From positions 1,878,453 to 1,942,452 of the forward strand of contig NC_015577.1 of the NCBI RefSeq assembly GCF_000214355.1: DNA of 64,000 bases, written 5' to 3'. The position numbers were made by a program, and so were the translations under genes. The notes below the pieces were generated by a model. The model was not told where the DNA came from, did no database searches, and saw nothing but the letters and a program-made list of their open reading frames with translations. The stretch is from Leadbettera azotonutricia ZAS-9. GTDB lineage: Bacteria > Spirochaetota > Spirochaetia > Treponematales > Breznakiellaceae. Shown here piece by piece: positions 1 through 64,000 of this stretch. The first letter of the stretch is position 1. Each line of letters starts with the position of its first letter.

Positions 1-143
1 ACTTCGCAAAAGGCAAAAAAATAATTACTACTAAAAAAATCTGTATCATTATCCTTTAAAGCTGATTCAACGATTCCATAAATTAAATTATGGAAAGCTT
101 CCTTTACCGTATATCCCCGCTGTTCGAGTTTTGGATTTTTCAT
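1..143 (-). CDS. Unknown protein, partial (runs off left edge)
   Basis: An open frame starts with ATG at 143 and reads without a stop to the window edge, giving 47 residues (MKNPKLEQRGYTVKEAFHNL at the start). Its ATG overlaps the stop of the upstream 105-residue gene in an ATGA arrangement, the same coupling seen between most genes of this element, which supports it being real. No motif is recognisable in the visible part. It belongs to the minus-strand transcription unit of the integrative element and its 3' end lies outside the window. Confidence 0.5.
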   Translation of the reverse strand, partial: MKNPKLEQRGYTVKEAFHNLIYGIVESALKDNDTDFFSSNYFFAFCE

Positions 144-457
144 TTTTTATCACCGGCAGCAGCCCTCTGCCTTTCCCTACAGCGGTATACCCTCATGGCC
201 CCGTTGCATCTATGGCCGATGGCACTGTAAACGCGGCCTTTCATAAACCCATCCATGTCTTGCACTTTTAGGAATTGCGGCTTTTCGGTTTTTATTTTTA
301 ATTCGTAAAACTGGATGATTTTTTTAAGCGAAGAACTCTCGCTTATTTGATATCGGTCGTATTCCCATTTTTTTATATAGCCCGCTTTTTCAAGGGCAGC
401 TATAAACAGGGCTATTTCATCTGCCCGGCCTTGTACCGGGTGCTTTGGGGTTCCCAT
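140..457 (-). CDS. Unknown small protein of the integrative element
   Basis: A 105-residue protein with no family I recognise. It is basic at the C-terminus (RVYRCRERQR) and has a predicted mostly helical N-terminal half (DEIALFIAALEKAGYIKKWEYDRY) that could be a small winged-helix fold, but this is a guess. The ATG at 457 is preceded by a clear purine-rich ribosome site (GGAGAGGAG). It sits at the distal part of the minus-strand operon, after the replication genes, where phages and plasmid-like elements keep accessory or packaging genes. Confidence 0.5.
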   Translation of the reverse strand: MGTPKHPVQGRADEIALFIAALEKAGYIKKWEYDRYQISESSSLKKIIQFYELKIKTEKPQFLKVQDMDGFMKGRVYSAIGHRCNGAMRVYRCRERQRAAAGDKK

Positions 458-473
458 GCTCTGCTCCTCTCCG

Positions 474-572
474 TCATCCCGACGGTGATAAAAGTATCAT
501 ACTGTAACGGGTAACATTTGTAAACCCAAAATAGCCGAAACAGCCCAACTGCGGTTTTTTTGGCCTTCCCAT
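474..572 (-). CDS. Possible 32-residue ORF starting MGRPKKP
   Basis: A short frame of 32 residues opens with ATG at 572 after GAGGG and ends at 474, just upstream of the 105-residue gene. The first residues MGRPKKP resemble the start of P27-type phage terminase small subunits, but the frame then closes after 32 residues, so this may be a terminase gene cut down by deletion or a coincidence. No further support is visible. Confidence 0.25.
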   Translation of the reverse strand: MGRPKKPQLGCFGYFGFTNVTRYSMILLSPSG

Positions 573-686
573 TTTACCCTCTTAATTTTTGCGTGACCCT
601 ACAGAGGCTTTACATGGGCGGTTTTGGGCACTTTGCCCCAGAGATTCGACCCGCCCCCCGCCTCTCGGATATCCTTTATAAGCTGC

Positions 687-866
687 CTATGTGGCGGCCT
701 CCTTGGCGCGGTCAAGCATAACGTCTATTGCGTACTGCGCTTCACTGTTTATCATTTCCGGCTCTCCTCCTTCCCGTTTCTGCGCCGGGGTCTGGGTAAA
801 GCCCCGGATTATCCTGGTCGGTTTACCAGATTTCCGGCTCTTCTCTTTCAGTTTCCTTGCCCCCAT
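687..866 (-). CDS. Unknown small basic protein of the integrative element
   Basis: A frame of about 59 residues (from MGARKLKEKSRKSG) overlaps the 3' end of the helicase gene by 44 bases and ends at 687. A second in-frame ATG at 755 has a much better ribosome site (GGAGGAGAG) and would give a 22-residue peptide ending DRAKEAAT. The same strand carries an open frame just downstream (about 599-682, ending KTAHVKPL), so the two may once have been a single gene now frameshifted. Function unknown. Confidence 0.35.
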   Translation of the reverse strand: MGARKLKEKSRKSGKPTRIIRGFTQTPAQKREGGEPEMINSEAQYAIDVMLDRAKEAAT

Positions 867-2424
867 AAGGACTGTTTTCCGTTTCTGTTGCCGTGGTTTC
901 GGACACCAAGACACAAGAATTGTTAAAATCCGTATTAGTTTCTATAATTTTCTCCCGCGAGAGAATTAACTCGAAATTTAGGTTTTCTTGTGTCTCTGTG
1001 TTTTCTCGTACAAATACACGAGTTGACTTGCCATCAATTTTTCTAAACTTTGTAAAAATTCCGCGCTTTTCAAGCTCATTTGTAAAGGTTTTTGACTTCA
1101 TCGGGGTTCTAATGCCCTGTTGCATCAGACAATAGCGTTCAAATTTTGCGTAAAATTCTGATTTTGGCTCATAGTTAGTTACGGTGAAGGCATCGCTATC
1201 CTCCAGGAACTGCTTTATAAGGTCTTGTTCGTCAAAATACTCCAATGTTGCGGCATCGATTGCCTTACAATCCGGCATTTTGCGTCCATTGGCATAGTAT
1301 TTCACTGCGTACTGCATAAACAGATTGAGGATTTTCCCATATTCCGGTATAAATGAATCCTCTAACCCCTCGTTTTTGGTTTCAAATTGAGCATTAAAAG
1401 GTACCAGGCGAAAACGCTTTTTTTCGCTTTTGCCAAAGCTGTCAATGGGAATTTTGTCATTTGAGGCGATAAAAACTTTGCATTTTAATGAGCAACTATA
1501 GCCATCCCTCCCTTTTTTCTCGACCCATACCCCGTCGCCATCCCCGGCAATAGACTTCAATTCATCAAGGTTTAACTTGCCATGATCGGGCTTCAAGTCA
1601 TATAAAATGGCCGCCCTTTTTCCCGGAAGCCCCGCCTTATCGAACCGCGACTGACTGCCGGGTTCCTTGATAACCAAACTGCGGGGAAGTGTTGTAGCAT
1701 AATCTCCTATAATTTTTTGAAGGGTTCGCAGTAACGTTCCTTTTCCATTGCTACCTTGCCCATAGAAATTGGTGATGCGGTCGGTGTAATGTCCGAATAA
1801 TGAGGTTCCGCAAGCGGTAAGCAGCCAGCCCATTAATTCCTGATTTCCACAGGCTGCCCATTTCAGGAACTTCATAAATTCTTCCGGTTCCCCTGTCTCG
1901 GGCTTAACCGCTGCGCTCATTGTGAAATGATCCTCGGGTGTTGACGGCCTCATGCTTCCATCGGTAGACACGGCTACCCCGGCGCAGTTTATAAGCGCAT
2001 TGTCTGCATCAAAATCCATCGGCAGGGCTGTAATTTCCGGCTCATGGGTCATGGCTTCAATAACTGATTTTTTACGGGGCTGGTTGCGAAAAACACGATA
2101 CTCACGATAAGCTCTGTCCTGATCTGCCGGGGCAACACGGGTAATCTGTTCAAATAGCAGTGTTTCATACTCCCTCAGCACCTGGTATAAAACCGCTTCT
2201 GCATAATCAATTTGGAAAGCCCCCGTGCTGCCATTGTGTACCAGCCACCCATGTGCTGTTGTATGCCTCAATAATCCTTTGGTGCCAGCGGCTATCCACC
2301 GGCTTATGCCACCATCGGAATACAGATCAAGGCTAATTTGTTCTCCAATCACAAACACGTTAGGCACTGCATTCTTCCGTGCCAGGACAATAAGGGGTTT
2401 GGCAAGTGCTCTTACAGCGTCCAT
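823..2424 (-). CDS. P4/D5-type SF3 helicase-primase C-terminal protein
   Basis: A 533-residue replicative helicase of the phage/plasmid P4-D5 group, which unwinds DNA at the element's own origin. The Walker A motif GQGSNGKGT lies at residues 222-230, the Walker B segment AAILYDLKP near 271-279, and the SF3 sensor-like stretch FIASNDKIPI near 318-327, in the order and spacing expected. The N-terminal 200 residues match the D5_N region by position rather than by an obvious motif. The start at 2424 overlaps the end of the CHC2 primase gene by 13 bases. Together the two genes form a split primase-helicase pair, suggesting autonomous replication of the excised element. Confidence 0.88.
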   Translation of the reverse strand: MDAVRALAKPLIVLARKNAVPNVFVIGEQISLDLYSDGGISRWIAAGTKGLLRHTTAHGWLVHNGSTGAFQIDYAEAVLYQVLREYETLLFEQITRVAPADQDRAYREYRVFRNQPRKKSVIEAMTHEPEITALPMDFDADNALINCAGVAVSTDGSMRPSTPEDHFTMSAAVKPETGEPEEFMKFLKWAACGNQELMGWLLTACGTSLFGHYTDRITNFYGQGSNGKGTLLRTLQKIIGDYATTLPRSLVIKEPGSQSRFDKAGLPGKRAAILYDLKPDHGKLNLDELKSIAGDGDGVWVEKKGRDGYSCSLKCKVFIASNDKIPIDSFGKSEKKRFRLVPFNAQFETKNEGLEDSFIPEYGKILNLFMQYAVKYYANGRKMPDCKAIDAATLEYFDEQDLIKQFLEDSDAFTVTNYEPKSEFYAKFERYCLMQQGIRTPMKSKTFTNELEKRGIFTKFRKIDGKSTRVFVRENTETQENLNFELILSREKIIETNTDFNNSCVLVSETTATETENSPYGGKETEREEPEIW

Positions 2425-3056
2425 GCTTCCCTCTGTATACCGCTTGCCGCGAGCCTATCGGCCATTGTCCGACGCGGTTTTGCTTCTTTTGGCGCCTCTG
2501 GCTCAGGCAACATGAATAGGGCTAGCAACATTTCCGCCCGTAAGCGCGCCCGGCTCATGTCTCCGCTATCCAGAGCATCGGCAAATTCCCGCAGGAGTGA
2601 ATCGCGGTAGACCGTGGATTGCGAAAGCCTGATTACCGGACGTTTCCCTTTTGGGGGTTTCCAATCGGTAACAATGCCCAGGGTGTTTTCGATGTCTTTG
2701 ACTATTTGCGGAAAGTGATCCTTGTCGCAGGGTATTTTGGCTAATGCGGCTGATACAGCGAAAATGTCCCCTGATTCATGGCATGTGAAGCAATAAGCAT
2801 ATTCGGGATTGACCTTGCATGAAGGGTTATGCTCATCATGCCATAGACAAATAATTAAGCCCTGTTCATTTGGGTGTATACCTTTGGCGTCCAGGTATTC
2901 GGCAAGTCGGCTCTTGAGGAATTTTATATCGCTCTTGCCAAGTGCAGTGTTTTGCTGTAAATTATCTGTAGCGGATTTTTCAAGGTTCCCGCCTTGCGCA
3001 TTTTTCGCCTCAGCCCCGGCCCCCATGCCGGGGTGTTTTATTACCTCGGTATTCAT
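2412..3056 (-). CDS. CHC2 zinc-finger primase-like protein
   Basis: A 214-residue protein with a DnaG-type CHC2 zinc-binding fold: C70-x2-H73 followed by C89-x2-C92 (CLWH and CFTC). No TOPRIM catalytic domain is present, so it is the template-recognition part only, as in many mobile elements where the catalytic and helicase parts are on other proteins. The start at 3056 is preferred over the ATG at 3071 because it follows GGAAGG at proper spacing and forms an ATGA overlap with the methyltransferase stop. It is likely co-translated with the D5-type helicase downstream. Confidence 0.8.
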   Translation of the reverse strand: MNTEVIKHPGMGAGAEAKNAQGGNLEKSATDNLQQNTALGKSDIKFLKSRLAEYLDAKGIHPNEQGLIICLWHDEHNPSCKVNPEYAYCFTCHESGDIFAVSAALAKIPCDKDHFPQIVKDIENTLGIVTDWKPPKGKRPVIRLSQSTVYRDSLLREFADALDSGDMSRARLRAEMLLALFMLPEPEAPKEAKPRRTMADRLAASGIQREAWTL

Positions 3057-3769
3057 AAATAGACCTTCCACCCAAAAGATTTATATGCGTCAAGAAATTT
3101 CTCCGAGTTAGGCCCTGCGTACAAAACCGCTTGTCCCTGGAGGGGGGATCCCATCTTCCCGTCGGGGCCATTGAACTTAACCCGGCTCGCGGGAAACACG
3201 ATCGCGTTCGAGAACGAAACAAGGGCACCGAACCAGGCGGTTTCCGTGGCGTTGTTCACCAGGACGATGGCTTCGGTTACTTCCCCCCTACAGACATGGG
3301 TTTTAAGCTTTTCGATGAATTTTCCGATCAGCTCCCTAGCATACGGGGGGTTGAGCCATACCCGGCCTTCCCATGGATGCCCCAGGCCGTCGTCGTCGAT
3401 GGTGTGTATTTTTTTGGCCTTGACGGTTCTGTTCGCGGCCTCGCAGCTTGCGGGATCGAGATCGATTCCCCCCATGGCCTTTCGCGCCGCCTCGATGTAC
3501 TCCGCAGGGGTATACCATTCGTTGTTGCCGCTGTTATGGGCCACATGGGGCTTGGGGCTTTCAATTCGAACCTGCTCATTTTTGAGCGGGAGGGATAGGA
3601 GGTAATTAATCATGACCCGCGGCCTTGATTTTGCATTCCCCAAAACGGGGGAATAGCTTTTCCCCCCTCTCAAAACTGTATTTTTCAATGCGATCCTTGA
3701 TCCCGGCGAGCCGACATGCTCCTGTTCTGCAATGCCGTCCCGCCCGGCAGCGTTTTTGTCTGCACTCAT
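3053..3769 (-). CDS. Phage-type DNA N6-adenine methyltransferase
   Basis: A protein of up to 238 residues of the phage Dam family (DNA N-6-adenine-methyltransferase). Recognisable are NNEWYTP near residue 82, DLDPAS near 103 and the catalytic NPPY at 140-143, which binds the flipped adenine. The ATG at 3769 forms an ATGA overlap with the stop of the HTH gene, but the first 52 residues are not typical of the family and an internal ATG (residue 53) is an alternative start. Such enzymes modify element DNA against host restriction or mark it for replication; which is true here cannot be told. No restriction partner is visible. Confidence 0.85.
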   Translation of the reverse strand: MSADKNAAGRDGIAEQEHVGSPGSRIALKNTVLRGGKSYSPVLGNAKSRPRVMINYLLSLPLKNEQVRIESPKPHVAHNSGNNEWYTPAEYIEAARKAMGGIDLDPASCEAANRTVKAKKIHTIDDDGLGHPWEGRVWLNPPYARELIGKFIEKLKTHVCRGEVTEAIVLVNNATETAWFGALVSFSNAIVFPASRVKFNGPDGKMGSPLQGQAVLYAGPNSEKFLDAYKSFGWKVYL

Positions 3770-4002
3770 ACTACGCCCCTTGTAAGCTGCGTATCCATGC
3801 CGTTCCTGATTTCATAATCTGCGGACTGGCGTCCACGGAATATGAATGTTTCCAGATCTGCCTGAGTGAAAAATACCTTACCACCCGTAGGCTTATAGCA
3901 TGGTATTTTCCCCAAGTGGATCAGCTTATAGAGGTATGACTTTTTAAGTCCCGTAAATTGTGCCGCACCATCAACATCGAGTGGCTTTTGAACTGCTTCC
4001 AT
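3766..4002 (-). CDS. AlpA/excisionase-type helix-turn-helix protein
   Basis: A 78-residue protein with a MerR/AlpA-like winged helix: VDGAAQFTGLKKSYLYKLIH is the helix-turn-helix and KVFFTQADLETFI the wing and following helix, close to excisionase and AlpA proteins that recode integrase action or activate element genes. It has a good ribosome site (AAGGAAAG) before ATG 4002. It is the first gene of the rightmost run of coupled genes after the iteron-like repeats at 4066-4110, which lie in its upstream region and are its most likely binding site. Confidence 0.75.
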   Translation of the reverse strand: MEAVQKPLDVDGAAQFTGLKKSYLYKLIHLGKIPCYKPTGGKVFFTQADLETFIFRGRQSADYEIRNGMDTQLTRGVV

Positions 4003-4065
4003 ATTCTTTCCTTTGCCAAGTTTTGCTTGGCATGGAAAGAATGAACTTTATTTTTATTTGTTAAT

Positions 4066-4110
4066 CATACCGTAGAGTATGTTTTCGGTATGTTTTCGGT
4101 ATGTTTTTAA
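4066..4110. repeat. Iteron-like 11-bp repeats beside a palindrome
   Basis: Three head-to-tail copies of TATGTTTTCGG at 4078-4088, 4089-4099 and 4100-4110 (last copy ending TTAA) directly follow and overlap the palindrome CATAC-N6-GTATG at 4066-4081. They occupy the only gene-free gap between the HTH gene and the unknown 222-residue gene. Such a layout fits a regulator-binding site or a replication iteron. Confidence 0.7.
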
Positions 4111-4112
4111 AA

Positions 4113-4781
4113 TTAATCGAAAAGTTGCTTTCTTAAGTTATCCCATTTTGAAATATCCTTTCCCTCATTGGCAGTTTTCAGGGTATTTGTTTCGGATATG
4201 CGGCCCTTAATTTTTATATATTGAACTATTGTCTCCCATTCAGTAAAACCACCCTCTTTAAAAAACAGCCCTACAAGACCCGCCTTTATCTTAAAATTAA
4301 AATACGAGCCATCAAATTCTATGATTTTTACACAAATCGCTTTTTTTAGTGCATTATATGTCCGAAGGCTTTCCGTTTTTAACCGTGCTATTAAATAATG
4401 GTTTTCCATATCTGAGTCTTTTGGTACTTCACCCTTGCTCCCTTCACCGGTTTCAGTATCAAGGTGGGATAGGTCAAGGTTGTCCAGCTCTTCAATTAAG
4501 CCATTAAAAAAATCTATTTGGGTTGGATAAAAAAATATTCCGAATCCTTTTATTTCAAATACAGGAGTTTTAGGAATTTCATCATCATACCTTTTTTGAT
4601 ACGCATCTCTTTCGAGAATAAGGACTTTTTTGACTGATTCTCTTTTCTCCCTGCCTAACATTACATCTTTGTATACAAGATTTTTGAATTCTTCTCTTTC
4701 ATCATGGAATTTTTTATCGACTGGATTGCTAAGATCAAATGTTATTTTGCCTTTTCCATTATTGGGATATGATATTTTCAT
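4113..4781 (-). CDS. Unknown protein coupled to the integrase
   Basis: A 222-residue protein I cannot assign. It is rich in Lys, Glu and Asp, has no membrane segment or signal peptide, and near its C-terminus contains a stretch (FTEWETIVQYI, then SETNTLK) that reminds me of C-terminal parts of proteins carried with CTnDOT-like integrases, without being diagnostic. Its ATG at 4781 overlaps the integrase stop in an ATGA arrangement, so it is translated with the integrase and could be a recombination accessory factor. The coding sequence is clearly richer in A and T than the integrase. Confidence 0.6.
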   Translation of the reverse strand: MKISYPNNGKGKITFDLSNPVDKKFHDEREEFKNLVYKDVMLGREKRESVKKVLILERDAYQKRYDDEIPKTPVFEIKGFGIFFYPTQIDFFNGLIEELDNLDLSHLDTETGEGSKGEVPKDSDMENHYLIARLKTESLRTYNALKKAICVKIIEFDGSYFNFKIKAGLVGLFFKEGGFTEWETIVQYIKIKGRISETNTLKTANEGKDISKWDNLRKQLFD

Positions 4782-5902
4782 TGTGCCGTCCCCTTATCCT
4801 CATTTTTTGGAAACGCCAGTTCCTTCTTGCCCTCTATGCCGACCGCCAGCTTGATTTCCGGCATTTTATCAATGCCTGTCCGCTTTTCCTTATCTGATAC
4901 CTGGGTATAAATCGCCGTGGTTGCTATTTTCCCATGACCGAGTATTTTCTGTATCGTGTAGATGTCCACGCCCAGGCTGTGAAGAATAGTGGCGCACGAT
5001 CTCCGCGCCGTATGCCAGCCGATGTTTTTTTGGATACCGGCCTTTGCGGCCCATTGCTTCAAATACCTGTTTGTTTCGGTGCTGCTTCCTGCCAGTAGGG
5101 GAAAGAGAGGTTCCCCCTTATTGTGAAGCTTGCCGTCATTTATGATACCCCATGCCGAAGCGTGAAGGGGTATAAAAACACGCTTTTTTGTCTTTACCTG
5201 CTTTTTTGCCAGCCGGGCGCCGTCAGTGTCATGCTCAATGTCTCCCCATATAAGGGTTTTGATGTCGGATATTCTCAAGCCGCAGTAACAAGCGAAAATG
5301 AAGCCTTTCTGCACTTCGGCCCCCAGTTTTCCGCCTATGGGAACCCCTGCCATTTTTTTCAGTTCCCCAAGGGTCAATGTAACCATGTCAGGCTCCGGTA
5401 TGCTGATTGCCTTTATTCCTTCAGCAGGATCGGCAGTCAGGATATTCTCGCGGACGGCTTGCCCCAGCGCCATACGAACCCCAAGGACATAGGAATTCGC
5501 CGATTGTTCGCCCAGGCCGCTTTCCTTGAGCATCCAGTCTTGAAAGTTATTGAACCATTTTGAATTCACCTGCCCCAATTGTATTAAATCGCCGCCAGGG
5601 TATTTTTTAAGATAGGGCAGGCACTTGCAAACCCTGTCTTTTCTCGCATCCCTGCCTTTGGCCATTTCTTCGATGTACCGGTAAAGGGACTTTTTCGCGC
5701 TCAGGGTGTCCTGCAAGTTCCAGCTGCCGTCAAAGAGCTGCTGCTCCCTTCTTGCCCTGGCGTATTCAGCCCGGCGCATATTCTCTTTGTTCATAGCCGG
5801 ATCTTTGGATACGGAGAGGTGGAGGGCTTCAGCATGGCGCTGCCCCTTATCGTAAATATCAAGGTATAGCTTGCCCCTGATTTCCCGAATTTTTACTCCC
5901 AT
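4778..5902 (-). CDS. Tyrosine-type integrase of the tRNA-Arg element
   Basis: A 374-residue tyrosine recombinase that catalyses site-specific integration and excision. The SAM-like core-binding domain covers about residues 70-160 and the catalytic domain 175-345, with R210 (CGLR), H297 and R300 (HTARR), H323 (LGHG) and the nucleophile Y332 (IYTQ). The full catalytic set is present, so it should be active. It is of the phage_int_SAM_5/CTnDOT-like branch by its overall look. It lies 177 bp from the 3' end of tRNA-Arg, the expected position for an integrase that uses the tRNA as attachment site. Confidence 0.93.
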   Translation of the reverse strand: MGVKIREIRGKLYLDIYDKGQRHAEALHLSVSKDPAMNKENMRRAEYARARREQQLFDGSWNLQDTLSAKKSLYRYIEEMAKGRDARKDRVCKCLPYLKKYPGGDLIQLGQVNSKWFNNFQDWMLKESGLGEQSANSYVLGVRMALGQAVRENILTADPAEGIKAISIPEPDMVTLTLGELKKMAGVPIGGKLGAEVQKGFIFACYCGLRISDIKTLIWGDIEHDTDGARLAKKQVKTKKRVFIPLHASAWGIINDGKLHNKGEPLFPLLAGSSTETNRYLKQWAAKAGIQKNIGWHTARRSCATILHSLGVDIYTIQKILGHGKIATTAIYTQVSDKEKRTGIDKMPEIKLAVGIEGKKELAFPKNEDKGTAQ

Positions 5903-5924
5903 AGAACCCCCGAAAAATATACTC

Positions 5925-5944
5925 GCATAGTGCTTACACTATGC
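5925..5944. promoter_or_regulatory. Perfect palindrome upstream of the integrase
   Basis: GCATAGTG-CTTA-CACTATGC is an 8-bp perfect inverted repeat 23 bases upstream of the integrase ATG. On the minus strand a TATATT-like -10 element lies just downstream, so the palindrome covers the region where the rest of the promoter should be. It is a likely operator for integrase expression, or a directional binding site for the recombination complex near the attachment site. Confidence 0.55.
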
Positions 5945-6056
5945 TTACAAAATAGGGTAAAGACAAAGGAAAAAGAAAGTCAAGCAAGAAAAGGCATAAT
6001 TTTGTAATTCGTTGCATTGTAATGAATTAGTAAAAAGAAGTAAAACAAAGGAACAT

Positions 6057-6077
6057 AAAAAAAGCCCCCTAAGGGGC
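6057..6077 (-). terminator. Rho-independent terminator of tRNA-Arg
   Basis: On the minus strand GCCCC-TTAG-GGGGC is followed by seven T residues, directly after the tRNA 3' end. It closes the tRNA transcript before the integrated element. Confidence 0.85.
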
Positions 6078-6078
6078 A

Positions 6079-6152
6079 TGAGAGATACCTGACTCGAACA
6101 GGCCACCTACAGCTCCGGAGGCTGTCGCTCTATCCAGATGAGCTAATCTCTC
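6079..6152 (-). tRNA. tRNA-Arg (anticodon CCG)
   Basis: A 74-base cloverleaf can be drawn by hand: acceptor stem GAGAGAT/ATCTCTC (7 bp), D stem GCTC/GAGC, anticodon stem ACAGC/GCTGT with loop CTCCGGA giving anticodon CCG (reads CGG codons for arginine), variable loop AGGTG, T stem GCCTG/CAGGT with loop TTCGAGT, discriminator A. The 3' CCA is not encoded. The 3' end faces the integrase at 4778-5902, so it is the probable attB/attR of the integrative element. Confidence 0.95.
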
Positions 6153-6184
6153 AGAAATAACTGCCGGGTATTAACCGATTAATT

Positions 6185-6214
6185 AGAATACCCCGGATGA
6201 AGGGTGGGTGTCAA
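6185..6214 (-). promoter_or_regulatory. Promoter of tRNA-Arg
   Basis: On the minus strand TTGACA (6214-6209) is separated by 18 bases from TATTCT (6190-6185), placing a start near 6178, about 26 bases before the tRNA. An inverted repeat (CCGGGTATT at 6164-6172 with AATACCCCGG at 6187-6196) overlaps the -10 element. Confidence 0.7.
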
Positions 6215-6281
6215 CCTTGGCTTTTTTAAGGGGGTATGAAAATTCAGGCCCCCGGGTTATAGTGCCTTAGAGCAGAAATCG

Positions 6282-8807
6282 GTGCAGGCAATCAAGCGGT
6301 TCACAGAACAGGCAATTAATAAACTCAGGGAAGAAATCCAGGATACAGGGGGGAATGAGGTCTTTGCCCTGGGGTACATGGACGATGCCAACAAAATTGC
6401 AAAAATAGAAATCGCGGCCCGGGGCAATGTCAATTCTGTGCTGGCGCTTCAGGACAGGCTGGACGATATTTTTGATGACCCTGAGGCTGAAAGCGCTTCC
6501 CCTGACGTACTCATCCACAACCACCCCTCGGGGTTTTTGACCCCCAGCGACCCGGATATGAACATAGCCTCCAGGGCTGCCCAGGGCGGGGTGGGCTCCT
6601 TCATCGTGGACAACATGGTTACCAGTGTTTATGTTGTGGCAGAGCCTGCAAAACGCAGGAAAAGCCAGAAGCTCGATCCTGAAGCAATTACAGCAGCCCT
6701 GGAAGAAGGGGGCGCCATTGCCCGAAGGCTTCCGGTTTTTGAGACCCGGAAATCCCAGCTTGACCTTATGCATCTGGCGATTAAAGCCTTCAATGATGAT
6801 TCCATTGCGGCAGCAGAAGCAGGCACAGGGGTAGGGAAGTCCTTTGCCTACCTGCTCCCTGCCTTGAGTTATGCCATGGCGAATGACGAGCGTATTGTGA
6901 TTTCCACTGCCACCATAACCCTCCAGCAGCAACTTTACGAAAAGGACATACCCCTGGTGGCAGCCGGACTTAACAGCAAGCTCAAGGTGGTGCTGGTGAA
7001 GGGCAGGGGGAACTACCTTTGCCTTAGGCGTATGGAGGAGGTTCTAAAAGAGCCTTCCCTTGATGAAGAAGAAAATGAAAACCTCCGCTCCATAGTGCTT
7101 TGGGCGGAGACAAGCAAAACAGGGGATCGGGCGGATCTTTCATTTATGCCCATGGAAGGGCTATGGTCCCGCATTTGCTCAGAGGCGGATTCCTGCATGG
7201 GCATGCGATGCCCTTTCAGGGAACGCTGTTTTATGCTTGCCATGAGAAGGGAGGCAGCGGATGCCCGCATACTCGTGGTGAACCATCATCTTCTTTTTGC
7301 CGATTTGGCGGCCCGCATGGAAGGCGCCGGATATGACAGCACCGTGGTGCTTCCGCCTTATAATAGGGTTATCATTGACGAAGCCCATACCATAGAAGAG
7401 GCAGCCACTTCCTTTTTTTCAGACGAATTTTCCCGGTTTGGCATATACCGTAATTTAAGCCGCCTCTACCGCAAACGCAGGGCTCAAAAAACCGGCCTCA
7501 TCCTAAAGCTCATGGGCATGCTGCCTGGCAATGCAGCTTTTGCAGAGGATGATAAAAATAAAATTGAGGATATCATCGAAAACATCAGGCAGGCAGTTGA
7601 TGATCTTGATGAAGGGGCTGTCGAGTTGTGCGGCAGGGAAGGCGTCTTCAGGCTTGCCCCTCAAAAAGATGATTATATACGCACCGGGCTTTCGCCCCAA
7701 TTTATTTCTTTGCGCAAGCAGATAAATATACTGGGGGGCATCATCAGGGACATGCTCGAAAAAATTCCGGAAGCTGAAAATAAAAAAATCGATACTGCAC
7801 AAGAAGGCACAGTGTGGGAAGTGAAAGCTATACTGCGCCGTCTGGATACTATTGGGAATGTCTGTTCATCCTTTCTGGAATACAAAGAAAATCCCGGCAA
7901 GGTCATGTGGATAGAAAAACGCCAGGGTTCAAGCGATAAGCATTCCAAAGACCCCTGGGCTGAATTCACCGTGAGTCCCCTGGATGTTGCGCCCGTTTTA
8001 AAAGAAGCCCTCTTTGCTCCCAACAAAACTGTGATCTGCGTTTCAGCCACCCTTACCATAGGGGGCAGGGGCGAAGCGTCCTTTAGTTACTGGAAAAACC
8101 GTTCGGGCCTTGCGCTGGTACAGGACAGGGAAATATTGAGCGGCATATTCCCATCACCCTTTCCCTATAAATCAAAAGTTTTGCTGGCAGTGCCTTCTGA
8201 CGCGCCTCTGCCCACCGAAGGCGGCTTCAGCGCCTTTGTGGATAATGCAGCAGCTGATCTGGCGGAAAGCGCCGGCGGCTCAGCCCTCATACTTTTCACC
8301 TCATATACAGCCTTGCGAAGCGCCTATGAATTGGCAAAACCCAGGCTTCAGCAGGCGGGCATCCGGGTCCTTAAACAGGGAGACGACGACCGTTCCCGCC
8401 TGCTTGCAAATTTCCTCTCCGACGAAAGCTCTGTCCTTTTTGCCACCGATTCCTTCTGGGAGGGCGTAGACGCCCCGGGCGATACCCTGCGCCTCGTCAT
8501 CCTGTGCAGGCTCCCCTTCAGAACCCCCAGCGACCCTGTCTTCGAAGCCCGCTGCGAACACCTTGAAGCAGAGGGCGGCAACGCATTCATGGATCTCTCC
8601 CTCCCCGAAGCGGTGATGAAATTCAAACAGGGCTTCGGCCGCCTCATGCGCCGTTCCAGCGATCATGGAGTCGTGGCAGTCCTTGACGGCAGGCTCCTCA
8701 AAAAACGCTACGGGCAGACATTTCTCAATTCATTGCCCGAGACCAGGACATGCTTTGGTGATTTTAAGGCCATATCGAGGGCCACAGAAGAATTCCTGTT
8801 TCCGTGA
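6282..8807 (+). CDS. JAMM domain fused to a DinG/XPD-type helicase
   Basis: An 841-residue protein. Residues about 20-115 form a RadC/JAB-like JAMM metalloprotease fold with the full metal set E26, H79-N-H81 (HNHPSG) and S89-D90. From about 165 a superfamily 2 helicase of the DinG/XPD type follows: Walker A AGTGVGKS, DEAH box IIDEAH, and four cysteines between them (NYLC, RIC, DSC-x4-C-x4-C region) fitting the 4Fe-4S cluster of XPD helicases; the late motif FGRLMRR carries the arginine finger. DinG unwinds 5'-tailed DNA, R-loops and G4 structures. In Firmicutes the same N-terminal place is taken by a DnaQ exonuclease. The start is GTG 6282 with a weak ribosome site. It stands alone, convergent with the next gene. 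Confidence 0.88.
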   Translation: MQAIKRFTEQAINKLREEIQDTGGNEVFALGYMDDANKIAKIEIAARGNVNSVLALQDRLDDIFDDPEAESASPDVLIHNHPSGFLTPSDPDMNIASRAAQGGVGSFIVDNMVTSVYVVAEPAKRRKSQKLDPEAITAALEEGGAIARRLPVFETRKSQLDLMHLAIKAFNDDSIAAAEAGTGVGKSFAYLLPALSYAMANDERIVISTATITLQQQLYEKDIPLVAAGLNSKLKVVLVKGRGNYLCLRRMEEVLKEPSLDEEENENLRSIVLWAETSKTGDRADLSFMPMEGLWSRICSEADSCMGMRCPFRERCFMLAMRREAADARILVVNHHLLFADLAARMEGAGYDSTVVLPPYNRVIIDEAHTIEEAATSFFSDEFSRFGIYRNLSRLYRKRRAQKTGLILKLMGMLPGNAAFAEDDKNKIEDIIENIRQAVDDLDEGAVELCGREGVFRLAPQKDDYIRTGLSPQFISLRKQINILGGIIRDMLEKIPEAENKKIDTAQEGTVWEVKAILRRLDTIGNVCSSFLEYKENPGKVMWIEKRQGSSDKHSKDPWAEFTVSPLDVAPVLKEALFAPNKTVICVSATLTIGGRGEASFSYWKNRSGLALVQDREILSGIFPSPFPYKSKVLLAVPSDAPLPTEGGFSAFVDNAAADLAESAGGSALILFTSYTALRSAYELAKPRLQQAGIRVLKQGDDDRSRLLANFLSDESSVLFATDSFWEGVDAPGDTLRLVILCRLPFRTPSDPVFEARCEHLEAEGGNAFMDLSLPEAVMKFKQGFGRLMRRSSDHGVVAVLDGRLLKKRYGQTFLNSLPETRTCFGDFKAISRATEEFLFP

Positions 8808-8846
8808 TGAGGAGCAGGCTAATACTTGTTTACGAACTTTACGCCT

Positions 8847-10379
8847 TTATTCATGCGAATCAAACACTATCTTCCCCAAGTCCGAAGCTTCAGGGTTAAC
8901 ACCGGCGCGGTATTTTTCCAGTGCGATTTTTTCCCGCTCCAAATCGGGGAAGGAGTAGACTTCCCCATCCTGGGCAATGGTTACTTCGGGGATAGCATAG
9001 GCGCCCATCTCTTTGAGGGCCTTGTCCTGGGCTTGCTTTAAGTTATTGGGGCTTGCTTCCCTTTGGCCAGGATTAAGGTCCTGGGGTTTTACTGCTTTGG
9101 GGAAAGACCAGATGCGGCTAAAAGAGAATTTCCGGAAATTTTCGAATTTGATTTTTTCATTTTCTTTTTTGAGCTTCCATTTCCTAAGGGCGGGGATGAG
9201 CCAAAAGAGGATTGAGAAGGCCAGGGGGATGAGCCCCAGGCCCACTGCGATTATGGGCAGGGGATTGGCTGCAACAGCAGAAACAAAATAATAGGTCATG
9301 CCGTAAATCAAGGGGGCTGCCTCTCCGGTCTGCTGGGATAAAAGGTGGACATTCTCCCCAATTTGCCGGGCTATGATTGTGCCGCTGTGGACACTCTGAT
9401 ACAGGAAATAACTTCCAAAGAGGAGGTTCACTCCGTTGATAAGACTGAACCAGAAATTCATCTTTCCTTTGTTGGAAGAAAAATCGCGAAGGTTTTTGGG
9501 GAGGCTGGGGATGCCGGAACTGCCCGCATTATTCCGCCCTTTGCCCTCGGTGCGTAATAAAATTTCATCAAAGCGGTAAACCACTGTCCCGTCTTCTGTG
9601 GCTTCAGGGCTGCCGCCGAATTCGGCGCAAAGGGCAGTGATTTCAGATTCAGCCCTGTCAGAGGGGATGCCTGAGATGGCCATGAGCTCGGGCAGGGAGA
9701 CTACGCCGCGATGCTCCTGGACATACGCAATAAAGGTCTTTTTCTCCTCCGTTGGCCACTGGGCATTGGGGTCGCCGTCGCCAAAGACAAAAGAAAAAAT
9801 TGCCTTGTGGAGGGGCCTCCCCTTGGGGCGGCTATTATTTTCAAAGCCCCCGTAACGGCCGTATCGGGGATTCACGGACTTGGTAAGCTCAGAATAAAAC
9901 CAAAGCCTTATAATGAGGTTGAAGATGCTTGAGCCAAGGTACATGCCCCCGTGGCCTGAACGGCTGTCATTGTTGTTCCGGGAATTGGCGGCCATGGACA
10001 AAAAGAGGCTTGCCAGGGCTATGGCCAAAAAAACCAGAAAATACCCTATGAGCATGACCATTATCCAAACCTTGAAGATCCCTGTGCCCGCGAGGCCAAG
10101 AAAATGGATGAGTTTTTCAGACGTCTTTTTAAGGAAAGGCGCCAGGCCCTTGAAGCGGCTGGCAAAGCCCCTGGGGAAGGAATAGAGGATTTCACCCGAT
10201 TCGGTTACTTCGAGGCGTCCCGAGAATTCGTCGGCCGCAACAGGGACCAGCTCTTTGACCGTATAAAGGGGGAGGGCAGTGACTGCAGCTATATCGGCGA
10301 CGGTTGCGCCCTTCCTTTTGCCCTTGAAGGCTTCAACTATCTTTTTATATGCCTTTCCGTCTGCGATTTTGCCTCTCAT
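8847..10379 (-). CDS. Membrane protein with three wHTH-like repeats, coupled to Rrf2 regulator
   Basis: A 510-residue protein of no function known to me. Three related segments, about residues 18-72, 228-288 and 450-490, each end in a pattern like V-(T/A)-x-(S/D)-G-E-(I/V)-x-YSFP or YRF, and the first two begin with a helical VADIAAVTALPLYTV / VSLPELMAISGIPSD unit, which reads like a small winged helix. Between them lie hydrophobic segments near 95-130, 150-165, 318-342 and 362-420, so it is an inner-membrane protein with soluble repeats. Its ATG overlaps the stop of the Rrf2 gene (ATGA), so the two are co-translated. It may sense or relay a signal with the regulator; this is inference. Confidence 0.7.
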   Translation of the reverse strand: MRGKIADGKAYKKIVEAFKGKRKGATVADIAAVTALPLYTVKELVPVAADEFSGRLEVTESGEILYSFPRGFASRFKGLAPFLKKTSEKLIHFLGLAGTGIFKVWIMVMLIGYFLVFLAIALASLFLSMAANSRNNNDSRSGHGGMYLGSSIFNLIIRLWFYSELTKSVNPRYGRYGGFENNSRPKGRPLHKAIFSFVFGDGDPNAQWPTEEKKTFIAYVQEHRGVVSLPELMAISGIPSDRAESEITALCAEFGGSPEATEDGTVVYRFDEILLRTEGKGRNNAGSSGIPSLPKNLRDFSSNKGKMNFWFSLINGVNLLFGSYFLYQSVHSGTIIARQIGENVHLLSQQTGEAAPLIYGMTYYFVSAVAANPLPIIAVGLGLIPLAFSILFWLIPALRKWKLKKENEKIKFENFRKFSFSRIWSFPKAVKPQDLNPGQREASPNNLKQAQDKALKEMGAYAIPEVTIAQDGEVYSFPDLEREKIALEKYRAGVNPEASDLGKIVFDSHE

Positions 10380-10801
10380 GCGTTAAATATATCCTGATGC
10401 TTGTCTATAATGGAGGACAGGGTAATGCCCGCGAAATAATCGTTGACCATTTTGGTCAAATCTTCCCATACATGGTGGCTCAAGCAATCTCCAATATGCT
10501 CACAATCTACAGTATGTTTATCGCAGGCAGTAATATTGAGATCTTCACCGGCAGCGTCCAGAATTTGCTTGATGGTAAGCTCATCCAAAGATTTTGCGAA
10601 GTAAAAACCACCTCCAGGTCCCCTGATGGAGCTGACCAGCCCAGCTTTTCTAAGTTTGAAAAAAATCTGTTCAAGGAATACTGAGGATATATTCTCCTGC
10701 TCTGCCAAGTGGCTTATGGAGACCGGGTTTCCATCCTTCCCCAATTTTGCCAATGCCAGGGATGCCCGAAGTGCATAACGCCCTCTTGTTGTAATCCTCA
10801 T
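10376..10801 (-). CDS. Rrf2/IscR-like iron-sulfur transcription regulator
   Basis: A 141-residue Rrf2-family regulator. The N-terminal winged helix (MRITTRGRYALRA, then GPGGGFYFAK as the wing) is followed by C93, C100 and C106 with H109/H110, matching the C-C-C-H set that holds the 2Fe-2S cluster in IscR. It therefore probably senses iron-sulfur status or oxidative/nitrosative stress. The start at 10801 is chosen over 10837 because GAGGAG lies at the right distance before it and the family begins with MR(I/L)T. No isc or suf genes follow; the only partner is the coupled membrane protein, which is unusual. Confidence 0.9.
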   Translation of the reverse strand: MRITTRGRYALRASLALAKLGKDGNPVSISHLAEQENISSVFLEQIFFKLRKAGLVSSIRGPGGGFYFAKSLDELTIKQILDAAGEDLNITACDKHTVDCEHIGDCLSHHVWEDLTKMVNDYFAGITLSSIIDKHQDIFNA

Positions 10802-10891
10802 GGAAATCTCCTCTTTAAGCTTGTAATAACTGACCACTATGATAATGTATTTTCCAGGAAATAAATAGCCCTTTTTTATAGGGAAAAAAGT

Positions 10892-10920
10892 AAAAAATAC
10901 CCCTGGATTATTCCAGGGGT
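10892..10920 (-). terminator. Terminator after the small barrel protein gene
   Basis: A 9-bp stem, ACCCCTGGA (10899-10907) with TCCAGGGGT (10912-10920) and a four-base loop, is followed on the minus strand by a run of T residues. It ends the 10945-11490 transcript and separates it from the Rrf2 gene. Confidence 0.85.
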
Positions 10921-10944
10921 ACGTTAATAAATAAGGTTAAACTA

Positions 10945-11490
10945 TTAGAACCAGAAACGGATGCCGAAGTCGCCAGCCCAACCGCCATCGGGGAAATGGA
11001 TGTGATCATCATATGCATCACCAAGGCCAAAAGCTAAACCTAGGGAAGGACCGAAATCAAGGAAGACTTCCAGGAAATCCAGGGGCTGCCAGGAGAGGCC
11101 GATAGGAAGCCGAGCACCGAGACCAATACTGGTCCAACTATAATCAGCCGGAAGATCCCAAATATTTACGTTTACATACCCACCAAGACCCAGGTACCAG
11201 CCAAGCCCAATGTTTTTAACCAGGAGCTTATCAATAAGATAATAATCCCCGGTAATACCTATCCCAAACCAATTGTTGTTGATGTCAAGGGTAATCCCCC
11301 AGAAAATGGGCAACTGAGGCGCTTTAAGGGACAGCGCATACCTGGCTCCAGGATCGCCATAATAATCCTTATCCCAGCTTCCGCCCAACTGGACATCAAG
11401 GCCGACACCCCATCCGGAAGGGTGATCCGCGAACACACCGACAATAGCCAAAACTACACCTAAGACTGCAACAAGCGCTAACTTTTTCAT
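10945..11490 (-). CDS. Small outer-membrane beta-barrel protein (unknown)
   Basis: A 181-residue protein with a classic signal peptide (MKKLALVAVLGVVLAIVGVFA, cut after about residue 21). The mature part alternates hydrophobic and polar residues, is rich in Gly, Trp and Tyr, and ends in RFWF, the aromatic C-terminus recognised by the BAM machinery. It fits an 8-strand barrel. Its ribosome site TAGGAGG is strong and it has its own promoter and terminator, so it is likely well expressed as a monocistronic unit. No specific function can be assigned. Confidence 0.75.
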   Translation of the reverse strand: MKKLALVAVLGVVLAIVGVFADHPSGWGVGLDVQLGGSWDKDYYGDPGARYALSLKAPQLPIFWGITLDINNNWFGIGITGDYYLIDKLLVKNIGLGWYLGLGGYVNVNIWDLPADYSWTSIGLGARLPIGLSWQPLDFLEVFLDFGPSLGLAFGLGDAYDDHIHFPDGGWAGDFGIRFWF

Positions 11491-11517
11491 TAAGTAGCCT
11501 CCTATGAAGATACCCTA

Positions 11518-11549
11518 AGTATACGCCCCTCAATAAACTTGATCAAGTT
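11518..11549 (-). promoter_or_regulatory. Promoter with a palindromic operator over the -35
   Basis: On the minus strand TTGATC (11546-11541), a 17-base spacer and TATACT (11523-11518) precede the barrel protein gene. The -35 lies inside the perfect 14-bp palindrome AACTTGATCAAGTT (11536-11549), a plausible repressor or activator site. Confidence 0.7.
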
Positions 11550-11634
11550 CCTTGCGGAATAAGACCAGGGCAAAAGCATTTACATATTGATAAAAGAGGG
11601 GGCAATGAAAAGCCGATAAATATACAGAGTAATC

Positions 11635-11651
11635 CCCCGGCTTTGCCGGGG
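11635..11651. repeat. GC-rich palindrome
   Basis: CCCCGGC-TTT-GCCGGGG, a perfect 7-bp stem with a three-base loop, in the gene-free stretch between the barrel gene promoter and the broken insertion sequence. It resembles in form the hairpins at 37740-37836. No T run follows, so it is not a standard terminator. Confidence 0.5.
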
Positions 11652-11677
11652 TGGCTATAGAATGGAATTCCCCCGGT

Positions 11678-12237
11678 TCAGTGGACAGGCAGATAAGCCG
11701 CTTTTGTTAATGCCACAGGTGTAGCATATCCGATTGCCGAATGTCTACGGCATTTGTTGTAATAAATTTCGATGTACTCAACATAAGCCGGGGCCTGTAA
11801 CATTTATGGGGTAAATTTCCTTCATTTCCCCTTTTTTATAAATTTAAGGGAATCCAGCCTTAATCAATATCGGCGTAAGTCTATACCTGATAAGGAATTA
11901 AAAATCATGCCTTGGAGCAGAAGAAAAGCAGTAAAATTCAGGGTTGCCATTTACACAAAACTTCTGACAGGCTCATAAGCCGCTCTACCCGCTTCCTCCC
12001 TATGTGCCGCTGGTATTTATCCCGCAATTCTTCCCATACCCGCGGGCTCCCATATCGTCGGTAGTGGGCATAAAATATATCCGTAATGAGTTCCAGAAGC
12101 TCCCTGTTCTCGCTTTCATGCCGACATGGCTTTCGCTCAAGCCATGCGTAATACCCGCTCCTGCTTACCCCTAATTCCCTGGCCATCTTCGTAATGGTGT
12201 ACTGTCCCTGATGCTGATACATGAACTGATACGCCAT
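11678..12237 (-). pseudogene. IS3-family OrfB transposase, internally deleted
   Basis: The N-terminal part (12237 down to about 11973; SRSGYYAWL, YGSPRVWEEL) is normal IS3-type OrfB, up to about residue 88 (GRKRVERLM). The C-terminal end is found at about 11800-11678, reading EYIEIYYNKCRRHSAIGY and ending at a stop at 11678. The region between, which should carry the DDE catalytic core, is missing and replaced by about 170 bases of unrelated sequence that contains stops. The transposase cannot work. OrfB starts in a TAATG overlap with OrfA. Confidence 0.85.
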
Positions 12238-12536
12238 TACCGGGGTGTCTTCGCTGTGAAGATGACCATTGCTTTTTTTAGAATCTCATTCGTTTCCCGA
12301 AGATCCTCATTCTCCCGTTTAAGCCGGGCCACTTCTTCATCCCGTGCCTTCCCTTTCCCGGGGAACGCCTTGAGGGTTCCTCCTTCGGCTTCCCTCGCTT
12401 CCCGTTTCCATCGGGAAAGTGTATTCCCGTCGATCCCTAATCCCGCTGCTATCTCGGACTGCTTCCGCTCCGCTTTCAGAGCAAGCTCTACCGCACGCTC
12501 TTTAAATTCCTTGGTAAATGTTCTCTTTTCTCCCAT
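12237..12536 (-). CDS. IS3-family OrfA transposase subunit
   Basis: A 99-residue OrfA with the HTH_Tnp_1 fold (KRTFTKEFKERAVEL, LGIDGNTLSRWKRE) and the following leucine-zipper-like coiled coil (EVARLKRENEDLRETNEILKKA). It binds the element's inverted repeats together with OrfB. The gene itself is intact, but its OrfB partner is deleted in the catalytic core, so the element is dead unless helped in trans. Confidence 0.9.
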   Translation of the reverse strand: MGEKRTFTKEFKERAVELALKAERKQSEIAAGLGIDGNTLSRWKREAREAEGGTLKAFPGKGKARDEEVARLKRENEDLRETNEILKKAMVIFTAKTPR

Positions 12537-12688
12537 GATTTCCTTCCCTTCGGTTTATCATAGGCTCTTCTCCCTGTCCATCACGCCGGGGGAGGTCCAG
12601 AAGTTTGACTTTTACGGGAGTATAAAGGATGCTCTCCTATCAGTGAACCGCTCAAAGTTCAAGAGATAGGAGGCATGAGTGAACGACC

Positions 12689-13170
12689 CTAACAGGTTAA
12701 CCCATAATGCCATGCCGATTCAGTCAAGAGCTTTCTCAGATGGCTGCTCCCCATTTTGGTGATTGGTCCCAAATGCCGTTTTTTTCCACTTGAATACTCG
12801 CTGGGAACCAGCCCAAGGTACGACATGAATCCTTCCGCGGCAAGGGCTGTCAGATAATCAATACCCATAAATACTCGTAATTTCCTGACCCTCGCGGCAT
12901 ATTGCCCGCTTTCCGCTACCGCTTTTATGGACTCATCCACCCGTTTTATCCGTTCCTCGGTACTTTCAATAACCCAGGCATCCCGCCTCATAGGCCACCT
13001 GAACTTTCCCCTTGTCCTGGTATGGCCGCTATTGCCTTTACCACTTTGAGGTAGTTATTCGCTATCTCCCTCGACTCTATTGGTTCTTCCTGCTCATCAG
13101 TAAGAACCGCCATCCAAATACTGTCCTTGTGGACGTCAAGTCCGATGTAGTATGGTTTCTTTGTTCTCAT
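12689..13170 (-). pseudogene. IS110-family transposase, internally deleted
   Basis: The first about 55 residues (13170 to about 13000; YIGLDVHKDSIWMAVL) are the RuvC-like DEDD start of an IS110/IS116 transposase. The frame then breaks, and from 12991 a second frame (WVIESTEERIKRVDESI, MGIDYLTALAAEGF, LGLVPSEYSSG) gives the transposase_20 C-terminal region ending at 12689. About 150-200 residues between them are missing compared with full-length relatives of roughly 350-400 residues. It is a dead remnant. Confidence 0.85.
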
Positions 13171-13263
13171 TTCATGCCTCCTGTCTTATTTTGTGGATAG
13201 CCTACTTTGTAGTGAACCCACGTTTCAATATCACAGGAGGCACTTCATATTGTCTAACCGTGG

Positions 13264-13914
13264 CTAAACATCTTCAAGATCGGTGGCATTGAGGGTACAG
13301 CAGAACTCGCCTGAGGCGTTTCCGCCGTCATGAACCACCGTATCCAGCTCAAAAAAGCCCGGTTTCCTCTCATCCCAGGTGTAAAAGACACGGATGGGGA
13401 TCTGGTGCTTGAGGAGGCCGCCGGGACGTGTGGCGCTCCGTCCTTTTAATTCCAGCTTCTTCCGTTCAGGCTTGAGCTTCCGGTCGATGGTGGCGGGGCT
13501 TATGGCAAGCAGCTGCGCCTTTACCTCCTTGGTGATGCCAAACTCCTTGCAGGGATTGAGGAAAGGCATCTGTTCCCGGAGGAAGGGGGAAAGCCTTTTC
13601 CCGCACATGTAATCAAAGAACTCCCAAATCAGTTTGAGGGCTTTTATCGTTGCCGCCTGGTAGACCGGCTTCCGCCCTCCCCCTGCTTTTCGTTTTTTAA
13701 ACGCATCGGCCTTGAGCTTAACAACCCTTCCGGCCAGTTTGACCAGTTCCGTTCTCCCCCAATTCGCCAAAAGGTGCAGGGCGTATTTCCGGTTGTATCC
13801 GGTGTTCTGGACAAACTCGTCCAGGATTTTACTTTTATCTTTTTTTCCAGACCTTTGATACCGCTTACTGATTTCTCTGGCAAGCGCCTGTTTCTCTTCC
13901 ATCGTTAACCCCAT
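13264..13914 (-). pseudogene. Integrase-core transposase, C-terminally truncated
   Basis: A 216-residue N-terminal fragment of an rve (integrase catalytic core) transposase, the same family as the remnant at 38569-39348: both share the segments RKYALH, LLAISPATIDR/LLTISPATIDR and RKPGFFE(L/V)DTV. The fragment has the first catalytic aspartate (DTV) but stops just after TLNATDLEDV, where the sister copy continues through the second Asp and the Glu. It starts with ATG 13914 after GGAGGG. It borders the IS110 remnant at its truncated side, so a later insertion or deletion removed the rest. Confidence 0.8.
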
Positions 13915-13956
13915 TGAGCCCTCCGGTACCCTTGTTACCGGATATAGGCTACATAA

Positions 13957-14015
13957 TTTGGGTTAGAATTTTATTATGAGGCATTCCCTGTTTTGGGTTA
14001 GATTATTTATGAGGC
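13957..14015. repeat. Two direct repeats before the UPRT-like gene
   Basis: TTTGGGTTAGAATTTTATTATGAGGCA at 13957-13983 and TTTGGGTTAGATTATTTATGAGGCA at 13992-14015 are imperfect direct copies, 35 bases apart. They lie between the upstream end of the transposase remnant and the gene at 14065 and could be the remains of two insertion-sequence ends or binding sites for that gene. A short inverted repeat (CCGGTA/TACCGG) lies at about 13922-13941. Confidence 0.6.
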
Positions 14016-14064
14016 AACGCGCTAACTTGTTTTTTCCCTGCCAAAAGGTGTATTATCTCGGATT

Positions 14065-15135
14065 ATGAGTAAAGTAATCCTAAAAGCAGAAGATCTGGAC
14101 GGGTATCTCAATGCTGAAGACAAAGAAAGCATTGCTGGCATGGACAGGATATACCGTGAGGTGCTGAGCGGGTTTTCCATACTTTCCACCTCCAGGCTCG
14201 AAAAAGAAAAAAAACGCGAAGAAGAAAACATCATCAGGCTCTTCAACGAGATGGGGGCCATGATGCAGGATATATGCAGGAACGAGCCGGGATTGCAGGT
14301 GTATTCATTCGTCACCCCCCAGGAAAGCCATCCTGAAGCTTCGCGGCTCATTGCCAAACTTCGGGATATGCGAACCGAAAACGAAGAATTTGTGTATTAC
14401 ATACAGCGGGCATACGAGATGCTGTTCAAGCTCGCCTATGGGGGAACTACGGGTTCCAATAAAAATTACCTTATTGTAAAAACCCCGGTGACCCTTCCTG
14501 TGCAGAATTATGCTGCCCACAAGATCACCAATATTGATGACAAAATCGAAAACACGGTTATGTGCGTCATGCTCAGGGGGGCGCTGCTGCCTTCCATGAT
14601 CATGAGCAAGGAGATACAGGAATACTCCTCCCATGGCTATGTTACGCCTTTTGCGCTTTTCAGGATTCGGCGGGACGATACCAAGCATGAGAACGATATG
14701 GAGTACATACTCGATCTGGATCGGTCCTTCTTTAACCTTGCCCAGCTTGACGGCAAGGATCTTATCTTTGCAGACCCCATGAACGCCACTGGTGGAAGCC
14801 TGGTGACAGTTATAAAATACCTGCAGAGCGAAGGGATAAAGCCAAAATCCATTCAGTTTTTTAACGTTATATCTGCCCTCAAGGGGGCGCTCCGGGCTGT
14901 GCGTGCTCTCGAAAATTGCACGGTTTATACCCTCTGGATGGACCCGGTGCTGAACGAAACCGCCTATATCATGCCGGGCCTTGGCGATGCCGGCGACAGG
15001 ATCAATGGCAAGGACCCTGAAGTTCATTCCCGCAACATTATCCAGCTCATTGCGGATTACGGTTCAAGCATTGCCAGGCTTTACCGCGCCCAGCTCCGCG
15101 AAATTGAAGACATGGTACTTAATACCAAAAGATGA
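14065..15135 (+). CDS. Uracil phosphoribosyltransferase-like protein with N-terminal extension
   Basis: A 356-residue protein. Residues about 140-356 match UPRT: the PRPP loop [10 protein letters not shown] at 236-245 and the uracil-binding PGLGDAGDR at 304-312. UPRT makes UMP from uracil and PRPP for pyrimidine salvage. The first 140 residues, absent from ordinary enzymes of about 210 residues, are helical and charged ([20 protein letters not shown]) and may be a regulatory or dimer domain. The lysine/arginine-rich first half of the usual PRPP site is less clear, so activity is likely but not sure. Its stop overlaps the ATG of the TPR lipoprotein gene. Confidence 0.78.
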
Positions 15136-16091
15136 AAAAAGCAGCGGCGATTGTCATACTGTGTTCCGTTCTTTTCGGTTCATGCGCATCCAGGGATGCC
15201 GCCCGGGCTGACGAATACTTTTCCATGGGCATGGCTTATTACGATCTGGGAAAATACGAAGACGCCGAACGCTGGTTCAACAGGGCAAAGGCAATAGACA
15301 AGACCATGACAGCTTCGGAGTACAACCTGGGGCGCATCGCATTTGAAACCGGCCGTTACGAAGACGCAGCAGGACACTTTGAAAAGATAGTTTCGAGAGA
15401 TCCTGAAAATGTAATGGCCTTAAAAAGCGCAGCCTATTCCCGGATAAAAAACGGCGATCTCCTGGCTGCAGAAACCCACTACAGCAAAGTCCTTGCCCTG
15501 GTGCCCGAAAGCGCCGATGACGGTTTTAATTATGCCCTGGTGCTTTACGCGTTAAAAAAATACCCCGAGAGCGAGAGCACCCTGCAAAAATACAGCACAG
15601 CCCTGGAAGAAAATTCTGATGCCCTCCTGCTTCTTGCCAGGGCAGAAGGTGCCCAAAATAAAGTGGAGGCTGCCGACAGTTATAATAAATGGCTAACCGT
15701 CAGCACCCCTACCGCCCAGGTCCTTTATGAATATGCCCAGGTTCTCGAAAAACTCGAACTCTATGCCAGAGCGATTGAACAGTACAAGGCAAGCGTCGCT
15801 GCCCTTAGGGAAGACACTAATACACTTAAAAAATCTTCCATCCGTTATGAAGCCGCCCGCCTCATGCTGACTGCAGATCCGGAAAATGATGAAGCCATCG
15901 TCGAGCTTGACGCTGCCATCGAGGCAGGCTTTACAGATACAAAAATTCTCGAAGACTTGATGCAAGATCCAAGGATCACCCAGGCCCACAAGGACAGCAT
16001 ACAAAAATCCATTGATGCAATTAATAACCCCCCTGCGCCGCCAGCGTCAGAAGGTGATGGTCAAACTGGTGCCGATGCTCCCAAGGAATGA
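15132..16091 (+). CDS. TPR-repeat lipoprotein
   Basis: A 319-residue lipoprotein. The signal peptide ends in the lipobox FGSC (C18). From about residue 25 at least five tetratricopeptide repeats follow ([38 protein letters not shown], and so on), then a Pro/Glu-rich tail. TPR lipoproteins are scaffolds in the periplasm or outer envelope. The ATG overlaps the stop of the UPRT-like gene (ATGA). Its last 45 bases overlap the 3' end of the convergent giant barrel gene, an unusually tight convergent arrangement with no room for a terminator. Confidence 0.85.
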
Positions 16092-19000
16092 GAGAAGGTC
16101 TGTGCCAAAATCCTGGGTAATATTGAGCCGCGCAAAAGCTGAAAGGTTAAGGCGGCCGAAGATCCTCACCGCTGATTCATGGCCAAGAATCACCGAATAC
16201 CGGGTATAGCCGGAATCACCTGTTTCGCGTTCTATAACAAATTCCAGGGTTTCTATCCTTAGGCGTTCATAATCGGCATTGGCAATATCCATCAAGGTAA
16301 GCCATGAGCTTTGCCTTCTTGCCATGCCCATAAATGCGCCGTAAATAGTCCCAAGGAGGCTTTTTTCTACCGGGGAAGTCCAGGTGGCCTTGAGGCCGTC
16401 TGTCAGCCTTATCCCGCCGGACGCTGTGCTTAATGAGCTTAATGTCAAAGTATTATCCAACCCCAATTGGGCCCCTGCAAAGCCATAAAAATTCATGCTT
16501 TGGCCAGCCTGGGTCCTCCACGAAGTTTTTTCACCCTTTGGGAAGGCCAGGGCTGCTTCAATGGAATGAGAAAATTCGTCAGTTTCGTAAAAATCAAAAA
16601 CCGGAGCGGCTCCAAAAGCGCCGAACATATTTATCGAGGAAAACCTTATCTGCGCCCCTGTGTTAAGGGTGTCCAGGGATGTGTCCAATTTCTGTTCCAG
16701 CACCCTGCTTATCCTGAAGTTTGCCCCTGATGGAATAAAAAACGAGCGAAGATCATAAATTTGGGGCAGCAGCACCGAAGCTTCAAATTTATCGTTAAAC
16801 TGGCTATTGTAGAGGGAAGCGCCTGAAGCCAAATTTGAATTTGCTTCTGTCAATGCAGCGGCTGAATCAGAATTGAATAAGGAATAGAAGGGGATGCTGA
16901 ACCAGAGATGAAATGAATCCCCCAGGCTTTCGCCATAGCGGCCTGCGTCATCACGCCAGTCAGAACCCAGGTAAGTCAAATTGCGCCTGAATTCCCTTTC
17001 GCCCCGGAAATTGAAACGGAAAAGCTGATGATTGAATTCCGGTGTCCAGGGCAGATCCACGCGCCCCAGGGTAGATGCCTGGGTGCTTTGCGTGGTTTGG
17101 TTAAAAGCGGTCGAGCCCTCAAAGGAAAACTTGAACCCCAGGGGTAGAGTGCCCAGATTAACGGCAAATATGCCCCGTGACTCGCGGCGCTTTGCATCCT
17201 GCCCCAAATCAGGAAGCAGGGGCGCCCAGCTTTCGAGCCAGGCAATACCGTAATTGGGCAGCCCTTCTTCCGGAGCTTTTGAGTATTCCACCCATGCAGC
17301 CTGGGCGCTTGCTGAAAGGTCCAGAGGCAAGACAGGAAACTTATACCCCATGGCTGCATTCCACTGACGCGCAAGCCTTTCGTCATCATACGAAGTTTCT
17401 GCCGTCAAGGATGAGCGGAAAGCAGTTGACAGCGATACTGTCAATTCATGTTCCATGGAATTATCCATAGGGGAATCCGAGAATGATTCATGGACAGAAA
17501 AAGGCCCCCAGGCCCTGCCAAGGCTATGGCCGGCTCTCCAGGCAAAATCCCTTCCATCCTGATAATTGCCTGTGTTCAGGGCATATGCGAAATTCCCCTC
17601 AAGCCGGGCTTTGAGAATGGAAACTTCAGCCTGGGTGCGGCCATTCAAACCCAAATAGCCGGATGCTCCTTCCTCAAAGGGATCTCCCTGGGCGCCTGTT
17701 TCCACAGCTACGGAAAGTGAAAGATCTGTTATTACAGGCCTGTCTCCAATGGAAACCAAAGTTCCGGGCAAAGCCCAATTAAAGCTTGTCCCTCCGTTTA
17801 TACGGTATGAAGGTGCAGGATCTTCAAGTATTACTTCATCCAAATCCATGGAACCATCAGGGAGGGTGGAAGAAGTCCCAGGCATGAGAATAAAAGCCAT
17901 ATAGGAGCTGCCCTGGGAAGAAATCTCTGGCGACTGGCCCATGCCATAAAAAGCAGGATTATAATCAAGGGACCCGCCGGAGATTCTTGTATCATCAATG
18001 TAGATCCCCTGATTATCGCCCCTGTATCTCAGGGTGACTTTTGCCCATTCACCTGGGTTGATGTTCAAATTCTTAACAGCCTGCAAAGGTATTGCCGCGT
18101 TAATGGCAGTATCTTTGGATCTTCCCGGAGAGAGCGGTCCCCTGCCCAGGAAAAAACGGACTTCGGCCCCTTCAAGATCCGCCTGTTCAGGATCGCTTTG
18201 CGCTTTTGGCATTCGCATAAAAAAACTTAAAGAACGATAATTATAAAGGGGGATAGAACCCAGCCGGGTATCGGCCCCGGCGCCAGTGCCGGAATCAAGG
18301 GTTTCCCAGGCGATTTCAAGGACACGCTGGCTTGTCCCTTCCGAATGGAGATGTTTTATAATATCCCGGTATTTGTCCTCGAGCCTTGGGCTTCTGTCGA
18401 AACCTTCCCGGACTGCCGCAGATTGGAAGGCTGAAATATCCTGGGCTGCTTGTATCCCGTTTGAATCCATTATTACCGGGCGGAAACCCGATCCCCTTAC
18501 TATGGGCGGGGCCAGGAGAACACTTCCGCTTATGGTCTCGCCGGAAGTTAAACCGGTTCCATCCGAATGATTTCCATAAATCAGAATGCGCAGATACGCT
18601 GCGCCCGAAAGTTTACGCCGATCTTCGTCATTAAGTTCAATGGGAAAAATCTGGGGATTGATATCAAAAGGATACATACCCGAATAAATTTCTTTTTCAA
18701 AAACAAGATCGCTGTTTTCCGGGTATTGTGAATCTTTGGGCGCCAATGATCCTGCCTGAAAAACAACGGTGATTTTTTGAAGTGCCCCCGGAGGGTCGGC
18801 CTTAAAACCGTACAGCCTGAAAGGCACTTCGATGGTCTTGGCCATCTCAAGGACAGCGCCGTCCATGCCCAGGGAAGTTTCAAAACCTGTCCAGAACTTT
18901 TGATCGTTGAGCTCGAATTCCGCCGCCAGTACCTGGGAAGAAAGCCTGCCATCCATGGCAGGGTAAGGTCCGCTCTGTCCTGAAATTACCGATCCTCCCC

Positions 19001-21029
19001 CGCTAATGTCGCCTAGCGAGGAAGTTCCGATTACCGATGTCTCCCGGTAATTCCTGTACACAAGCTCAGCCCTGTTATTCAAGCTATATGTTGGAGCTGT
19101 TGGAAACAATGGCGATGCTGATGGCAGCTCTGAAATAAAAGAATCCCCCGGTGGCAGTGAAAGGATAATTTCATTCCCCTCCATGCCGGCAGCGCGGTAA
19201 AGCCCTGTGGTGTCAGGCTGCTCAAAACCAAGGCCCAGGCTTGCACGAGCCTTTAGCCTGGCATAATCCCAGCGGCCTTCTGCGCCAAGACCTACAGTAC
19301 CTGGGCTGGAGGCGCCCTCGCTGGTATAGGCGTCGTCGGAGATGTTCCACCTTAACCCGATTCCCAGGCGCGAGCTAAAGGCGCCCTCAGGATCCCACAA
19401 GACGCCTGCCCCTGCAACAAAGCTTCCCAGCCGCTTTTGCCCGCTCCGCTTAAGGTAGGCAATGCGTATAATTTCGTTGTAGCCCGCAGGGTTCCCCAGG
19501 CTCACCATCCCTGTAGACGGGCTGTAGCTGAAATTGGAATCAGCAATGCCGCCCCTGTTAACCTGGACAGATCCCGGCACTGCATCATTCCCGATGTAGT
19601 ATGAACCTGCGCTCCCGTAATTTGTAAAACGCAGCCCGATATCGTTTGTAAAAGGATGCTTGCCGGGGAGGTACAGTTCGGGGTAGGCTTCTCCGCCGAA
19701 TGCTTCAGCAAGGGGCCATCTTTCCTTTGCGTCCCTGCCTCCGGCTGAATTATTGCCCCGCACCAGTTCATAGACGCCCCTCCTGGAGCCGGTTTCCGTT
19801 TGGGTGAACAGGGGCTCCGAGGCATTGCTGCTTACAGGCACGGCTTCAAATTGGGCAAGATGCTCGCCTGAAGAAAGCCGCACCAGGGAGGCGTCTTCGG
19901 CAGCGCCTGACGCAGAGCGGTACCTGCCCTGCTTTTCAAAGGGCGAGAAAGCGCCGGGCTCGTAAATGACGAGGGCAGGAAGCCCTGCGATTGTGTATGC
20001 AGTGCCGAGATTATTGTTCCCCCCGCTTTGAGGATAAGCAGCCAGTTCAATATCCCTGCCCGATGAATCAAAATATTCCTGCGCTTCCCCCAAAAAGGCT
20101 GAACCCGGCGTTCCGGGAGTTCCATAATTTCCCAAAGTATCGGCCCAGGGACGTTCAGGATCGCTGGCGCTTAGCTTTGTATAGGACACCGCGATCATCG
20201 TTTTAGGCTCGTCAGCCCCCCCTGTGTACGCCCCCAGGTTAAGCTCCACAATGCCGTAGCGGGCGCTGACGGAATATTCGCTTGCCTCGGCCAGACGCCA
20301 GCGCCGGCCGTCAGAGTCCTTCAGGCTTCCCTTGGAATCCTGAATATACACAACCGGAAGGGTGTCGAGATTTTCATCGGGGAGCACGAACGAAGTGCCC
20401 CTCAAGGGCCTGGAAAGATCCCCGTAGCTATAGGTACGTTCACGGCTCCCCACAAAGACCTTCTCTTCCCTGGCGGCGTCATCGTACCGGGCAAGGCCAT
20501 GGAAGGTCAGTTCCCTGCTGCCAAAACGGCCATAGATCCCGAAAGAGGAGGGGGAATCGCCGCCAAGATCAAGATACGGGAAGCTGGGGAAGTCAAGCCC
20601 TGTATTGCCCACCCCAACATATTGAACCGCTTCGCCTTCCAGGCCCTGGTAGCCTGCCCTGTAGGTATTAAGATCATAATCGTCCACAAAGCTGGCTTCC
20701 ACAAACCACCTGTCCCTAATCCACAGAGAAAGGGTAAGGTCGGCTTCCTGGGCAAAGAGGATGGGGGAATCCCCTGAAATTGCCTGCGCCCCCAGCGGGG
20801 TTAGGGCCATGCCCCAATTAACGCCCAGGGAACCCTTCCAATAGCCTGCCAAAAGGAGGGAGACAGAAGAATCGCCCAGGTTCATGGACACCAGCTCCGA
20901 GCTTGCCTCGTTGGATATTTGCTGCCGCATGGCTTCTACATCGATTTCTTCCTGTGCCGCGAGGGAAAAATGTAAAAAAATAAGAAAAATAGCCAAAAGA
21001 GGCCATTGTGTACTTCGCAAACCATGCAT
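16047..21029 (-). CDS. Very large outer-membrane protein (1660 aa)
   Basis: A 1660-residue protein with a signal peptide (WPLLAIFLIFLHFSLAAQ, cut near residue 26). Most of the sequence alternates in the way of beta strands with many Gly, Ser, Tyr and Trp and ends in SLTITF, a BAM-type barrel end. Around residues 870-1080 is a more globular part with strands and phrases such as SLSFFMRMP, YIDDTRISGG and MDLDEVILED, which reads like a laminin-G/carbohydrate-binding type sandwich. Size and the mix of barrel with inserted sandwich remind me of SprA-type translocon barrels, but I cannot confirm this. ATG 21029 lies right behind a -10 element. Function unknown. Confidence 0.75.
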   Translation of the reverse strand: MHGLRSTQWPLLAIFLIFLHFSLAAQEEIDVEAMRQQISNEASSELVSMNLGDSSVSLLLAGYWKGSLGVNWGMALTPLGAQAISGDSPILFAQEADLTLSLWIRDRWFVEASFVDDYDLNTYRAGYQGLEGEAVQYVGVGNTGLDFPSFPYLDLGGDSPSSFGIYGRFGSRELTFHGLARYDDAAREEKVFVGSRERTYSYGDLSRPLRGTSFVLPDENLDTLPVVYIQDSKGSLKDSDGRRWRLAEASEYSVSARYGIVELNLGAYTGGADEPKTMIAVSYTKLSASDPERPWADTLGNYGTPGTPGSAFLGEAQEYFDSSGRDIELAAYPQSGGNNNLGTAYTIAGLPALVIYEPGAFSPFEKQGRYRSASGAAEDASLVRLSSGEHLAQFEAVPVSSNASEPLFTQTETGSRRGVYELVRGNNSAGGRDAKERWPLAEAFGGEAYPELYLPGKHPFTNDIGLRFTNYGSAGSYYIGNDAVPGSVQVNRGGIADSNFSYSPSTGMVSLGNPAGYNEIIRIAYLKRSGQKRLGSFVAGAGVLWDPEGAFSSRLGIGLRWNISDDAYTSEGASSPGTVGLGAEGRWDYARLKARASLGLGFEQPDTTGLYRAAGMEGNEIILSLPPGDSFISELPSASPLFPTAPTYSLNNRAELVYRNYRETSVIGTSSLGDISGGGSVISGQSGPYPAMDGRLSSQVLAAEFELNDQKFWTGFETSLGMDGAVLEMAKTIEVPFRLYGFKADPPGALQKITVVFQAGSLAPKDSQYPENSDLVFEKEIYSGMYPFDINPQIFPIELNDEDRRKLSGAAYLRILIYGNHSDGTGLTSGETISGSVLLAPPIVRGSGFRPVIMDSNGIQAAQDISAFQSAAVREGFDRSPRLEDKYRDIIKHLHSEGTSQRVLEIAWETLDSGTGAGADTRLGSIPLYNYRSLSFFMRMPKAQSDPEQADLEGAEVRFFLGRGPLSPGRSKDTAINAAIPLQAVKNLNINPGEWAKVTLRYRGDNQGIYIDDTRISGGSLDYNPAFYGMGQSPEISSQGSSYMAFILMPGTSSTLPDGSMDLDEVILEDPAPSYRINGGTSFNWALPGTLVSIGDRPVITDLSLSVAVETGAQGDPFEEGASGYLGLNGRTQAEVSILKARLEGNFAYALNTGNYQDGRDFAWRAGHSLGRAWGPFSVHESFSDSPMDNSMEHELTVSLSTAFRSSLTAETSYDDERLARQWNAAMGYKFPVLPLDLSASAQAAWVEYSKAPEEGLPNYGIAWLESWAPLLPDLGQDAKRRESRGIFAVNLGTLPLGFKFSFEGSTAFNQTTQSTQASTLGRVDLPWTPEFNHQLFRFNFRGEREFRRNLTYLGSDWRDDAGRYGESLGDSFHLWFSIPFYSLFNSDSAAALTEANSNLASGASLYNSQFNDKFEASVLLPQIYDLRSFFIPSGANFRISRVLEQKLDTSLDTLNTGAQIRFSSINMFGAFGAAPVFDFYETDEFSHSIEAALAFPKGEKTSWRTQAGQSMNFYGFAGAQLGLDNTLTLSSLSTASGGIRLTDGLKATWTSPVEKSLLGTIYGAFMGMARRQSSWLTLMDIANADYERLRIETLEFVIERETGDSGYTRYSVILGHESAVRIFGRLNLSAFARLNITQDFGTDLLSFLGSIGTSLTITF

Positions 21030-21031
21030 TT

Positions 21032-21045
21032 ATAGTATATACTAT
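21032..21045. promoter_or_regulatory. Palindromic two-way -10 region
   Basis: ATAGTATATACTAT is a perfect 14-bp palindrome. It holds TATACT on both strands: 21038-21043 toward the DUF503 gene (ATG 21055) and 21039-21034 toward the giant barrel gene (ATG 21029). The two -10 elements overlap, so the two genes probably compete for the polymerase. No -35 element is clear in either direction. Confidence 0.55.
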
Positions 21046-21054
21046 ATTAATATC

Positions 21055-21342
21055 ATGATTGTTTCCATGATCCAGCTGATTTTCGAAATCCCCGATGTGG
21101 ACAGCATAAAAGAAAAACGGCGCATTATACGTTCGGTAAAGGACAAGCTCCAGCACCGTTTTCATATGAGCGCCGCAGAAGTGGATCTTCAGGATTCCCT
21201 TTCCTTTGCCCAGATTGGGGGCGCACTGGTTTCCAATTCCAAAACTTTTGGGGAGACTGTGATGCAGAAAGCCTTTGAGATGATCGAAAAGGAAGTGCCC
21301 GTAAGGATACAGGATATGAGCATACATTCGGAGGAATTTTAA
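21055..21342 (+). CDS. DUF503 (YlxP-like) protein
   Basis: A 95-residue DUF503 protein (MIVSMIQLIFEIP, DSIKEKRRIIRSVKDKL, SAAEVD, QIGGALVSN). The family has a small alpha-beta fold, and in many bacteria the gene (ylxP) lies in the nusA-infB-rbfA operon. Here infB and rbfA overlap and leave no place for it, so it has moved away. The ATG at 21055 is used because the longer open frame upstream crosses the promoter of the divergent gene. Role unknown; a link to ribosome maturation is suspected from its usual neighbours. It sits only 3 bases before the next lipoprotein gene. Confidence 0.85.
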   Translation: MIVSMIQLIFEIPDVDSIKEKRRIIRSVKDKLQHRFHMSAAEVDLQDSLSFAQIGGALVSNSKTFGETVMQKAFEMIEKEVPVRIQDMSIHSEEF

Positions 21343-21345
21343 AAC

Positions 21346-21978
21346 ATGAAAAAAGCCCATAAGGCGCTTTCTATCCTGACTTTGATGGTGCTTATAATTC
21401 TTGGATTCAACTCCTGCCTCGGGGTTAATGCCGATATCATCCTCAACCCCGATAATTCCGGAACCCTGAATTTGGAATACCGCATATCCCATGCCCTCGA
21501 GTCTTTGGGCAAACAGGACGGCAATGAACAATGGCTCCCCCTGCCTGTGGGAAAGGCCGATTTCGAGCGTACCATCCCTCGGATTCCGGGAATGAAGATG
21601 CTTTCTTTTTCCTCGAAAGATGATGGAAAAGACATCGTCATCTCAGTGAAGCTGGAATTTAAAAACATGGATGCCCTGCTTGAATTTTTGGATGCCTCGG
21701 GCGAAAAGGCTGTCTTTGCGCGCGAAGGCGCCTCCTCCAGACTCACCCTTGTTTTGAGCGGGGGTGGGGGCAATAAAGATTTGGAGGATCTTTTTGCAAA
21801 GGTTTCGGATGGATATTTTGTGAATATAAGCCTGGCCCTTCCCCATGAAGGCAGCCTCAAGGCCCCATCCATCGAAGGGGGCGAAATTCAGGGGCAAGGC
21901 AAAAAACTTGCCTGCCGCCTGCCTTTGAGCAGGATTCTGGCATCAAAAGACGCGATGAAACTGGAATTTACCTGGTAA
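21346..21978 (+). CDS. LppM-like lipoprotein
   Basis: A 210-residue lipoprotein. The signal peptide ends in FNSC (C24). The mature part starts with a strand-rich unit (NADIILNPDNSGTLNLEYRIS) of the sort found in LppM-domain and DUF3153 proteins, which are structurally like lipid-transfer folds, and has a low-complexity SGGGGN loop near 135. No catalytic motif is seen. It begins 3 bases after the DUF503 stop and is probably in the same transcript. Confidence 0.7.
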   Translation: MKKAHKALSILTLMVLIILGFNSCLGVNADIILNPDNSGTLNLEYRISHALESLGKQDGNEQWLPLPVGKADFERTIPRIPGMKMLSFSSKDDGKDIVISVKLEFKNMDALLEFLDASGEKAVFAREGASSRLTLVLSGGGGNKDLEDLFAKVSDGYFVNISLALPHEGSLKAPSIEGGEIQGQGKKLACRLPLSRILASKDAMKLEFTW

Positions 21979-22014
21979 GATGGTTTACGAGTAAGCTGCT
22001 TACTTCGTAAGCTC

Positions 22015-24003
22015 TTACTTTGCAATCTTGGCATTGCCTGAAAACCGCAAAACATAGTCTTCTGCCCCTGGCTCCGCATCAGGATCTATTGTTGGGCTGT
22101 ATTGGCCATAAACAGCCTCGACCCTGAATGTCCCTGCCAGTTCCCTGGGGAGCACTATTTCTGCGGTAAAGGGGTTTGGCGGATTTTCGCCCAGGGTAAA
22201 GGCAATGGTGTTGTCATTCAAACTGTTAAAGGGGCAGGGGGCTGAATACACCAGAGGCGCCCTGTTGCCAGCCTCAAGAAAAAGATCAAAACGCACAGGA
22301 TCGCCCGGAGCCCTAATCCGCACTTCCACAATGCGGCTTTCCTGGAAAATGGTTTCTTCCAAAGAAATAACCACGCCGTAATTTTCATTCATGCGCCTTG
22401 TCTTTTCCGGGATCTTGGAGGGAATGAAGAGTATATGGGTTATCATAGAGCCCAAAATAACCGCAAAAACGCAGAACCTGAACCAAAGGGGTATGATGAT
22501 CTTGTTCTGTTCCTTGCTGAAAAAAACAGCCCCCCGTTTTAATAGGAGCATGAAGGGCAGGGACAAGGCTGCAATTTGGGCCGACACTCCCCAGCTCCCG
22601 GGGCTTGCGGATTTTAAAAAGATATCGGCCAAGGCGCCGTTCGAAGATTCGAATATGTTGTATAACGCGCCAATAGCCTGGAGGGGGATTAAGAGGGCCG
22701 AAATGAAAATCGCCACAGGATTGCGCAGACATGAGCCTATAAAAGTGAAAACAAAAGCCCAGAGAAAAACCGGGATATAGGTAAAATTAAGCATTGCCGC
22801 AATGAAAAGGCCAATCCCTGCAAACATCATTGCAGAAGCACCGTAAAAATTCTGCTTTTTTGGAATATGGAAGATATCCAAAAGATGGGAAGGTATATAC
22901 AAAAACCACACCGCCAATAGCACTGTCAGCGCAGCGCCGGGGAAATCAGAAGGCGGGGCAGGCCGCTTTAAAAGCCTGAGGAGGAGGGAGTAAAAAAAAT
23001 CCGATCCCTGGAGTATCAAAACCAATAGAGGGAAGAATATGAGAAAGAGCCAGACATGCTTAAAAAAAAGCCGCATGTTATAAAAGAAAACCGCCCTATA
23101 GGTTGCGGTATAGATAAGGGCTGAAAAAATAAAAAGAGCAGCCATGGCAAGCAGGCTTAATGCCGCGGTAGTTTCGGAAAAGAACACCGTGCTCCCTGAG
23201 CCGGGGGGCGAAAAAAAACCATAATGCCTGTCAGGGTTCTGCACAGGGAAATTGAGGCTTTCGCTGTATTCAAGGAGAAGCCCTGCAAGGGTTCCAGGAT
23301 CAGGGCCCTCAGCCGGGCTTCCTTTGCCGTGCCCTTCCGCAAGATAGATGCTGTTTATTTCCCCCTCCCAGGCCAGGGCAAGTTCCTCGTGGCTGGAAGC
23401 AAGGCCGAGTGTGTATAATTCATTGTAGCGTATTTCGAATTCCGCGCTGATGCTATGGGATTTAAAAAGACGGAGCAGAGGTCTTACCATATCAAGGGGC
23501 GCAATATAATCCCCATCCCCGTGCCGTATAAGAACCTTGCCGGGGTTCCTTTCAAAATCCATGTAGCAGAGTATCCAGGTTTCGGGCATGTCAGGCAGGG
23601 AGAGGAGATCCCGCAGGCCCTTGTGCGAAAGGCCGCCCTGATCGGCCGGGAGCGTGTTTTCTTCATCCCCCAAAAAGGCAATGAGGAGATCCGCCTGCCC
23701 GGATATTGATCCCTGATCCACGGCTGCTTTTGCGAAACTCAAAGCGGTTTCTACCGCATAGGGCTTATCCCGGGGCACTGCCAATACAAAAGCATAGCCT
23801 TCTTCATTGCCTGGCGCCTTCAGCCTTGCATGCAGGGAAGATCCAAAGCCGCCGTAATCCTGGAGCAGGAAGCGTTCTTCAAAAGGCACATTCATTTCCC
23901 GCAAGACGAGGGCAATGCCGTCATCCTCCTTGGCCGCCAAAACTGCCGGGAAAAAAAGGACGGCGAGCAGAACAAGGGGAAATATGAAAATTTTTCTGTT
24001 AAT
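22015..24003 (-). CDS. Membrane protein with a Gaa1/M28-like soluble domain
   Basis: A protein of about 662 residues (686 if ATG 24075 is used). After a signal-anchor (KIFIFPLVLLAVLFFPAVLAA) comes a soluble domain of about 240 residues that reads like an M28 aminopeptidase fold (GSSLHARLKAPG, VETALSFAKAAVD, DLLIAFLGDEEN) but without the His/Asp/Glu zinc ligands in clear positions, then about eight to ten membrane segments and a C-terminal beta-rich domain. This order is like eukaryotic GPI transamidase subunit Gaa1. Function unknown. The start is probably not ATG 24075, which lies upstream of the only visible promoter; GGAGG at 24014-24010 points to ATT at 24003. Confidence 0.6.
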   Translation of the reverse strand: MNRKIFIFPLVLLAVLFFPAVLAAKEDDGIALVLREMNVPFEERFLLQDYGGFGSSLHARLKAPGNEEGYAFVLAVPRDKPYAVETALSFAKAAVDQGSISGQADLLIAFLGDEENTLPADQGGLSHKGLRDLLSLPDMPETWILCYMDFERNPGKVLIRHGDGDYIAPLDMVRPLLRLFKSHSISAEFEIRYNELYTLGLASSHEELALAWEGEINSIYLAEGHGKGSPAEGPDPGTLAGLLLEYSESLNFPVQNPDRHYGFFSPPGSGSTVFFSETTAALSLLAMAALFIFSALIYTATYRAVFFYNMRLFFKHVWLFLIFFPLLVLILQGSDFFYSLLLRLLKRPAPPSDFPGAALTVLLAVWFLYIPSHLLDIFHIPKKQNFYGASAMMFAGIGLFIAAMLNFTYIPVFLWAFVFTFIGSCLRNPVAIFISALLIPLQAIGALYNIFESSNGALADIFLKSASPGSWGVSAQIAALSLPFMLLLKRGAVFFSKEQNKIIIPLWFRFCVFAVILGSMITHILFIPSKIPEKTRRMNENYGVVISLEETIFQESRIVEVRIRAPGDPVRFDLFLEAGNRAPLVYSAPCPFNSLNDNTIAFTLGENPPNPFTAEIVLPRELAGTFRVEAVYGQYSPTIDPDAEPGAEDYVLRFSGNAKIAK

Positions 24004-24044
24004 CCCGGCCCTCCAATATAGTTCCCTAAAACTCCATAATACGC

Positions 24045-24050
24045 TATAAT
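24045..24050 (+). promoter_or_regulatory. -10 element of ridA (leaderless)
   Basis: A perfect TATAAT lies only 6 bases before the ridA ATG at 24057, with a weak TTCCCT at -35 spacing (24022-24027). The transcript should start at or next to the ATG, and no ribosome site is present. Confidence 0.55.
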
Positions 24051-24056
24051 GATGAT

Positions 24057-24443
24057 ATGAAAAAGGCACTTTCAACTGACAAGGCCCCGGCGGCTATTGG
24101 CCCCTATTCCCAGGGTATGGGAACAGGGAATTTCGCGTTTGTCTCGGGGCAGCTTCCCGCAGATCCGGTTTCGGGCAAGTTCCCTGAAACCATAGAAGCC
24201 CAGACCGAGGCATGCCTCGGCAATATCGAAGCCATACTTAAAAGCGGGGGCTTAAGCCGCAAGGATATCGTAAAAACCACGATTTTCCTTACCAATATGG
24301 CGGACTTCATCAAAGTCAATGCTGCGTACGGTGCATTTTTTGAAGGCTGCGTTTTCCCTGCCCGCTCCACAATCCAGGTAGCAGCCCTTCCCAAAAATGC
24401 CCCCATAGAGATTGAAGCCATAGCATTCCATGAGCAGGCTTAA
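24057..24443 (+). CDS. ridA: RidA-family reactive imine deaminase
   Basis: A 128-residue RidA/YjgF protein. It hydrolyses reactive enamine/imine intermediates (such as 2-aminoacrylate from serine or cysteine dehydration) and protects PLP enzymes. Family marks are GPYSQG near residue 15, FVSGQLP near 28, the catalytic-pocket arginine in PARSTIQV near 100-107 and IEIEAIA at the end. It may relieve damage made by the serine dehydratase at 36096-37703, although that enzyme is iron-sulfur dependent; this is inference. It overlaps the next lipoprotein gene by 14 bases. Confidence 0.92.
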   Translation: MKKALSTDKAPAAIGPYSQGMGTGNFAFVSGQLPADPVSGKFPETIEAQTEACLGNIEAILKSGGLSRKDIVKTTIFLTNMADFIKVNAAYGAFFEGCVFPARSTIQVAALPKNAPIEIEAIAFHEQA

Positions 24444-25098
24444 GGTTTTATCTTATAAATCATTGTTGATTATTCTCATCTGCATGGCCGGCGCGGGAAT
24501 TTCCTGTTCCCGCACAGAGCCCAAGATTGCATTTGGTTTTATTGAGATGGTCTATTATCCGGGCGCGGAAAAGCCCGAGGAGAGGTTTTCGTTTTTCGTG
24601 ATCCCCGAGGATGACGACGGCATAGAAAACCTGGGCGAGCTTTACCTCCACCATGACAGGGACGGTCTCCGCTGGCTCATCAAATCGGAAGAGTGGGTCA
24701 AAGTCGAAGAAGAAGGCAGGACCTGGATAGGCTCCCGGAATATTGCCATGAGCGGGGACGAGAGCCTGCCCAGGGGCCAGTACCGGGCAGTGCTGATCAA
24801 CAAGGGAGGCGAAAAAACCGAGCGCAACTTCACCTTCGACGCCCCTGTTGATCCCCGCTACCCCTTTCCCCTCCTTGTAATAGGCGAAGGCAAATACCGC
24901 ATCGATTCCCAATACCCTGTCAATCGCCTCATCTGTTATGACCAGCAGGGCAATGTGCTTCAAACCGTTATTGTGGTCAACAACAGCGGAAATGTTTCGG
25001 ATCTCAATGTTTCAGCCAATGCAAGATCCGCAGCCCTCTGGGCCGAAGATCCCGAGTACCGCACATCGGCCCTTACGGAAGCGGCAGCCATCAGGTGA
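24430..25098 (+). CDS. Lipoprotein of unknown function
   Basis: A 222-residue lipoprotein with a signal peptide ending in GISC (C26). The mature part is acidic, beta-rich and contains no motif I know (GFIEMVYYPGAE, RGQYRAVLINKGGEK, FPLLVIGEGKYRIDSQYPV). The pattern of a short lipoprotein with Ig-like strands is common in spirochaete envelopes. It overlaps ridA by 14 bases and its stop overlaps the GTG of trmB, so the three are translated together. Its conservation with trmB could be tested but no role is clear. Confidence 0.75.
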   Translation: MSRLKVLSYKSLLIILICMAGAGISCSRTEPKIAFGFIEMVYYPGAEKPEERFSFFVIPEDDDGIENLGELYLHHDRDGLRWLIKSEEWVKVEEEGRTWIGSRNIAMSGDESLPRGQYRAVLINKGGEKTERNFTFDAPVDPRYPFPLLVIGEGKYRIDSQYPVNRLICYDQQGNVLQTVIVVNNSGNVSDLNVSANARSAALWAEDPEYRTSALTEAAAIR

Positions 25099-25772
25099 GC
25101 GGGCTTCGCCAGGTTAAAAGCTATGTCCTCAGAATAGGCAGGATGAGCGTTGCGCAAAAACGATCCTACGACACCCTGTCTCCCCAATTCTGCCTGCCTT
25201 TTGGCGAAGCTTCCCCTCTGGAACCGGAAAAAATATTCGGCAGCAAAAAGCCCCTGGTCATCGAAATAGGCTTCGGCATGGGGATTGCCACAGCCATGAT
25301 CGCCGATCAAAACCCAGAAATTAATTATTTAGCCCTGGAAGTGCACCGTCCCGGCATAGGCCGCCTCCTCTGGGAAATCGACAAACGGGATTTAAAAAAT
25401 CTGCGCATCATCGAGGGGGACGCAGTGGAAACCATAGAAAAGCAAATCCTCCCCGGTACGGTTTCGGGCTTTCACGTTTTCTTTCCCGACCCCTGGCCCA
25501 AAAAACGCCACCAAAAGCGCCGGCTCATTAAGCGCCCCTTTACGGATCTCCTGGCAAACCGCCTTCAAAAAAATGCGTATCTCTACATGGTTACAGACTG
25601 GGCGGATTACGGCGAATGGGCCCTGGCGGAGCTTGCCGCCACCCCAGGGCTGGTCAACAAATACCCAGGTTTTGCAGAACCTCAAAGCTGGAGGCCCAGA
25701 ACCAAATTCGAGGAAAAAGGATTAATGAAGGAGCATAAGATAACAGAACTGTATTTTACCAAAGATAATTAG
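25095..25772 (+). CDS. trmB: tRNA (guanine-N7-)-methyltransferase
   Basis: A 225-residue TrmB, which methylates N7 of G46 in the variable loop of tRNAs using S-adenosylmethionine. The SAM-binding motif is VIEIGFGMG near 55-63, ALEVHRPG follows, and the diagnostic FPDPWPKKRHQKRR lies near 130-143. The C-terminal TKFEEKGLMKEHKI segment, involved in substrate binding, is complete. The start is GTG 25095 in a GTGA overlap with the lipoprotein stop. Confidence 0.95.
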   Translation: MSGLRQVKSYVLRIGRMSVAQKRSYDTLSPQFCLPFGEASPLEPEKIFGSKKPLVIEIGFGMGIATAMIADQNPEINYLALEVHRPGIGRLLWEIDKRDLKNLRIIEGDAVETIEKQILPGTVSGFHVFFPDPWPKKRHQKRRLIKRPFTDLLANRLQKNAYLYMVTDWADYGEWALAELAATPGLVNKYPGFAEPQSWRPRTKFEEKGLMKEHKITELYFTKDN

Positions 25773-25796
25773 AAAAAATATATGCGAGGAATAATC

Positions 25797-27806
25797 ATGA
25801 AAAACGATCGTATTGCCGCTTTGGAACGGCTGATTAAAAAATACCAGGACTCTTATTATAACGGCGAGGCCGAAATTTCGGATGCCGAGTTCGATCTCCT
25901 CTGGGACGAATTAAGATCCCTTGACCCAGGAAATGCCCTTCTTAAAAAAGTAGGCGCCGACGGGCAGGGGCCTGACCCCGACGGCTTTCCCAAGGCACGG
26001 CACCTCATTCCCATGGGAAGCCAGGATAAGGCCGCAAACCCCGAAGAATTCCGTTCCTGGGCGAAAAAAATGGGGATGGAAACGGAAAAAGAGGGGGTAA
26101 AAGCGGAAACTTCGTTAACCCCTGATTTATTCGGGTTAACGAAAATATTTCTTGTCCAGTTCAAGCTGGACGGCGCCAGCCTTGAATTGCAGTACGAAAA
26201 GGGAAAGCTCAGGGCGGCGGTAACCAGGGGCGACGGTGTTACAGGGGATGAAATTACCCATAATGCCCTGGCTATGTCGGGGGTTGTGGCGGAATTGAAA
26301 AGCCCCTTTACCGGCGGAGTCCGGGGCGAAGTAGTCATGCCCCATGAAATCTGGAAAAAGAAATACCCGGACAAAGCCAATTGCCGCAACGCGGCCAACG
26401 GCATCATGCGCCGCAAAGACGGCATGGGCTGCGAAGATTTAAAACTTGTGACCTACGATGCTGCGGCCACCGGGGACGACGCATATTTTACCGACGAGCT
26501 TGAAAAAATCGCCTGGCTTAAAAAACAGGGCTTTGAGACAACAGATACCAAAACCTTTTCGGACATCGAGGACATTATTGCCTATCGTGATGAAATCGCC
26601 GCCAAGCGGGAAAAGCTGCCTGTGGACATAGACGGCCTGGTGATTAAAGACAGGGCCACGGACATGACAGATCTCCGCAGGGCAAGGCCCGAGCATCAGA
26701 TCGCTTTTAAATTTGAACTTGAAACAGCCTACAGCATTTTGCGCCAAGTGGAATGGAGCGAATCAGGCGCAACCTACACCCCAATAGGGATTGTCGATCC
26801 TGTGCGCCTCGCCGGCACTACCGTAAAAAGGGCCAACCTCAATAATCCCGACATGATACGGGCCATGGGCTTAAAAATCGGCTCTGCTGTCTCTGTGGTC
26901 AAGCGGGGCGAAATCATCCCGAAAATAGAGGGCCTTGCGCCTGAGGGCGCTTTGGAGGAAGGGGAGGAAAAATCCGAAATCGAATTTCCCTCTAAATGCA
27001 TCTCATGCGGCACAGACTTGATAGACGGCGGAACAAGGCTGTACTGCCCCAACGCGGCCTGCCCCAAGCGGCTGGTCCACAGGGTGGAAAAATGGGTTTC
27101 TGTTTTGGGGATCATGGAACTGGGCGAAAAACTCCTTGCCCGGATGTTTGCAAAAGGGAACGTAAGGCAGATTGGGGATCTCTACACCATAGAAGCAGCA
27201 GAGCTTGCAGAATTCGAGCGCATGGGCGAAGCGTCCGCCGCAAAGGTGGTGCGCCATATCCGAACCAAAAGAGAGCTATCCCTTGCTGCCTTTGTGGCGG
27301 GCTTCGATTTTGAAGGGGTAGGCGAAACGATCATGGACAAGGTGGCAGCCGCCGGCATAGATACTCTCGAAAAACTCCGGGAAGCCTCGGTTGCGGATCT
27401 CGCCGCTGTCTACGGCCTTGGGGACATCACCGCCAAAACCATAGCCGATGGTGTAAAAGAATGTTCTGCCGAAATGGACAGGATATTGGGCTTCAACATC
27501 ATTGCTATTGCGCCCCCCCCTTCGTCCGATTCAATTCCCCTTAAAGGTCTCAGCTTTTGCTTCACCGGGGAGCTTGCATCCATGAAGCGCAACGAGGCAG
27601 AGGAAAAAATCAAAACCCTGGGGGGATCGGCAAAATCCTCGGTGGTCAAGGATCTCTCTTTCCTGGTGACTAACGATACTGAATCGGGGTCGGCCAAAAA
27701 CAAGAAAGCCAATGACTTGGGCGTGCCCATACTGGACGAGGAGGAATTCCTCGCTCTATTGAAAAACCCGCAGCTTGCAGGGGAGTACAGAAATAAAGGC
27801 CATTAA
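25797..27806 (+). CDS. ligA: NAD-dependent DNA ligase
   Basis: A 669-residue LigA, which seals nicks in replication and repair using NAD. The N-terminal Ia domain carries YYNGEAEISDAEFD; the AMP-accepting lysine is in KLDG (K123) and RGDGVTGDEIT follows; a C4 zinc finger is formed by CISCG and CPNAACP near 410-430; helix-hairpin-helix repeats (FEGVGETI, YGLGDITAKTI) and a C-terminal BRCT domain (GLSFCFTGELASMKRNEAE) follow. All parts are present. ATG 25797 is chosen over 25782 since CGAGGA stands 7 bases before it. A Lys/Glu-rich insert precedes the KLDG motif. Confidence 0.95.
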   Translation: MKNDRIAALERLIKKYQDSYYNGEAEISDAEFDLLWDELRSLDPGNALLKKVGADGQGPDPDGFPKARHLIPMGSQDKAANPEEFRSWAKKMGMETEKEGVKAETSLTPDLFGLTKIFLVQFKLDGASLELQYEKGKLRAAVTRGDGVTGDEITHNALAMSGVVAELKSPFTGGVRGEVVMPHEIWKKKYPDKANCRNAANGIMRRKDGMGCEDLKLVTYDAAATGDDAYFTDELEKIAWLKKQGFETTDTKTFSDIEDIIAYRDEIAAKREKLPVDIDGLVIKDRATDMTDLRRARPEHQIAFKFELETAYSILRQVEWSESGATYTPIGIVDPVRLAGTTVKRANLNNPDMIRAMGLKIGSAVSVVKRGEIIPKIEGLAPEGALEEGEEKSEIEFPSKCISCGTDLIDGGTRLYCPNAACPKRLVHRVEKWVSVLGIMELGEKLLARMFAKGNVRQIGDLYTIEAAELAEFERMGEASAAKVVRHIRTKRELSLAAFVAGFDFEGVGETIMDKVAAAGIDTLEKLREASVADLAAVYGLGDITAKTIADGVKECSAEMDRILGFNIIAIAPPPSSDSIPLKGLSFCFTGELASMKRNEAEEKIKTLGGSAKSSVVKDLSFLVTNDTESGSAKNKKANDLGVPILDEEEFLALLKNPQLAGEYRNKGH

Positions 27807-30354
27807 TTCCGAGGCCGAAAGCCTCCCCTTATACCAGCATCTTGATGCTATCTGCGCCGCCATGGCTGCCTATAGCGCCGCCATAGTGCGTTCCGATCCG
27901 GGCAGCGGCAAGTCTACCCTGGTGCCCTTGGCGCTACTCAACCATTTTGAGGAACGCGGAGACCATGGCAGGATTATCATGCTGGAGCCCCGCAGGGCAG
28001 CCGCCGCAGGGCTCGCGGCCAGAATGGCGGACCTTATCGGGGAAGAGCTTGGCAGTACCGTTGGCTACAGGGTAAGGCTCGAGCGGAAGGTTTCCAAAGA
28101 TACCCGTATAGAAGTCCTCACGGAGGGCCTTTTTTTACGGCATATTCAGTCAGATCCGTCCCTTAACGGGGTTTCTGCGGTTGTTTTTGATGAATTTCAC
28201 GAACGCTCTGTATTCACCGATCTTGCCCTTGCCCTGGTTGCGGATCTGCGGCGCATGGGGAGCAAGGTAAAAATCCTTGTTATGTCGGCCACCATGGATG
28301 CCCAAAAGGCTGCGGCATTTTTGGGCGATGTTTTGTATCCTGAGGGGGATCAAAAAATCCCGATTATAGATGTGCCGGGAAAAGTTTTTCCTGTGGAGAC
28401 TGAATATAGACCTCTGCCCCAAAAAACTTATTTAGGCAAAGAAGTCGGTGCAGCCCTCTGCGATATATTCCAAAACCGGGACGGGGAAGGGGATGCCCTG
28501 GTTTTCCTTCCCGGAAAAAGGGAAATTGCCGATGCCGAAGCTGCCCTTGTCCGTGCAGGCTTAGGGGAAAATTTTGAAATCCTTGCCCTTCACGGGAGCC
28601 TCCCCCTCAGGGAACAGAGAAAAATCATCTCCCCTGGGCAGGCGGACAAGGCTGGCCGGGATAAATCCGGACAAAAAAAGTCCAGAATCATTCTCTCCAC
28701 GAATCTTGCCGAGACATCCCTCACCATACCGGGCATCAGCCTTGTAATCGATTCGGGCTTTGTGCGCCTCGAACGCTTCCACATCCCCACGGCCATGAAC
28801 AGGCTTTCCCTTGAAGCTTGCAGTCTCCAGTCGGCGGATCAAAGGAGGGGCAGGGCAGGCCGCCTTGGACCGGGTTCCTGCATACGGCTTTGGAATAAAA
28901 ACGATCCCAGGCCTGTTGAAACAGAGCCAGAGATATGCAGGACAGATCTTTCAAACCTCGTTTTGGAATGCCTCCTTTGGGGCGCCTCCGGGCCGGATAG
29001 CCTTGGCTGGCTTGAAGCCCCTCTTGCATCATCATGGGAAAAAGCCCTGGAGAACCTTGTGCGCCTTGGCTGCGCTCAGCCCAACACGGGAACCGGGGGG
29101 GTTAAAATAACCAGCAAGGGCCGGCTTGTAACACAGCTCGGCCTTGATCCCCGCCTGGGATGCCTCTGCATCGCCGGGAAAGAAAAAGGATCTGTCGATT
29201 TGGCCTGCGCGTCTGCGGCCCTCCTGACGGATCGCGATAATTCCGGCATTAAAGGGGATGGCGATTTCCGCAACCGCCTTGCGGAATTGCGCAACAACCC
29301 GTACAGCCCCTGGACCAGGACAATCGCGGAAAACGCAGGGGATCTTAAGCGCCGCCTGAAGGAAGATAGCAAAATCGCGTTTTCCTGGACCGCCGGAGAG
29401 GAAGCGGACGCGGGGGAACTTTTGGCTCACGCCTTCCCTGACCGCATCGCCCAAAGGCAGGAAAACGATGCCGGCATAAACGGGAAATTCCGTTTTGTTT
29501 CCGGCAGGGAAGGGATAATCGAAGGGGCCCTGAAAAATTCGGAGTGGATAGTTGCCGCAGAAGCGGATGCGGGGGAACGAAGCGCAGCGATACGCCTGGC
29601 TGCCCCGGTATCAAATGATACCGCGCTATCCCTATTGAAAAGCGATTTGGCAACTGAACTATCAGTCGAATGGAAGGGCTTGATTCCCCGAACCATGGCC
29701 CGGCGAAAGGCGGGGAGGCTCGTGATTTCGGAAGAAAAAAGGATCAGCACCCGGGAAGAAGCGCAGGCTGATCTTGGCCGTCTGCTTGCCGAAAAGGGCC
29801 TTGAAATTCTCCCCTGGGATGAAGGCAAAGGGGAGGCCCGGAACCTGCTGTCCCGGATTCGCTTCTTTGCCCAGAAAGCGGATTTGCCCAATATCGCTAT
29901 GGACCCTTCTTTCTGGACGGAGGAGGCATTAATTCAGGATGCCCCTGCCTGGCTTGGCCCTTTTATCTGGGAAGGCAAAAAACAGGATTCTGCCGCTGTT
30001 TTTTCGAATTCATCCCTCAAAAACGCGCTTCAAACCCGCCTGGGATGGGGTTTGTCCCCCTTGCTGGAAAAACAGGTTCCCGAAACCTTTGTCCTGCCAA
30101 ACGCGCGGCCCCGGCATATTGATTACAGCTCGGGCAAACCCGAAATCAGGGCAAGGCTCCAGGACTGTTTCGGCATAAAAACCCACCCTGCCATACTCGG
30201 AACGCCGCTAGTGTTTCAGCTCCTTTCCCCGGCCGACAGGCCAATACAGATCACCTCGGATCTTCCCTCCTTCTGGAAGGGATCTTATGCGGATGTGCGG
30301 AAAGACATGCGGGGCAGGTATCCTAAGCATAAGTGGCCGGAGAACCCTGTCTAA
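27775..30354 (+). CDS. hrpB: HrpB-type DEAH-box helicase
   Basis: An 859-residue ATP-dependent helicase of the HrpB family. Motifs in order: Walker A DPGSGKST near 41-48, LEPRRAAA, DEFHERS (DEAH box variant DEFH), VMSATMD, a helicase C domain with LSTNLAETSLTIPG and DQRRGRAGRLGPGSC, then HA2 and the HrpB C-terminal region (IPRTMARRKAGRL, FGIKTHPAILGTPLVFQLLSP). The cellular role of HrpB is not well known; RNA substrates are assumed. The frame overlaps ligA by 32 bases. The only standard start is TTG 27775 with no ribosome site; GGGGAG nearby would suit ATA 27793. Confidence 0.9.
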   Translation: MQGSTEIKAINSEAESLPLYQHLDAICAAMAAYSAAIVRSDPGSGKSTLVPLALLNHFEERGDHGRIIMLEPRRAAAAGLAARMADLIGEELGSTVGYRVRLERKVSKDTRIEVLTEGLFLRHIQSDPSLNGVSAVVFDEFHERSVFTDLALALVADLRRMGSKVKILVMSATMDAQKAAAFLGDVLYPEGDQKIPIIDVPGKVFPVETEYRPLPQKTYLGKEVGAALCDIFQNRDGEGDALVFLPGKREIADAEAALVRAGLGENFEILALHGSLPLREQRKIISPGQADKAGRDKSGQKKSRIILSTNLAETSLTIPGISLVIDSGFVRLERFHIPTAMNRLSLEACSLQSADQRRGRAGRLGPGSCIRLWNKNDPRPVETEPEICRTDLSNLVLECLLWGASGPDSLGWLEAPLASSWEKALENLVRLGCAQPNTGTGGVKITSKGRLVTQLGLDPRLGCLCIAGKEKGSVDLACASAALLTDRDNSGIKGDGDFRNRLAELRNNPYSPWTRTIAENAGDLKRRLKEDSKIAFSWTAGEEADAGELLAHAFPDRIAQRQENDAGINGKFRFVSGREGIIEGALKNSEWIVAAEADAGERSAAIRLAAPVSNDTALSLLKSDLATELSVEWKGLIPRTMARRKAGRLVISEEKRISTREEAQADLGRLLAEKGLEILPWDEGKGEARNLLSRIRFFAQKADLPNIAMDPSFWTEEALIQDAPAWLGPFIWEGKKQDSAAVFSNSSLKNALQTRLGWGLSPLLEKQVPETFVLPNARPRHIDYSSGKPEIRARLQDCFGIKTHPAILGTPLVFQLLSPADRPIQITSDLPSFWKGSYADVRKDMRGRYPKHKWPENPV

Positions 30355-30369
30355 AAAGCTTATCAAATG

Positions 30370-30438
30370 ATTTTCGATACTCATCTTATCTGATGAATTT
30401 GCCGAATTAAATTCATCTTATCTGATGAATTCGAAAAT
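30370..30438. repeat. Nested palindromes after hrpB
   Basis: Outer arms ATTTTCGA (30370-30377) and TCGAAAAT (30431-30438) enclose two direct copies of TCATCTTATCTGATGAAT (30381-30398 and 30413-30430), each itself an imperfect hairpin, and an inner GAATTT/AAATTC pair. Six T residues follow at 30444-30449, so the structure may end the hrpB transcript, or it may be a protein-binding site. Confidence 0.65.
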
Positions 30439-30443
30439 TACTG

Positions 30444-30488
30444 TTTTTTGCGGTTTTTTCAGATTAAGCTTTATTAAGAAGAAGAATT
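30444..30488 (+). repeat. 45-bp direct repeat, left copy
   Basis: Starts TTTTTTGCGGTTTTTTCAGA and continues through TTAAGCTTTATTAAGAAG to GAATT at 30488. It matches 41331-41375 with one mismatch (A for G), in the same orientation. Both copies are followed by a more diverged tail containing ACAAAGGACG. The pair brackets the accessory block. Confidence 0.85.
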
Positions 30489-30546
30489 TCTCCACAAAGG
30501 ACGCGAAGGAAGGAATATTTGAAGATGAAGAATTAAATATTATTAA

Positions 30547-31763
30547 GAGCCGATTTCAAAATCAAAATAGATTGAAAAAATGAGGACAACCCGCTAAGAT
30601 AATTTGAACCACCAAAATATCAAAGGGAGAGTCCTCATATGAAGAGCATAACACAAATCATCGGCGGGAAACAAGGTCTTTTTGAAGGGTTCCATGAATT
30701 ACAGCAGTTTTTCGAGGAACATTTAGGCGGCGAACACAGGAACTTTATCTTAATACTGCAAGTCATAGAAAGCTGCTCTCCTCGCCTGATTCATACCTAC
30801 CGGGGTGTCGGAAGGAAGGCGTATGATTATATGAATTTCTTCCGGGCCTTTTTTGCGGTGAACCATTTTGGCATACCGAACATGAAGGCGCTTGTGGAAA
30901 CATTACGGTCAGACCCCAATCTACGCCAGCTCTGCGGATTTAAAAAAGTCCCCAGCAGGACAACATTTTCACGGCGTCTTAACGATATCAGTAAGGCGGA
31001 TGTACTGAATGATATATTGGATGAATTAGTAAAACAGGCATACAAAGATTTACCGGTTATCCATATCTGCCGGGATTCAACCGCGATAGAATCCCGGGAA
31101 AGTCCGAAGGAGAAAACCAAAGGAACAGTCCCAAAAGCGCTTAAAAAGCGGGGAAGAAGGCCCAAAGACGCTCCAAAAACGATAAAAGAACCAACCGTTC
31201 TTGCGCAACAGGCCAAAAAGGATATTTCTGAAATCACGAGGGAATTAAACCAGGAATGCGCCTGGGGCTGCAAGAAAAACAGTCAGGGCAAGGTGAGTTA
31301 TTGGAAAGGATACAAATTGCATCTTGATGTTACCGACACAGGGTTTCCGGTAAGCGCCTTTGTAAGCGGGGCAAATGTCCATGACAGCCAGGCGGCGATA
31401 CTGCTGGAGAAAATGACCATGGGGAAAGTCAGACATTTATATTCTGTAATGGATGCGGCCTATGACGCAAAAGACATTAAACAATTTATACGCCGTCACC
31501 GCCGGGTTCCCGTTATCGATCCCAATTCCAGAAATGATAAAATCTGCGCACCCCTTGATCCGGCGAAACAGGAACGGTATAAAATTCGCACGACAGTCGA
31601 ACGGGCCTATTCGCATTTAAAAGACAATTTGATACCGGGGAAAATATATGTCAAAGGCAATCGCAAGGTTACTTTTGTCTTGATGATTGCCGTACTATGT
31701 TTGGCGGCGCAAAAATATCTACACTACTTTAAGCCTTGTTTGGCTTGATTTTGAAATCGGCTC
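30547..31763 (+). mobile_element. Insertion sequence copy 1 (1217 bp, IS4/IS5-like)
   Basis: Bounded by perfect 19-bp inverted repeats GAGCCGATTTCAAAATCAA (30547-30565) and its complement (31745-31763). TTAA lies on both sides (30543-30546 and 31764-31767), a 4-bp target duplication that fits the YTAR target taste of IS5-type elements. It carries one transposase gene and is the same length as copy 2 at 39611-40827. Confidence 0.93.
30639..31748 (+). CDS. DDE transposase of insertion sequence copy 1
   Basis: A 369-residue transposase of the IS4/IS5 (DDE_Tnp_1) type. The catalytic residues are likely the Asp in HICRDSTAIE (about 146), the Asp in YSVMDAAYDAKD (about 268) and the Glu in TTVERAYSHLKD (about 336), which is the Y-(2)-R-(3)-E-(6)-K like region. 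The frame is intact and begins at ATG 30639 after GGGAGAG. It differs from copy 2 in one residue (Val for Ala after TGFP), so the transposition that made the pair is recent and the enzyme is likely active. Confidence 0.92.
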   Translation: MKSITQIIGGKQGLFEGFHELQQFFEEHLGGEHRNFILILQVIESCSPRLIHTYRGVGRKAYDYMNFFRAFFAVNHFGIPNMKALVETLRSDPNLRQLCGFKKVPSRTTFSRRLNDISKADVLNDILDELVKQAYKDLPVIHICRDSTAIESRESPKEKTKGTVPKALKKRGRRPKDAPKTIKEPTVLAQQAKKDISEITRELNQECAWGCKKNSQGKVSYWKGYKLHLDVTDTGFPVSAFVSGANVHDSQAAILLEKMTMGKVRHLYSVMDAAYDAKDIKQFIRRHRRVPVIDPNSRNDKICAPLDPAKQERYKIRTTVERAYSHLKDNLIPGKIYVKGNRKVTFVLMIAVLCLAAQKYLHYFKPCLA

Positions 31764-31803
31764 TTAAGATACTTTTCTCCTAATCAACAGGACGATTGTC
31801 ATT

Positions 31804-31840
31804 AAAAAAGGCTGCCCAGAAAATAACTTCTGGGACAGCC
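31804..31840 (-). terminator. Terminator of the truncated minus-strand ORF
   Basis: A 12-bp stem with one bulge, GGCTGCCCAGAA (31810-31821) with TTCTGGG-A-CAGCC (31828-31840), is followed on the minus strand by six T residues. It lies just downstream of the ORF ending at 31859. Confidence 0.85.
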
Positions 31841-31858
31841 CCTACCTCGGAAGATTAA

Positions 31859-32092
31859 TTACTTCAAAAAAAACACAGCATCTATAGCTCTACCAACTGC
31901 TACAGTATAACCTTCTGGACCGCCGGCCAGACCATTATCAACATAGAAAGTTCGTGGTTCATACGCAATATCACCACTAAAATAAAAATTTGAAGGAATA
32001 CCTGAAATAGTATATCCAGAAGTAAATTCTTGAGGAGTAATAGTATAGGTACCAGTATAAACTATTTCCTGCCTTTGCCTTCTTATGGACAC
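31859..32092 (-). pseudogene. 3' fragment of an unknown gene
   Basis: A 77-residue frame whose C-terminal 65 residues (TYTITPQEFTSGYTISG, EPRTFYVDNGLAGGPEGYT, VFFLK) look like a beta-rich exported protein end, and which has its own terminator. The first residues MSIRRQRQ come from sequence beyond the point where the neighbouring kinase gene is also cut, so the real gene has lost its 5' part. No function can be given. Confidence 0.5.
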
Positions 32093-33635
32093 CGCAGGGA
32101 ATATTAAGTATGTAAATCCTGCAATGTGTAAAAGTACAGGCTATACAGAAGAAGAAGACCGTTTCAAAGGACTTGGCATTACCCTTGATCCTGAGAATTT
32201 TGACATGATAAAAGATAAATATATTCCGGATGTCCTTAAAAAAGGGAGAATTGATCTCACTCTGCCTGTTGTTAATAAGAATGGAAAAAAATCTGTTCAC
32301 TCAATCAATGCCTTTACGGTAGCTTCGCAGAATGGAGAAATCGGTATTGGCGCTACCATCACGGATGTGGCCGATTTGATTTCAATGCAGCAGGAACTGA
32401 TAAGCGCAAAGGAACAGGCGGAGTACTATAACAAGGCAAAAAATGATTTTATCAGCCGTATGAGCCATGAAATGCGTACCCCGATGAATGGGATCATTGG
32501 TATGGCGGACCTTGCAAAAATTGCAGAAGATGATGAACGCCGCAAGTTTTGTCTTAGAAGGATCAGAGAATCGGCCCATGATCTGCTGGACATTATCAAT
32601 AATATTCTTGACTGGGTTAAGTTTGAACATAAAAGCTATTCCCTGACGGCCGAGGAGTGCAGTCTGTCTTCTGTACTGAAATCTTTGGCAGAACTGACCT
32701 CCAGCTATACTGAAGTTAAAAAACAGAATTTTACCCTGAATACCGCCTCTGACCTTCCCGATCTGATTCTGGCTGACGAGGCCGGACTGAAGCAGGCTCT
32801 GACCAATATCCTGGGCAATGCAGTGAAGTTTACTCCCGAAGGCGGCTCCATTAATTTCTCGGTCAGCGCAGATAAACAGAACGACACGGTGATGCTTTGT
32901 TTTGAGATCAAGGATACGGGGATAGGCATAACTGATGAATTGATGTCGCGGCTCTTTACCCCCTTTGAACAGGGAAATAATGGTATCAGCCGTACCTATT
33001 ACGGAGTGGGCCTGGGTCTGCCCATCTCCAAAAGGATAATTGAAAAAATGGGCGGAGAAATACGGGTGGAATCTGAACCCGGTAAGGGATCAGTTTTTAC
33101 CTGTATAATTCCAGTAGAACTCCCTGCTGTACAGAGCAATACGACGCCGGAGGAAGATAATCTGTCTTTTACCAATCAGCGTTTCCTCATTGTTGATGAT
33201 GTGGAGCTGAACCGGGATATACTCGAGGCAATGCTGGAAGAAACAGGGGTACAGATTGACTGTGCTGTAAACGGCGCTGATGCCCTAGCCAAGTTTACCG
33301 AAAAGAACGGCGCCTACGATTTTGTGTTGATGGATCTCCACATGCCGGAAATGGACGGTTTTGAAGCAAGCCGCCGTATCCGTGCATCCGGCCTTCCCGG
33401 CGCTGCCGGTGTACCCATTATTGCAGTAACTGCTGATACAGGCGGCGAGGTGATTGCCAAATGTATTGAGGCCGGCATGGATGATCATATCGGCAAACCC
33501 ATAAATTTTATGCTTCTTACAGGGATGATAAACCGGTATATACTGAGAAAGAAAATGAATGACAGCGGGAATGTTTCCCTCTGGGCGCAAGGCGAAGAAA
33601 GATCCTTTACCGGGGGCAGTATAAACTGTGCATAA
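32085..33635 (+). pseudogene. Hybrid histidine kinase, 5'-truncated
   Basis: A 516-residue open frame. It begins inside a PAS domain (DTAGNIKYVNPAMCKSTGYTEEE is the middle of the fold), then has HisKA with phospho-acceptor H128 (MSHEMRTPMNG), HATPase_c with N245, DTGIGI and GVGLGLPISK, and a C-terminal receiver with D417 (FVLMDLHMPEMDG). The sensor part and gene start are missing; just upstream lies another cut gene in the opposite direction. If translated from ATG 32085 a soluble kinase without an input domain would result, which may be inactive or unregulated. It lies next to the amino-acid transporter operon. Confidence 0.8.
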
Positions 33636-33669
33636 GCGCAAAAAAATTCTCCAAAACCTCTTTATATGC

Positions 33670-33698
33670 TTGACACTATCCTAGTAAGTCAGTAGGAT
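33670..33698 (+). promoter_or_regulatory. Promoter of the amino-acid uptake operon with operator
   Basis: TTGACA (33670-33675), 17 bases, then TAGGAT (33693-33698). The inverted repeat ATCCTA-N9-TAGGAT (33678-33698) covers the spacer and the -10, a standard place for a repressor. Confidence 0.75.
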
Positions 33699-33710
33699 TA
33701 CCCTGATAAC

Positions 33711-33728
33711 AAGACCTATAAGGGTCTT
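33711..33728 (+). promoter_or_regulatory. Leader hairpin before the substrate-binding protein gene
   Basis: AAGACC-TATAAG-GGTCTT forms a 6-bp stem in the 5' leader, 8 bases before the GGAGG ribosome site. It may stabilise the mRNA, as is common for highly made binding proteins, or serve in regulation. Confidence 0.5.
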
Positions 33729-33747
33729 AATACATCGGAGGTTTTCT

Positions 33748-34581
33748 ATGAAGAAGATTGCGGTTTTGGCCTTGGTACTCTTGGCCATAGGTTCAGTGGT
33801 TTTTGCAGGGGGATCAAAGGATTCCAAGGCCTCGGCGTCAGGGGTAAAGACCATCAGGGTAGGGACAGAAGGCGCCTATCCGCCTTACAACTATGTACGG
33901 GAAGATGGGGTAGTGGACGGGTATGACGCAGCCGTAATACGGGCAGTGGATGAATTGATCCCCGAATACACTTTCGAATTTTATCCTACCGCCTGGGACG
34001 GCATTTTTGTGGCCCTTGAAGGGGGCGATTTTGATCTGATTGCCAGCGATCTGGCCTGGCGCAAAGAGCGCGAAGATAAGTATTATCTTTCCCTTGAACC
34101 ATATCTCTGGGGCGGATCACAGCTGGTTTACAAAGCCGGACGTACTGATATTCATTCCTTAAAAGACCTGGTAGGCAAAAAAGTTGCCGCCGGTGTGGGG
34201 ACCAATACCACCTCCCAGCTTGAGGATCATATTAAACAGTCAGGGGCCAAGATAGAAATTGTCTATACTGACGGTAATATCGTGAACGCTCTGACAGAAA
34301 TTGATTCCGGACGGGTGGACGCTACCATCTCTTCAATTGTTACCACCCAGCTCACAGCAGAATCTCTGGGAATTAAAATTGACGGAAGCACCATTGCCGA
34401 ATGGGCGCCCAGTTCTATTCATCTCCTGTTCCCCAAAACACCGGAAGGTAAAGTCATTCGGGATCGTATTGATGTTGCCTTAAAGCAGCTTCATGCCAAC
34501 GGAACCTTGTCTTCACTGTCAAAGAAATATTTCTTCGGCAAAGATCATTCCACCAAAGAGGCCTTGGCAGCAGATATTTAA
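33748..34581 (+). CDS. Polar amino-acid ABC transporter, substrate-binding protein
   Basis: A 277-residue SBP_bac_3 family protein. It has a signal peptide (VLALVLLAIGSVVFA, cut near residue 20) with no lipobox cysteine, so it is either periplasmic or tethered by other means. The mature protein starts the fold with IRVGTEGAYPPYNYV and has the ligand-binding FDLIASDLAWRKERE and GTNTTSQLE stretches. It binds a polar amino acid; linkage with L-serine dehydratase suggests serine or a close relative (inference). It is first in the operon with a strong GGAGG ribosome site, as expected for the most abundant part. Confidence 0.9.
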   Translation: MKKIAVLALVLLAIGSVVFAGGSKDSKASASGVKTIRVGTEGAYPPYNYVREDGVVDGYDAAVIRAVDELIPEYTFEFYPTAWDGIFVALEGGDFDLIASDLAWRKEREDKYYLSLEPYLWGGSQLVYKAGRTDIHSLKDLVGKKVAAGVGTNTTSQLEDHIKQSGAKIEIVYTDGNIVNALTEIDSGRVDATISSIVTTQLTAESLGIKIDGSTIAEWAPSSIHLLFPKTPEGKVIRDRIDVALKQLHANGTLSSLSKKYFFGKDHSTKEALAADI

Positions 34582-34609
34582 TCCAATAAAATAAAACACG
34601 GGGGTAACT

Positions 34610-35326
34610 ATGGGGAGAATTTTTGATCCTGTTTTTATGATACAGTCGGTTCCGGAAATTCTTACAGCCCTGCCGATTACCCTCTTGTTGGCATTTGTGT
34701 CCGCTATTATAGGGCTGGTCCTGGCCCTGGTAATAGCTCTTATCCGGTATTTCAATGTGAAGGTTCTTACCGAAATAAGCAAAGTGTATGTGTCCTTTAT
34801 CAGGGGTACCCCTGCTTTGGTTCAGATCATGCTGGTTTATTTCGGCATACCTCTTATTCTAAAAGCCCTCAACGAATATTGGGGAACCAATTTTAACGTG
34901 AACGGTGTTCCCCGTCTTGTTTTTGCCATAATTGCACTGTCCCTTAATGCAGCTGCTTTTATGTCCGAGACTATCAGGAGTTCCCTCCTGGCAGTGGACG
35001 TGGGCCAGCTCGAAGCTGCGTATAGCGTAAACATGAGCGTTTTCCAGGCATTACGGCGCATTGTAGTTCCCCAGGCTTTCAGCATCGCCATTCCGCCGCT
35101 GGCAAATACCCTGGTTTCCATTATCAAGGAAACATCGCTGGTGTTTACGATTTCCATTATCGATTTAATGGCCAGGGCAAAAATAGTCGGTTCCCGGGGT
35201 TACCGGTTTTTCGAAATTTATGTGGTGGTTTCTGTCATTTACTGGGTGATCTGTACCATTATTTCACGTCTCCTTTCCAAAGCAGAAAAGGGCGCCAGGA
35301 AACACGAGAGGAGCATTACTGCATGA
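34610..35326 (+). CDS. Polar amino-acid ABC transporter, permease
   Basis: A 238-residue HisM/GlnP-type permease with about five membrane helices (PITLLLAFVSAIIGLVLALVIAL, and so on) and the conserved cytoplasmic EAA-like loop ALRRIVVPQAFSIAIPPLANT that docks to the ATPase. The start at 34610 follows GGGGGT. The stop overlaps the ATG of the ATPase gene. As a single permease gene is present, the transporter is probably a homodimeric channel. Confidence 0.92.
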   Translation: MGRIFDPVFMIQSVPEILTALPITLLLAFVSAIIGLVLALVIALIRYFNVKVLTEISKVYVSFIRGTPALVQIMLVYFGIPLILKALNEYWGTNFNVNGVPRLVFAIIALSLNAAAFMSETIRSSLLAVDVGQLEAAYSVNMSVFQALRRIVVPQAFSIAIPPLANTLVSIIKETSLVFTISIIDLMARAKIVGSRGYRFFEIYVVVSVIYWVICTIISRLLSKAEKGARKHERSITA

Positions 35327-36078
35327 GCATTTTGGACATTAAGAACCTAAGCAAAAGTTTCGGCAGTAATCAGGTGCTTAAGGGAGTAGACCTCCGGATA
35401 AACAAAGGTGAAATTGTTTCTATAATTGGTCCTTCGGGAACCGGCAAAACAACCTTGCTGCGGACTATAAATTGGCTTGAAAAGCCCGATTCCGGTTCCA
35501 TTACCCTGGACGATGTTACCGTTTATGCGGAAACTGCGAAAAAAGTTGATATACACAGGCTCCGCTCAAAGTCGTCCATGGTGTTTCAGCATTACAATCT
35601 TTTTAAAAATAAAACCGCCCTGCAAAATGTAACAGAAAGTTTATTAATAGTAAAAAATATCCCCAAAAAAGAAGCAGAAGAAAAGGGCTTTGAATTTCTG
35701 CACACAGTAGGAATGGAAGACAAAGCCAATGAATATCCTTCCCGGCTTTCGGGAGGCCAGCAGCAGAGGGTAGGCATAGCCCGGGCCCTGGCTGTGGATC
35801 CCCAGGTGATGCTGTTTGATGAACCAACCAGTGCCCTCGATCCCGAATGGGTGGCAGAAGTTCTGGATGTAATCAAGCGTATTGCCGGGAACGGGATGAC
35901 CATGATTCTGGTGTCCCACGAAATGCGTTTTGTAAGTGAAGTAGCCAACAGGGTGATCCTGCTGGACGGCGGAAATATTGTCGAGGACGGTAAACCCGAA
36001 CAGGTGTTTAATCATCCTGAACACGAGAGAACCCGGCAATTTCTGCAGAAAAACCGCGATTTTGAAGTGGTTTGGTAG
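35323..36078 (+). CDS. Polar amino-acid ABC transporter, ATPase
   Basis: A 251-residue GlnQ/HisP-type ATPase: Walker A GPSGTGKTT near 37-45, Q-loop MVFQHYNLF, signature LSGGQQQR near 141-148, Walker B VMLFDEPTSALD near 160-171 and the switch His in LVSHEM. All nucleotide-binding residues are present. It starts in an ATGA overlap with the permease stop and ends 17 bases before the serine dehydratase start. Confidence 0.95.
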   Translation: MSILDIKNLSKSFGSNQVLKGVDLRINKGEIVSIIGPSGTGKTTLLRTINWLEKPDSGSITLDDVTVYAETAKKVDIHRLRSKSSMVFQHYNLFKNKTALQNVTESLLIVKNIPKKEAEEKGFEFLHTVGMEDKANEYPSRLSGGQQQRVGIARALAVDPQVMLFDEPTSALDPEWVAEVLDVIKRIAGNGMTMILVSHEMRFVSEVANRVILLDGGNIVEDGKPEQVFNHPEHERTRQFLQKNRDFEVVW

Positions 36079-36095
36079 TATTTTGGAGGAATATA

Positions 36096-37703
36096 ATGAG
36101 CAAGATTTTTTATCCCGATTTTTTTAATGATGTGTTCGGCCCTATAATGCAGCCTGGGTCTTCTTCAAGTTTTGCAGGAAACAGCAGGGTAGGGCACGCC
36201 GCCTCTTTTACCATAAAGGGCAAATTAAAAAGAGCAAAAATACGCTTTAACCTCAGCGATAAAGGCCGTATACGCAAGCTCGGCAATATGATGGAAGACC
36301 GCGCCTTTTTGGGCGGCCTTCAGGGTTTTGCAACCGATGACGAACGATTGTTCAAGTCCCATGAACTGGCCAGGGAAAATAAAATATCCTATGAATTCGG
36401 CGCATTGGATAAAGATACTCCTTACCCCGGATCAGTCTGTTTTGATCTTGAAAGCGATAAAGGTGAAAAAGGAAGGCTCATCGGCGCATCCATAGGCGGC
36501 GGCATGATCCTTATCTCCGAGATAAACGGCTTCCCTGTTGAATGGCAGGGTGACAGCAACGCACTGTTTTTTAAACCCGGCGTTGTTCAATCTAAAATCG
36601 ACACCTTAATAAAACATCAAGGCAGCGCTGTATTAGCGCAAAAAATCCTTAAATCCGCCAGCGGAGAAGAAGCCCGATTTGTTGAGTTTTCAGAACTCCC
36701 TGCAGAAAAGGATCTTGAAAACTTTGCCCCGGAAGAATTCCTTGTTTATAGGGCATTGCTTCCGGTGGTGAGTTTTAACGGACGGCAGCCCCAGCTTTTT
36801 AAGAATGTTGATGAATGGATTGCCTATGCAGAAGCAAAACATATTTCTTTTGTGGAAGCTGCCATTGCCTACGAAAAAGCCTTTTCTGGCTGGGATGAAA
36901 AACGCATCTGGGCATACTTTGAACATATCCGCGACATACTGCTTAACCAGATACATGCTTTGGAAGATCAGGGCATTGATCCCGTTCCCGATACCCCCTT
37001 GCTCCCTGTGTACGGCAAACAATGGAACCGTTATAAGAAGTCCGGCAAAGTGCTGCAGGATTCGTTAACATCCCGCATCATGGATTATGCCTTTTCCGTA
37101 AATGCCAAAATACCGGGGGTAAAAATTGTTCCCGGCCCCATGGGTACTGGCGGCGGCTATCTTTTTTCCGCCCTGGAAGGCGTCAGGGAAGCCAGAGGCC
37201 TTACCCGTCAAAAGCAGCTGGAAGGCCTCGCAGTAGCAGCAGGGCTGGGCGCCATTGCCTTTTCCAACTGTCATGCATCGGGGGCTTCGGGCTGTGTGGG
37301 TGAATCGGGTATATGCTGCGCCATGGCTTCGGGAGCCATCACCTGGATGGCGGGCGGCACAGGACAGCAGGTTCAGCATGCCGCTTCAATGGCCCTGCAG
37401 GCCAATATAGGCATACCCTGCGACCCCATTCCCGGAGGCCTCGAATTCCCCTGCCTTACCCGTACGGTTCGGGCGGCTGTTACCGCCCCCCTTTATGCGG
37501 ATATGGCCTTGAGCGGCATAGATCCCCTTATTCCCTACCACGAGGTACTTCACGCTATCGAGCATACCAGGAATCTTTACCCCGAAGCGATCTGCGGCGC
37601 CGACTGTGGAACCAACTGTACCCCCACTGCAGAAAAGTGTCAGCGCTTCCTTTCCGGTGAAGTAATGGAAGGAAAGATGAGGTGGGAGGCGGCCGCGTCT
37701 TGA
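36096..37703 (+). CDS. Iron-sulfur L-serine dehydratase, fused beta-alpha form
   Basis: A 535-residue L-serine ammonia-lyase, turning L-serine into pyruvate and ammonia. The N-terminal part has the SDH-beta mark SSSSFAGNSRVGHAA near 20-34. The C-terminal 220 residues are SDH-alpha: PGPMGTGGGYLFSALEG, the cysteine cluster SNCHASGASGC/GICC and CDPIPGGLEFPC, which supply 4Fe-4S ligands. In many bacteria the two parts are separate proteins; a long, less familiar middle (about 170-330) joins them here. ATG 36096 is used since GGAGGA lies 5 bases before it. Position after the ABC genes suggests uptake and breakdown of serine for carbon and energy. Confidence 0.85.
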   Translation: MSKIFYPDFFNDVFGPIMQPGSSSSFAGNSRVGHAASFTIKGKLKRAKIRFNLSDKGRIRKLGNMMEDRAFLGGLQGFATDDERLFKSHELARENKISYEFGALDKDTPYPGSVCFDLESDKGEKGRLIGASIGGGMILISEINGFPVEWQGDSNALFFKPGVVQSKIDTLIKHQGSAVLAQKILKSASGEEARFVEFSELPAEKDLENFAPEEFLVYRALLPVVSFNGRQPQLFKNVDEWIAYAEAKHISFVEAAIAYEKAFSGWDEKRIWAYFEHIRDILLNQIHALEDQGIDPVPDTPLLPVYGKQWNRYKKSGKVLQDSLTSRIMDYAFSVNAKIPGVKIVPGPMGTGGGYLFSALEGVREARGLTRQKQLEGLAVAAGLGAIAFSNCHASGASGCVGESGICCAMASGAITWMAGGTGQQVQHAASMALQANIGIPCDPIPGGLEFPCLTRTVRAAVTAPLYADMALSGIDPLIPYHEVLHAIEHTRNLYPEAICGADCGTNCTPTAEKCQRFLSGEVMEGKMRWEAAAS

Positions 37704-37739
37704 ACAGGCCTTGAACCCTCTTTATTCGTGGCGAGGGGG

Positions 37740-37836
37740 TTAATACCCCGCCCCTTGGGGCGGTTAAAAAGGTATTAAGCCCCGAGTCCAATTCCTTAAG
37801 AGAACAACATACCTCGCGGCTTGCCGCGGGGTTGTT
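37740..37836. repeat. Two nested palindromes after the dehydratase gene
   Basis: First: TTAATACC (37740-37747) and GGTATTAA (37771-37778) enclose CCGCCC-CTTG-GGGCGG (37748-37763) plus TTAAAAA. Second: AACAAC (37803-37808) and GTTGTT (37831-37836) enclose an 8-bp stem around CGCGG-CTTG-CCGCG (37815-37828). Both have a CTTG loop. They may end transcription in either direction or be REP-like dispersed elements. Confidence 0.65.
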
Positions 37837-37864
37837 GATTTCACCGTTACTATGATCATGCGCT

Positions 37865-38353
37865 ATGAAGAATACTCAAAGTCCTGAGGACAGCGGCCCT
37901 TTCTATAGTAAAGGTCTCAAATTTTCCTGTACTCAATGTTCGGCATGCTGCAGGTATGAAAGTGGTTTTGTATTTCTTTCCGAAAAGGACCTTTATGTTC
38001 TGTCAAAGTCTTTGAAAATGGGATATACTGAATTTATGGAAGCCTTTTGCCGCTGGGTTCCCTTTTCAGCCGGTTCTGAGCGGCTATCGCTCAGGGAGAA
38101 ATCCAATCTGGACTGCATTTTCTGGAAGGACGGTTGTTCTGTTTACGAAGCTCGGCCTCTGCAGTGCAGGTCTTTTCCCTTCTGGCCCGCAGTACTTGAT
38201 TCCAAACGGGCGTGGAAGTCAACGGCGGAAGTTTGTCCGGGCATGGGGCAGGGTAAACTCCATTCTGCCGAAGTAATAGAGGACTGGCTTGAACAACAGC
38301 ATAGAGAAAGCGTTATTATAAGGAAGACCTCAAACCCTAAGGGGGGGTATTGA
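37865..38353 (+). CDS. YkgJ-type cysteine-cluster protein
   Basis: A 162-residue protein of the CxxCxxCC (YkgJ/FliB-like UPF0153) family: CTQCSACCR near residues 22-30, a later cysteine DCIF and GCSVYEARPLQCRSFPFW near 89-106. The cysteines bind zinc or an iron-sulfur cluster; the biochemical role of the family is not settled. The stop overlaps the ATG of the following metallo-beta-lactamase gene (TGATG), so the two were one translation unit before the second was broken. Confidence 0.85.
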   Translation: MKNTQSPEDSGPFYSKGLKFSCTQCSACCRYESGFVFLSEKDLYVLSKSLKMGYTEFMEAFCRWVPFSAGSERLSLREKSNLDCIFWKDGCSVYEARPLQCRSFPFWPAVLDSKRAWKSTAEVCPGMGQGKLHSAEVIEDWLEQQHRESVIIRKTSNPKGGY

Positions 38354-38532
38354 TGCAAATCCGTTTTTTTGGTGTCCGCGGCTCCATTGCGGCGCCGCAG
38401 CTGCCGTCCCAGATAAAGTCTAAAATTTCCGCCATCCTGGAACGGCTGACCCCCGAGGATATAGCCAGTCCCGAAAACCGTGAACACTTTCTGGCAGGTC
38501 TTCCGCCCTGGCTTTTCGGTACTGTGGGCGGC
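38353..38532 (+). pseudogene. Metallo-beta-lactamase fold protein, truncated by a transposon
   Basis: The first 60 residues (MQIRFFGVRGSIAAP and the end GTVGG) match the start of an MBL-fold hydrolase of the type beginning with FWGVRGS. In intact relatives GTVGG is followed by N-T-x-C and then the HxHxDH metal motif; here the frame passes into foreign sequence at about 38532 and stops at 38565. The metal site is lost. The rest of the gene is not found within the window. Confidence 0.75.
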
Positions 38533-38568
38533 GTCTGCATGTCGCTGAAATATCCAAAAAGATAAAGA

Positions 38569-39348
38569 GCGGCGATAGCCCACATATTCTCTGACGCACT
38601 TAAAATTTTTCTGTTCGACGAAACAGTTGTCGTTTTTCTTGTAGGGGCGGGAGCGGGTAAAGGTAATGTGGTTGGCATCACACCAGGACAGGAGGGTACG
38701 GTTGATAAATTCGCTGTCATTGTCACTATCGATACCCAGGAGGGGAAACGGAAGGATGTGGGGGAGAGAAGAAAGCCCCTCAAAAGCCCATTTTTGAGCT
38801 TTATTGAGCAAGGCGAAGAGCTCAACCCAGCCGGAAGAGACATCAGTGGCGGTCAGGGTGAGATTAAACTCTCCCGTATCCCGTTCGCCGCAGTGATGGA
38901 CGGTGTCAACCTCAAAAAAGCCCGGTTTTCGATCATCCCAGGGGTAATGGGTTCTGACCTGAATATGCTTTTTGAGCAGATTCCCCGATTTCGTCCCGCT
39001 TATTCCCCGGAAGGTCAACTTTTTTCGGTCTTCTTTCAGTGCCCGGTCAATAGTCGCCGGACTTATGGTCAGGAGTTTGGACTGGATTTCCGGAGTGATA
39101 TGAAAGGCCTCCCGTACGGCGATAAAGGCCATCTGGGAGCGTAGAAAGGGAGCTAAAAGCTTCCCACAGCGATACCAGAAGAAGGCCCAGATGAGGCGGA
39201 GGGCGGCAATGACCTCCGGCCCATAGATTTTCTTCCCCTTCCGCTTCGTGCGTTTTTTCCCAGTCGCCTTGAGCTTCACGAGCTTCCCGTCAAGCCGAAT
39301 GAGTTTTTCTTTTCCCTCGTTTTTCAGCTGATGCAATGCGTACTTGCG
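38569..39348 (-). pseudogene. Integrase-core transposase, truncated at both ends
   Basis: Sister of the fragment at 13264-13914. Homology begins at RKYALH (39348) and runs to REYVGYRR (38569). It holds what looks like the full DDE set: DTV in FFEVDTVHH, the second Asp in GIDSDNDSEFIN and the Glu in FVEQKNF. The N-terminal about 45 residues and the C-terminal tail are gone, although the reading frame stays open past both ends. About 37 bases of unknown origin lie between it and the cut metallo-beta-lactamase gene. Confidence 0.8.
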
Positions 39349-39430
39349 GTGATCCCCGGAGCGTACTGCTGCCGCAAAAAAGGGCAGGGGGTATATTGCC
39401 ACTGTTTATACTTACCTTAAATAATTAATT

Positions 39431-39544
39431 TTAGGTCTGTTCCTCGTCTTCATCTTTTTTATCGTCATCACCTTCTTCTTTTTCCTTTATTTCTTCATAC
39501 TCATCCCACTCGCTTACAGACAACGGAGGCGTACCCCAAATCAT
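39431..39544 (-). CDS. Very acidic 37-residue ORF
   Basis: A 37-residue frame (MIWGTPPLSVSEWDEYEEIK, then an Asp/Glu/Lys-rich tail ending DEDEEQT) with a good ribosome site (AAGGTGG) before ATG 39544. It lies between the transposase remnant and insertion sequence copy 2. The sequence is too ordered in codon use to be random, and it could be a small acidic protein or the end of a larger gene. Function unknown. Confidence 0.4.
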   Translation of the reverse strand: MIWGTPPLSVSEWDEYEEIKEKEEGDDDKKDEDEEQT

Positions 39545-39610
39545 ATCTTACCACCTTTTTCACGATTTATTATTTCAGAAACCTGTGAATACCTTAATAA
39601 TATAACAATA

Positions 39611-40827
39611 GAGCCGATTTCAAAATCAAGCCAAACAAGGCTTAAAGTAGTGTAGATATTTTTGCGCCGCCAAACATAGTACGGCAATCATCAAGACAAA
39701 AGTAACCTTGCGATTGCCTTTGACATATATTTTCCCCGGTATCAAATTGTCTTTTAAATGCGAATAGGCCCGTTCGACTGTCGTGCGAATTTTATACCGT
39801 TCCTGTTTCGCCGGATCAAGGGGTGCGCAGATTTTATCATTTCTGGAATTGGGATCGATAACGGGAACCCGGCGGTGACGGCGTATAAATTGTTTAATGT
39901 CTTTTGCGTCATAGGCCGCATCCATTACAGAATATAAATGTCTGACTTTCCCCATGGTCATTTTCTCCAGCAGTATCGCCGCCTGGCTGTCATGGACATT
40001 TGCCCCGCTTACAAAGGCGCTTGCCGGAAACCCTGTGTCGGTAACATCAAGATGTAATTTGTATCCTTTCCAATAACTCACCTTGCCCTGACTGTTTTTC
40101 TTGCAGCCCCAGGCGCATTCCTGGTTTAATTCCCTCGTGATTTCAGAAATATCCTTTTTGGCCTGTTGCGCAAGAACGGTTGGTTCTTTTATCGTTTTTG
40201 GAGCGTCTTTGGGCCTTCTTCCCCGCTTTTTAAGCGCTTTTGGGACTGTTCCTTTGGTTTTCTCCTTCGGACTTTCCCGGGATTCTATCGCGGTTGAATC
40301 CCGGCAGATATGGATAACCGGTAAATCTTTGTATGCCTGTTTTACTAATTCATCCAATATATCATTCAGTACATCCGCCTTACTGATATCGTTAAGACGC
40401 CGTGAAAATGTTGTCCTGCTGGGGACTTTTTTAAATCCGCAGAGCTGGCGTAGATTGGGGTCTGACCGTAATGTTTCCACAAGCGCCTTCATGTTCGGTA
40501 TGCCAAAATGGTTCACCGCAAAAAAGGCCCGGAAGAAATTCATATAATCATACGCCTTCCTTCCGACACCCCGGTAGGTATGAATCAGGCGAGGAGAGCA
40601 GCTTTCTATGACTTGCAGTATTAAGATAAAGTTCCTGTGTTCGCCGCCTAAATGTTCCTCGAAAAACTGCTGTAATTCATGGAACCCTTCAAAAAGACCT
40701 TGTTTCCCGCCGATGATTTGTGTTATGCTCTTCATATGAGGACTCTCCCTTTGATATTTTGGTGGTTCAAATTATCTTAGCGGGTTGTCCTCATTTTTTC
40801 AATCTATTTTGATTTTGAAATCGGCTC
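39611..40827 (-). mobile_element. Insertion sequence copy 2 (1217 bp, inverted)
   Basis: Same 19-bp ends as copy 1 (39611-39629 and 40809-40827), opposite orientation, equal length. The flanks are AATA on the left and ATTA on the right, so no matching 4-bp duplication is seen, unlike copy 1. Confidence 0.93.
39626..40735 (-). CDS. DDE transposase of insertion sequence copy 2
   Basis: A 369-residue IS4/IS5-type transposase equal to the copy at 30639-31748 but for one residue (Ala in TGFPASAF where copy 1 has Val). The frame is complete, with the same catalytic candidates (Asp in RDSTAIE, Asp in VMDAAYD, Glu in TTVERAY). With copy 1 in inverse orientation it makes recombination between the two possible, which would invert the 9 kb in between. 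Confidence 0.92.
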   Translation of the reverse strand: MKSITQIIGGKQGLFEGFHELQQFFEEHLGGEHRNFILILQVIESCSPRLIHTYRGVGRKAYDYMNFFRAFFAVNHFGIPNMKALVETLRSDPNLRQLCGFKKVPSRTTFSRRLNDISKADVLNDILDELVKQAYKDLPVIHICRDSTAIESRESPKEKTKGTVPKALKKRGRRPKDAPKTIKEPTVLAQQAKKDISEITRELNQECAWGCKKNSQGKVSYWKGYKLHLDVTDTGFPASAFVSGANVHDSQAAILLEKMTMGKVRHLYSVMDAAYDAKDIKQFIRRHRRVPVIDPNSRNDKICAPLDPAKQERYKIRTTVERAYSHLKDNLIPGKIYVKGNRKVTFVLMIAVLCLAAQKYLHYFKPCLA

Positions 40828-40967
40828 ATTAATAAAACAATAAAAAATACTATTCAAAAAAATGCTAACATATTCAACCGTCTACTTTTTCATACAGTTC
40901 TGAAAAGAGACTATTATCTTGAGTAAAATCTATTTATCTGTTATTTTGGTACTGATAGGATTATGGA

Positions 40968-41315
40968 ATGGACGGAATAAAAGAACGGATAAAACAAGTC
41001 AGGACGTTCCTGAATATCTCCCAACGGGAATTCTCTAAACGGATATTTATTAGCCCAACCTTACTAGGTGAAATTGAACTGGGAAACCGGAAAGTAAAAG
41101 ACAGAACAATTTTGTTAATTTCTACAGAATTTAACGTTAACAAAGATTGGTTATTAAATGGTGATGGTGATATGTTTTCGGTGCCGCCGCCTGATATTCA
41201 ACTTGAGAAATTAATTGATATATTTAAACAACTTGACAAACCGTTGAGAGATTATTTATTGGAACAATCGAAAGGGCTGTTGAAAATCCAAAAAGAGAAT
41301 ATAGATAAAGAATAA
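40968..41315 (+). CDS. XRE-family (phage repressor-like) regulator
   Basis: A 115-residue protein with an N-terminal HTH_3 domain: IKQVRTFLNISQREFSKRI, then TLLGEIELGNRKVK, and the phrase NVNKDWLLNGDGDMF typical of small cI-like repressors in which it closes the DNA-binding domain. The C-terminal 40 residues (LEKLIDIFKQLDKPLRDYLLEQ) are probably a helical dimer part. No peptidase domain is present. It is low in GC, lies alone at the right end of the accessory block and may be a remnant control gene of a mobile element. Confidence 0.85.
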   Translation: MDGIKERIKQVRTFLNISQREFSKRIFISPTLLGEIELGNRKVKDRTILLISTEFNVNKDWLLNGDGDMFSVPPPDIQLEKLIDIFKQLDKPLRDYLLEQSKGLLKIQKENIDKE

Positions 41316-41330
41316 TCTCAAGTGGGTCTA

Positions 41331-41375
41331 TTTTTTGCGGTTTTTTCAGATTAAGCTTTATTAGGAAGAAGAATT
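41331..41375 (+). repeat. 45-bp direct repeat, right copy
   Basis: Same as 30444-30488 but for one base (TTAGGAAG instead of TTAAGAAG). It lies 15 bases after the XRE gene stop. The following 155 bases to tmk contain a diverged tail (ACAAAGGACG, and CTTTGTGTCCTC at about 41466) and no gene I can support, only a short open stretch reading EELEKMLDCAYENSDADL near 41390-41445. Confidence 0.85.
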
Positions 41376-41531
41376 CCATACAAAGGACGGAAGAGCTGGA
41401 AAAAATGCTGGATTGTGCCTATGAGAATTCGGATGCTGACCTATGCTATCCACTTTTTCCCCTTCCTTTGTGTCCTCATGGCCCCCGAAGCTTTGCGGAA
41501 CTCAGGGGGAAAAAGCCCGGATCGGATCGTC

Positions 41532-42173
41532 TTATAATACAAATCCCTTGAATATCAGCATTTTCTGCAAGGCCCTCCAGACCAGCGCGGCAACTTCGCC
41601 GGGGCTTTTGGATGCGTCGATAATTTCGATCCTGACGCCCTGATCCCGGAAGCGGGGCAGCATGGCCTTGTAAAGGGAACGCACCCGGATTTGGAATTCC
41701 AGTTCTTCAAAAATATCCTTTGACGCCCTGGTTTCCATGCGTTTCTGGGCGGTTTCGGGGTCCAGATCAAAAAAGAATATGACTTCAGGGCAGGGGAAAT
41801 CCTTGTTGAGGTAAGAGGGAAGCTCCTCCCCGCAGGTGATACCCTGGTACACCAGGGAGGAGGGAATATAACGATCGGATACAACCAGTTCCCCCCTGGC
41901 GCAACGCTCTATAATGCCGTTTTTCTCGTAGAGATGCTCAGAACGGTCCGCCGCAAAAAGGCAGGCTATGGTCTCGGGCTTTAAGGCGGTTTCGTGCTTT
42001 AAGCCGCTGCGTATAATGCGCCCTATAGGGCTGTCAGTAGGCTCAAAAGTATCATAAAAGGAGGGAAGGCCCTTGCCGGCCAGGCTGAAATGCTCCTTGA
42101 GCAATTTTAGCTGGGTAGTGGTGCCAGAGCCGTCGCCGCCTTCAAAAACTGCAAAATTCGTTAGGATTTCCAT
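41532..42173 (-). CDS. tmk: Thymidylate kinase with altered P-loop
   Basis: A 213-residue dTMP kinase, making dTDP from dTMP and ATP. The family frame is clear: FEGGDGSG at the start, FEPTDSPIGRIIR, FAADRSEHL, VSDRYIPSSLVYQG and FFFDLDPETAQKRM. The P-loop reads G-G-D-G-S-G-T-T-T-Q, so the universal Walker A lysine (position 18) is threonine; the codon is ACC, far from a single-base change of AAA/AAG to an error. A possible replacement lysine or arginine in the lid (ETRASKDIFEELEFQIRVR) cannot be judged from sequence alone. Convergent or isolated; no operon partner. Confidence 0.88.
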   Translation of the reverse strand: MEILTNFAVFEGGDGSGTTTQLKLLKEHFSLAGKGLPSFYDTFEPTDSPIGRIIRSGLKHETALKPETIACLFAADRSEHLYEKNGIIERCARGELVVSDRYIPSSLVYQGITCGEELPSYLNKDFPCPEVIFFFDLDPETAQKRMETRASKDIFEELEFQIRVRSLYKAMLPRFRDQGVRIEIIDASKSPGEVAALVWRALQKMLIFKGFVL

Positions 42174-42239
42174 AGCTGGTTAATCTTATCATAGCTTGTG
42201 ATCCGTATTTCTGCTATACTGTGAACCAGGAGATTGAAA

Positions 42240-42549
42240 GTGACAGAGGCAATAAAACTTGACGAGCATTATACCTATGCTGACCTCCTGACCTGGGACG
42301 ACCTATGAGATGCCTTCTACCGCGAGCATAGACGCTGTTTATAAACTCAACAAGTACCAGAAGGCCAAAGTCAGGGAATACTGGATAATTGATCCGGACA
42401 ACAAGATCCTTTTACGTTATACTCTGGAAAAAGAAACCTACTCCCTCAGCCAGTACGAATTTGACAAGCCCGTGCCGGTCGCAATCCTCCCTGACTGCGC
42501 CATTGATCTGGGCGCAGCATACGCAGATCAGGAGATGTCCAGACGCTAG
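42240..42549 (+). pseudogene. Uma2-family endonuclease-like gene, internally deleted
   Basis: From GTG 42240 (after AGGAG) the frame reads TEAIKLDEHYTYADLLTWDD and then stops; in the next frame from about 42307 the C-terminal half of the same family follows: STASIDAVYKLNKYQKAKV, EYWIIDPDNKILLRY, ending at 42549. About 80 residues between the two, with part of the PD-(D/E)xK nuclease site, are missing and the frame is shifted. Uma2 proteins are common in spirochaetes and cyanobacteria in many copies; this one is dead. Confidence 0.75.
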
Positions 42550-42606
42550 ATATGGTCAAGTCCCATAACTCATTGCCCAAGAGGGGCAAGGTAGTCGATA
42601 CTGATA

Positions 42607-45600
42607 ATGGAGGAATGGGCCTTTTTGGAACTGAAATTCGGGGGAGGGAGCTGGAAGGCGAACACCCTCATAAGGACAGGCGTATTTTTTCTCAGCTTTT
42701 CGGCTATGGTGGTCCTTACCTCCCTGGTGCTGCGCCCCATTCAGTCAACCATGATCGCTGCTATGGAGGGTTTAAGGGACGGTTTAATCACTCGGGTTGA
42801 GGTTTTTACCGGCCGCACCTTGGTTTACGGTTCCCTGGGGCCTTCGATCTTTGGAACTCTGGACTTACGGGATGTAAAGATACTGCGTGATGACGGCACA
42901 AGCATCCTGTCTGTTTCGCGGCTCAGGCTGTCTTATTCGCTCCTTAACCTTCTCCAGGGCAAAATCAGCGAAGCCTTCAATTCTGTCCGGGTTGACCGGC
43001 CTATCCTGACTCTGGACTTCGAAAAAGATCAGGATTTGAAACGTCTTTTCGCCCAGCCAAGCCAGGATGAACGGCCGGCGAATTTTTCATCATTATTGCC
43101 TGAAAATTTCCAGATACGCCTTAGAAACGGTGAATCGGAATTCATGAGCAGCCCCGGAACAGATTCTGTTCCCTGGAATTTTAAACTTCAAAACCTGGGG
43201 CTGGATGTATCTTTGCGCAAAGGCCGCATTGTCTTCCAGGGAAAATGGAATGCCCGGGGCGAATTGAATATGGGGGCGCCTTCGCCTTCCCTGAATGCTG
43301 CCATGAACGCCAGGGTTAATGGGGAATACTCCTGGGTGGATGGGGAGGGCAGGGGGAATTTTGTCATCCCCTCCCTGGCAGGGAATTCTTTCAGGCTTAA
43401 GCCGCTTTCGGTGAGCATAGTTTTCAGGGATCAAAAATTCGAAGTCAGGAAGATTTATGACAAGTCCCCTATGGATTTGGCTTTTACCTATGACCTGGAG
43501 GAGGAAAAGCTTGCCGCTTTTTTCGGATGCGAAAATTTTTCGCTTCAGGATCTTGTCACCCTTACCGGTGCATGGAAGGATTACAACAGCTGGGCATTGC
43601 TCAGGCTTTCGGGCAAGGCCTCCCTTGAAAAAACCGGCGCCCAGGGCCCTCCTGTATACGATTTTGATCTTTCGGGTCTCATACCTGCCCGGTCGCCCAT
43701 TGGGGCAGCCTCTGTTGCCATAAAGGGCAACGGAGATGAAAAAGCCGTATCGATTGAGGAACTGGCTGTAAATTCATCCAGGGGCAATATTCGCTTCGAC
43801 GGGAAACTGGACTATAATCCCCTCACCCCTACGGGAAACCTTGTGGTTTCCGAACTTGGCCTGGCAGGCACCGAAGCTCCCCATGAAAAGCTCAATGCTG
43901 CTTTTTCCATTTATTCAAGCGGTCAGAAGATTAGCTTTTTTGGCGAGAATCTCAGCGCCGGGAACCTGACCTTGTCGGGCCTGGATGGTTCTGTGATCCA
44001 TGAAAAAGACGGGCTTACCTTTGCCTTGTCCGCCATGAGGTTTAAAGAATTGGATTCCTACGGGGATGTGCGCTTGAGCAGTTTTTCCCTTGACGGATCT
44101 GTCGATTATGATCCGCGCCATATACAGGCCAGCCTCAGGCTGGATTCGTTTTCCGTAAGGGACATACTGGAATTGCTAAAGCCCCTGGGAACAACCCTGC
44201 CGATCATTTCACTAAGCGCGGTGGACGATCTTTCTGTGACCACGGAAATTTTCTTTACCACCGATTATGAGCACATGCTCTACAATGCCCCCCGTTTTGT
44301 GGCTGCTTATGAAGGCCCCAGGGACATTTTGGCCATCACCTCCCTTTCGGGGACGGATCGGAGGTTCGAGCTTGAAGAGGGCCGCATCAGCTGGGGGGGC
44401 GGCGAGGCCGAGCTTTCGGCTTTTGCCGATTTTTCAAATCCCGACGATATTTCATTCTCCCTCCAGACCAACCACAAGGATCTGATTTATTTCCTGGAAG
44501 GATCTGTCCTGGACAGGAGATCCCTGAGCATAAGGGGGTCCTATGGCTTCCAGGCCTATCTCAGCGCAGCGGGCATGGGTTCTTATTCGGGCTATGTGCA
44601 GGGGGAAAACATTCCCATACCTTCAGGGGATCAGAACGCCCTCCTTTCGTTTATGGCTTCCCTCCGCTACGATTCCCTTGACCTCTGGTCCGCGGATCTG
44701 GATCGCTTTGAAATAAGCGATATAGCGGCGCCGGGTTCTTCTTACGCTTCCCTGCGCTTGTCGGGTCTGGCGGATCAGGACGGGGCCCGAATTTCCAATT
44801 TATTGTACGACGATGGCAGGGGTGCCCTTTCAGGCATTTTGTCCCTTGATTGGGACAAGGGATACCAAAATTTGAGGCTTCTGGCAACAGTTTTTGATAC
44901 CCAGGGGAAAGAGCATTACGATCTGTCCGCTTCTTATAATGACAAAACCCTTGGCCTTTTTCTGAAAGGGGAAGGCATGCAGCTTGCCCGCATTGCCCAA
45001 AATGCATACGGGGCGGTAGCCGCAGGGAACGCAAGCTTGTCATGGAGGACAGGCTCCGAATTCGAAGCCCAGGTTGATCTCGATTCCCTTGTGTTCCGCT
45101 TAAACGATACCGATGTCAGGGTCGAGGCCAGCGCATCGTTGAACCCGAATGTGTTCTTCCTGGACAAGTTCACCCTGAATTACAGCGGCCTGGAAGGGAC
45201 TATGCCCTATTTCAGGGTAGACCGCCGTGCCAGCCTGGCGGAGGTCCGGGCAGAGCTGCATGGTGCTCTTGCAGGCAGGGGCCTTGATATTTCCCTCAGG
45301 GGGCAGGCTGAATTCCAGCCCCTGGCTTCCTGGTTCAATATAGAGGATGCCCTGGATTCAATCTCGGGCTCTATTGCCATGGACACAGCCCGCTATGATA
45401 CCTTCGAGGCCGACGAGCCTTTCAGCTTTGCCTTTTCGTCTGTCCGAAACGAGGCAGGCCCTCAAATTGCTGTTTCGGGAGGGCCCAGGAATATGATACG
45501 ATTCAGGTATTCCTCTGTCCCGGGCAGCAGGGGGGGCGACTTTTACGCAGCCCTCTCAAGCCCATCCCCGGTGCGGGGGGCTTTTATCGGGAACATCAGT

Positions 45601-47100
45601 GCCGGCGAAATCGACGCCCAGGTTTCGGATCTCTATGTGGATATGGGGACCCTTTGGGGGTTCATCCCTCCTGATTTTGTGGTGGCCTTCCCCGGAGGCA
45701 TTGTAACCGGGGCCATACATATAGCAGGGCCTTTGAGCGATCCGGAATTTTACGGTTCAGCCAGGGCAACCAGCCTGAAAATTCTGGTGCCCCAGTTCAT
45801 TGCAGCGCCTATACGGCCTGTGCCGGTGGCCATCGCCCTGAACGGCAATGAGATGTCTTTTGGCCCCGTGGATGCTGCTGTCGGGAATGGCTCAGGGTTG
45901 GTTTCGGCATGGTTCCGTTTTGACCGCTGGATACCCAACATTTTCAATATGGATATCGTGGTGCCCCAGGAAAAAGCCATCCCCTTTGGCCTCGATATTT
46001 CCGGCATTCTTGCCCACGGCCTGGCTGCAGGGCATCTCAATCTGGATATGCAGGACATGATCTTTACGGTTTCAGGGGATCTTACAGCCCAAAATACCGA
46101 GATCAGCCTTAACGGCGATGAGCTGGCCGCCATGGAGACTGCAAGCCTTCAGCCCCATACTTCAAGCATATCCACCCTGATAGACATAACCATAAAAACA
46201 GGCAGACGGGTGGAATTTTTCTGGCCCAGCGCTGATTTTCCTGTTCTGCAGGCCTATACGGACATGGGGACGGGCATACATATCACCAGCGACGCTGTTT
46301 CGCGGCGTTTTACCCTGCAGGGTGATGTCAAACTCCGAAGCGGCGAGATTTTCTACCTGGAGCGGAATTTCTATCTCCGGGAAGGCACCCTGTTCTTCAA
46401 CGAAAGCGAGCTCCAGTTTGATCCGCGAATATCCGCCAGGGCGGAAATCCGCGATCAGGGGGAGGAAGGGCCTGTAACCATATCCATGCTCATCGATTAT
46501 GCTCCCCTAAAGTCCTTTACCCCCCGTTTCGAGTCCAACCCGCCCCTTTCGCAGCTTGAAATCTTCTCCATGCTGGGGCAGAACCCCCAGGGGGCTTCGG
46601 ATCAAACGAACCAGCGGAATATACTGATTTCGGCCAGCGCCGACGCCCTTACCCAGTTTGCGGTTACAAGGCGGTTTCAGCGGGTAGTGAGGAACTTCCT
46701 TGGGCTGGACATGTTCTCCGTGCGTACCCAGGTGCTGCAAAACATGGTTTTCCAGGCTGCAGGCTTCAACAATGGGTCGAATACCCCCTCCACCGGCAGC
46801 GGAACAGGCACTACGGGAGAAGAAACTATGCCCGGAGAGCGCCGTGCCGGTAACTATTTCGATAACACTACTGTTTTCTTAGGTAAATACATTGGATCGG
46901 ATATATTTGTCCAATCCTTGTTTTCGTGGCGTTATGATGAGACAAAGCAAACCTGGGGGGGCATCAGGTTTGAACCCGAGATAGGCCTGGAAATGAAGAA
47001 CCCGCTCTTTAATATCCAGCTTAATATTTTGCCCCTTCACCCGGAAAACTGGTTCATTGACGATGTTTCTTTTACCTTTACATGGAGGAGATCCTTCTAG
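42607..47100 (+). CDS. tamB: TamB-like (DUF490) inner-membrane to outer-membrane bridge protein
   Basis: A 1497-residue AsmA/TamB-type protein. A single N-terminal membrane anchor (TGVFFLSFSAMVVLTSLVL) is followed by a very long repeating beta-taco body and the C-terminal DUF490/TamB domain (VKLRSGEIFYLERNFYLREGTLFFNE, ISARAEIRD, SNPPLSQLEIFSMLG, SADALTQFAVTRRFQRVVRNFLGLD). Such proteins form hydrophobic grooves that carry phospholipids between membranes and, with TamA or BamA, help assemble barrels. It stands 58 bases before bamA. A Thr/Gly/Ser-rich insert (TPSTGSGTGTTGE) lies in the TamB domain. ATG 42607 has no ribosome site; GGAGGA right after it would suit TTG 42625. Confidence 0.88.
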   Translation: MEEWAFLELKFGGGSWKANTLIRTGVFFLSFSAMVVLTSLVLRPIQSTMIAAMEGLRDGLITRVEVFTGRTLVYGSLGPSIFGTLDLRDVKILRDDGTSILSVSRLRLSYSLLNLLQGKISEAFNSVRVDRPILTLDFEKDQDLKRLFAQPSQDERPANFSSLLPENFQIRLRNGESEFMSSPGTDSVPWNFKLQNLGLDVSLRKGRIVFQGKWNARGELNMGAPSPSLNAAMNARVNGEYSWVDGEGRGNFVIPSLAGNSFRLKPLSVSIVFRDQKFEVRKIYDKSPMDLAFTYDLEEEKLAAFFGCENFSLQDLVTLTGAWKDYNSWALLRLSGKASLEKTGAQGPPVYDFDLSGLIPARSPIGAASVAIKGNGDEKAVSIEELAVNSSRGNIRFDGKLDYNPLTPTGNLVVSELGLAGTEAPHEKLNAAFSIYSSGQKISFFGENLSAGNLTLSGLDGSVIHEKDGLTFALSAMRFKELDSYGDVRLSSFSLDGSVDYDPRHIQASLRLDSFSVRDILELLKPLGTTLPIISLSAVDDLSVTTEIFFTTDYEHMLYNAPRFVAAYEGPRDILAITSLSGTDRRFELEEGRISWGGGEAELSAFADFSNPDDISFSLQTNHKDLIYFLEGSVLDRRSLSIRGSYGFQAYLSAAGMGSYSGYVQGENIPIPSGDQNALLSFMASLRYDSLDLWSADLDRFEISDIAAPGSSYASLRLSGLADQDGARISNLLYDDGRGALSGILSLDWDKGYQNLRLLATVFDTQGKEHYDLSASYNDKTLGLFLKGEGMQLARIAQNAYGAVAAGNASLSWRTGSEFEAQVDLDSLVFRLNDTDVRVEASASLNPNVFFLDKFTLNYSGLEGTMPYFRVDRRASLAEVRAELHGALAGRGLDISLRGQAEFQPLASWFNIEDALDSISGSIAMDTARYDTFEADEPFSFAFSSVRNEAGPQIAVSGGPRNMIRFRYSSVPGSRGGDFYAALSSPSPVRGAFIGNISAGEIDAQVSDLYVDMGTLWGFIPPDFVVAFPGGIVTGAIHIAGPLSDPEFYGSARATSLKILVPQFIAAPIRPVPVAIALNGNEMSFGPVDAAVGNGSGLVSAWFRFDRWIPNIFNMDIVVPQEKAIPFGLDISGILAHGLAAGHLNLDMQDMIFTVSGDLTAQNTEISLNGDELAAMETASLQPHTSSISTLIDITIKTGRRVEFFWPSADFPVLQAYTDMGTGIHITSDAVSRRFTLQGDVKLRSGEIFYLERNFYLREGTLFFNESELQFDPRISARAEIRDQGEEGPVTISMLIDYAPLKSFTPRFESNPPLSQLEIFSMLGQNPQGASDQTNQRNILISASADALTQFAVTRRFQRVVRNFLGLDMFSVRTQVLQNMVFQAAGFNNGSNTPSTGSGTGTTGEETMPGERRAGNYFDNTTVFLGKYIGSDIFVQSLFSWRYDETKQTWGGIRFEPEIGLEMKNPLFNIQLNILPLHPENWFIDDVSFTFTWRRSF

Positions 47101-47134
47101 CAGGGGTAGGTTTCCTTAATTATTGTTTTTCTGG

Positions 47135-47140
47135 TATAGT
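47135..47140 (+). promoter_or_regulatory. Possible -10 element before bamA
   Basis: TATAGT stands 18 bases before the bamA ATG, with a weak TTCCTT at 17-base spacing (47112-47117). It could give bamA a promoter of its own in addition to read-through from tamB. Confidence 0.4.
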
Positions 47141-47158
47141 CAGAATGAAGGAGCTTAG

Positions 47159-49696
47159 ATGCGCTTTAGGTTTTTAGTGTTGCTATTGGCGGCTGTCACG
47201 GTTTTTTCCGTTTTTCCCCAGGATGTGGAATGGTACCAGGGCAAACCCATAAAGAATATTGTTTTCGATGGACTAAACAATGTAAAATCCAATGAACTGG
47301 ACGGTATTACCGAGCCCTACCTGGGCCAAAGCTTCGGCGATGATGTTTATTGGGAAATACTGGGCAAGCTCTATGCCCTGGAATACTTTGAAACCATCAA
47401 CCCTACGGCTTTAAGGGCGGACACCCAAGGGAACGAAGTCATACTCCGCTTCACAGTCACCGAAAGGCCCCAGGTCTCCCGCATAAACTTTGTGGGCAAC
47501 AGCGGCCTAAGGCGCAACGAGCTTTTGGACACAGTGACCCTCAAAATCCATGACGTGGCAACCCAGGCCAAACTCAGGGTGGACGAGCTGGCTATCACCA
47601 ATAAATACCTTGAAAAAGGCTTCCCGGATATTAAAGTGCGCTCCGAAATGGTGCCCGGCGCCAATGGCTCTCTGGTGGTCAACTTTTATGTTGAAGAGGG
47701 CGAGAAGATCACTATCGAGGAATTCCGCTTCGAAGGGAATTCAGTGTTTTCCGCCAGGACCCTTCAGCGCCAGCTGACCTTAAAAACCAAGGGCATTATT
47801 GCGGACGGGGCTTTCCAGGAAGCCAAGCTTATCGCGGACCGGCAGGCCCTTACCCAATACTACCATGATAGGGGCTATATAGACGCGGAAATAGTGGATG
47901 TGAGCCGGGAAATCAGGAAGGATGAGAAGGGTGGAAACAACCTGACCATCACCTTCAGGCTTTATGAGGGGCGCATTTATAACTTTGGCGGTATCACCTT
48001 TGAGGGGAACAAGATTTTTACCACTGAGCAGCTTGCCGCCCTGGTGTATTCAAAAGTCGGGGATGTGGTAAGCGATAAAAAGATCCAGGCCGATCTTATG
48101 CGGGTAACCGATCTCTACCTCGAAAACGGCTACCTTTTTAACCGCATAGAGCCGGTGCCGAACCGTGACGCGAGCCAGGGGCTGCTGACCTTCAATATAA
48201 TGATAGTGGAACGGGGCAGGGCCCATATCGAAAACATCATTGTCCGGGGGAATGAAAAAACCAAGGATAATGTAATACTCAGGGAAATTCCCCTTGAAGC
48301 GGGGGATATTTTTTCCAAAGCAAAGGTAATGGACGGCCTCCGCAATCTTTACAACCTCCAGTATTTCTCCAATGTGATTCCTGACACCCCTGTGGGCAGC
48401 TCCGATGCCCTCATGGATCTGGTGATCAATGTGGAAGAGCAGCCGACCACGGATGTGCAGTTCGGTCTGACCTTCTCGGGTTCTTCGGATCCCGATGCGT
48501 TCCCGATTTCGGGCATGGTAAGATGGAACGACAGGAATTTCCGCGGCTCGGGCAACCAGATAGGGGCGGAAGTAAATGCTTCTCCTGACACCCAGAGCGC
48601 TTCCCTCGACTACACCCAGCGATGGATTTTCGGCTTGCCCCTTTCGGGGAGTTTCGATTTTACCGTGCAGCATACAAAACGCCTTGCCGCCATGGATAAT
48701 ATGCCCCCTTATTTCAACAACGATGACAGCGACAAGGCCTATGCTTTCCCCGACGGTTTTGGTTCCCGCGAAGAATATGTGGAAGCAGGGAAAATACCCT
48801 CCAGCGAATTCCTCCTGCCCTATAATCAGTGGCGCCTGTCTCTGGGCGTTTCCACTGGCTACAGGTGGTCTACCTTCGTAGGCAACCTTACCCTTTCAGG
48901 CGGCGTCAGGCTTGGCATTGTGCGCAGTGTTTTCGATTCTGATCTTTACCGGCCCTTTGATCCGGTCCTACGGAATGAAAACAATATCTGGACTCCTGCC
49001 ACTTCGGTATGGACAAGCCTTGCCCTGGATCAGAGGGATGTGTATTACGATCCTTCAAAGGGCTATTACGGCATTCAGCGCATAGGGTATTACGGATTGC
49101 TGGGCATAGAGCAGGAGCATTATGTCAGGACCGATACCAAGGCTGAATGGTACATCACCATGTTCAATATCCCTATAACAGACAATTGGGCATTCAAAGC
49201 GGTCTTTGGAATACATTCGGGGCTTTCGTTTATTTTCCGTCAGCCCTTCAATGACGCGCCTATCATAGAAGAAGCCAACCAGCTCGCGGTAGACGGCATG
49301 TTCGTGGGCAGGGGCTGGAGCGGCGAATATTCCCGGAAAGGCTTTGCCCTCTGGGAAAACTGGGCCGAGATCCGCCTTCCTGTGGTGCCGGGCATACTGG
49401 CATGGGATTTCTTCTTCGACGCGGCGGGCGTCAAGGCAAAGCCGGGGGATTTGTTCTCATCCTTCGGGGCCGACGATCAAAGCTCGCCTGATTTTAGCAC
49501 CTTCTTTATGCGCTTCAGCTTTGGAGGGGGTTTCCGCTTCACCATACCCCAATTCCCCTTCAGGTTCAGCCTGGCAAAGCGTTTCCTGATTCAGGACGGC
49601 TCGGTGAAGTGGCAAGGCGGCGCCATAGGCCGCAACAGCAGCAACCCTGCAAAAGGGTTGGACTTTGTTATAAGCTTTGCCCTGTCTACTTATTAG
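47159..49696 (+). CDS. bamA: BamA outer-membrane assembly protein
   Basis: An 845-residue Omp85 protein, the core of the machine that inserts beta-barrels in the outer membrane. It has a signal peptide (FLVLLLAAVTVFSVFPQ), five POTRA domains over about residues 25-430 (GKPIKNIVFDGLNNVKSNEL, RPQVSRINFVGNSGLRRNEL, KITIEEFRFEGNSVFSARTL, YNFGGITFEGNKIFTTEQL, RAHIENIIVRGNEKTKDNVI) and a 16-strand barrel. The barrel has the GRGWSGEYSRKG region near strand 13-14, at the place of the usual VRGF/Y motif. The end is FALSTY, with Tyr in place of the common Phe. AAGGAG precedes ATG 47159. Confidence 0.95.
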   Translation: MRFRFLVLLLAAVTVFSVFPQDVEWYQGKPIKNIVFDGLNNVKSNELDGITEPYLGQSFGDDVYWEILGKLYALEYFETINPTALRADTQGNEVILRFTVTERPQVSRINFVGNSGLRRNELLDTVTLKIHDVATQAKLRVDELAITNKYLEKGFPDIKVRSEMVPGANGSLVVNFYVEEGEKITIEEFRFEGNSVFSARTLQRQLTLKTKGIIADGAFQEAKLIADRQALTQYYHDRGYIDAEIVDVSREIRKDEKGGNNLTITFRLYEGRIYNFGGITFEGNKIFTTEQLAALVYSKVGDVVSDKKIQADLMRVTDLYLENGYLFNRIEPVPNRDASQGLLTFNIMIVERGRAHIENIIVRGNEKTKDNVILREIPLEAGDIFSKAKVMDGLRNLYNLQYFSNVIPDTPVGSSDALMDLVINVEEQPTTDVQFGLTFSGSSDPDAFPISGMVRWNDRNFRGSGNQIGAEVNASPDTQSASLDYTQRWIFGLPLSGSFDFTVQHTKRLAAMDNMPPYFNNDDSDKAYAFPDGFGSREEYVEAGKIPSSEFLLPYNQWRLSLGVSTGYRWSTFVGNLTLSGGVRLGIVRSVFDSDLYRPFDPVLRNENNIWTPATSVWTSLALDQRDVYYDPSKGYYGIQRIGYYGLLGIEQEHYVRTDTKAEWYITMFNIPITDNWAFKAVFGIHSGLSFIFRQPFNDAPIIEEANQLAVDGMFVGRGWSGEYSRKGFALWENWAEIRLPVVPGILAWDFFFDAAGVKAKPGDLFSSFGADDQSSPDFSTFFMRFSFGGGFRFTIPQFPFRFSLAKRFLIQDGSVKWQGGAIGRNSSNPAKGLDFVISFALSTY

Positions 49697-49706
49697 GAAG
49701 GCATGT

Positions 49707-50234
49707 ATGAAAAGATTGATTGTATTTGTCGCTTTGGCTTTTTCAGGCTTGGGCTGGCTGGGCGCACAGCAGCTTACCCGTTTTGCGGTGGTGGATCTCC
49801 CCAGGGTCTATGTGTCGTTCTTCAGGGAATCCAGGGCGGTACGTGAATTTGAAGAGCGTAGCGCCAGGGTGCAAAGCGAGATTGACCGCATGAATGCGGA
49901 GATCCAGGCCCTTAAAAACAACCAGATCAACGCCGAATTCCAGGGAAACCAGGAACAGGCCCTCAGGCTCGAATCGGAAATAAACCGCAAGTCCGATTAC
50001 CTTAAAGAGTATTACAAGCTCAAGACTGCGGAACTAGAGAGCCAGAAGGCAAAGCTCACCCAGTCGAGCTCTTTTTTGGAGCAGGTCTATGACGAAATCC
50101 GCTTCATCGCAGAGAGCGAGGGCTACAGCATGGTGCTTAACCTGAAAGAAAATACCGGCATACTTTGGTACAGTCCCACCGTTGATATAACCGACAAGCT
50201 TATCCAGAACCTTTTGGATAAAGCGCGCCGCTAA
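49707..50234 (+). CDS. Skp/OmpH-like periplasmic chaperone
   Basis: A 175-residue OmpH family protein. A signal peptide (LIVFVALAFSGLGWLGAQ) is followed by FAVVDLPRVY, the strand that starts the trimer body, and a long charged coiled coil (residues about 40-115) that forms the arms holding unfolded barrels in the periplasm. It is placed right after bamA, 10 bases from its stop, with ATG 49707 behind AGGAAGG. The order bamA-skp is kept in most diderms. Confidence 0.88.
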   Translation: MKRLIVFVALAFSGLGWLGAQQLTRFAVVDLPRVYVSFFRESRAVREFEERSARVQSEIDRMNAEIQALKNNQINAEFQGNQEQALRLESEINRKSDYLKEYYKLKTAELESQKAKLTQSSSFLEQVYDEIRFIAESEGYSMVLNLKENTGILWYSPTVDITDKLIQNLLDKARR

Positions 50235-50274
50235 TTTCTTTGAGGCGGCTACGAGCTCTTCAGAAACCAGCCCC

Positions 50275-52929
50275 ATGCTGGATCAGTACAGGCGGATCAA
50301 GAGGGATCATCAGGGGGAAGTCCTTTTTTTCCGGCTGGGCGATTTTTATGAGATGTTCCAGGAAGACGCAGTCGAAGTCTCCTCCCTCTTGAACCTTACC
50401 CTCACGAGCCGCACAGGCCAGCCCATGTGCGGAGTCCCTTACCACGCAGCCCGTTCCTACATAGCCCGGCTTATGAGGCTGGGCAAAAAAGTCGCTATTT
50501 GCGAACAGATCTCAGAGCCTGGCAATGGCCTTATAGAACGCCAGGTGGTGGAGATCATCACGCCGGGCACCACCATTGACGAGGATTACCTTGACAGGGG
50601 AAGTTCCAATTATCTCGCCTGCCTGGCGCTTTCAAAAGAATCGTTATCCTTTGCGTACATAGATCTTTCTATCGGGGATTTTTACGCTACTTCTTTTCCC
50701 TCTGAAAACGCGGCAGAATTGCTCAGAGGTGAACTTGAACGCCTTGATGTAAAAGAAATGATCATCCAGGAATCCCTTCTGGAAGAGTACAAGCCAATCA
50801 AGGATGCAATTGACGAACGCACAGGATTGGTGCTAAACCGCTGGGCCGACTGGCTCTTTGACAAAGAGAGAAGCAGGGAACGGCTTAACAAGCAATTCGG
50901 CTCCGCAAGCCTCAAAGGTTTTGGGCTTGGCGAAAATGCCCCCGAGATAATTTCTGCCGGGGCACTCCTGGATTACCTCGACGACACTGCCAAGACTTTA
51001 ATCCCCCATGTGCGCGCTATTGCTGTGTATGACGATTCTGAATTTGTCGGCATTGACGAAGCTACCCAGCGCAACCTTGAATTGATCCGGAACCTGCAGG
51101 ATGGGGAAAACCATTTTACCCTCCTTGAGGTAATGGATCATACCCGCACCGCTATGGGCCGCCGCCTCCTTAAGGGTCGCATTCTTCACCCCCTTCGGGA
51201 CGCGGCGAAGATAAATGCCCGGCTCGGCATGGTGGAAAAACTGTACCATAACCAGGAAAAGCTAGGCTGCTTTAGGGATATGCTTGCCAAAACCCCGGAT
51301 CTCGAACGCCTTTGCTCACGCATCGCAATGGACAAGGCCCACGGCAAAGATATGGCGGCGGTGAAAAACGCCCTGAATTCTTTTGGGTTGATTTACCAGG
51401 AAAGCCGCGTCTTTGATTTTCAATTCGAAAGCCCTGAAGCTGCCCTGTTGGCAGGGGAAAAAAATTCCCAAGCCCTGGTGCTTCTTGGGGAATTGAAAAA
51501 GCTCCTTGAAAAGGGGCTGGCTGAAGATCCTTCCATACTTCTTACAGAAGGAAAATTAATTCAGGAAGGTTTTGACCCTGAGCTTGACAGGCTGCGGGAA
51601 TTGAGGGACAACGGCAGAAAAACACTTGAAACATATTTGGAAGAGGAAAAAGGCCTCACCGGGATTGCAAGCCTTAAAATACGGTACAACAGGCTTATTG
51701 GCTATTACTTCGAGGTAAACAAGAACCATCTATCAAAAGTGCCGGGACATTTTATCCGCCGCCAGGGCATGGCCACAGGGGAACGGTATACTACAAACCG
51801 CCTTGGCGAGCTTGAATCCGAAATAAACGGCGCCTCTGACAAAATAATCGAACTGGAAAAAAAGCTGTTCCTGGAAATACGGGAACAGGCCAAGTCTTGC
51901 CTGGAAAGCCTTGGCAGCGCAGGCCGGTATATCGCGGAGCTTGATGCTGCCCAATCCCTTGCGCGGGCCAGCACTATACATGGCTGGGCAAGGCCCATCG
52001 TGGATAACGAAAACCGCCTCCGCATAATCGAAGGCCGCCACCCCGTGGTGGAGGCCCATCTCCCCAGGGGGGAATTTATTCCCAACGATGTGATCCTCGA
52101 CGAAGCAGGGATCGCCTTTGCCCTCATCACAGGCCCCAATATGGCGGGGAAATCCACCTATTTAAGGCAGGCGGCCCTTACCGTTATTATGGCCCAGGCC
52201 GGTAGTTTTGTTCCCGCAGAGGAAGCCATTATCGGTATGTGCGACCGCATCTACTGCAGGGTAGGGGCTTCCGACAGCCTGGCCAGGGGCGAATCCACCT
52301 TCCTTGTGGAAATGAACGAGACCGCATATATACTTCATACTGCCACAGAAAAAAGCCTTGTCATCATGGACGAAATAGGAAGGGGAACAGGCACCAATGA
52401 CGGCCTTTCCATAGCCTGGGCAGTGTGCGAGGATCTGCTGGACAGAATTAAATGCAGAACTCTTTTTGCCACCCATTACCATGAGCTTTCGCAAATCTCC
52501 CATCCCCGCATGTCCAACAGATCCATGGAAGTATCTGACAACAACGGGGAGATTGTCTTTCTCAGAAAACTCAAAGAAGGCTCCACTTCCAATTCCTACG
52601 GTCTCCATGCGGCGCGTCTTGCGGGCCTCCCCGAAACAGTCCTGGAAAGGGCAGGAGAAATTCTGGAAACACTTGAAGCAGCAAATCCGATCAAAGCGCA
52701 AATACCCCCCCACGAAAAAAAAGAATCCAAGGTTCCTTCGGAAAGGGAAGCGAAATTCCTTTCCAAGCTCGCAAAGCTTGATCCCGATTCCCTGACCCCC
52801 CTGGAGGCTCTTAACCTCATCCACGAATGGAAAAAATCCGTTTCAGTCCCGGGTGAAAACTTCGTCAAACGCCGTTCCCTAATAAAAGATGAATCCGGAG
52901 GGCCTTCACTCTTTGATACAGAAATTTAA
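50275..52929 (+). CDS. mutS: DNA mismatch repair protein MutS
   Basis: An 884-residue MutS. Mismatch-binding F-x-E is in GDFYEMF (residues about 23-29), followed by connector, core, clamp (GEKNSQ to FDPELDRLRE) and the ATPase domain with Walker A GPNMAGKSTYLRQ, the DELGRGT-like DEIGRGTGTNDG and the ATHYHEL motif; a C-terminal HTH and short dimer tail end it. MutS finds mispairs after replication. ATG 50275 lies inside the conserved TPM-x-QY start and has no ribosome site; GAGG at 50242-50245 would suit ACG 50251, giving eight more residues. It follows skp after 40 bases. Confidence 0.95.
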   Translation: MLDQYRRIKRDHQGEVLFFRLGDFYEMFQEDAVEVSSLLNLTLTSRTGQPMCGVPYHAARSYIARLMRLGKKVAICEQISEPGNGLIERQVVEIITPGTTIDEDYLDRGSSNYLACLALSKESLSFAYIDLSIGDFYATSFPSENAAELLRGELERLDVKEMIIQESLLEEYKPIKDAIDERTGLVLNRWADWLFDKERSRERLNKQFGSASLKGFGLGENAPEIISAGALLDYLDDTAKTLIPHVRAIAVYDDSEFVGIDEATQRNLELIRNLQDGENHFTLLEVMDHTRTAMGRRLLKGRILHPLRDAAKINARLGMVEKLYHNQEKLGCFRDMLAKTPDLERLCSRIAMDKAHGKDMAAVKNALNSFGLIYQESRVFDFQFESPEAALLAGEKNSQALVLLGELKKLLEKGLAEDPSILLTEGKLIQEGFDPELDRLRELRDNGRKTLETYLEEEKGLTGIASLKIRYNRLIGYYFEVNKNHLSKVPGHFIRRQGMATGERYTTNRLGELESEINGASDKIIELEKKLFLEIREQAKSCLESLGSAGRYIAELDAAQSLARASTIHGWARPIVDNENRLRIIEGRHPVVEAHLPRGEFIPNDVILDEAGIAFALITGPNMAGKSTYLRQAALTVIMAQAGSFVPAEEAIIGMCDRIYCRVGASDSLARGESTFLVEMNETAYILHTATEKSLVIMDEIGRGTGTNDGLSIAWAVCEDLLDRIKCRTLFATHYHELSQISHPRMSNRSMEVSDNNGEIVFLRKLKEGSTSNSYGLHAARLAGLPETVLERAGEILETLEAANPIKAQIPPHEKKESKVPSEREAKFLSKLAKLDPDSLTPLEALNLIHEWKKSVSVPGENFVKRRSLIKDESGGPSLFDTEI

Positions 52930-53671
52930 ATCGTTAATCCTGGAATACCTCTTCCCCTCGGGCTGCGCTGTATGCGGTTCCATGCTGCTGGATAAGGAGG
53001 ACGCCTGGTACGGGCTCTGCGGCGACTGCAGAAGGAGCTTTAAAATTGAAAAAACGGAGCGGTGTTCCTTATGCGGGAGGCCCCTCATTTCGGAACAGGG
53101 AACCTGCCTTGCATGCAGGGAGCTTGCGGCAGCAGAGACTCTCCCCGCTTATGACAAACTTATAAGTCTTTACCCATATTCCGGGGGAGACTTCGCTGGA
53201 AATTCCGGAAGTTACCTAAAACTCCTGGGTTCCTACAAATTCGGAAAACGCCTCTCTCTGGGCCGCTTCTTTGCGGATAAGGTGTACGAGGCCCTGGCGA
53301 TGCTTTCCATTAGCGAAAGTGAAAACCCGGAGCTGGTTCCTGTTCCGCCCCGGCCCGGAAAACTGCGCAAAACAGGATGGGATCAGATCGAGTACCTGGC
53401 ACGGTTTTTGAAAAAAAGGGAAGGGGAAGCAGGCAGCCTCAAAGTGGAGCGCTGCCTCAAGCGGCTTCCTTCGGAAACCCAAAAAAAACTGGACAGGGAA
53501 ACCCGAAAAAGCAATCTTAAAGGTCGTATCGTGGTTAAGGGGAAGGTTCCGAAAACCGCCGTGCTCTTTGACGATGTGATCACCACAGGGTCCACCATGG
53601 ACGCCTGCGCGGCGGCCCTCAAGGAATCGGGAACTGAGAAGGTTTACGGAATTTGCCTTTTTTATGATTGA
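52889..53671 (+). CDS. ComF-family phosphoribosyltransferase-like protein
   Basis: A protein of 260 residues (252 if TTG 52913 is used, which has GGAGG in front). It has the ComF zinc ribbon at the N-terminus (CAVCG, CGDCRRSF, CSLCGRPL, CLACRE) and the PRPP-binding motif AVLFDDVITTGSTMDAC near 225-240. ComF is needed for uptake of single-stranded DNA in competent bacteria and may link with priA-type helicases. The start overlaps mutS. A full competence set is not in the window. Confidence 0.9.
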   Translation: MNPEGLHSLIQKFKSLILEYLFPSGCAVCGSMLLDKEDAWYGLCGDCRRSFKIEKTERCSLCGRPLISEQGTCLACRELAAAETLPAYDKLISLYPYSGGDFAGNSGSYLKLLGSYKFGKRLSLGRFFADKVYEALAMLSISESENPELVPVPPRPGKLRKTGWDQIEYLARFLKKREGEAGSLKVERCLKRLPSETQKKLDRETRKSNLKGRIVVKGKVPKTAVLFDDVITTGSTMDACAAALKESGTEKVYGICLFYD

Positions 53672-53825
53672 TGCAACCCACGTAAACCAGGCCAATATTC
53701 AAGGTGTAACCAAGCTCTTCCTTTTTGTCTTCGTGTCCTTTGTGTGTGATTAAACTCTTCTTTTATCCCTCTTTCCAAAACCTCCCAAATAGTACATATT
53801 TTTGATATCTTGGAGGATATTTCGA

Positions 53826-55901
53826 ATGACTATTTCTAAACGTATCTCACTCCTGGTGGGTCTTTTGGTGCTCATAGTGTCAGCTAGTTTGGGGTTCATT
53901 TCCTTGACCATTTCTACAGGGATTGTAGAAAAGCATATGCTCAATACCCTGACTACCGAAGCAAAGCTTGGCGCGGATCTGGTCTCCACAACCATTCATT
54001 CCGAACTTGATACCCTGCAGGAATTGGCTAACCGTACACGGACTCAAAGCCTGGTCTTCGAAACCCAGAAAAGCTCTCTGACGCCGGATATCAAACGCCT
54101 GGGTTACATGGCTATGGCCTTTGTGGATATGGACGGGATTGCCCATTATTTTAACGATGATCCCACTACAAACCTGAGTGAAAGGGCTTATATGCAAAAA
54201 GCCCTTAAAGGGGAGCAGGAGGCCGCTGTGGTGCTCAGCAAAACCATTAACCAGATGGTAGTTATCTATGTCGCGCCGGTTTATAAGAATGAGTATCACA
54301 ATGAGGTTGTGGGTGTGCTCATGGTACGAAAGAGCATCGATACGCTAAGCAATATTACGCTAAGCATAGGAAAGTATGATTCAAATATGCATGCTTATCT
54401 CTTTGACGAAACAGGAACCTTTATTGCCCATGACGATGACGAACTGGTGATAAGTCAATTCAATCCCATAGAAGCGGTAAAAAAAGACCCCTCCGTAAGG
54501 TCCATGGCCGACGCCATGCAAATCATGCTATCCCAAAAACAAGGAACAGTCGAATACGATTATAAAGGGAAGAAAAATACCTGCGTATATACTCCGGTGC
54601 CGGGTTTCTCCATAACTCTTGCCAATGCAGTGGATAATTCCATCCTCATGCATGATGTCAACAGGCTCAGGAATATTACCATTATCCTGGTAGCGGGTTT
54701 CCTGCTTATAGGAATCGTTATTGCTATTCTTATTGCCCGATCCATAAGCAAGCCGGTGAACTATGTCATGGGCGGCCTTAAAGCCCTGGGCGAGGGGGAT
54801 TTAACCAAAAAACTTGAAATAACTTCCAAAGATGAAATGGGGAAGCTCGAAGAGTACGTGAATAATACGGTGGACCAGATTAGGAATATGGCCTTGTCCA
54901 TTAATCGCCAGGCCGGCGTCCTGTCCGACATAGGGGGCCAGCTTGCTTCCAACATGACGGAAACGGCCGCCGCCATCAACCAGGTTACCGCGAATATCCA
55001 GAGCATCAAGGGCAGGGTGCTGAACCAGAGCGCTTCGGTTACCGAGACCAACGCGACCATGGAACAGATCACCGGGAATATCGCCAAACTCAACAGCAAT
55101 ATAGACAGGCAGACTGAAAGCGTGGCCCAGTCTTCATCGGCTATCGAGGAGATGCTTGCAAATGTCGAATCCGTTACCCAGACCTTGATAAAGAACATCG
55201 ATAATGTGAATAACCTGGCAGGCGCATCCGAAGTGGGGCGCTCGGGATTGCAGGAGGTGGCTGCGAATATTCAGGAGATTGCCCGGGAATCCGAAGGCCT
55301 TCTGGAAATCAACGGCGTAATGGAAAACATCGCAAGCCAGACCAACCTCCTGTCCATGAACGCCGCCATCGAAGCGGCCCACGCCGGAGAGGCGGGAAAG
55401 GGCTTTGCGGTTGTGGCCGATGAAATCCGCAAGCTTGCGGAATCTTCAAGCGAACAGTCAAAAACCATTTCCACCGTTCTCAAAAAGATAAAAGAATCTA
55501 TCGACAAAATTTCCAAGTCCACCGATAACGTCCTCCTAAAGTTCGAGGCCATAGACGGCGGCGTCAGGACTGTGTCCCAACAGGAAGAGAATATCCGCAA
55601 TTCCATGGAGGAACAGGGCAAGGGTAGCCAGCAGATACTGGAAGCGGTGGCACGTTTGAACGAGATCACCCGGCAGGTTAAGGATGGTTCCGCAGAGATG
55701 CTTGAGGGCAGCCGCCAGGTCATTACCGAGGGCAGAAACCTGGAAATGGCAACCCAGGAAATAACCAACGGCATGAACGAAATGGCTACCGGCGCGGATC
55801 AGATAAACAGCGCGGTCAACCAGGTCAACAATATCAGCGGTGAAAACAGGGACAATATTGCTATTCTTTCCAAGGAAGTGTCCAGGTTTAAAATAGCATA
55901 A
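53826..55901 (+). CDS. Methyl-accepting chemotaxis protein
   Basis: A 691-residue chemoreceptor. Membrane helix 1 at about 8-35, a periplasmic dCache-like sensor at about 40-275 ([32 protein letters not shown]), membrane helix 2 at about 285-305, HAMP, methylation helices and the highly conserved tip [35 protein letters not shown]. It has no C-terminal NWETF-type pentapeptide. ATG 53826 is chosen since GGAGG lies 9 bases before it. It probably senses a small organic ligand in the periplasm and controls CheA. The 155 bases before it hold a CTTCGTGTCCTTTGTGTG repeat and no gene. Confidence 0.95.
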
Positions 55902-55915
55902 TGCCGTTTGCAGAC

Positions 55916-55944
55916 TTGACAACATTTCCGCTTTCGTCTATTGT
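55916..55944 (+). promoter_or_regulatory. Promoter of the rimP-nusA-infB operon
   Basis: TTGACA (55916-55921), 17 bases, TATTGT (55939-55944), giving a start near 55951 and a leader of about 80 bases before rimP. The hairpin at 55973-56002 lies within this leader. Confidence 0.6.
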
Positions 55945-55972
55945 AGTTATAGACAATTGATGATTCTTTGAT

Positions 55973-56002
55973 AAAAGGGTCCCTCGAGAGAGACCCTTTT
56001 TT
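55973..56002 (+). terminator. Intrinsic terminator in the rimP leader
   Basis: AAAAGGGTC (55973-55981) pairs with GACCCTTTT (55992-56000), loop of ten bases holding CTCGAG, followed by T residues to 56002. It may end the chemoreceptor transcript, but it also stands downstream of the promoter at 55916-55944 and so may act as an attenuator. Confidence 0.8.
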
Positions 56003-56033
56003 GTTGCACCCGTGTTCAGGGACGAGGAAGATG

Positions 56034-56528
56034 ATGAAGTTTACCCCAAGGGTAAAGGATGCTAAAGATAGCGCAGGCCAGATATACGATACCCTGGAAC
56101 CTGTGGTAAAGGGCCTTGGAATGGCATTGATCGAGCTTGCGGTTTCAAGGCATAAGGGTAGTGGTGCTTCCAAAGGAAGCATTCAGGTAAAGGCTGTGGT
56201 TTACAGGGCCGGGGCCATTGGGATAGACGATTGTTCCAAAGCGCACAAGGCCGTGATGCCCAGGCTTGAACTGGCTTTTCCGGGCCTGGATGTGTACCTT
56301 GAGGTATCGTCTCCGGGGATTGACCGGCTCATCAAGGACGGCAGTGAATTTGCCCACTTTGAGGGACGGGGCGTCAGGTGTTACAGGACTGATATTTCGG
56401 ACTGGACAGGAGGCATACTTCTATCGTCCGATGATAAAGGTATAGTATTAAAAACTTTGAATGGGGAAGCGAGCCTTGAATACGAGATAATCGCCAAGGC
56501 AAAACTGGACCATTCTGTAGAAGCATAG
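56034..56528 (+). CDS. rimP: Ribosome maturation factor RimP
   Basis: A 164-residue RimP (YhbC/DUF150), which helps build the 30S subunit. The N-terminal domain has YDTLEPVVKGLGMALIELAV and the diagnostic LDVYLEVSSPGIDRLIK near 85-101; the C-terminal Sm-like domain has RCYRTD and GIVLKTLNGEASLEYEIIAKAKL. ATG 56034 gives the best spacing to GAGG (ATG 56031 is adjacent). The longer frame upstream crosses the terminator and is not real. First gene of the operon, 12 bases before nusA. Confidence 0.88.
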   Translation: MKFTPRVKDAKDSAGQIYDTLEPVVKGLGMALIELAVSRHKGSGASKGSIQVKAVVYRAGAIGIDDCSKAHKAVMPRLELAFPGLDVYLEVSSPGIDRLIKDGSEFAHFEGRGVRCYRTDISDWTGGILLSSDDKGIVLKTLNGEASLEYEIIAKAKLDHSVEA

Positions 56529-56540
56529 GAGGACAAGCCG

Positions 56541-58028
56541 GTGGCAACGGATATGTCGGAAGCAATTCGCCAGCTGATTCAGGATCGGGGTATGTCTGAG
56601 GAATTAATCTTCAGGACTATCGAAAGTACCCTCCTGGCGGCATATAAACGCAAGTACGGGAACGCCGAAAACGCGGTGGTCCGGTTCAGCGATGACATGG
56701 AAGTTTCAATCTACGCCAAGAAGCAGATCGTGGACGGGGTCTACGATCCTGTTTCGGAGATTGACCTTGAGGAGGCCAGGGAGCTTAATCCTGATGCCGA
56801 AATCGGGGACGAACTGCTCATAGAGGTAGACCCAAAGGAATTTGACCGCAGTTCGGTCCAGAGCGCCAAACAGACCGCCCATCAGTCTATACGGGAAATC
56901 CAAAAGGATACCCTTTATTCTGAGTACAAGGATAAGCTCAATGAGATTGTCATAGGCTATTACCAGCGGGAACGGAACGGGACTATCTATGTGGATTTGG
57001 GCAAGATAGAAGGCATACTGCCTAAAAAGTTCCAGTCCCCCCGGGAAACCTACCATGTGAACGACCGCATCAAGGCCCTCATTACCGAAGTGGCCTCAAC
57101 CCCTACAGGGCTTCAGGTGGTGCTTTCCCGTACCCATACCGATTTCGTGCGGGCCATTTTTGAGCTTGAAGTGCCTGAAATTTACGATAAAACCGTGGAA
57201 ATCCACAAGATTGTCCGCGAGGCTGGCTATCGCACGAAGCTTGCGGTTTATTCCAACCGCGACGATGTTGACCCTGTAGGCGCCTGCGTAGGCCTTAAAG
57301 GCGTGCGCATCCTTGCCATCATCAAAGAGCTTGAGGGCGAAAAGATCGATATACTCAAATACGATCCGGACCCCAGGAAGTTCATAAAAAATGCCCTTTC
57401 CCCTGCCGAAGTGCGGGATGTTATTATTCTTGACGAAGCCAAGCATCAAGCCCTTGCGGTGGTGAACGATTCCCAGCTTTCCCTGGCCATAGGCAAGCAG
57501 GGCCTTAATGTGCGCCTTGCCAATCGCCTGGTGGACTGGAACATCGATGTCAAGACCGATGCCCAGTTCGAAGAGATGGATATTGCTGCCGAATCAAGGC
57601 GGGCGGTTTCCAAGCTCTTTGGGGACGAAGACAATTACGATGAGGAATTTTCGAGGATCTCGGAACTCCCCGGGGTGGATACCCAGGTTGCCCAGGCCCT
57701 CCTGGACAACAATATCGACTTTATCGAAGACTTCCTGGCCCTCTCCGAAGAGGATCTTGGCGGCATCACTGCCGTTTCCCCGAGCCAGCTTGAAACCCTG
57801 CGCAAACTCATCGAGGAATATGTCGAGATAGTTGAAGAGGGCGATGAAGAATACGAGGCTGATACAGGCGAAGCCGGATCTGAAGCTGCCGAGGAAGAAC
57901 AAGAAGCGGTTGCCGAAGAAGAAGCGGAAGAGTATGAATGCCCCGAATGCGGCGCAAAGATAACAATAGACATGACCAGCTGTCCGAACTGCGGAATTGG
58001 CCTGAGCTTTGAATACCAGGATGAATAA
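56541..58028 (+). CDS. nusA: Transcription factor NusA with C-terminal zinc ribbon
   Basis: A 495-residue NusA, which binds RNA polymerase and RNA to control pausing, termination and antitermination. N-terminal domain 1-125, S1 about 130-200 (NGTIYVDLGKIEGILP), KH1 and KH2 about 205-350 (DPVGACVGLKGVRILAII, LAIGKQGLNVRLANRL), one HhH-like repeat about 375-430 (ISELPGVDTQVAQALLDNNID). An acidic linker (435-463) then leads to a zinc ribbon with C467, C470, C481 and C484 (CPECG and CPNCG), which is not part of ordinary NusA. GTG 56541 follows AGGAGG. Confidence 0.93.
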   Translation: MATDMSEAIRQLIQDRGMSEELIFRTIESTLLAAYKRKYGNAENAVVRFSDDMEVSIYAKKQIVDGVYDPVSEIDLEEARELNPDAEIGDELLIEVDPKEFDRSSVQSAKQTAHQSIREIQKDTLYSEYKDKLNEIVIGYYQRERNGTIYVDLGKIEGILPKKFQSPRETYHVNDRIKALITEVASTPTGLQVVLSRTHTDFVRAIFELEVPEIYDKTVEIHKIVREAGYRTKLAVYSNRDDVDPVGACVGLKGVRILAIIKELEGEKIDILKYDPDPRKFIKNALSPAEVRDVIILDEAKHQALAVVNDSQLSLAIGKQGLNVRLANRLVDWNIDVKTDAQFEEMDIAAESRRAVSKLFGDEDNYDEEFSRISELPGVDTQVAQALLDNNIDFIEDFLALSEEDLGGITAVSPSQLETLRKLIEEYVEIVEEGDEEYEADTGEAGSEAAEEEQEAVAEEEAEEYECPECGAKITIDMTSCPNCGIGLSFEYQDE

Positions 58029-58036
58029 GGAAGAAT

Positions 58037-60841
58037 ATGGCTGAGGAAAACGAGAACACGCAAAAACCCAAGGCAGAGCTTATAAAAAAAGCCTCCACTG
58101 AACACGAAGCCCCTGTTTCTGCAGAAGCAAAACCGGCTCAGGAACATGGCCGCAAGGTAATTGTGATCAAGAAAAAGCCGGTCCCTGCTGCCCAGGCTGC
58201 TCCTCCCAAAAAAGTCCAGCCCAAGGTAGTGGCTACCCATCCAGCAGAGATTCCGGTAAAGCTCCCTGCGGGAATTCCGGCGAAGCCCCCTTCAGAGCTG
58301 CAGGGGAAATCCCCGGCGGAAACATCGGCGAAGCCCCATGAGGGAAACGCCGCTGAAGAGGCGACTAAAAAAGCCGAAGTGCCTGCCCAGGCCGAGGCCG
58401 CCACGGCGGAACGCAAGACCGATTCGGAAATTCCTGCGGCGCCTTCTGCCGAGGCTCCGGCAAAGGCCCCTGCTGGAAAGCCGGCAAAAGAAGATGTCCC
58501 CTCATTCCCCATTACCCAGCGCCCGGTTGCTGCTGCAGGCAGGGTTGGGGGCAAATTTGTCGGCCCCAGGCCGAACAGGGATGAACCTCCTCGCCATACT
58601 TCAAATACCACATCATCGTCGCCTTCCCCGTTCCAGCAAAGGCCCCAAAGCTCTGCAGGAAGGGTCGGCGGAAGGCCTGTCGGGGGAGGCGGTTTTCCCC
58701 CCCATACTGATTCGCGTCCTGGCGGGAGCGGCCCAAGGCAATTCAACGGGCCTGGCAGTTCTGGCGGTCCGGGAAGACCCGGAGGACCGGGCGGCCCTGG
58801 AGGTCGGCCGGGCTTCGGTCCCAGGCCGGGCGGTCCGGGAAGACCCGGAGGACCGGGCGGCCCCGGAGGTCGGCCGGGTTTCGGCCCCAGGCCTGGCGGT
58901 CCGGGAAGACCCGGAGGTCGGCCGGGCGGTCCTTCATCCGCCCCTCCCTTGCCCGAGGGAAAAGGGCCGGCGAAAAAGACCTTTAAGGCCAAGAAGCCTG
59001 CCTATACCCGGAAGGAAAAAGAACATGAGATGGAGGAAAAGCTCCTCCAGACCAAGAAGAAGATTACCCAGATTGCCAACCCCATACCCAAATCCATAGA
59101 AATTATGGAAGTGGTTTCAGTTTCGGAACTGGCCCGCAAGATGAACCTCAAGGCTTCGGATCTTATTCACAAGCTGATGAGCCTGGGCCAGATGGTAACC
59201 ATAAACCAGCAGATAGACGCCGAAACAGCCAGCATACTTGCGGCGGAATATGGCGCTGATGTTAAAATCGTTTCCCTGTACGATGAAACCCTCATCGAGT
59301 CGGCCTCTGACGAAGGTGCGGCCCTGAAACCGAGGCCGCCTGTGGTAACGGTCATGGGCCACGTTGACCACGGCAAGACCAAGCTGCTGGATGCCATACG
59401 CAGCGCCGACGTTGTCTCGGGGGAATTCGGCGGCATCACCCAGCATATAGGCGCTTACACCGTAGAGACCCCCAACGGGAAGATCACCTTCCTTGACACC
59501 CCGGGCCATGAAGCCTTTACCCGCATGAGGGCAAGAGGCGCCCAGGTAACGGACATTGTCGTCCTCGTGGTGGCGGCAGACGACGGCGTCATGCCCCAGA
59601 CCATCGAAGCCATTAATCACGCAAAGGAAGCCGAAGTTCCCATCATTGTGGCGGTGAACAAAATCGACAAACCCGAGGCCAACCCCGACAGAGTAAAGAG
59701 CCAGCTTTCAGACCTTGGCCTCATGCCCGAAGACTGGGGCGGAACAACCATGTTCGTGGAAGTGTCGGCGCTTAAAAAAGAGGGCATCGACAAGCTCATT
59801 GATGCCATAATCCTTCAGGCGGAGATTCTGGATCTTAAGGCCAATTATGACCGCAGCGCGGAAGGCAAAGTGCTTGAATCCAGAATTGACCATGGCCGAG
59901 GCATTGTTGCCACTGTCATGATTGAAAGGGGCACTGTCCGCATAGGCGACTCCTTTGTCGCGGGCATCTGGCCCGGAAAGGTGCGGGCCCTCTTTACCGA
60001 TAAAGGGGACAAGGTTGAAGAAGCTACACCCTCTATGCCCATAGAAGTCCTGGGCTTTGAAGGTATACCCAATGCAGGGGATCCCCTCCAGGTGGTGGAT
60101 GACGAAAAAACTGCCCGGGGTATTTCGGCAAAACGCCAGGAACTCAAACGTTTTGAAGATGCCAAAAACATCAAAAAGATCACCCTGGACAACCTCTACG
60201 ACACCATCAGCGACGGGGCTATTCAGGAGCTCAAGGTCATCATCAAGTCCGATGTGCAGGGGTCAGCAGAAGCCCTCAAGCAGAGCCTCGAAAAACTGTC
60301 CAACAAGGAAGTCCGGCTCCATGTTATCCAGGCTCTGCCCGGAGCAATCAACGAAGGCGATGTGGACTTGGCCATTGCTTCCAACGCTATCATCATAGGC
60401 TTCAATGTACGCCCTGTTCCCAAGGCTAAAATGCTTGCAGAGCAGGAAAAGGTTGATGTCAGGAAGTACAATATCATCTACAAGGCTGTTGAAGAAATTC
60501 AGCAGGCCATGGAAGGCATGCTCAAGCCTGACACCAAGGAAGAAGTCATCGCCACTGTGGAAGTGCGGGATACCTTCAAGACCCCCAAGTTCGGCACCAT
60601 CGCAGGCTGTTATGTCCTTACCGGCACGGTCAAGCGCAGCGCATCCCTCAACGTCATACGGGAGGGCATTGTGATCCACACCGGCAAAATCGGTTCCCTC
60701 CGCCGCTTCAAGGACGATGTCCGCGAAGTTGCCTCCGGTTATGAATGCGGCATCGGCGTAAACGGCTTCGATGATGTGCAGACAGGGGATCAGTTTGAAA
60801 TATTCGAGATGATTGAAGTCGCAAGGAAGCTGTCGAGTTGA
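58037..60841 (+). CDS. infB: Translation initiation factor IF-2
   Basis: A 934-residue IF-2, the GTPase that brings initiator tRNA to the 30S subunit. The N-terminal 320 residues are a low-complexity Ala/Pro/Lys then Gly/Pro/Arg-rich arm. The GTPase has G1 [10 protein letters not shown] near 439-448, G2 [11 protein letters not shown]3 DTPGHEAF and G4 NKIDKP, followed by domains II to IV. It is complete. It starts 8 bases after nusA with AAGGAAG in front; the ylxR and ylxQ genes often seen between the two are absent. The stop overlaps the TTG start of rbfA. Confidence 0.96.
58763..58930 (+). repeat. 66-bp tandem repeat within infB
   Basis: About 2.5 copies of a 66-bp unit start at 58763, 58829 and 58895 with GGCGGTCCGGGAAGACCCGG. 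Each codes 22 residues rich in Gly, Pro and Arg ([20 protein letters not shown] and RP). The copies differ in only a few third positions, so copy number may vary between strains. Confidence 0.9.
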
Positions 60842-61200
60842 CAAACAGGACTGAACGCATAGGGCGCCTGATGCAGGAAAAGATCGGCGCCCTCATTGTA
60901 GAAGGCAGAATCAAAGACCCCAGGGTGAACCCCTTTTTATCTGTAACCAGGGTTTCTGTATCCAGGGACCTGGCTTGGGCGGAAGTGTACATTTCAACCT
61001 TTAAACCCGAGGCCAACCTTGCCAAAGGGGTTGAAGGCCTCCAGAGCGCGGCAGGCTTTATACAGTCCCAGCTCGCATCTTTGATGAAGCTCAGGCAGAC
61101 CCCCAGGCTCCGCTTCCACGATGACCTGAGCATCAAAGAAGGTTTTGAAATCGTAAAAAAGATAGAGGATCTCAATCACGGACATGCCGAAGGCCAGTGA
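60838..61200 (+). CDS. rbfA: Ribosome-binding factor A
   Basis: A 120-residue RbfA, a 30S maturation and cold-shock factor. Recognisable are the start TERIGRLMQEKIGALI, the KH-like SVTRVSVSRDLAWAEVYIST and the end LRFHDDLSIKEGFEI. The start codon is TTG 60838 that overlaps the infB stop (TTGA), pointing to translational coupling. The end overlaps truB by 17 bases. Confidence 0.92.
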   Translation: MTNRTERIGRLMQEKIGALIVEGRIKDPRVNPFLSVTRVSVSRDLAWAEVYISTFKPEANLAKGVEGLQSAAGFIQSQLASLMKLRQTPRLRFHDDLSIKEGFEIVKKIEDLNHGHAEGQ

Positions 61201-62155
61201 CAGATCAGGCGTCCTGCTGCTCAATAAAAACCCCGGCCTTACCTCCTTTGAATCCCTTTTCGCAGTAAAACGCGCCTTTAACACCCGCAAAGTAGGCCAC
61301 ACCGGAACCCTTGATAAATTCGCGTCAGGTCTCCTCATAGTTTTAATCGGGAAAGCCCTCAAGATTGCCCCCTGGTTTTCTTTTTGCGATAAAGAATACG
61401 AGGCGGTAATCAGGTTTGGCGTAGAAACCGCAACCCTTGATCCCGAAGGGGAAGTTGTAGGGAAGGGGCCTCTCCCTTCGAGGGAGGCAGTGGAAAAGGC
61501 TCTCGAGAATTTCCGGGGAGAGATATTGCAGGCGCCGCCTTTGTATTCTGCCATCCATGTAGATGGCGTGAGGGCCCATGAAATTGCCCGCTCCGGCCGG
61601 CAGGTCGAAATGAAGAAACGCCCTGTGACAGTATACGAAATTGAGCTTAGTTCCTGGGACCCTCCATTAGCGGGTTTGAAGGTGCGATGCTCTGCAGGAA
61701 CCTACATACGTTCATTGGCCAGGGACATTGCCCTGGCTGCGGGGAGCAGGGGGCATCTTGCTTCGCTTTGCCGCACAAGGATTGGGGGGTTCAAACTTCA
61801 GGACGCGGCGAACGCTGAAAACCTCAATTCAGCTTTAAAACCCTTGAGTCCTACCATTTTTAATGCCTTGAACATGGAGCTTTTCTTTGTGGACATCTCG
61901 GATGTGCAAAATATCATACATGGTAAAGTATTTTCTCAAGTGTTCGGGCTTTATAAAAAGTATCTGGACCTTCCCGCTGCCGGTGATGATCGCCAACCCC
62001 CTGAGGGCAGGCCATTCATACCAAATGTTTCCGCTGTATTTTATAACGACGAATCCTATAATGATGAACTTGCGGCAATAATCGAATGCAAAGACGGCAA
62101 GTGGAAATACAACCGTGTATTTGCGGCAGACAAGGGCTGCAACATTCCTGATTGA
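61184..62155 (+). CDS. truB: tRNA pseudouridine-55 synthase
   Basis: A 323-residue TruB, which makes pseudouridine 55 in the T loop of all tRNAs. The catalytic aspartate is D44 in GHTGTLDKFASG (usual form GTLDPLATG, so the two residues after Asp differ). Other family parts are PPLYSAIHVDGVRAHEIAR and GTYIRSLARDI, the C-terminal part after about 205 is less conserved. ATG 61184 lies inside the rbfA end. Last gene of the rimP operon before the rpsO promoter. Confidence 0.93.
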   Translation: MPKASDRSGVLLLNKNPGLTSFESLFAVKRAFNTRKVGHTGTLDKFASGLLIVLIGKALKIAPWFSFCDKEYEAVIRFGVETATLDPEGEVVGKGPLPSREAVEKALENFRGEILQAPPLYSAIHVDGVRAHEIARSGRQVEMKKRPVTVYEIELSSWDPPLAGLKVRCSAGTYIRSLARDIALAAGSRGHLASLCRTRIGGFKLQDAANAENLNSALKPLSPTIFNALNMELFFVDISDVQNIIHGKVFSQVFGLYKKYLDLPAAGDDRQPPEGRPFIPNVSAVFYNDESYNDELAAIIECKDGKWKYNRVFAADKGCNIPD

Positions 62156-62179
62156 CTTTTTTGAAAATTTCAGTAAACT
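62152..62179 (+). promoter_or_regulatory. Promoter of rpsO-pnp
   Basis: TTGACT (62152-62157), 16 bases, TAAACT (62174-62179), overlapping the truB stop. It gives rpsO and pnp their own start near 62186. Confidence 0.6.
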
Positions 62180-62206
62180 GATAGATGAAATTTAGGAGTA
62201 ATATAA

Positions 62207-62476
62207 ATGGCTTTAAACAAAGAAGAAGTAACCTCTATCGTCGGAAAGTTCGGTAAGAATGAAAAAGACACCGGCACCTCAGAGGTCCAAATTGCCCTGC
62301 TCACCGAGCGTATCAATCAGCTCACCGAGCATTGCAAGCAGTTCAAAAAGGATAAGTCCAGCCAACGGGGCTTATTGATCCTGGTCGGTCAGCGCCGCCG
62401 GATGCTGAAATACATTCAGCGCACCAATTTGGAGAAATACCGCAGCTTGATCAAAGAACTGGGACTCCGCAAATAA
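62207..62476 (+). CDS. rpsO: Ribosomal protein S15
   Basis: An 89-residue S15, a primary 16S rRNA binder at the platform of the 30S subunit. All of the conserved sequence is there: GTSEVQIALLTERINQLTEH, the DKSSQRGLL turn, LVGQRRRMLKYI and the end LGLRK. TAGGAG lies before ATG 62207. In many bacteria rpsO and pnp are a pair in which S15 represses its own translation; the pair is kept here with the pnp ATG directly after the rpsO stop. Confidence 0.97.
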   Translation: MALNKEEVTSIVGKFGKNEKDTGTSEVQIALLTERINQLTEHCKQFKKDKSSQRGLLILVGQRRRMLKYIQRTNLEKYRSLIKELGLRK

Positions 62477-64000
62477 ATGATTCAAAAAGTAACATTCCAA
62501 ATTGCTGGCCAGGAGTTGATCCTCGAAACCGGCAGAATCGCGAAACAGGCCAATGGGTCTGTATTCGCACAGTACGCAGGGTCTGCGGTTATTGCCACGG
62601 CCTGCTCCTCATCAGACGCAGTGGAGGGCCTCGACTATGTGCCCCTCACGGTGGATTACAACGAAAAGTATTACGCCGCAGGGAAGATCCCCGGCGGGTT
62701 TATCAAGCGCGAAAGCCGCCCCAAAGACAAGGAGATTCTGGTCTCCCGTCTCATCGACCGGCCCATGAGGCCCCTCTTTGACAAGGCTTTCGGTCGTGAG
62801 ATTCAGGTAGTGCCTACCACGCTTTCAACGGATCAGGTGAACCCTCCGGACATACTTTCCATCATCGCCTCGTCGGCGGCTGTGCACATTTCGGACATTC
62901 CCTTTGGCGGGCCCATCGCGGGCGTGCGGGTCTGTTCGGTTGACGGGGAACTTGTGGTAAACCCCACATACGAGCAGATTGAAAAATCCACCCTCGAAAT
63001 CATGGTTGCCGGTACTAAAGACGGTATCACCATGGTAGAAGGCGGTGCCAACGAGGTAAGCGAAGATCTCATGATCGCCGCCCTCGAAAAAGCCCACGCC
63101 ATGATCATCGAGCTTTGCGATCTCCAGAATAAACTCAGGGAACTGGCGGGCAAGCCCAAGCTGCCCCTTACCACGGTTTCATTCACCTTGGACAACAAAG
63201 ACGCCATACGTTCCGCGGCCTATCCACGGCTTGAAGCAGCCTGTTTCCTGCCTACCAAGGGCGAGCGCCATGACGGCATCAAGGCGGTCAAAACAGACAT
63301 TGCCTCCCAATATGCCGCCCAGCTCGAAGACGAAAACCAGAAAAAGCTGTTCGACGCCCTTTTTGAGGATATGCAGTACGAAATCCTCCGTTCCACTATC
63401 CTGGACAAGGGAAAGCGTGTAGACGGAAGGGGTACCGAAGACATAAGGCCCATCAACTGTGAAGTGGGCATACTTGCCCGTACCCACGGTTCGGCTCTCT
63501 TTACCCGGGGCGAAACTCAGGCTCTGGCAGTTACCACTCTGGGCACTGTTTTTGACGAGCAGATCTTTGACGACATTGATGGGGACAAGCGGGAACATTT
63601 CATACTCCACTACAACTTCCCCCCCTATTCGGTGGGCGAAGTTGGACGCATGGGTACGGGCCGCAGGGAAATAGGCCACGGCAATCTTGCCCGCCGCTCC
63701 CTCGAAGCCATGATCCCCGGCAAGGACGTATTCCCTTACACTATCCGGGTGGTTTCGGAAATCATGGAATCCAATGGTTCATCCTCCATGGCCTCGGTCT
63801 GCGGCGGAACCCTCTCCATGCTCCACGCCGGCGTCCCCATGAAGAAGCCTGTGGCAGGCATTGCCATGGGCCTCATCACAGAGGGGAAGGGCGGACCCGG
63901 CGACCGTTTCGCGGTGCTCTCGGACATCCTTGGTGAAGAAGATCACCTGGGCGACATGGACTTCAAAGTCGCGGGAACCGAAGACGGCATCACCGGCTTC
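62477..64000 (+). CDS. pnp: Polyribonucleotide nucleotidyltransferase, partial
   Basis: The first 508 residues of PNPase, a phosphorolytic 3'-5' exoribonuclease; the C-terminal KH and S1 RNA-binding domains lie beyond the window. First RNase PH domain: [41 protein letters not shown]. Then an all-helical linker and the second, catalytic RNase PH domain: [15 protein letters not shown], the FTRGETQAL phosphate site, and [18 protein letters not shown]. The frame stays open to base 64000. ATG 62477 begins directly after the rpsO stop, so it is translationally coupled. Confidence 0.97.

Follow-up and report, generated by a model that had tools for sequence, protein, structure and literature searches.

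Following up a gene in a 64,000-nucleotide stretch of Leadbettera azotonutricia ZAS-9 DNA (the window), we found that spirochaetes deal with the front domain of a DinG-type helicase in one of two ways. Judging by the sequences, this N-terminal JAB/JAMM domain is kept with its active-site residues unchanged or is deleted outright, the latter many times, and it is this pattern that is new here. As the site is either unchanged or removed together with its domain, catalysis is suggested as what is kept, and the intact-or-gone pattern points to a putative role of the JAB as an accessory catalytic domain. With modest confidence we favour the reading that the protein is a FeS helicase of the XPD/DinG family with an accessory metallohydrolase of the RadC/JAMM clade that would act on the strand exposed by the helicase. 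The protein is a member of the RadC-like DinG subgroup, which has been described but is unstudied, and its architecture is not new.

Domain organization and predicted fold

The layout of the 841-aa protein is given in Table 1. The preliminary description of this gene had claimed a JAMM-type domain fused to a DinG-type helicase, and this was borne out by the open reading frame, by the Pfam matches at both ends and by the AlphaFold2 fold. It had also recommended a domain search of the N-terminus and a survey of spirochaetes. When the N-terminus was scanned alone, PF04002 (Pfam RadC) covered residues 9-102 with an E-value of 1.4e-12 and 48 bits; in the full protein the domain scored 43.7 bits, above the gathering cut-off of 22.1 bits. 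The whole-protein RadC models stayed far under their cut-offs (NF000642, 37.5/180 bits; TIGR00608, 33.6/133.85 bits).

Table 1. Positions in the window of the RadC-like DinG gene and its parts.
Feature	Position	Strand	Evidence
RadC-like DinG gene, 841 aa, GTG start codon at the first position, stop codon ending at the last	6282..8807	+	ORF; Pfam/NCBIfam domains; full-length AlphaFold2 model
RadC-type JAB/JAMM domain, N-terminal, residues 1-120; E26, H79, H81, S89, D92	6282..6641	+	PF04002, conservation, structure
JAMM core motif H79-N-H81-PSGFLTP-S89-DP-D92 (metal Asp = D92)	6516..6557	+	Numbering, conservation
Linker between JAB and helicase, about residues 121-154, poorly conserved	6642..6743	+	Column entropy
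Helicase motor domain 1: Walker A GTGVGKS (181-187), FeS part, DEAH (366-369)	6744..7388	+	
FeS region, four cysteines C247, C305, C310, C316	7020..7229	+	Alignments
Helicase_C_2, residues 659-820; motif VI QGFGR 783-787	8256..8741	+	PF13307 1e-45

Residues from about 130 to 841 form a complete FeS DinG/YoaA helicase, which scored best against YoaA/DinG models and has all the helicase motifs, namely the four FeS cysteines, Walker A, DEAH and motif VI. The cysteines C247, C305, C310 and C316 were invariant in 36 aligned spirochaete proteins and were kept in 78, 81, 84 and 84, respectively, of the 84 proteins in a wider fusion alignment. YoaA gave the best NCBIfam score (539.3 bits, below the NF053712 equivalog cut-off of 680), and the DinG equivalog cut-offs were not reached either (PRK08074, 480.9/789 bits; PRK11747, 377.7/598 bits; TIGR01407, 363.9/547.7 bits). 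Unlike the present protein, YoaA and E. coli DinG are without a JAB domain, and YoaA pairs with HolC (PF04364), for which no match was found in the window genome while the E. coli control was positive. Only one PF13307 match was found in this genome, which therefore has a single DinG-type helicase; a separate stand-alone RadC is encoded elsewhere in it (C1:2633933).

AlphaFold2 gave a full-length model with a mean pLDDT of 88.8 and a pTM of 0.83 (alignment of 36 spirochaete sequences), and residues 1-131 alone reached a pLDDT of 91.9 and a pTM of 0.86 (60 sequences). The latter model has the JAMM fold that had been expected of residues 1-120. Its structural matches, as listed, were filled by JAMM/MPN proteins, among them CsRpn11 (6fnn; Z 10.6, rmsd 3.5 over 117 residues), PfJAMM1 (5ld9; Z 10.4), Citrobacter BubCD (Z 10.4) and AfJAMM (1oi0; Z 9.0). 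RadC 2qlc was absent from the best 50 matches listed, which is uninformative since these were filled with proteasome and signalosome entries. By sequence profile against solved structures, the only significant relative was RadC 2qlc (7.6e-09), and AfJAMM stayed at noise level (0.16-0.18). Together, these results indicate a domain that is JAMM by fold and RadC by clade. In the structure comparison, the helicase part matched E. coli DinG (6fws; Z 38.8), S. aureus DinG and CasDinG.

Relation to described DinG and RadC proteins

Cheng 2025 (PMC11981726) defined RadC-like DinG as one of ten DinG subgroups and modelled the Desulfuromonas soudanensis protein, pointing out that four residues are conserved and might bind Zn, and stating that there is no experimental work on this subgroup. 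The earlier statement that other DinG proteins carry an exonuclease or nothing at the N-terminus was thus incomplete, as a RadC-like domain had already been described there. Our protein shares with the subgroup the N-terminal RadC-like domain with E, H, H and D, the YoaA-like helicase with MD1, MD2, Arch and a FeS domain with four Cys, and a genome without HolC; it differs in being spirochaetal, and no architectural difference was found. We found no paper in the literature that treats spirochaete RadC-like DinG proteins; spirochaetes are not mentioned in the main text of Cheng 2025, and its Table S1 may list them. ExoDinG (S. aureus DinG, 8zef/9ii8) belongs to the same helicase family (Z 36.3 over 626 residues) and likewise has its N-terminal slot occupied by an accessory enzyme, but this is a DnaQ-like 3'-5' exonuclease where the present protein has the JAB. 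On the basis of RadC-DinG/RAD3 fusions, Aravind's group had earlier proposed that JABs of the RadC clade act as nucleases or otherwise process nucleic acids (PMC5512222; also PMC3482391), arguing that RadC JABs are unlikely to have a ubiquitin-tail groove and that they occupy nuclease positions in domain architectures (PMC5512222).

The metal site

The JAB motif of the protein comprises E26 and, further on, HNHPSGFLTPSDPD, including H79, H81, S89 and D92. E26, H79, H81 and D90 had been named as the metal set in the preliminary description, of which the first three stood and the aspartate did not. The published JAMM motif is E-Xn-H-S/T-H-X7-S-X2-D (PMC300881), and this H-x-H-x7-S-x2-D spacing places the serine at 89 and the metal aspartate at 92. 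Conservation agreed with the spacing: E26, G48, H79, N80, H81, P82, S89 and D92 were invariant in the 84 aligned fusions (D92 in 84/84) and in 60/60 of the domain alignment. As the H-x-H-P motif was used in part to collect the 84 fusions, invariance in that set is inflated for H79, H81, P82, S89 and D92, but not for E26, G48 and N80. Position 90, by contrast, was D in only 34 of the 84 fusions and E, G, S, N, A or others in the remainder. The metal residues are thus conserved in homologues, though many Treponema relatives have lost the whole domain.

Compared with the JAMM/MPN+ peptidase motif, the metal and catalytic positions were all present, but N rather than S/T stands between the histidines. 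With stand-alone RadC (PF04002/TIGR00608) the domain shares the JAB clade and the HNHPSG...PS..D signature, and 2qlc is its best solved sequence relative. The JAMM isopeptidases (AfJAMM, PfJAMM1, Rpn11) have the same fold and E-H-H-S-D set, but they carry H-S/T-H in place of HNH and their sequence similarity to the domain is at noise level.

Apart from one genome (G191), the JAB site was intact in the fusions. The fusion in that genome (L066; G191:C3:209500-215500) has a degenerate JAB in which HNHPSG has become VHRSRA, and it was the only dead copy seen. Two distant fusions (L067 and L079) have an insertion between HNHP and S-x-x-D, which is unusual, the spacing of the site being otherwise fixed.

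Distribution and repeated loss of the JAB domain

In the recommended survey, about 120 of the 296 Spirochaetota genomes that were sampled contained the fusion (match table). A scan of species genomes found it elsewhere in Desulfuromonadales/Geobacter relatives, Gemmatimonadota, Planctomycetota, Sumerlaeota, KSB1, Bacillota and others. Fusion JABs and the stand-alone spirochaete RadCs fell on opposite sides of one branch (SH-aLRT 100), so that the fusion JABs form a separate clade, and JAB identity tracked helicase identity across protein pairs (r=0.69). These two results together indicate that JAB and helicase evolved together.

Two relatives from the same family were found to have helicase-only frames. 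In a tree built from the helicases of 69 proteins, from Treponematales and outgroups, JAB-less proteins were nested within the fusion clade, and JAB presence changed 11 times by parsimony, at least seven of these changes being forced by supported branches, with the ambiguous L249 (genome G342) scored as JAB-less and with trees that were quick searches supported by SH-aLRT only. When the 22 genomes in which the N-terminal match was weak were searched specifically, 21 of them showed a match that begins at residue 116-133, in frames of about 660-790 aa, and a helicase frame with no adjoining JAB. No JAB remnant was found near the helicase in L063, L064, L169, L170 and L177 with tblastn. Assembly breaks were therefore rejected as the origin of the JAB-less frames, with G342 as the exception. 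Replacement of the lost JAB by a stand-alone RadC was also considered, and as stand-alone RadC occurs both with and without the fusion, there is no simple replacement. The tree and the searches indicate that Treponematales deleted the JAB module repeatedly while the helicase stayed. Because many lineages retain the helicase but not the JAB, the JAB would be an add-on and not part of the motor.

In L249 (G342:C57:7226-8267) the JAB lies in its own short frame, adjoining and slightly overlapping the helicase frame, and this two-frame layout is either a true gene split or an assembly frameshift.

The fusion gene is chromosomal. A mobile-element origin was rejected, as no full-length fusion occurred in viral contigs, phage or plasmid records: matches in viral contigs mainly covered the region around Walker A, the phage matches listed covered the helicase only, and the best match in the plasmid collection was a chromosome-like 2.1-Mb Fusobacterium record covering residues 64-824. 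Clustering of the ORFs around 71 fusion loci (flanks up to 5 kb) gave no conserved neighbour common across phyla; the large clusters consisted of the gene itself, of antisense frames or of synteny confined to single clades. The E-values from the loci scan are to be read against its candidates. In difference to the JAMM isopeptidases, no ubiquitin-like partner gene was seen adjoining the fusion at these 71 loci.

Possible function of the JAB domain

In the favoured reading the helicase, presumably of 5'-to-3' polarity, would expose a strand, and the JAB would hydrolyse a bond in or on it. Zn2+ would be held by H79, H81 and D92, E26 would activate water and S89 would polarise the substrate, and the JAB would thereby widen the range of what the helicase can resolve. 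The more definite statement, that the JAB is a catalytically active metallohydrolase of the RadC clade and has a definite task, as a nuclease or an adduct-removing enzyme, on the DNA that the helicase exposes, falls a little short of an even chance in our judgement. By analogy and from the features of the site, a nucleic-acid or nucleotide-adduct bond seems somewhat more likely as the target than a peptide bond, because the HNH is as in RadC, a ubiquitin-like partner is missing, the N-terminal slot is common with the ExoDinG exonucleases and the groove argument (PMC5512222) applies. A peptide or adduct target is also kept in consideration, since the solved structures closest to the domain speak for it, as does a peptidase-like site that is complete. 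The preliminary description had put forward, as possible functions, the processing of a protein or adduct on DNA or R-loops, for example a protein-DNA crosslink, and a nuclease-like use of the JAMM fold.

Taken further, the peptide target leads to a peptidase or isopeptidase that trims stuck proteins or modifiers, such as a DNA-protein crosslink or an R-loop-bound protein, while the helicase travels on DNA, likened in kind to SPRTN-type repair. JAMM peptidases are not general proteases but cut the exposed tails of particular partners, which counts against such a function, as does the finding of neither a ubiquitin-like partner nor a conserved neighbour in about 70 loci. The nearest solved structures among the matches listed were the zinc isopeptidases CsRpn11, PfJAMM1, Rpn11 and CSN5, the peptidase metal set is complete and S89 is present, and the DALI search with the RadC-like domain in PMC11981726 gave metalloproteases and no similarity to nucleases. 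Yet the HNH is of the RadC type and not H-S/T-H, and a groove that could receive a ubiquitin tail is improbable in RadC JABs (PMC5512222). On balance we consider a peptidase unlikely.

A JAB that is a non-catalytic binding or regulatory module for docking DNA or protein, like the pseudo-exonuclease of pExoDinG, with a metal that merely stabilises the fold, appears quite unlikely to us. Such a module would agree with the many deletions in which the helicase was retained and with the single degenerate copy (L066 in G191); the N-terminal slot of pExoDinG shows that a non-catalytic occupant is possible, and to our knowledge no activity has been shown for RadC itself. However, E26 is invariant, and by homology it hydrogen-bonds the catalytic water and is not a zinc ligand (PMC300881). 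S89 is invariant as well, and a purely structural zinc site would not need both; moreover, degenerate copies are rare in comparison to clean losses. That the fusion is an artefact, two neighbouring genes joined by error in gene calling or assembly, is hardly credible: the JAB of G342, with its separate short frame directly ahead of the helicase, would fit this explanation, but the frame is uninterrupted here, in the about 120 Spirochaetota genomes and in other phyla, and this conservation of a single open frame refutes it.

If the JAB is a working metallohydrolase on a helicase, RadC-like DinG would be the first place to read out the biochemistry of the RadC domain, with the JAB-less orthologues as natural controls. 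RadC is widespread in bacteria, and the combination of a helicase of a well-studied type, a strict site signature and many natural deletions within one order would make a practical system for the function of RadC-type JABs.

Neighbourhood of the gene in the window

A 510-aa protein with hydrophobic segments and no Pfam match is encoded next to the DinG gene at 8847-10379 (-). On the other side a tRNA-Arg(CCG) is located at 6078-6153 (-), and a 20-base probe revealed no second copy of its 3' end. Genes spanning 823-5902 (-) lie at the 3' side of this tRNA: 4778-5902 encodes a tyrosine recombinase, 3053-3769 a DNA methyltransferase of the Dam type and 2412-3071 a DnaG-type zinc ribbon protein, while the ORF at 823-2424 resembles a phage/plasmid primase-helicase. 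Based on these genes and their position at the tRNA, 823-5902 looks like an integrated phage-like element that ends just upstream of the DinG gene.
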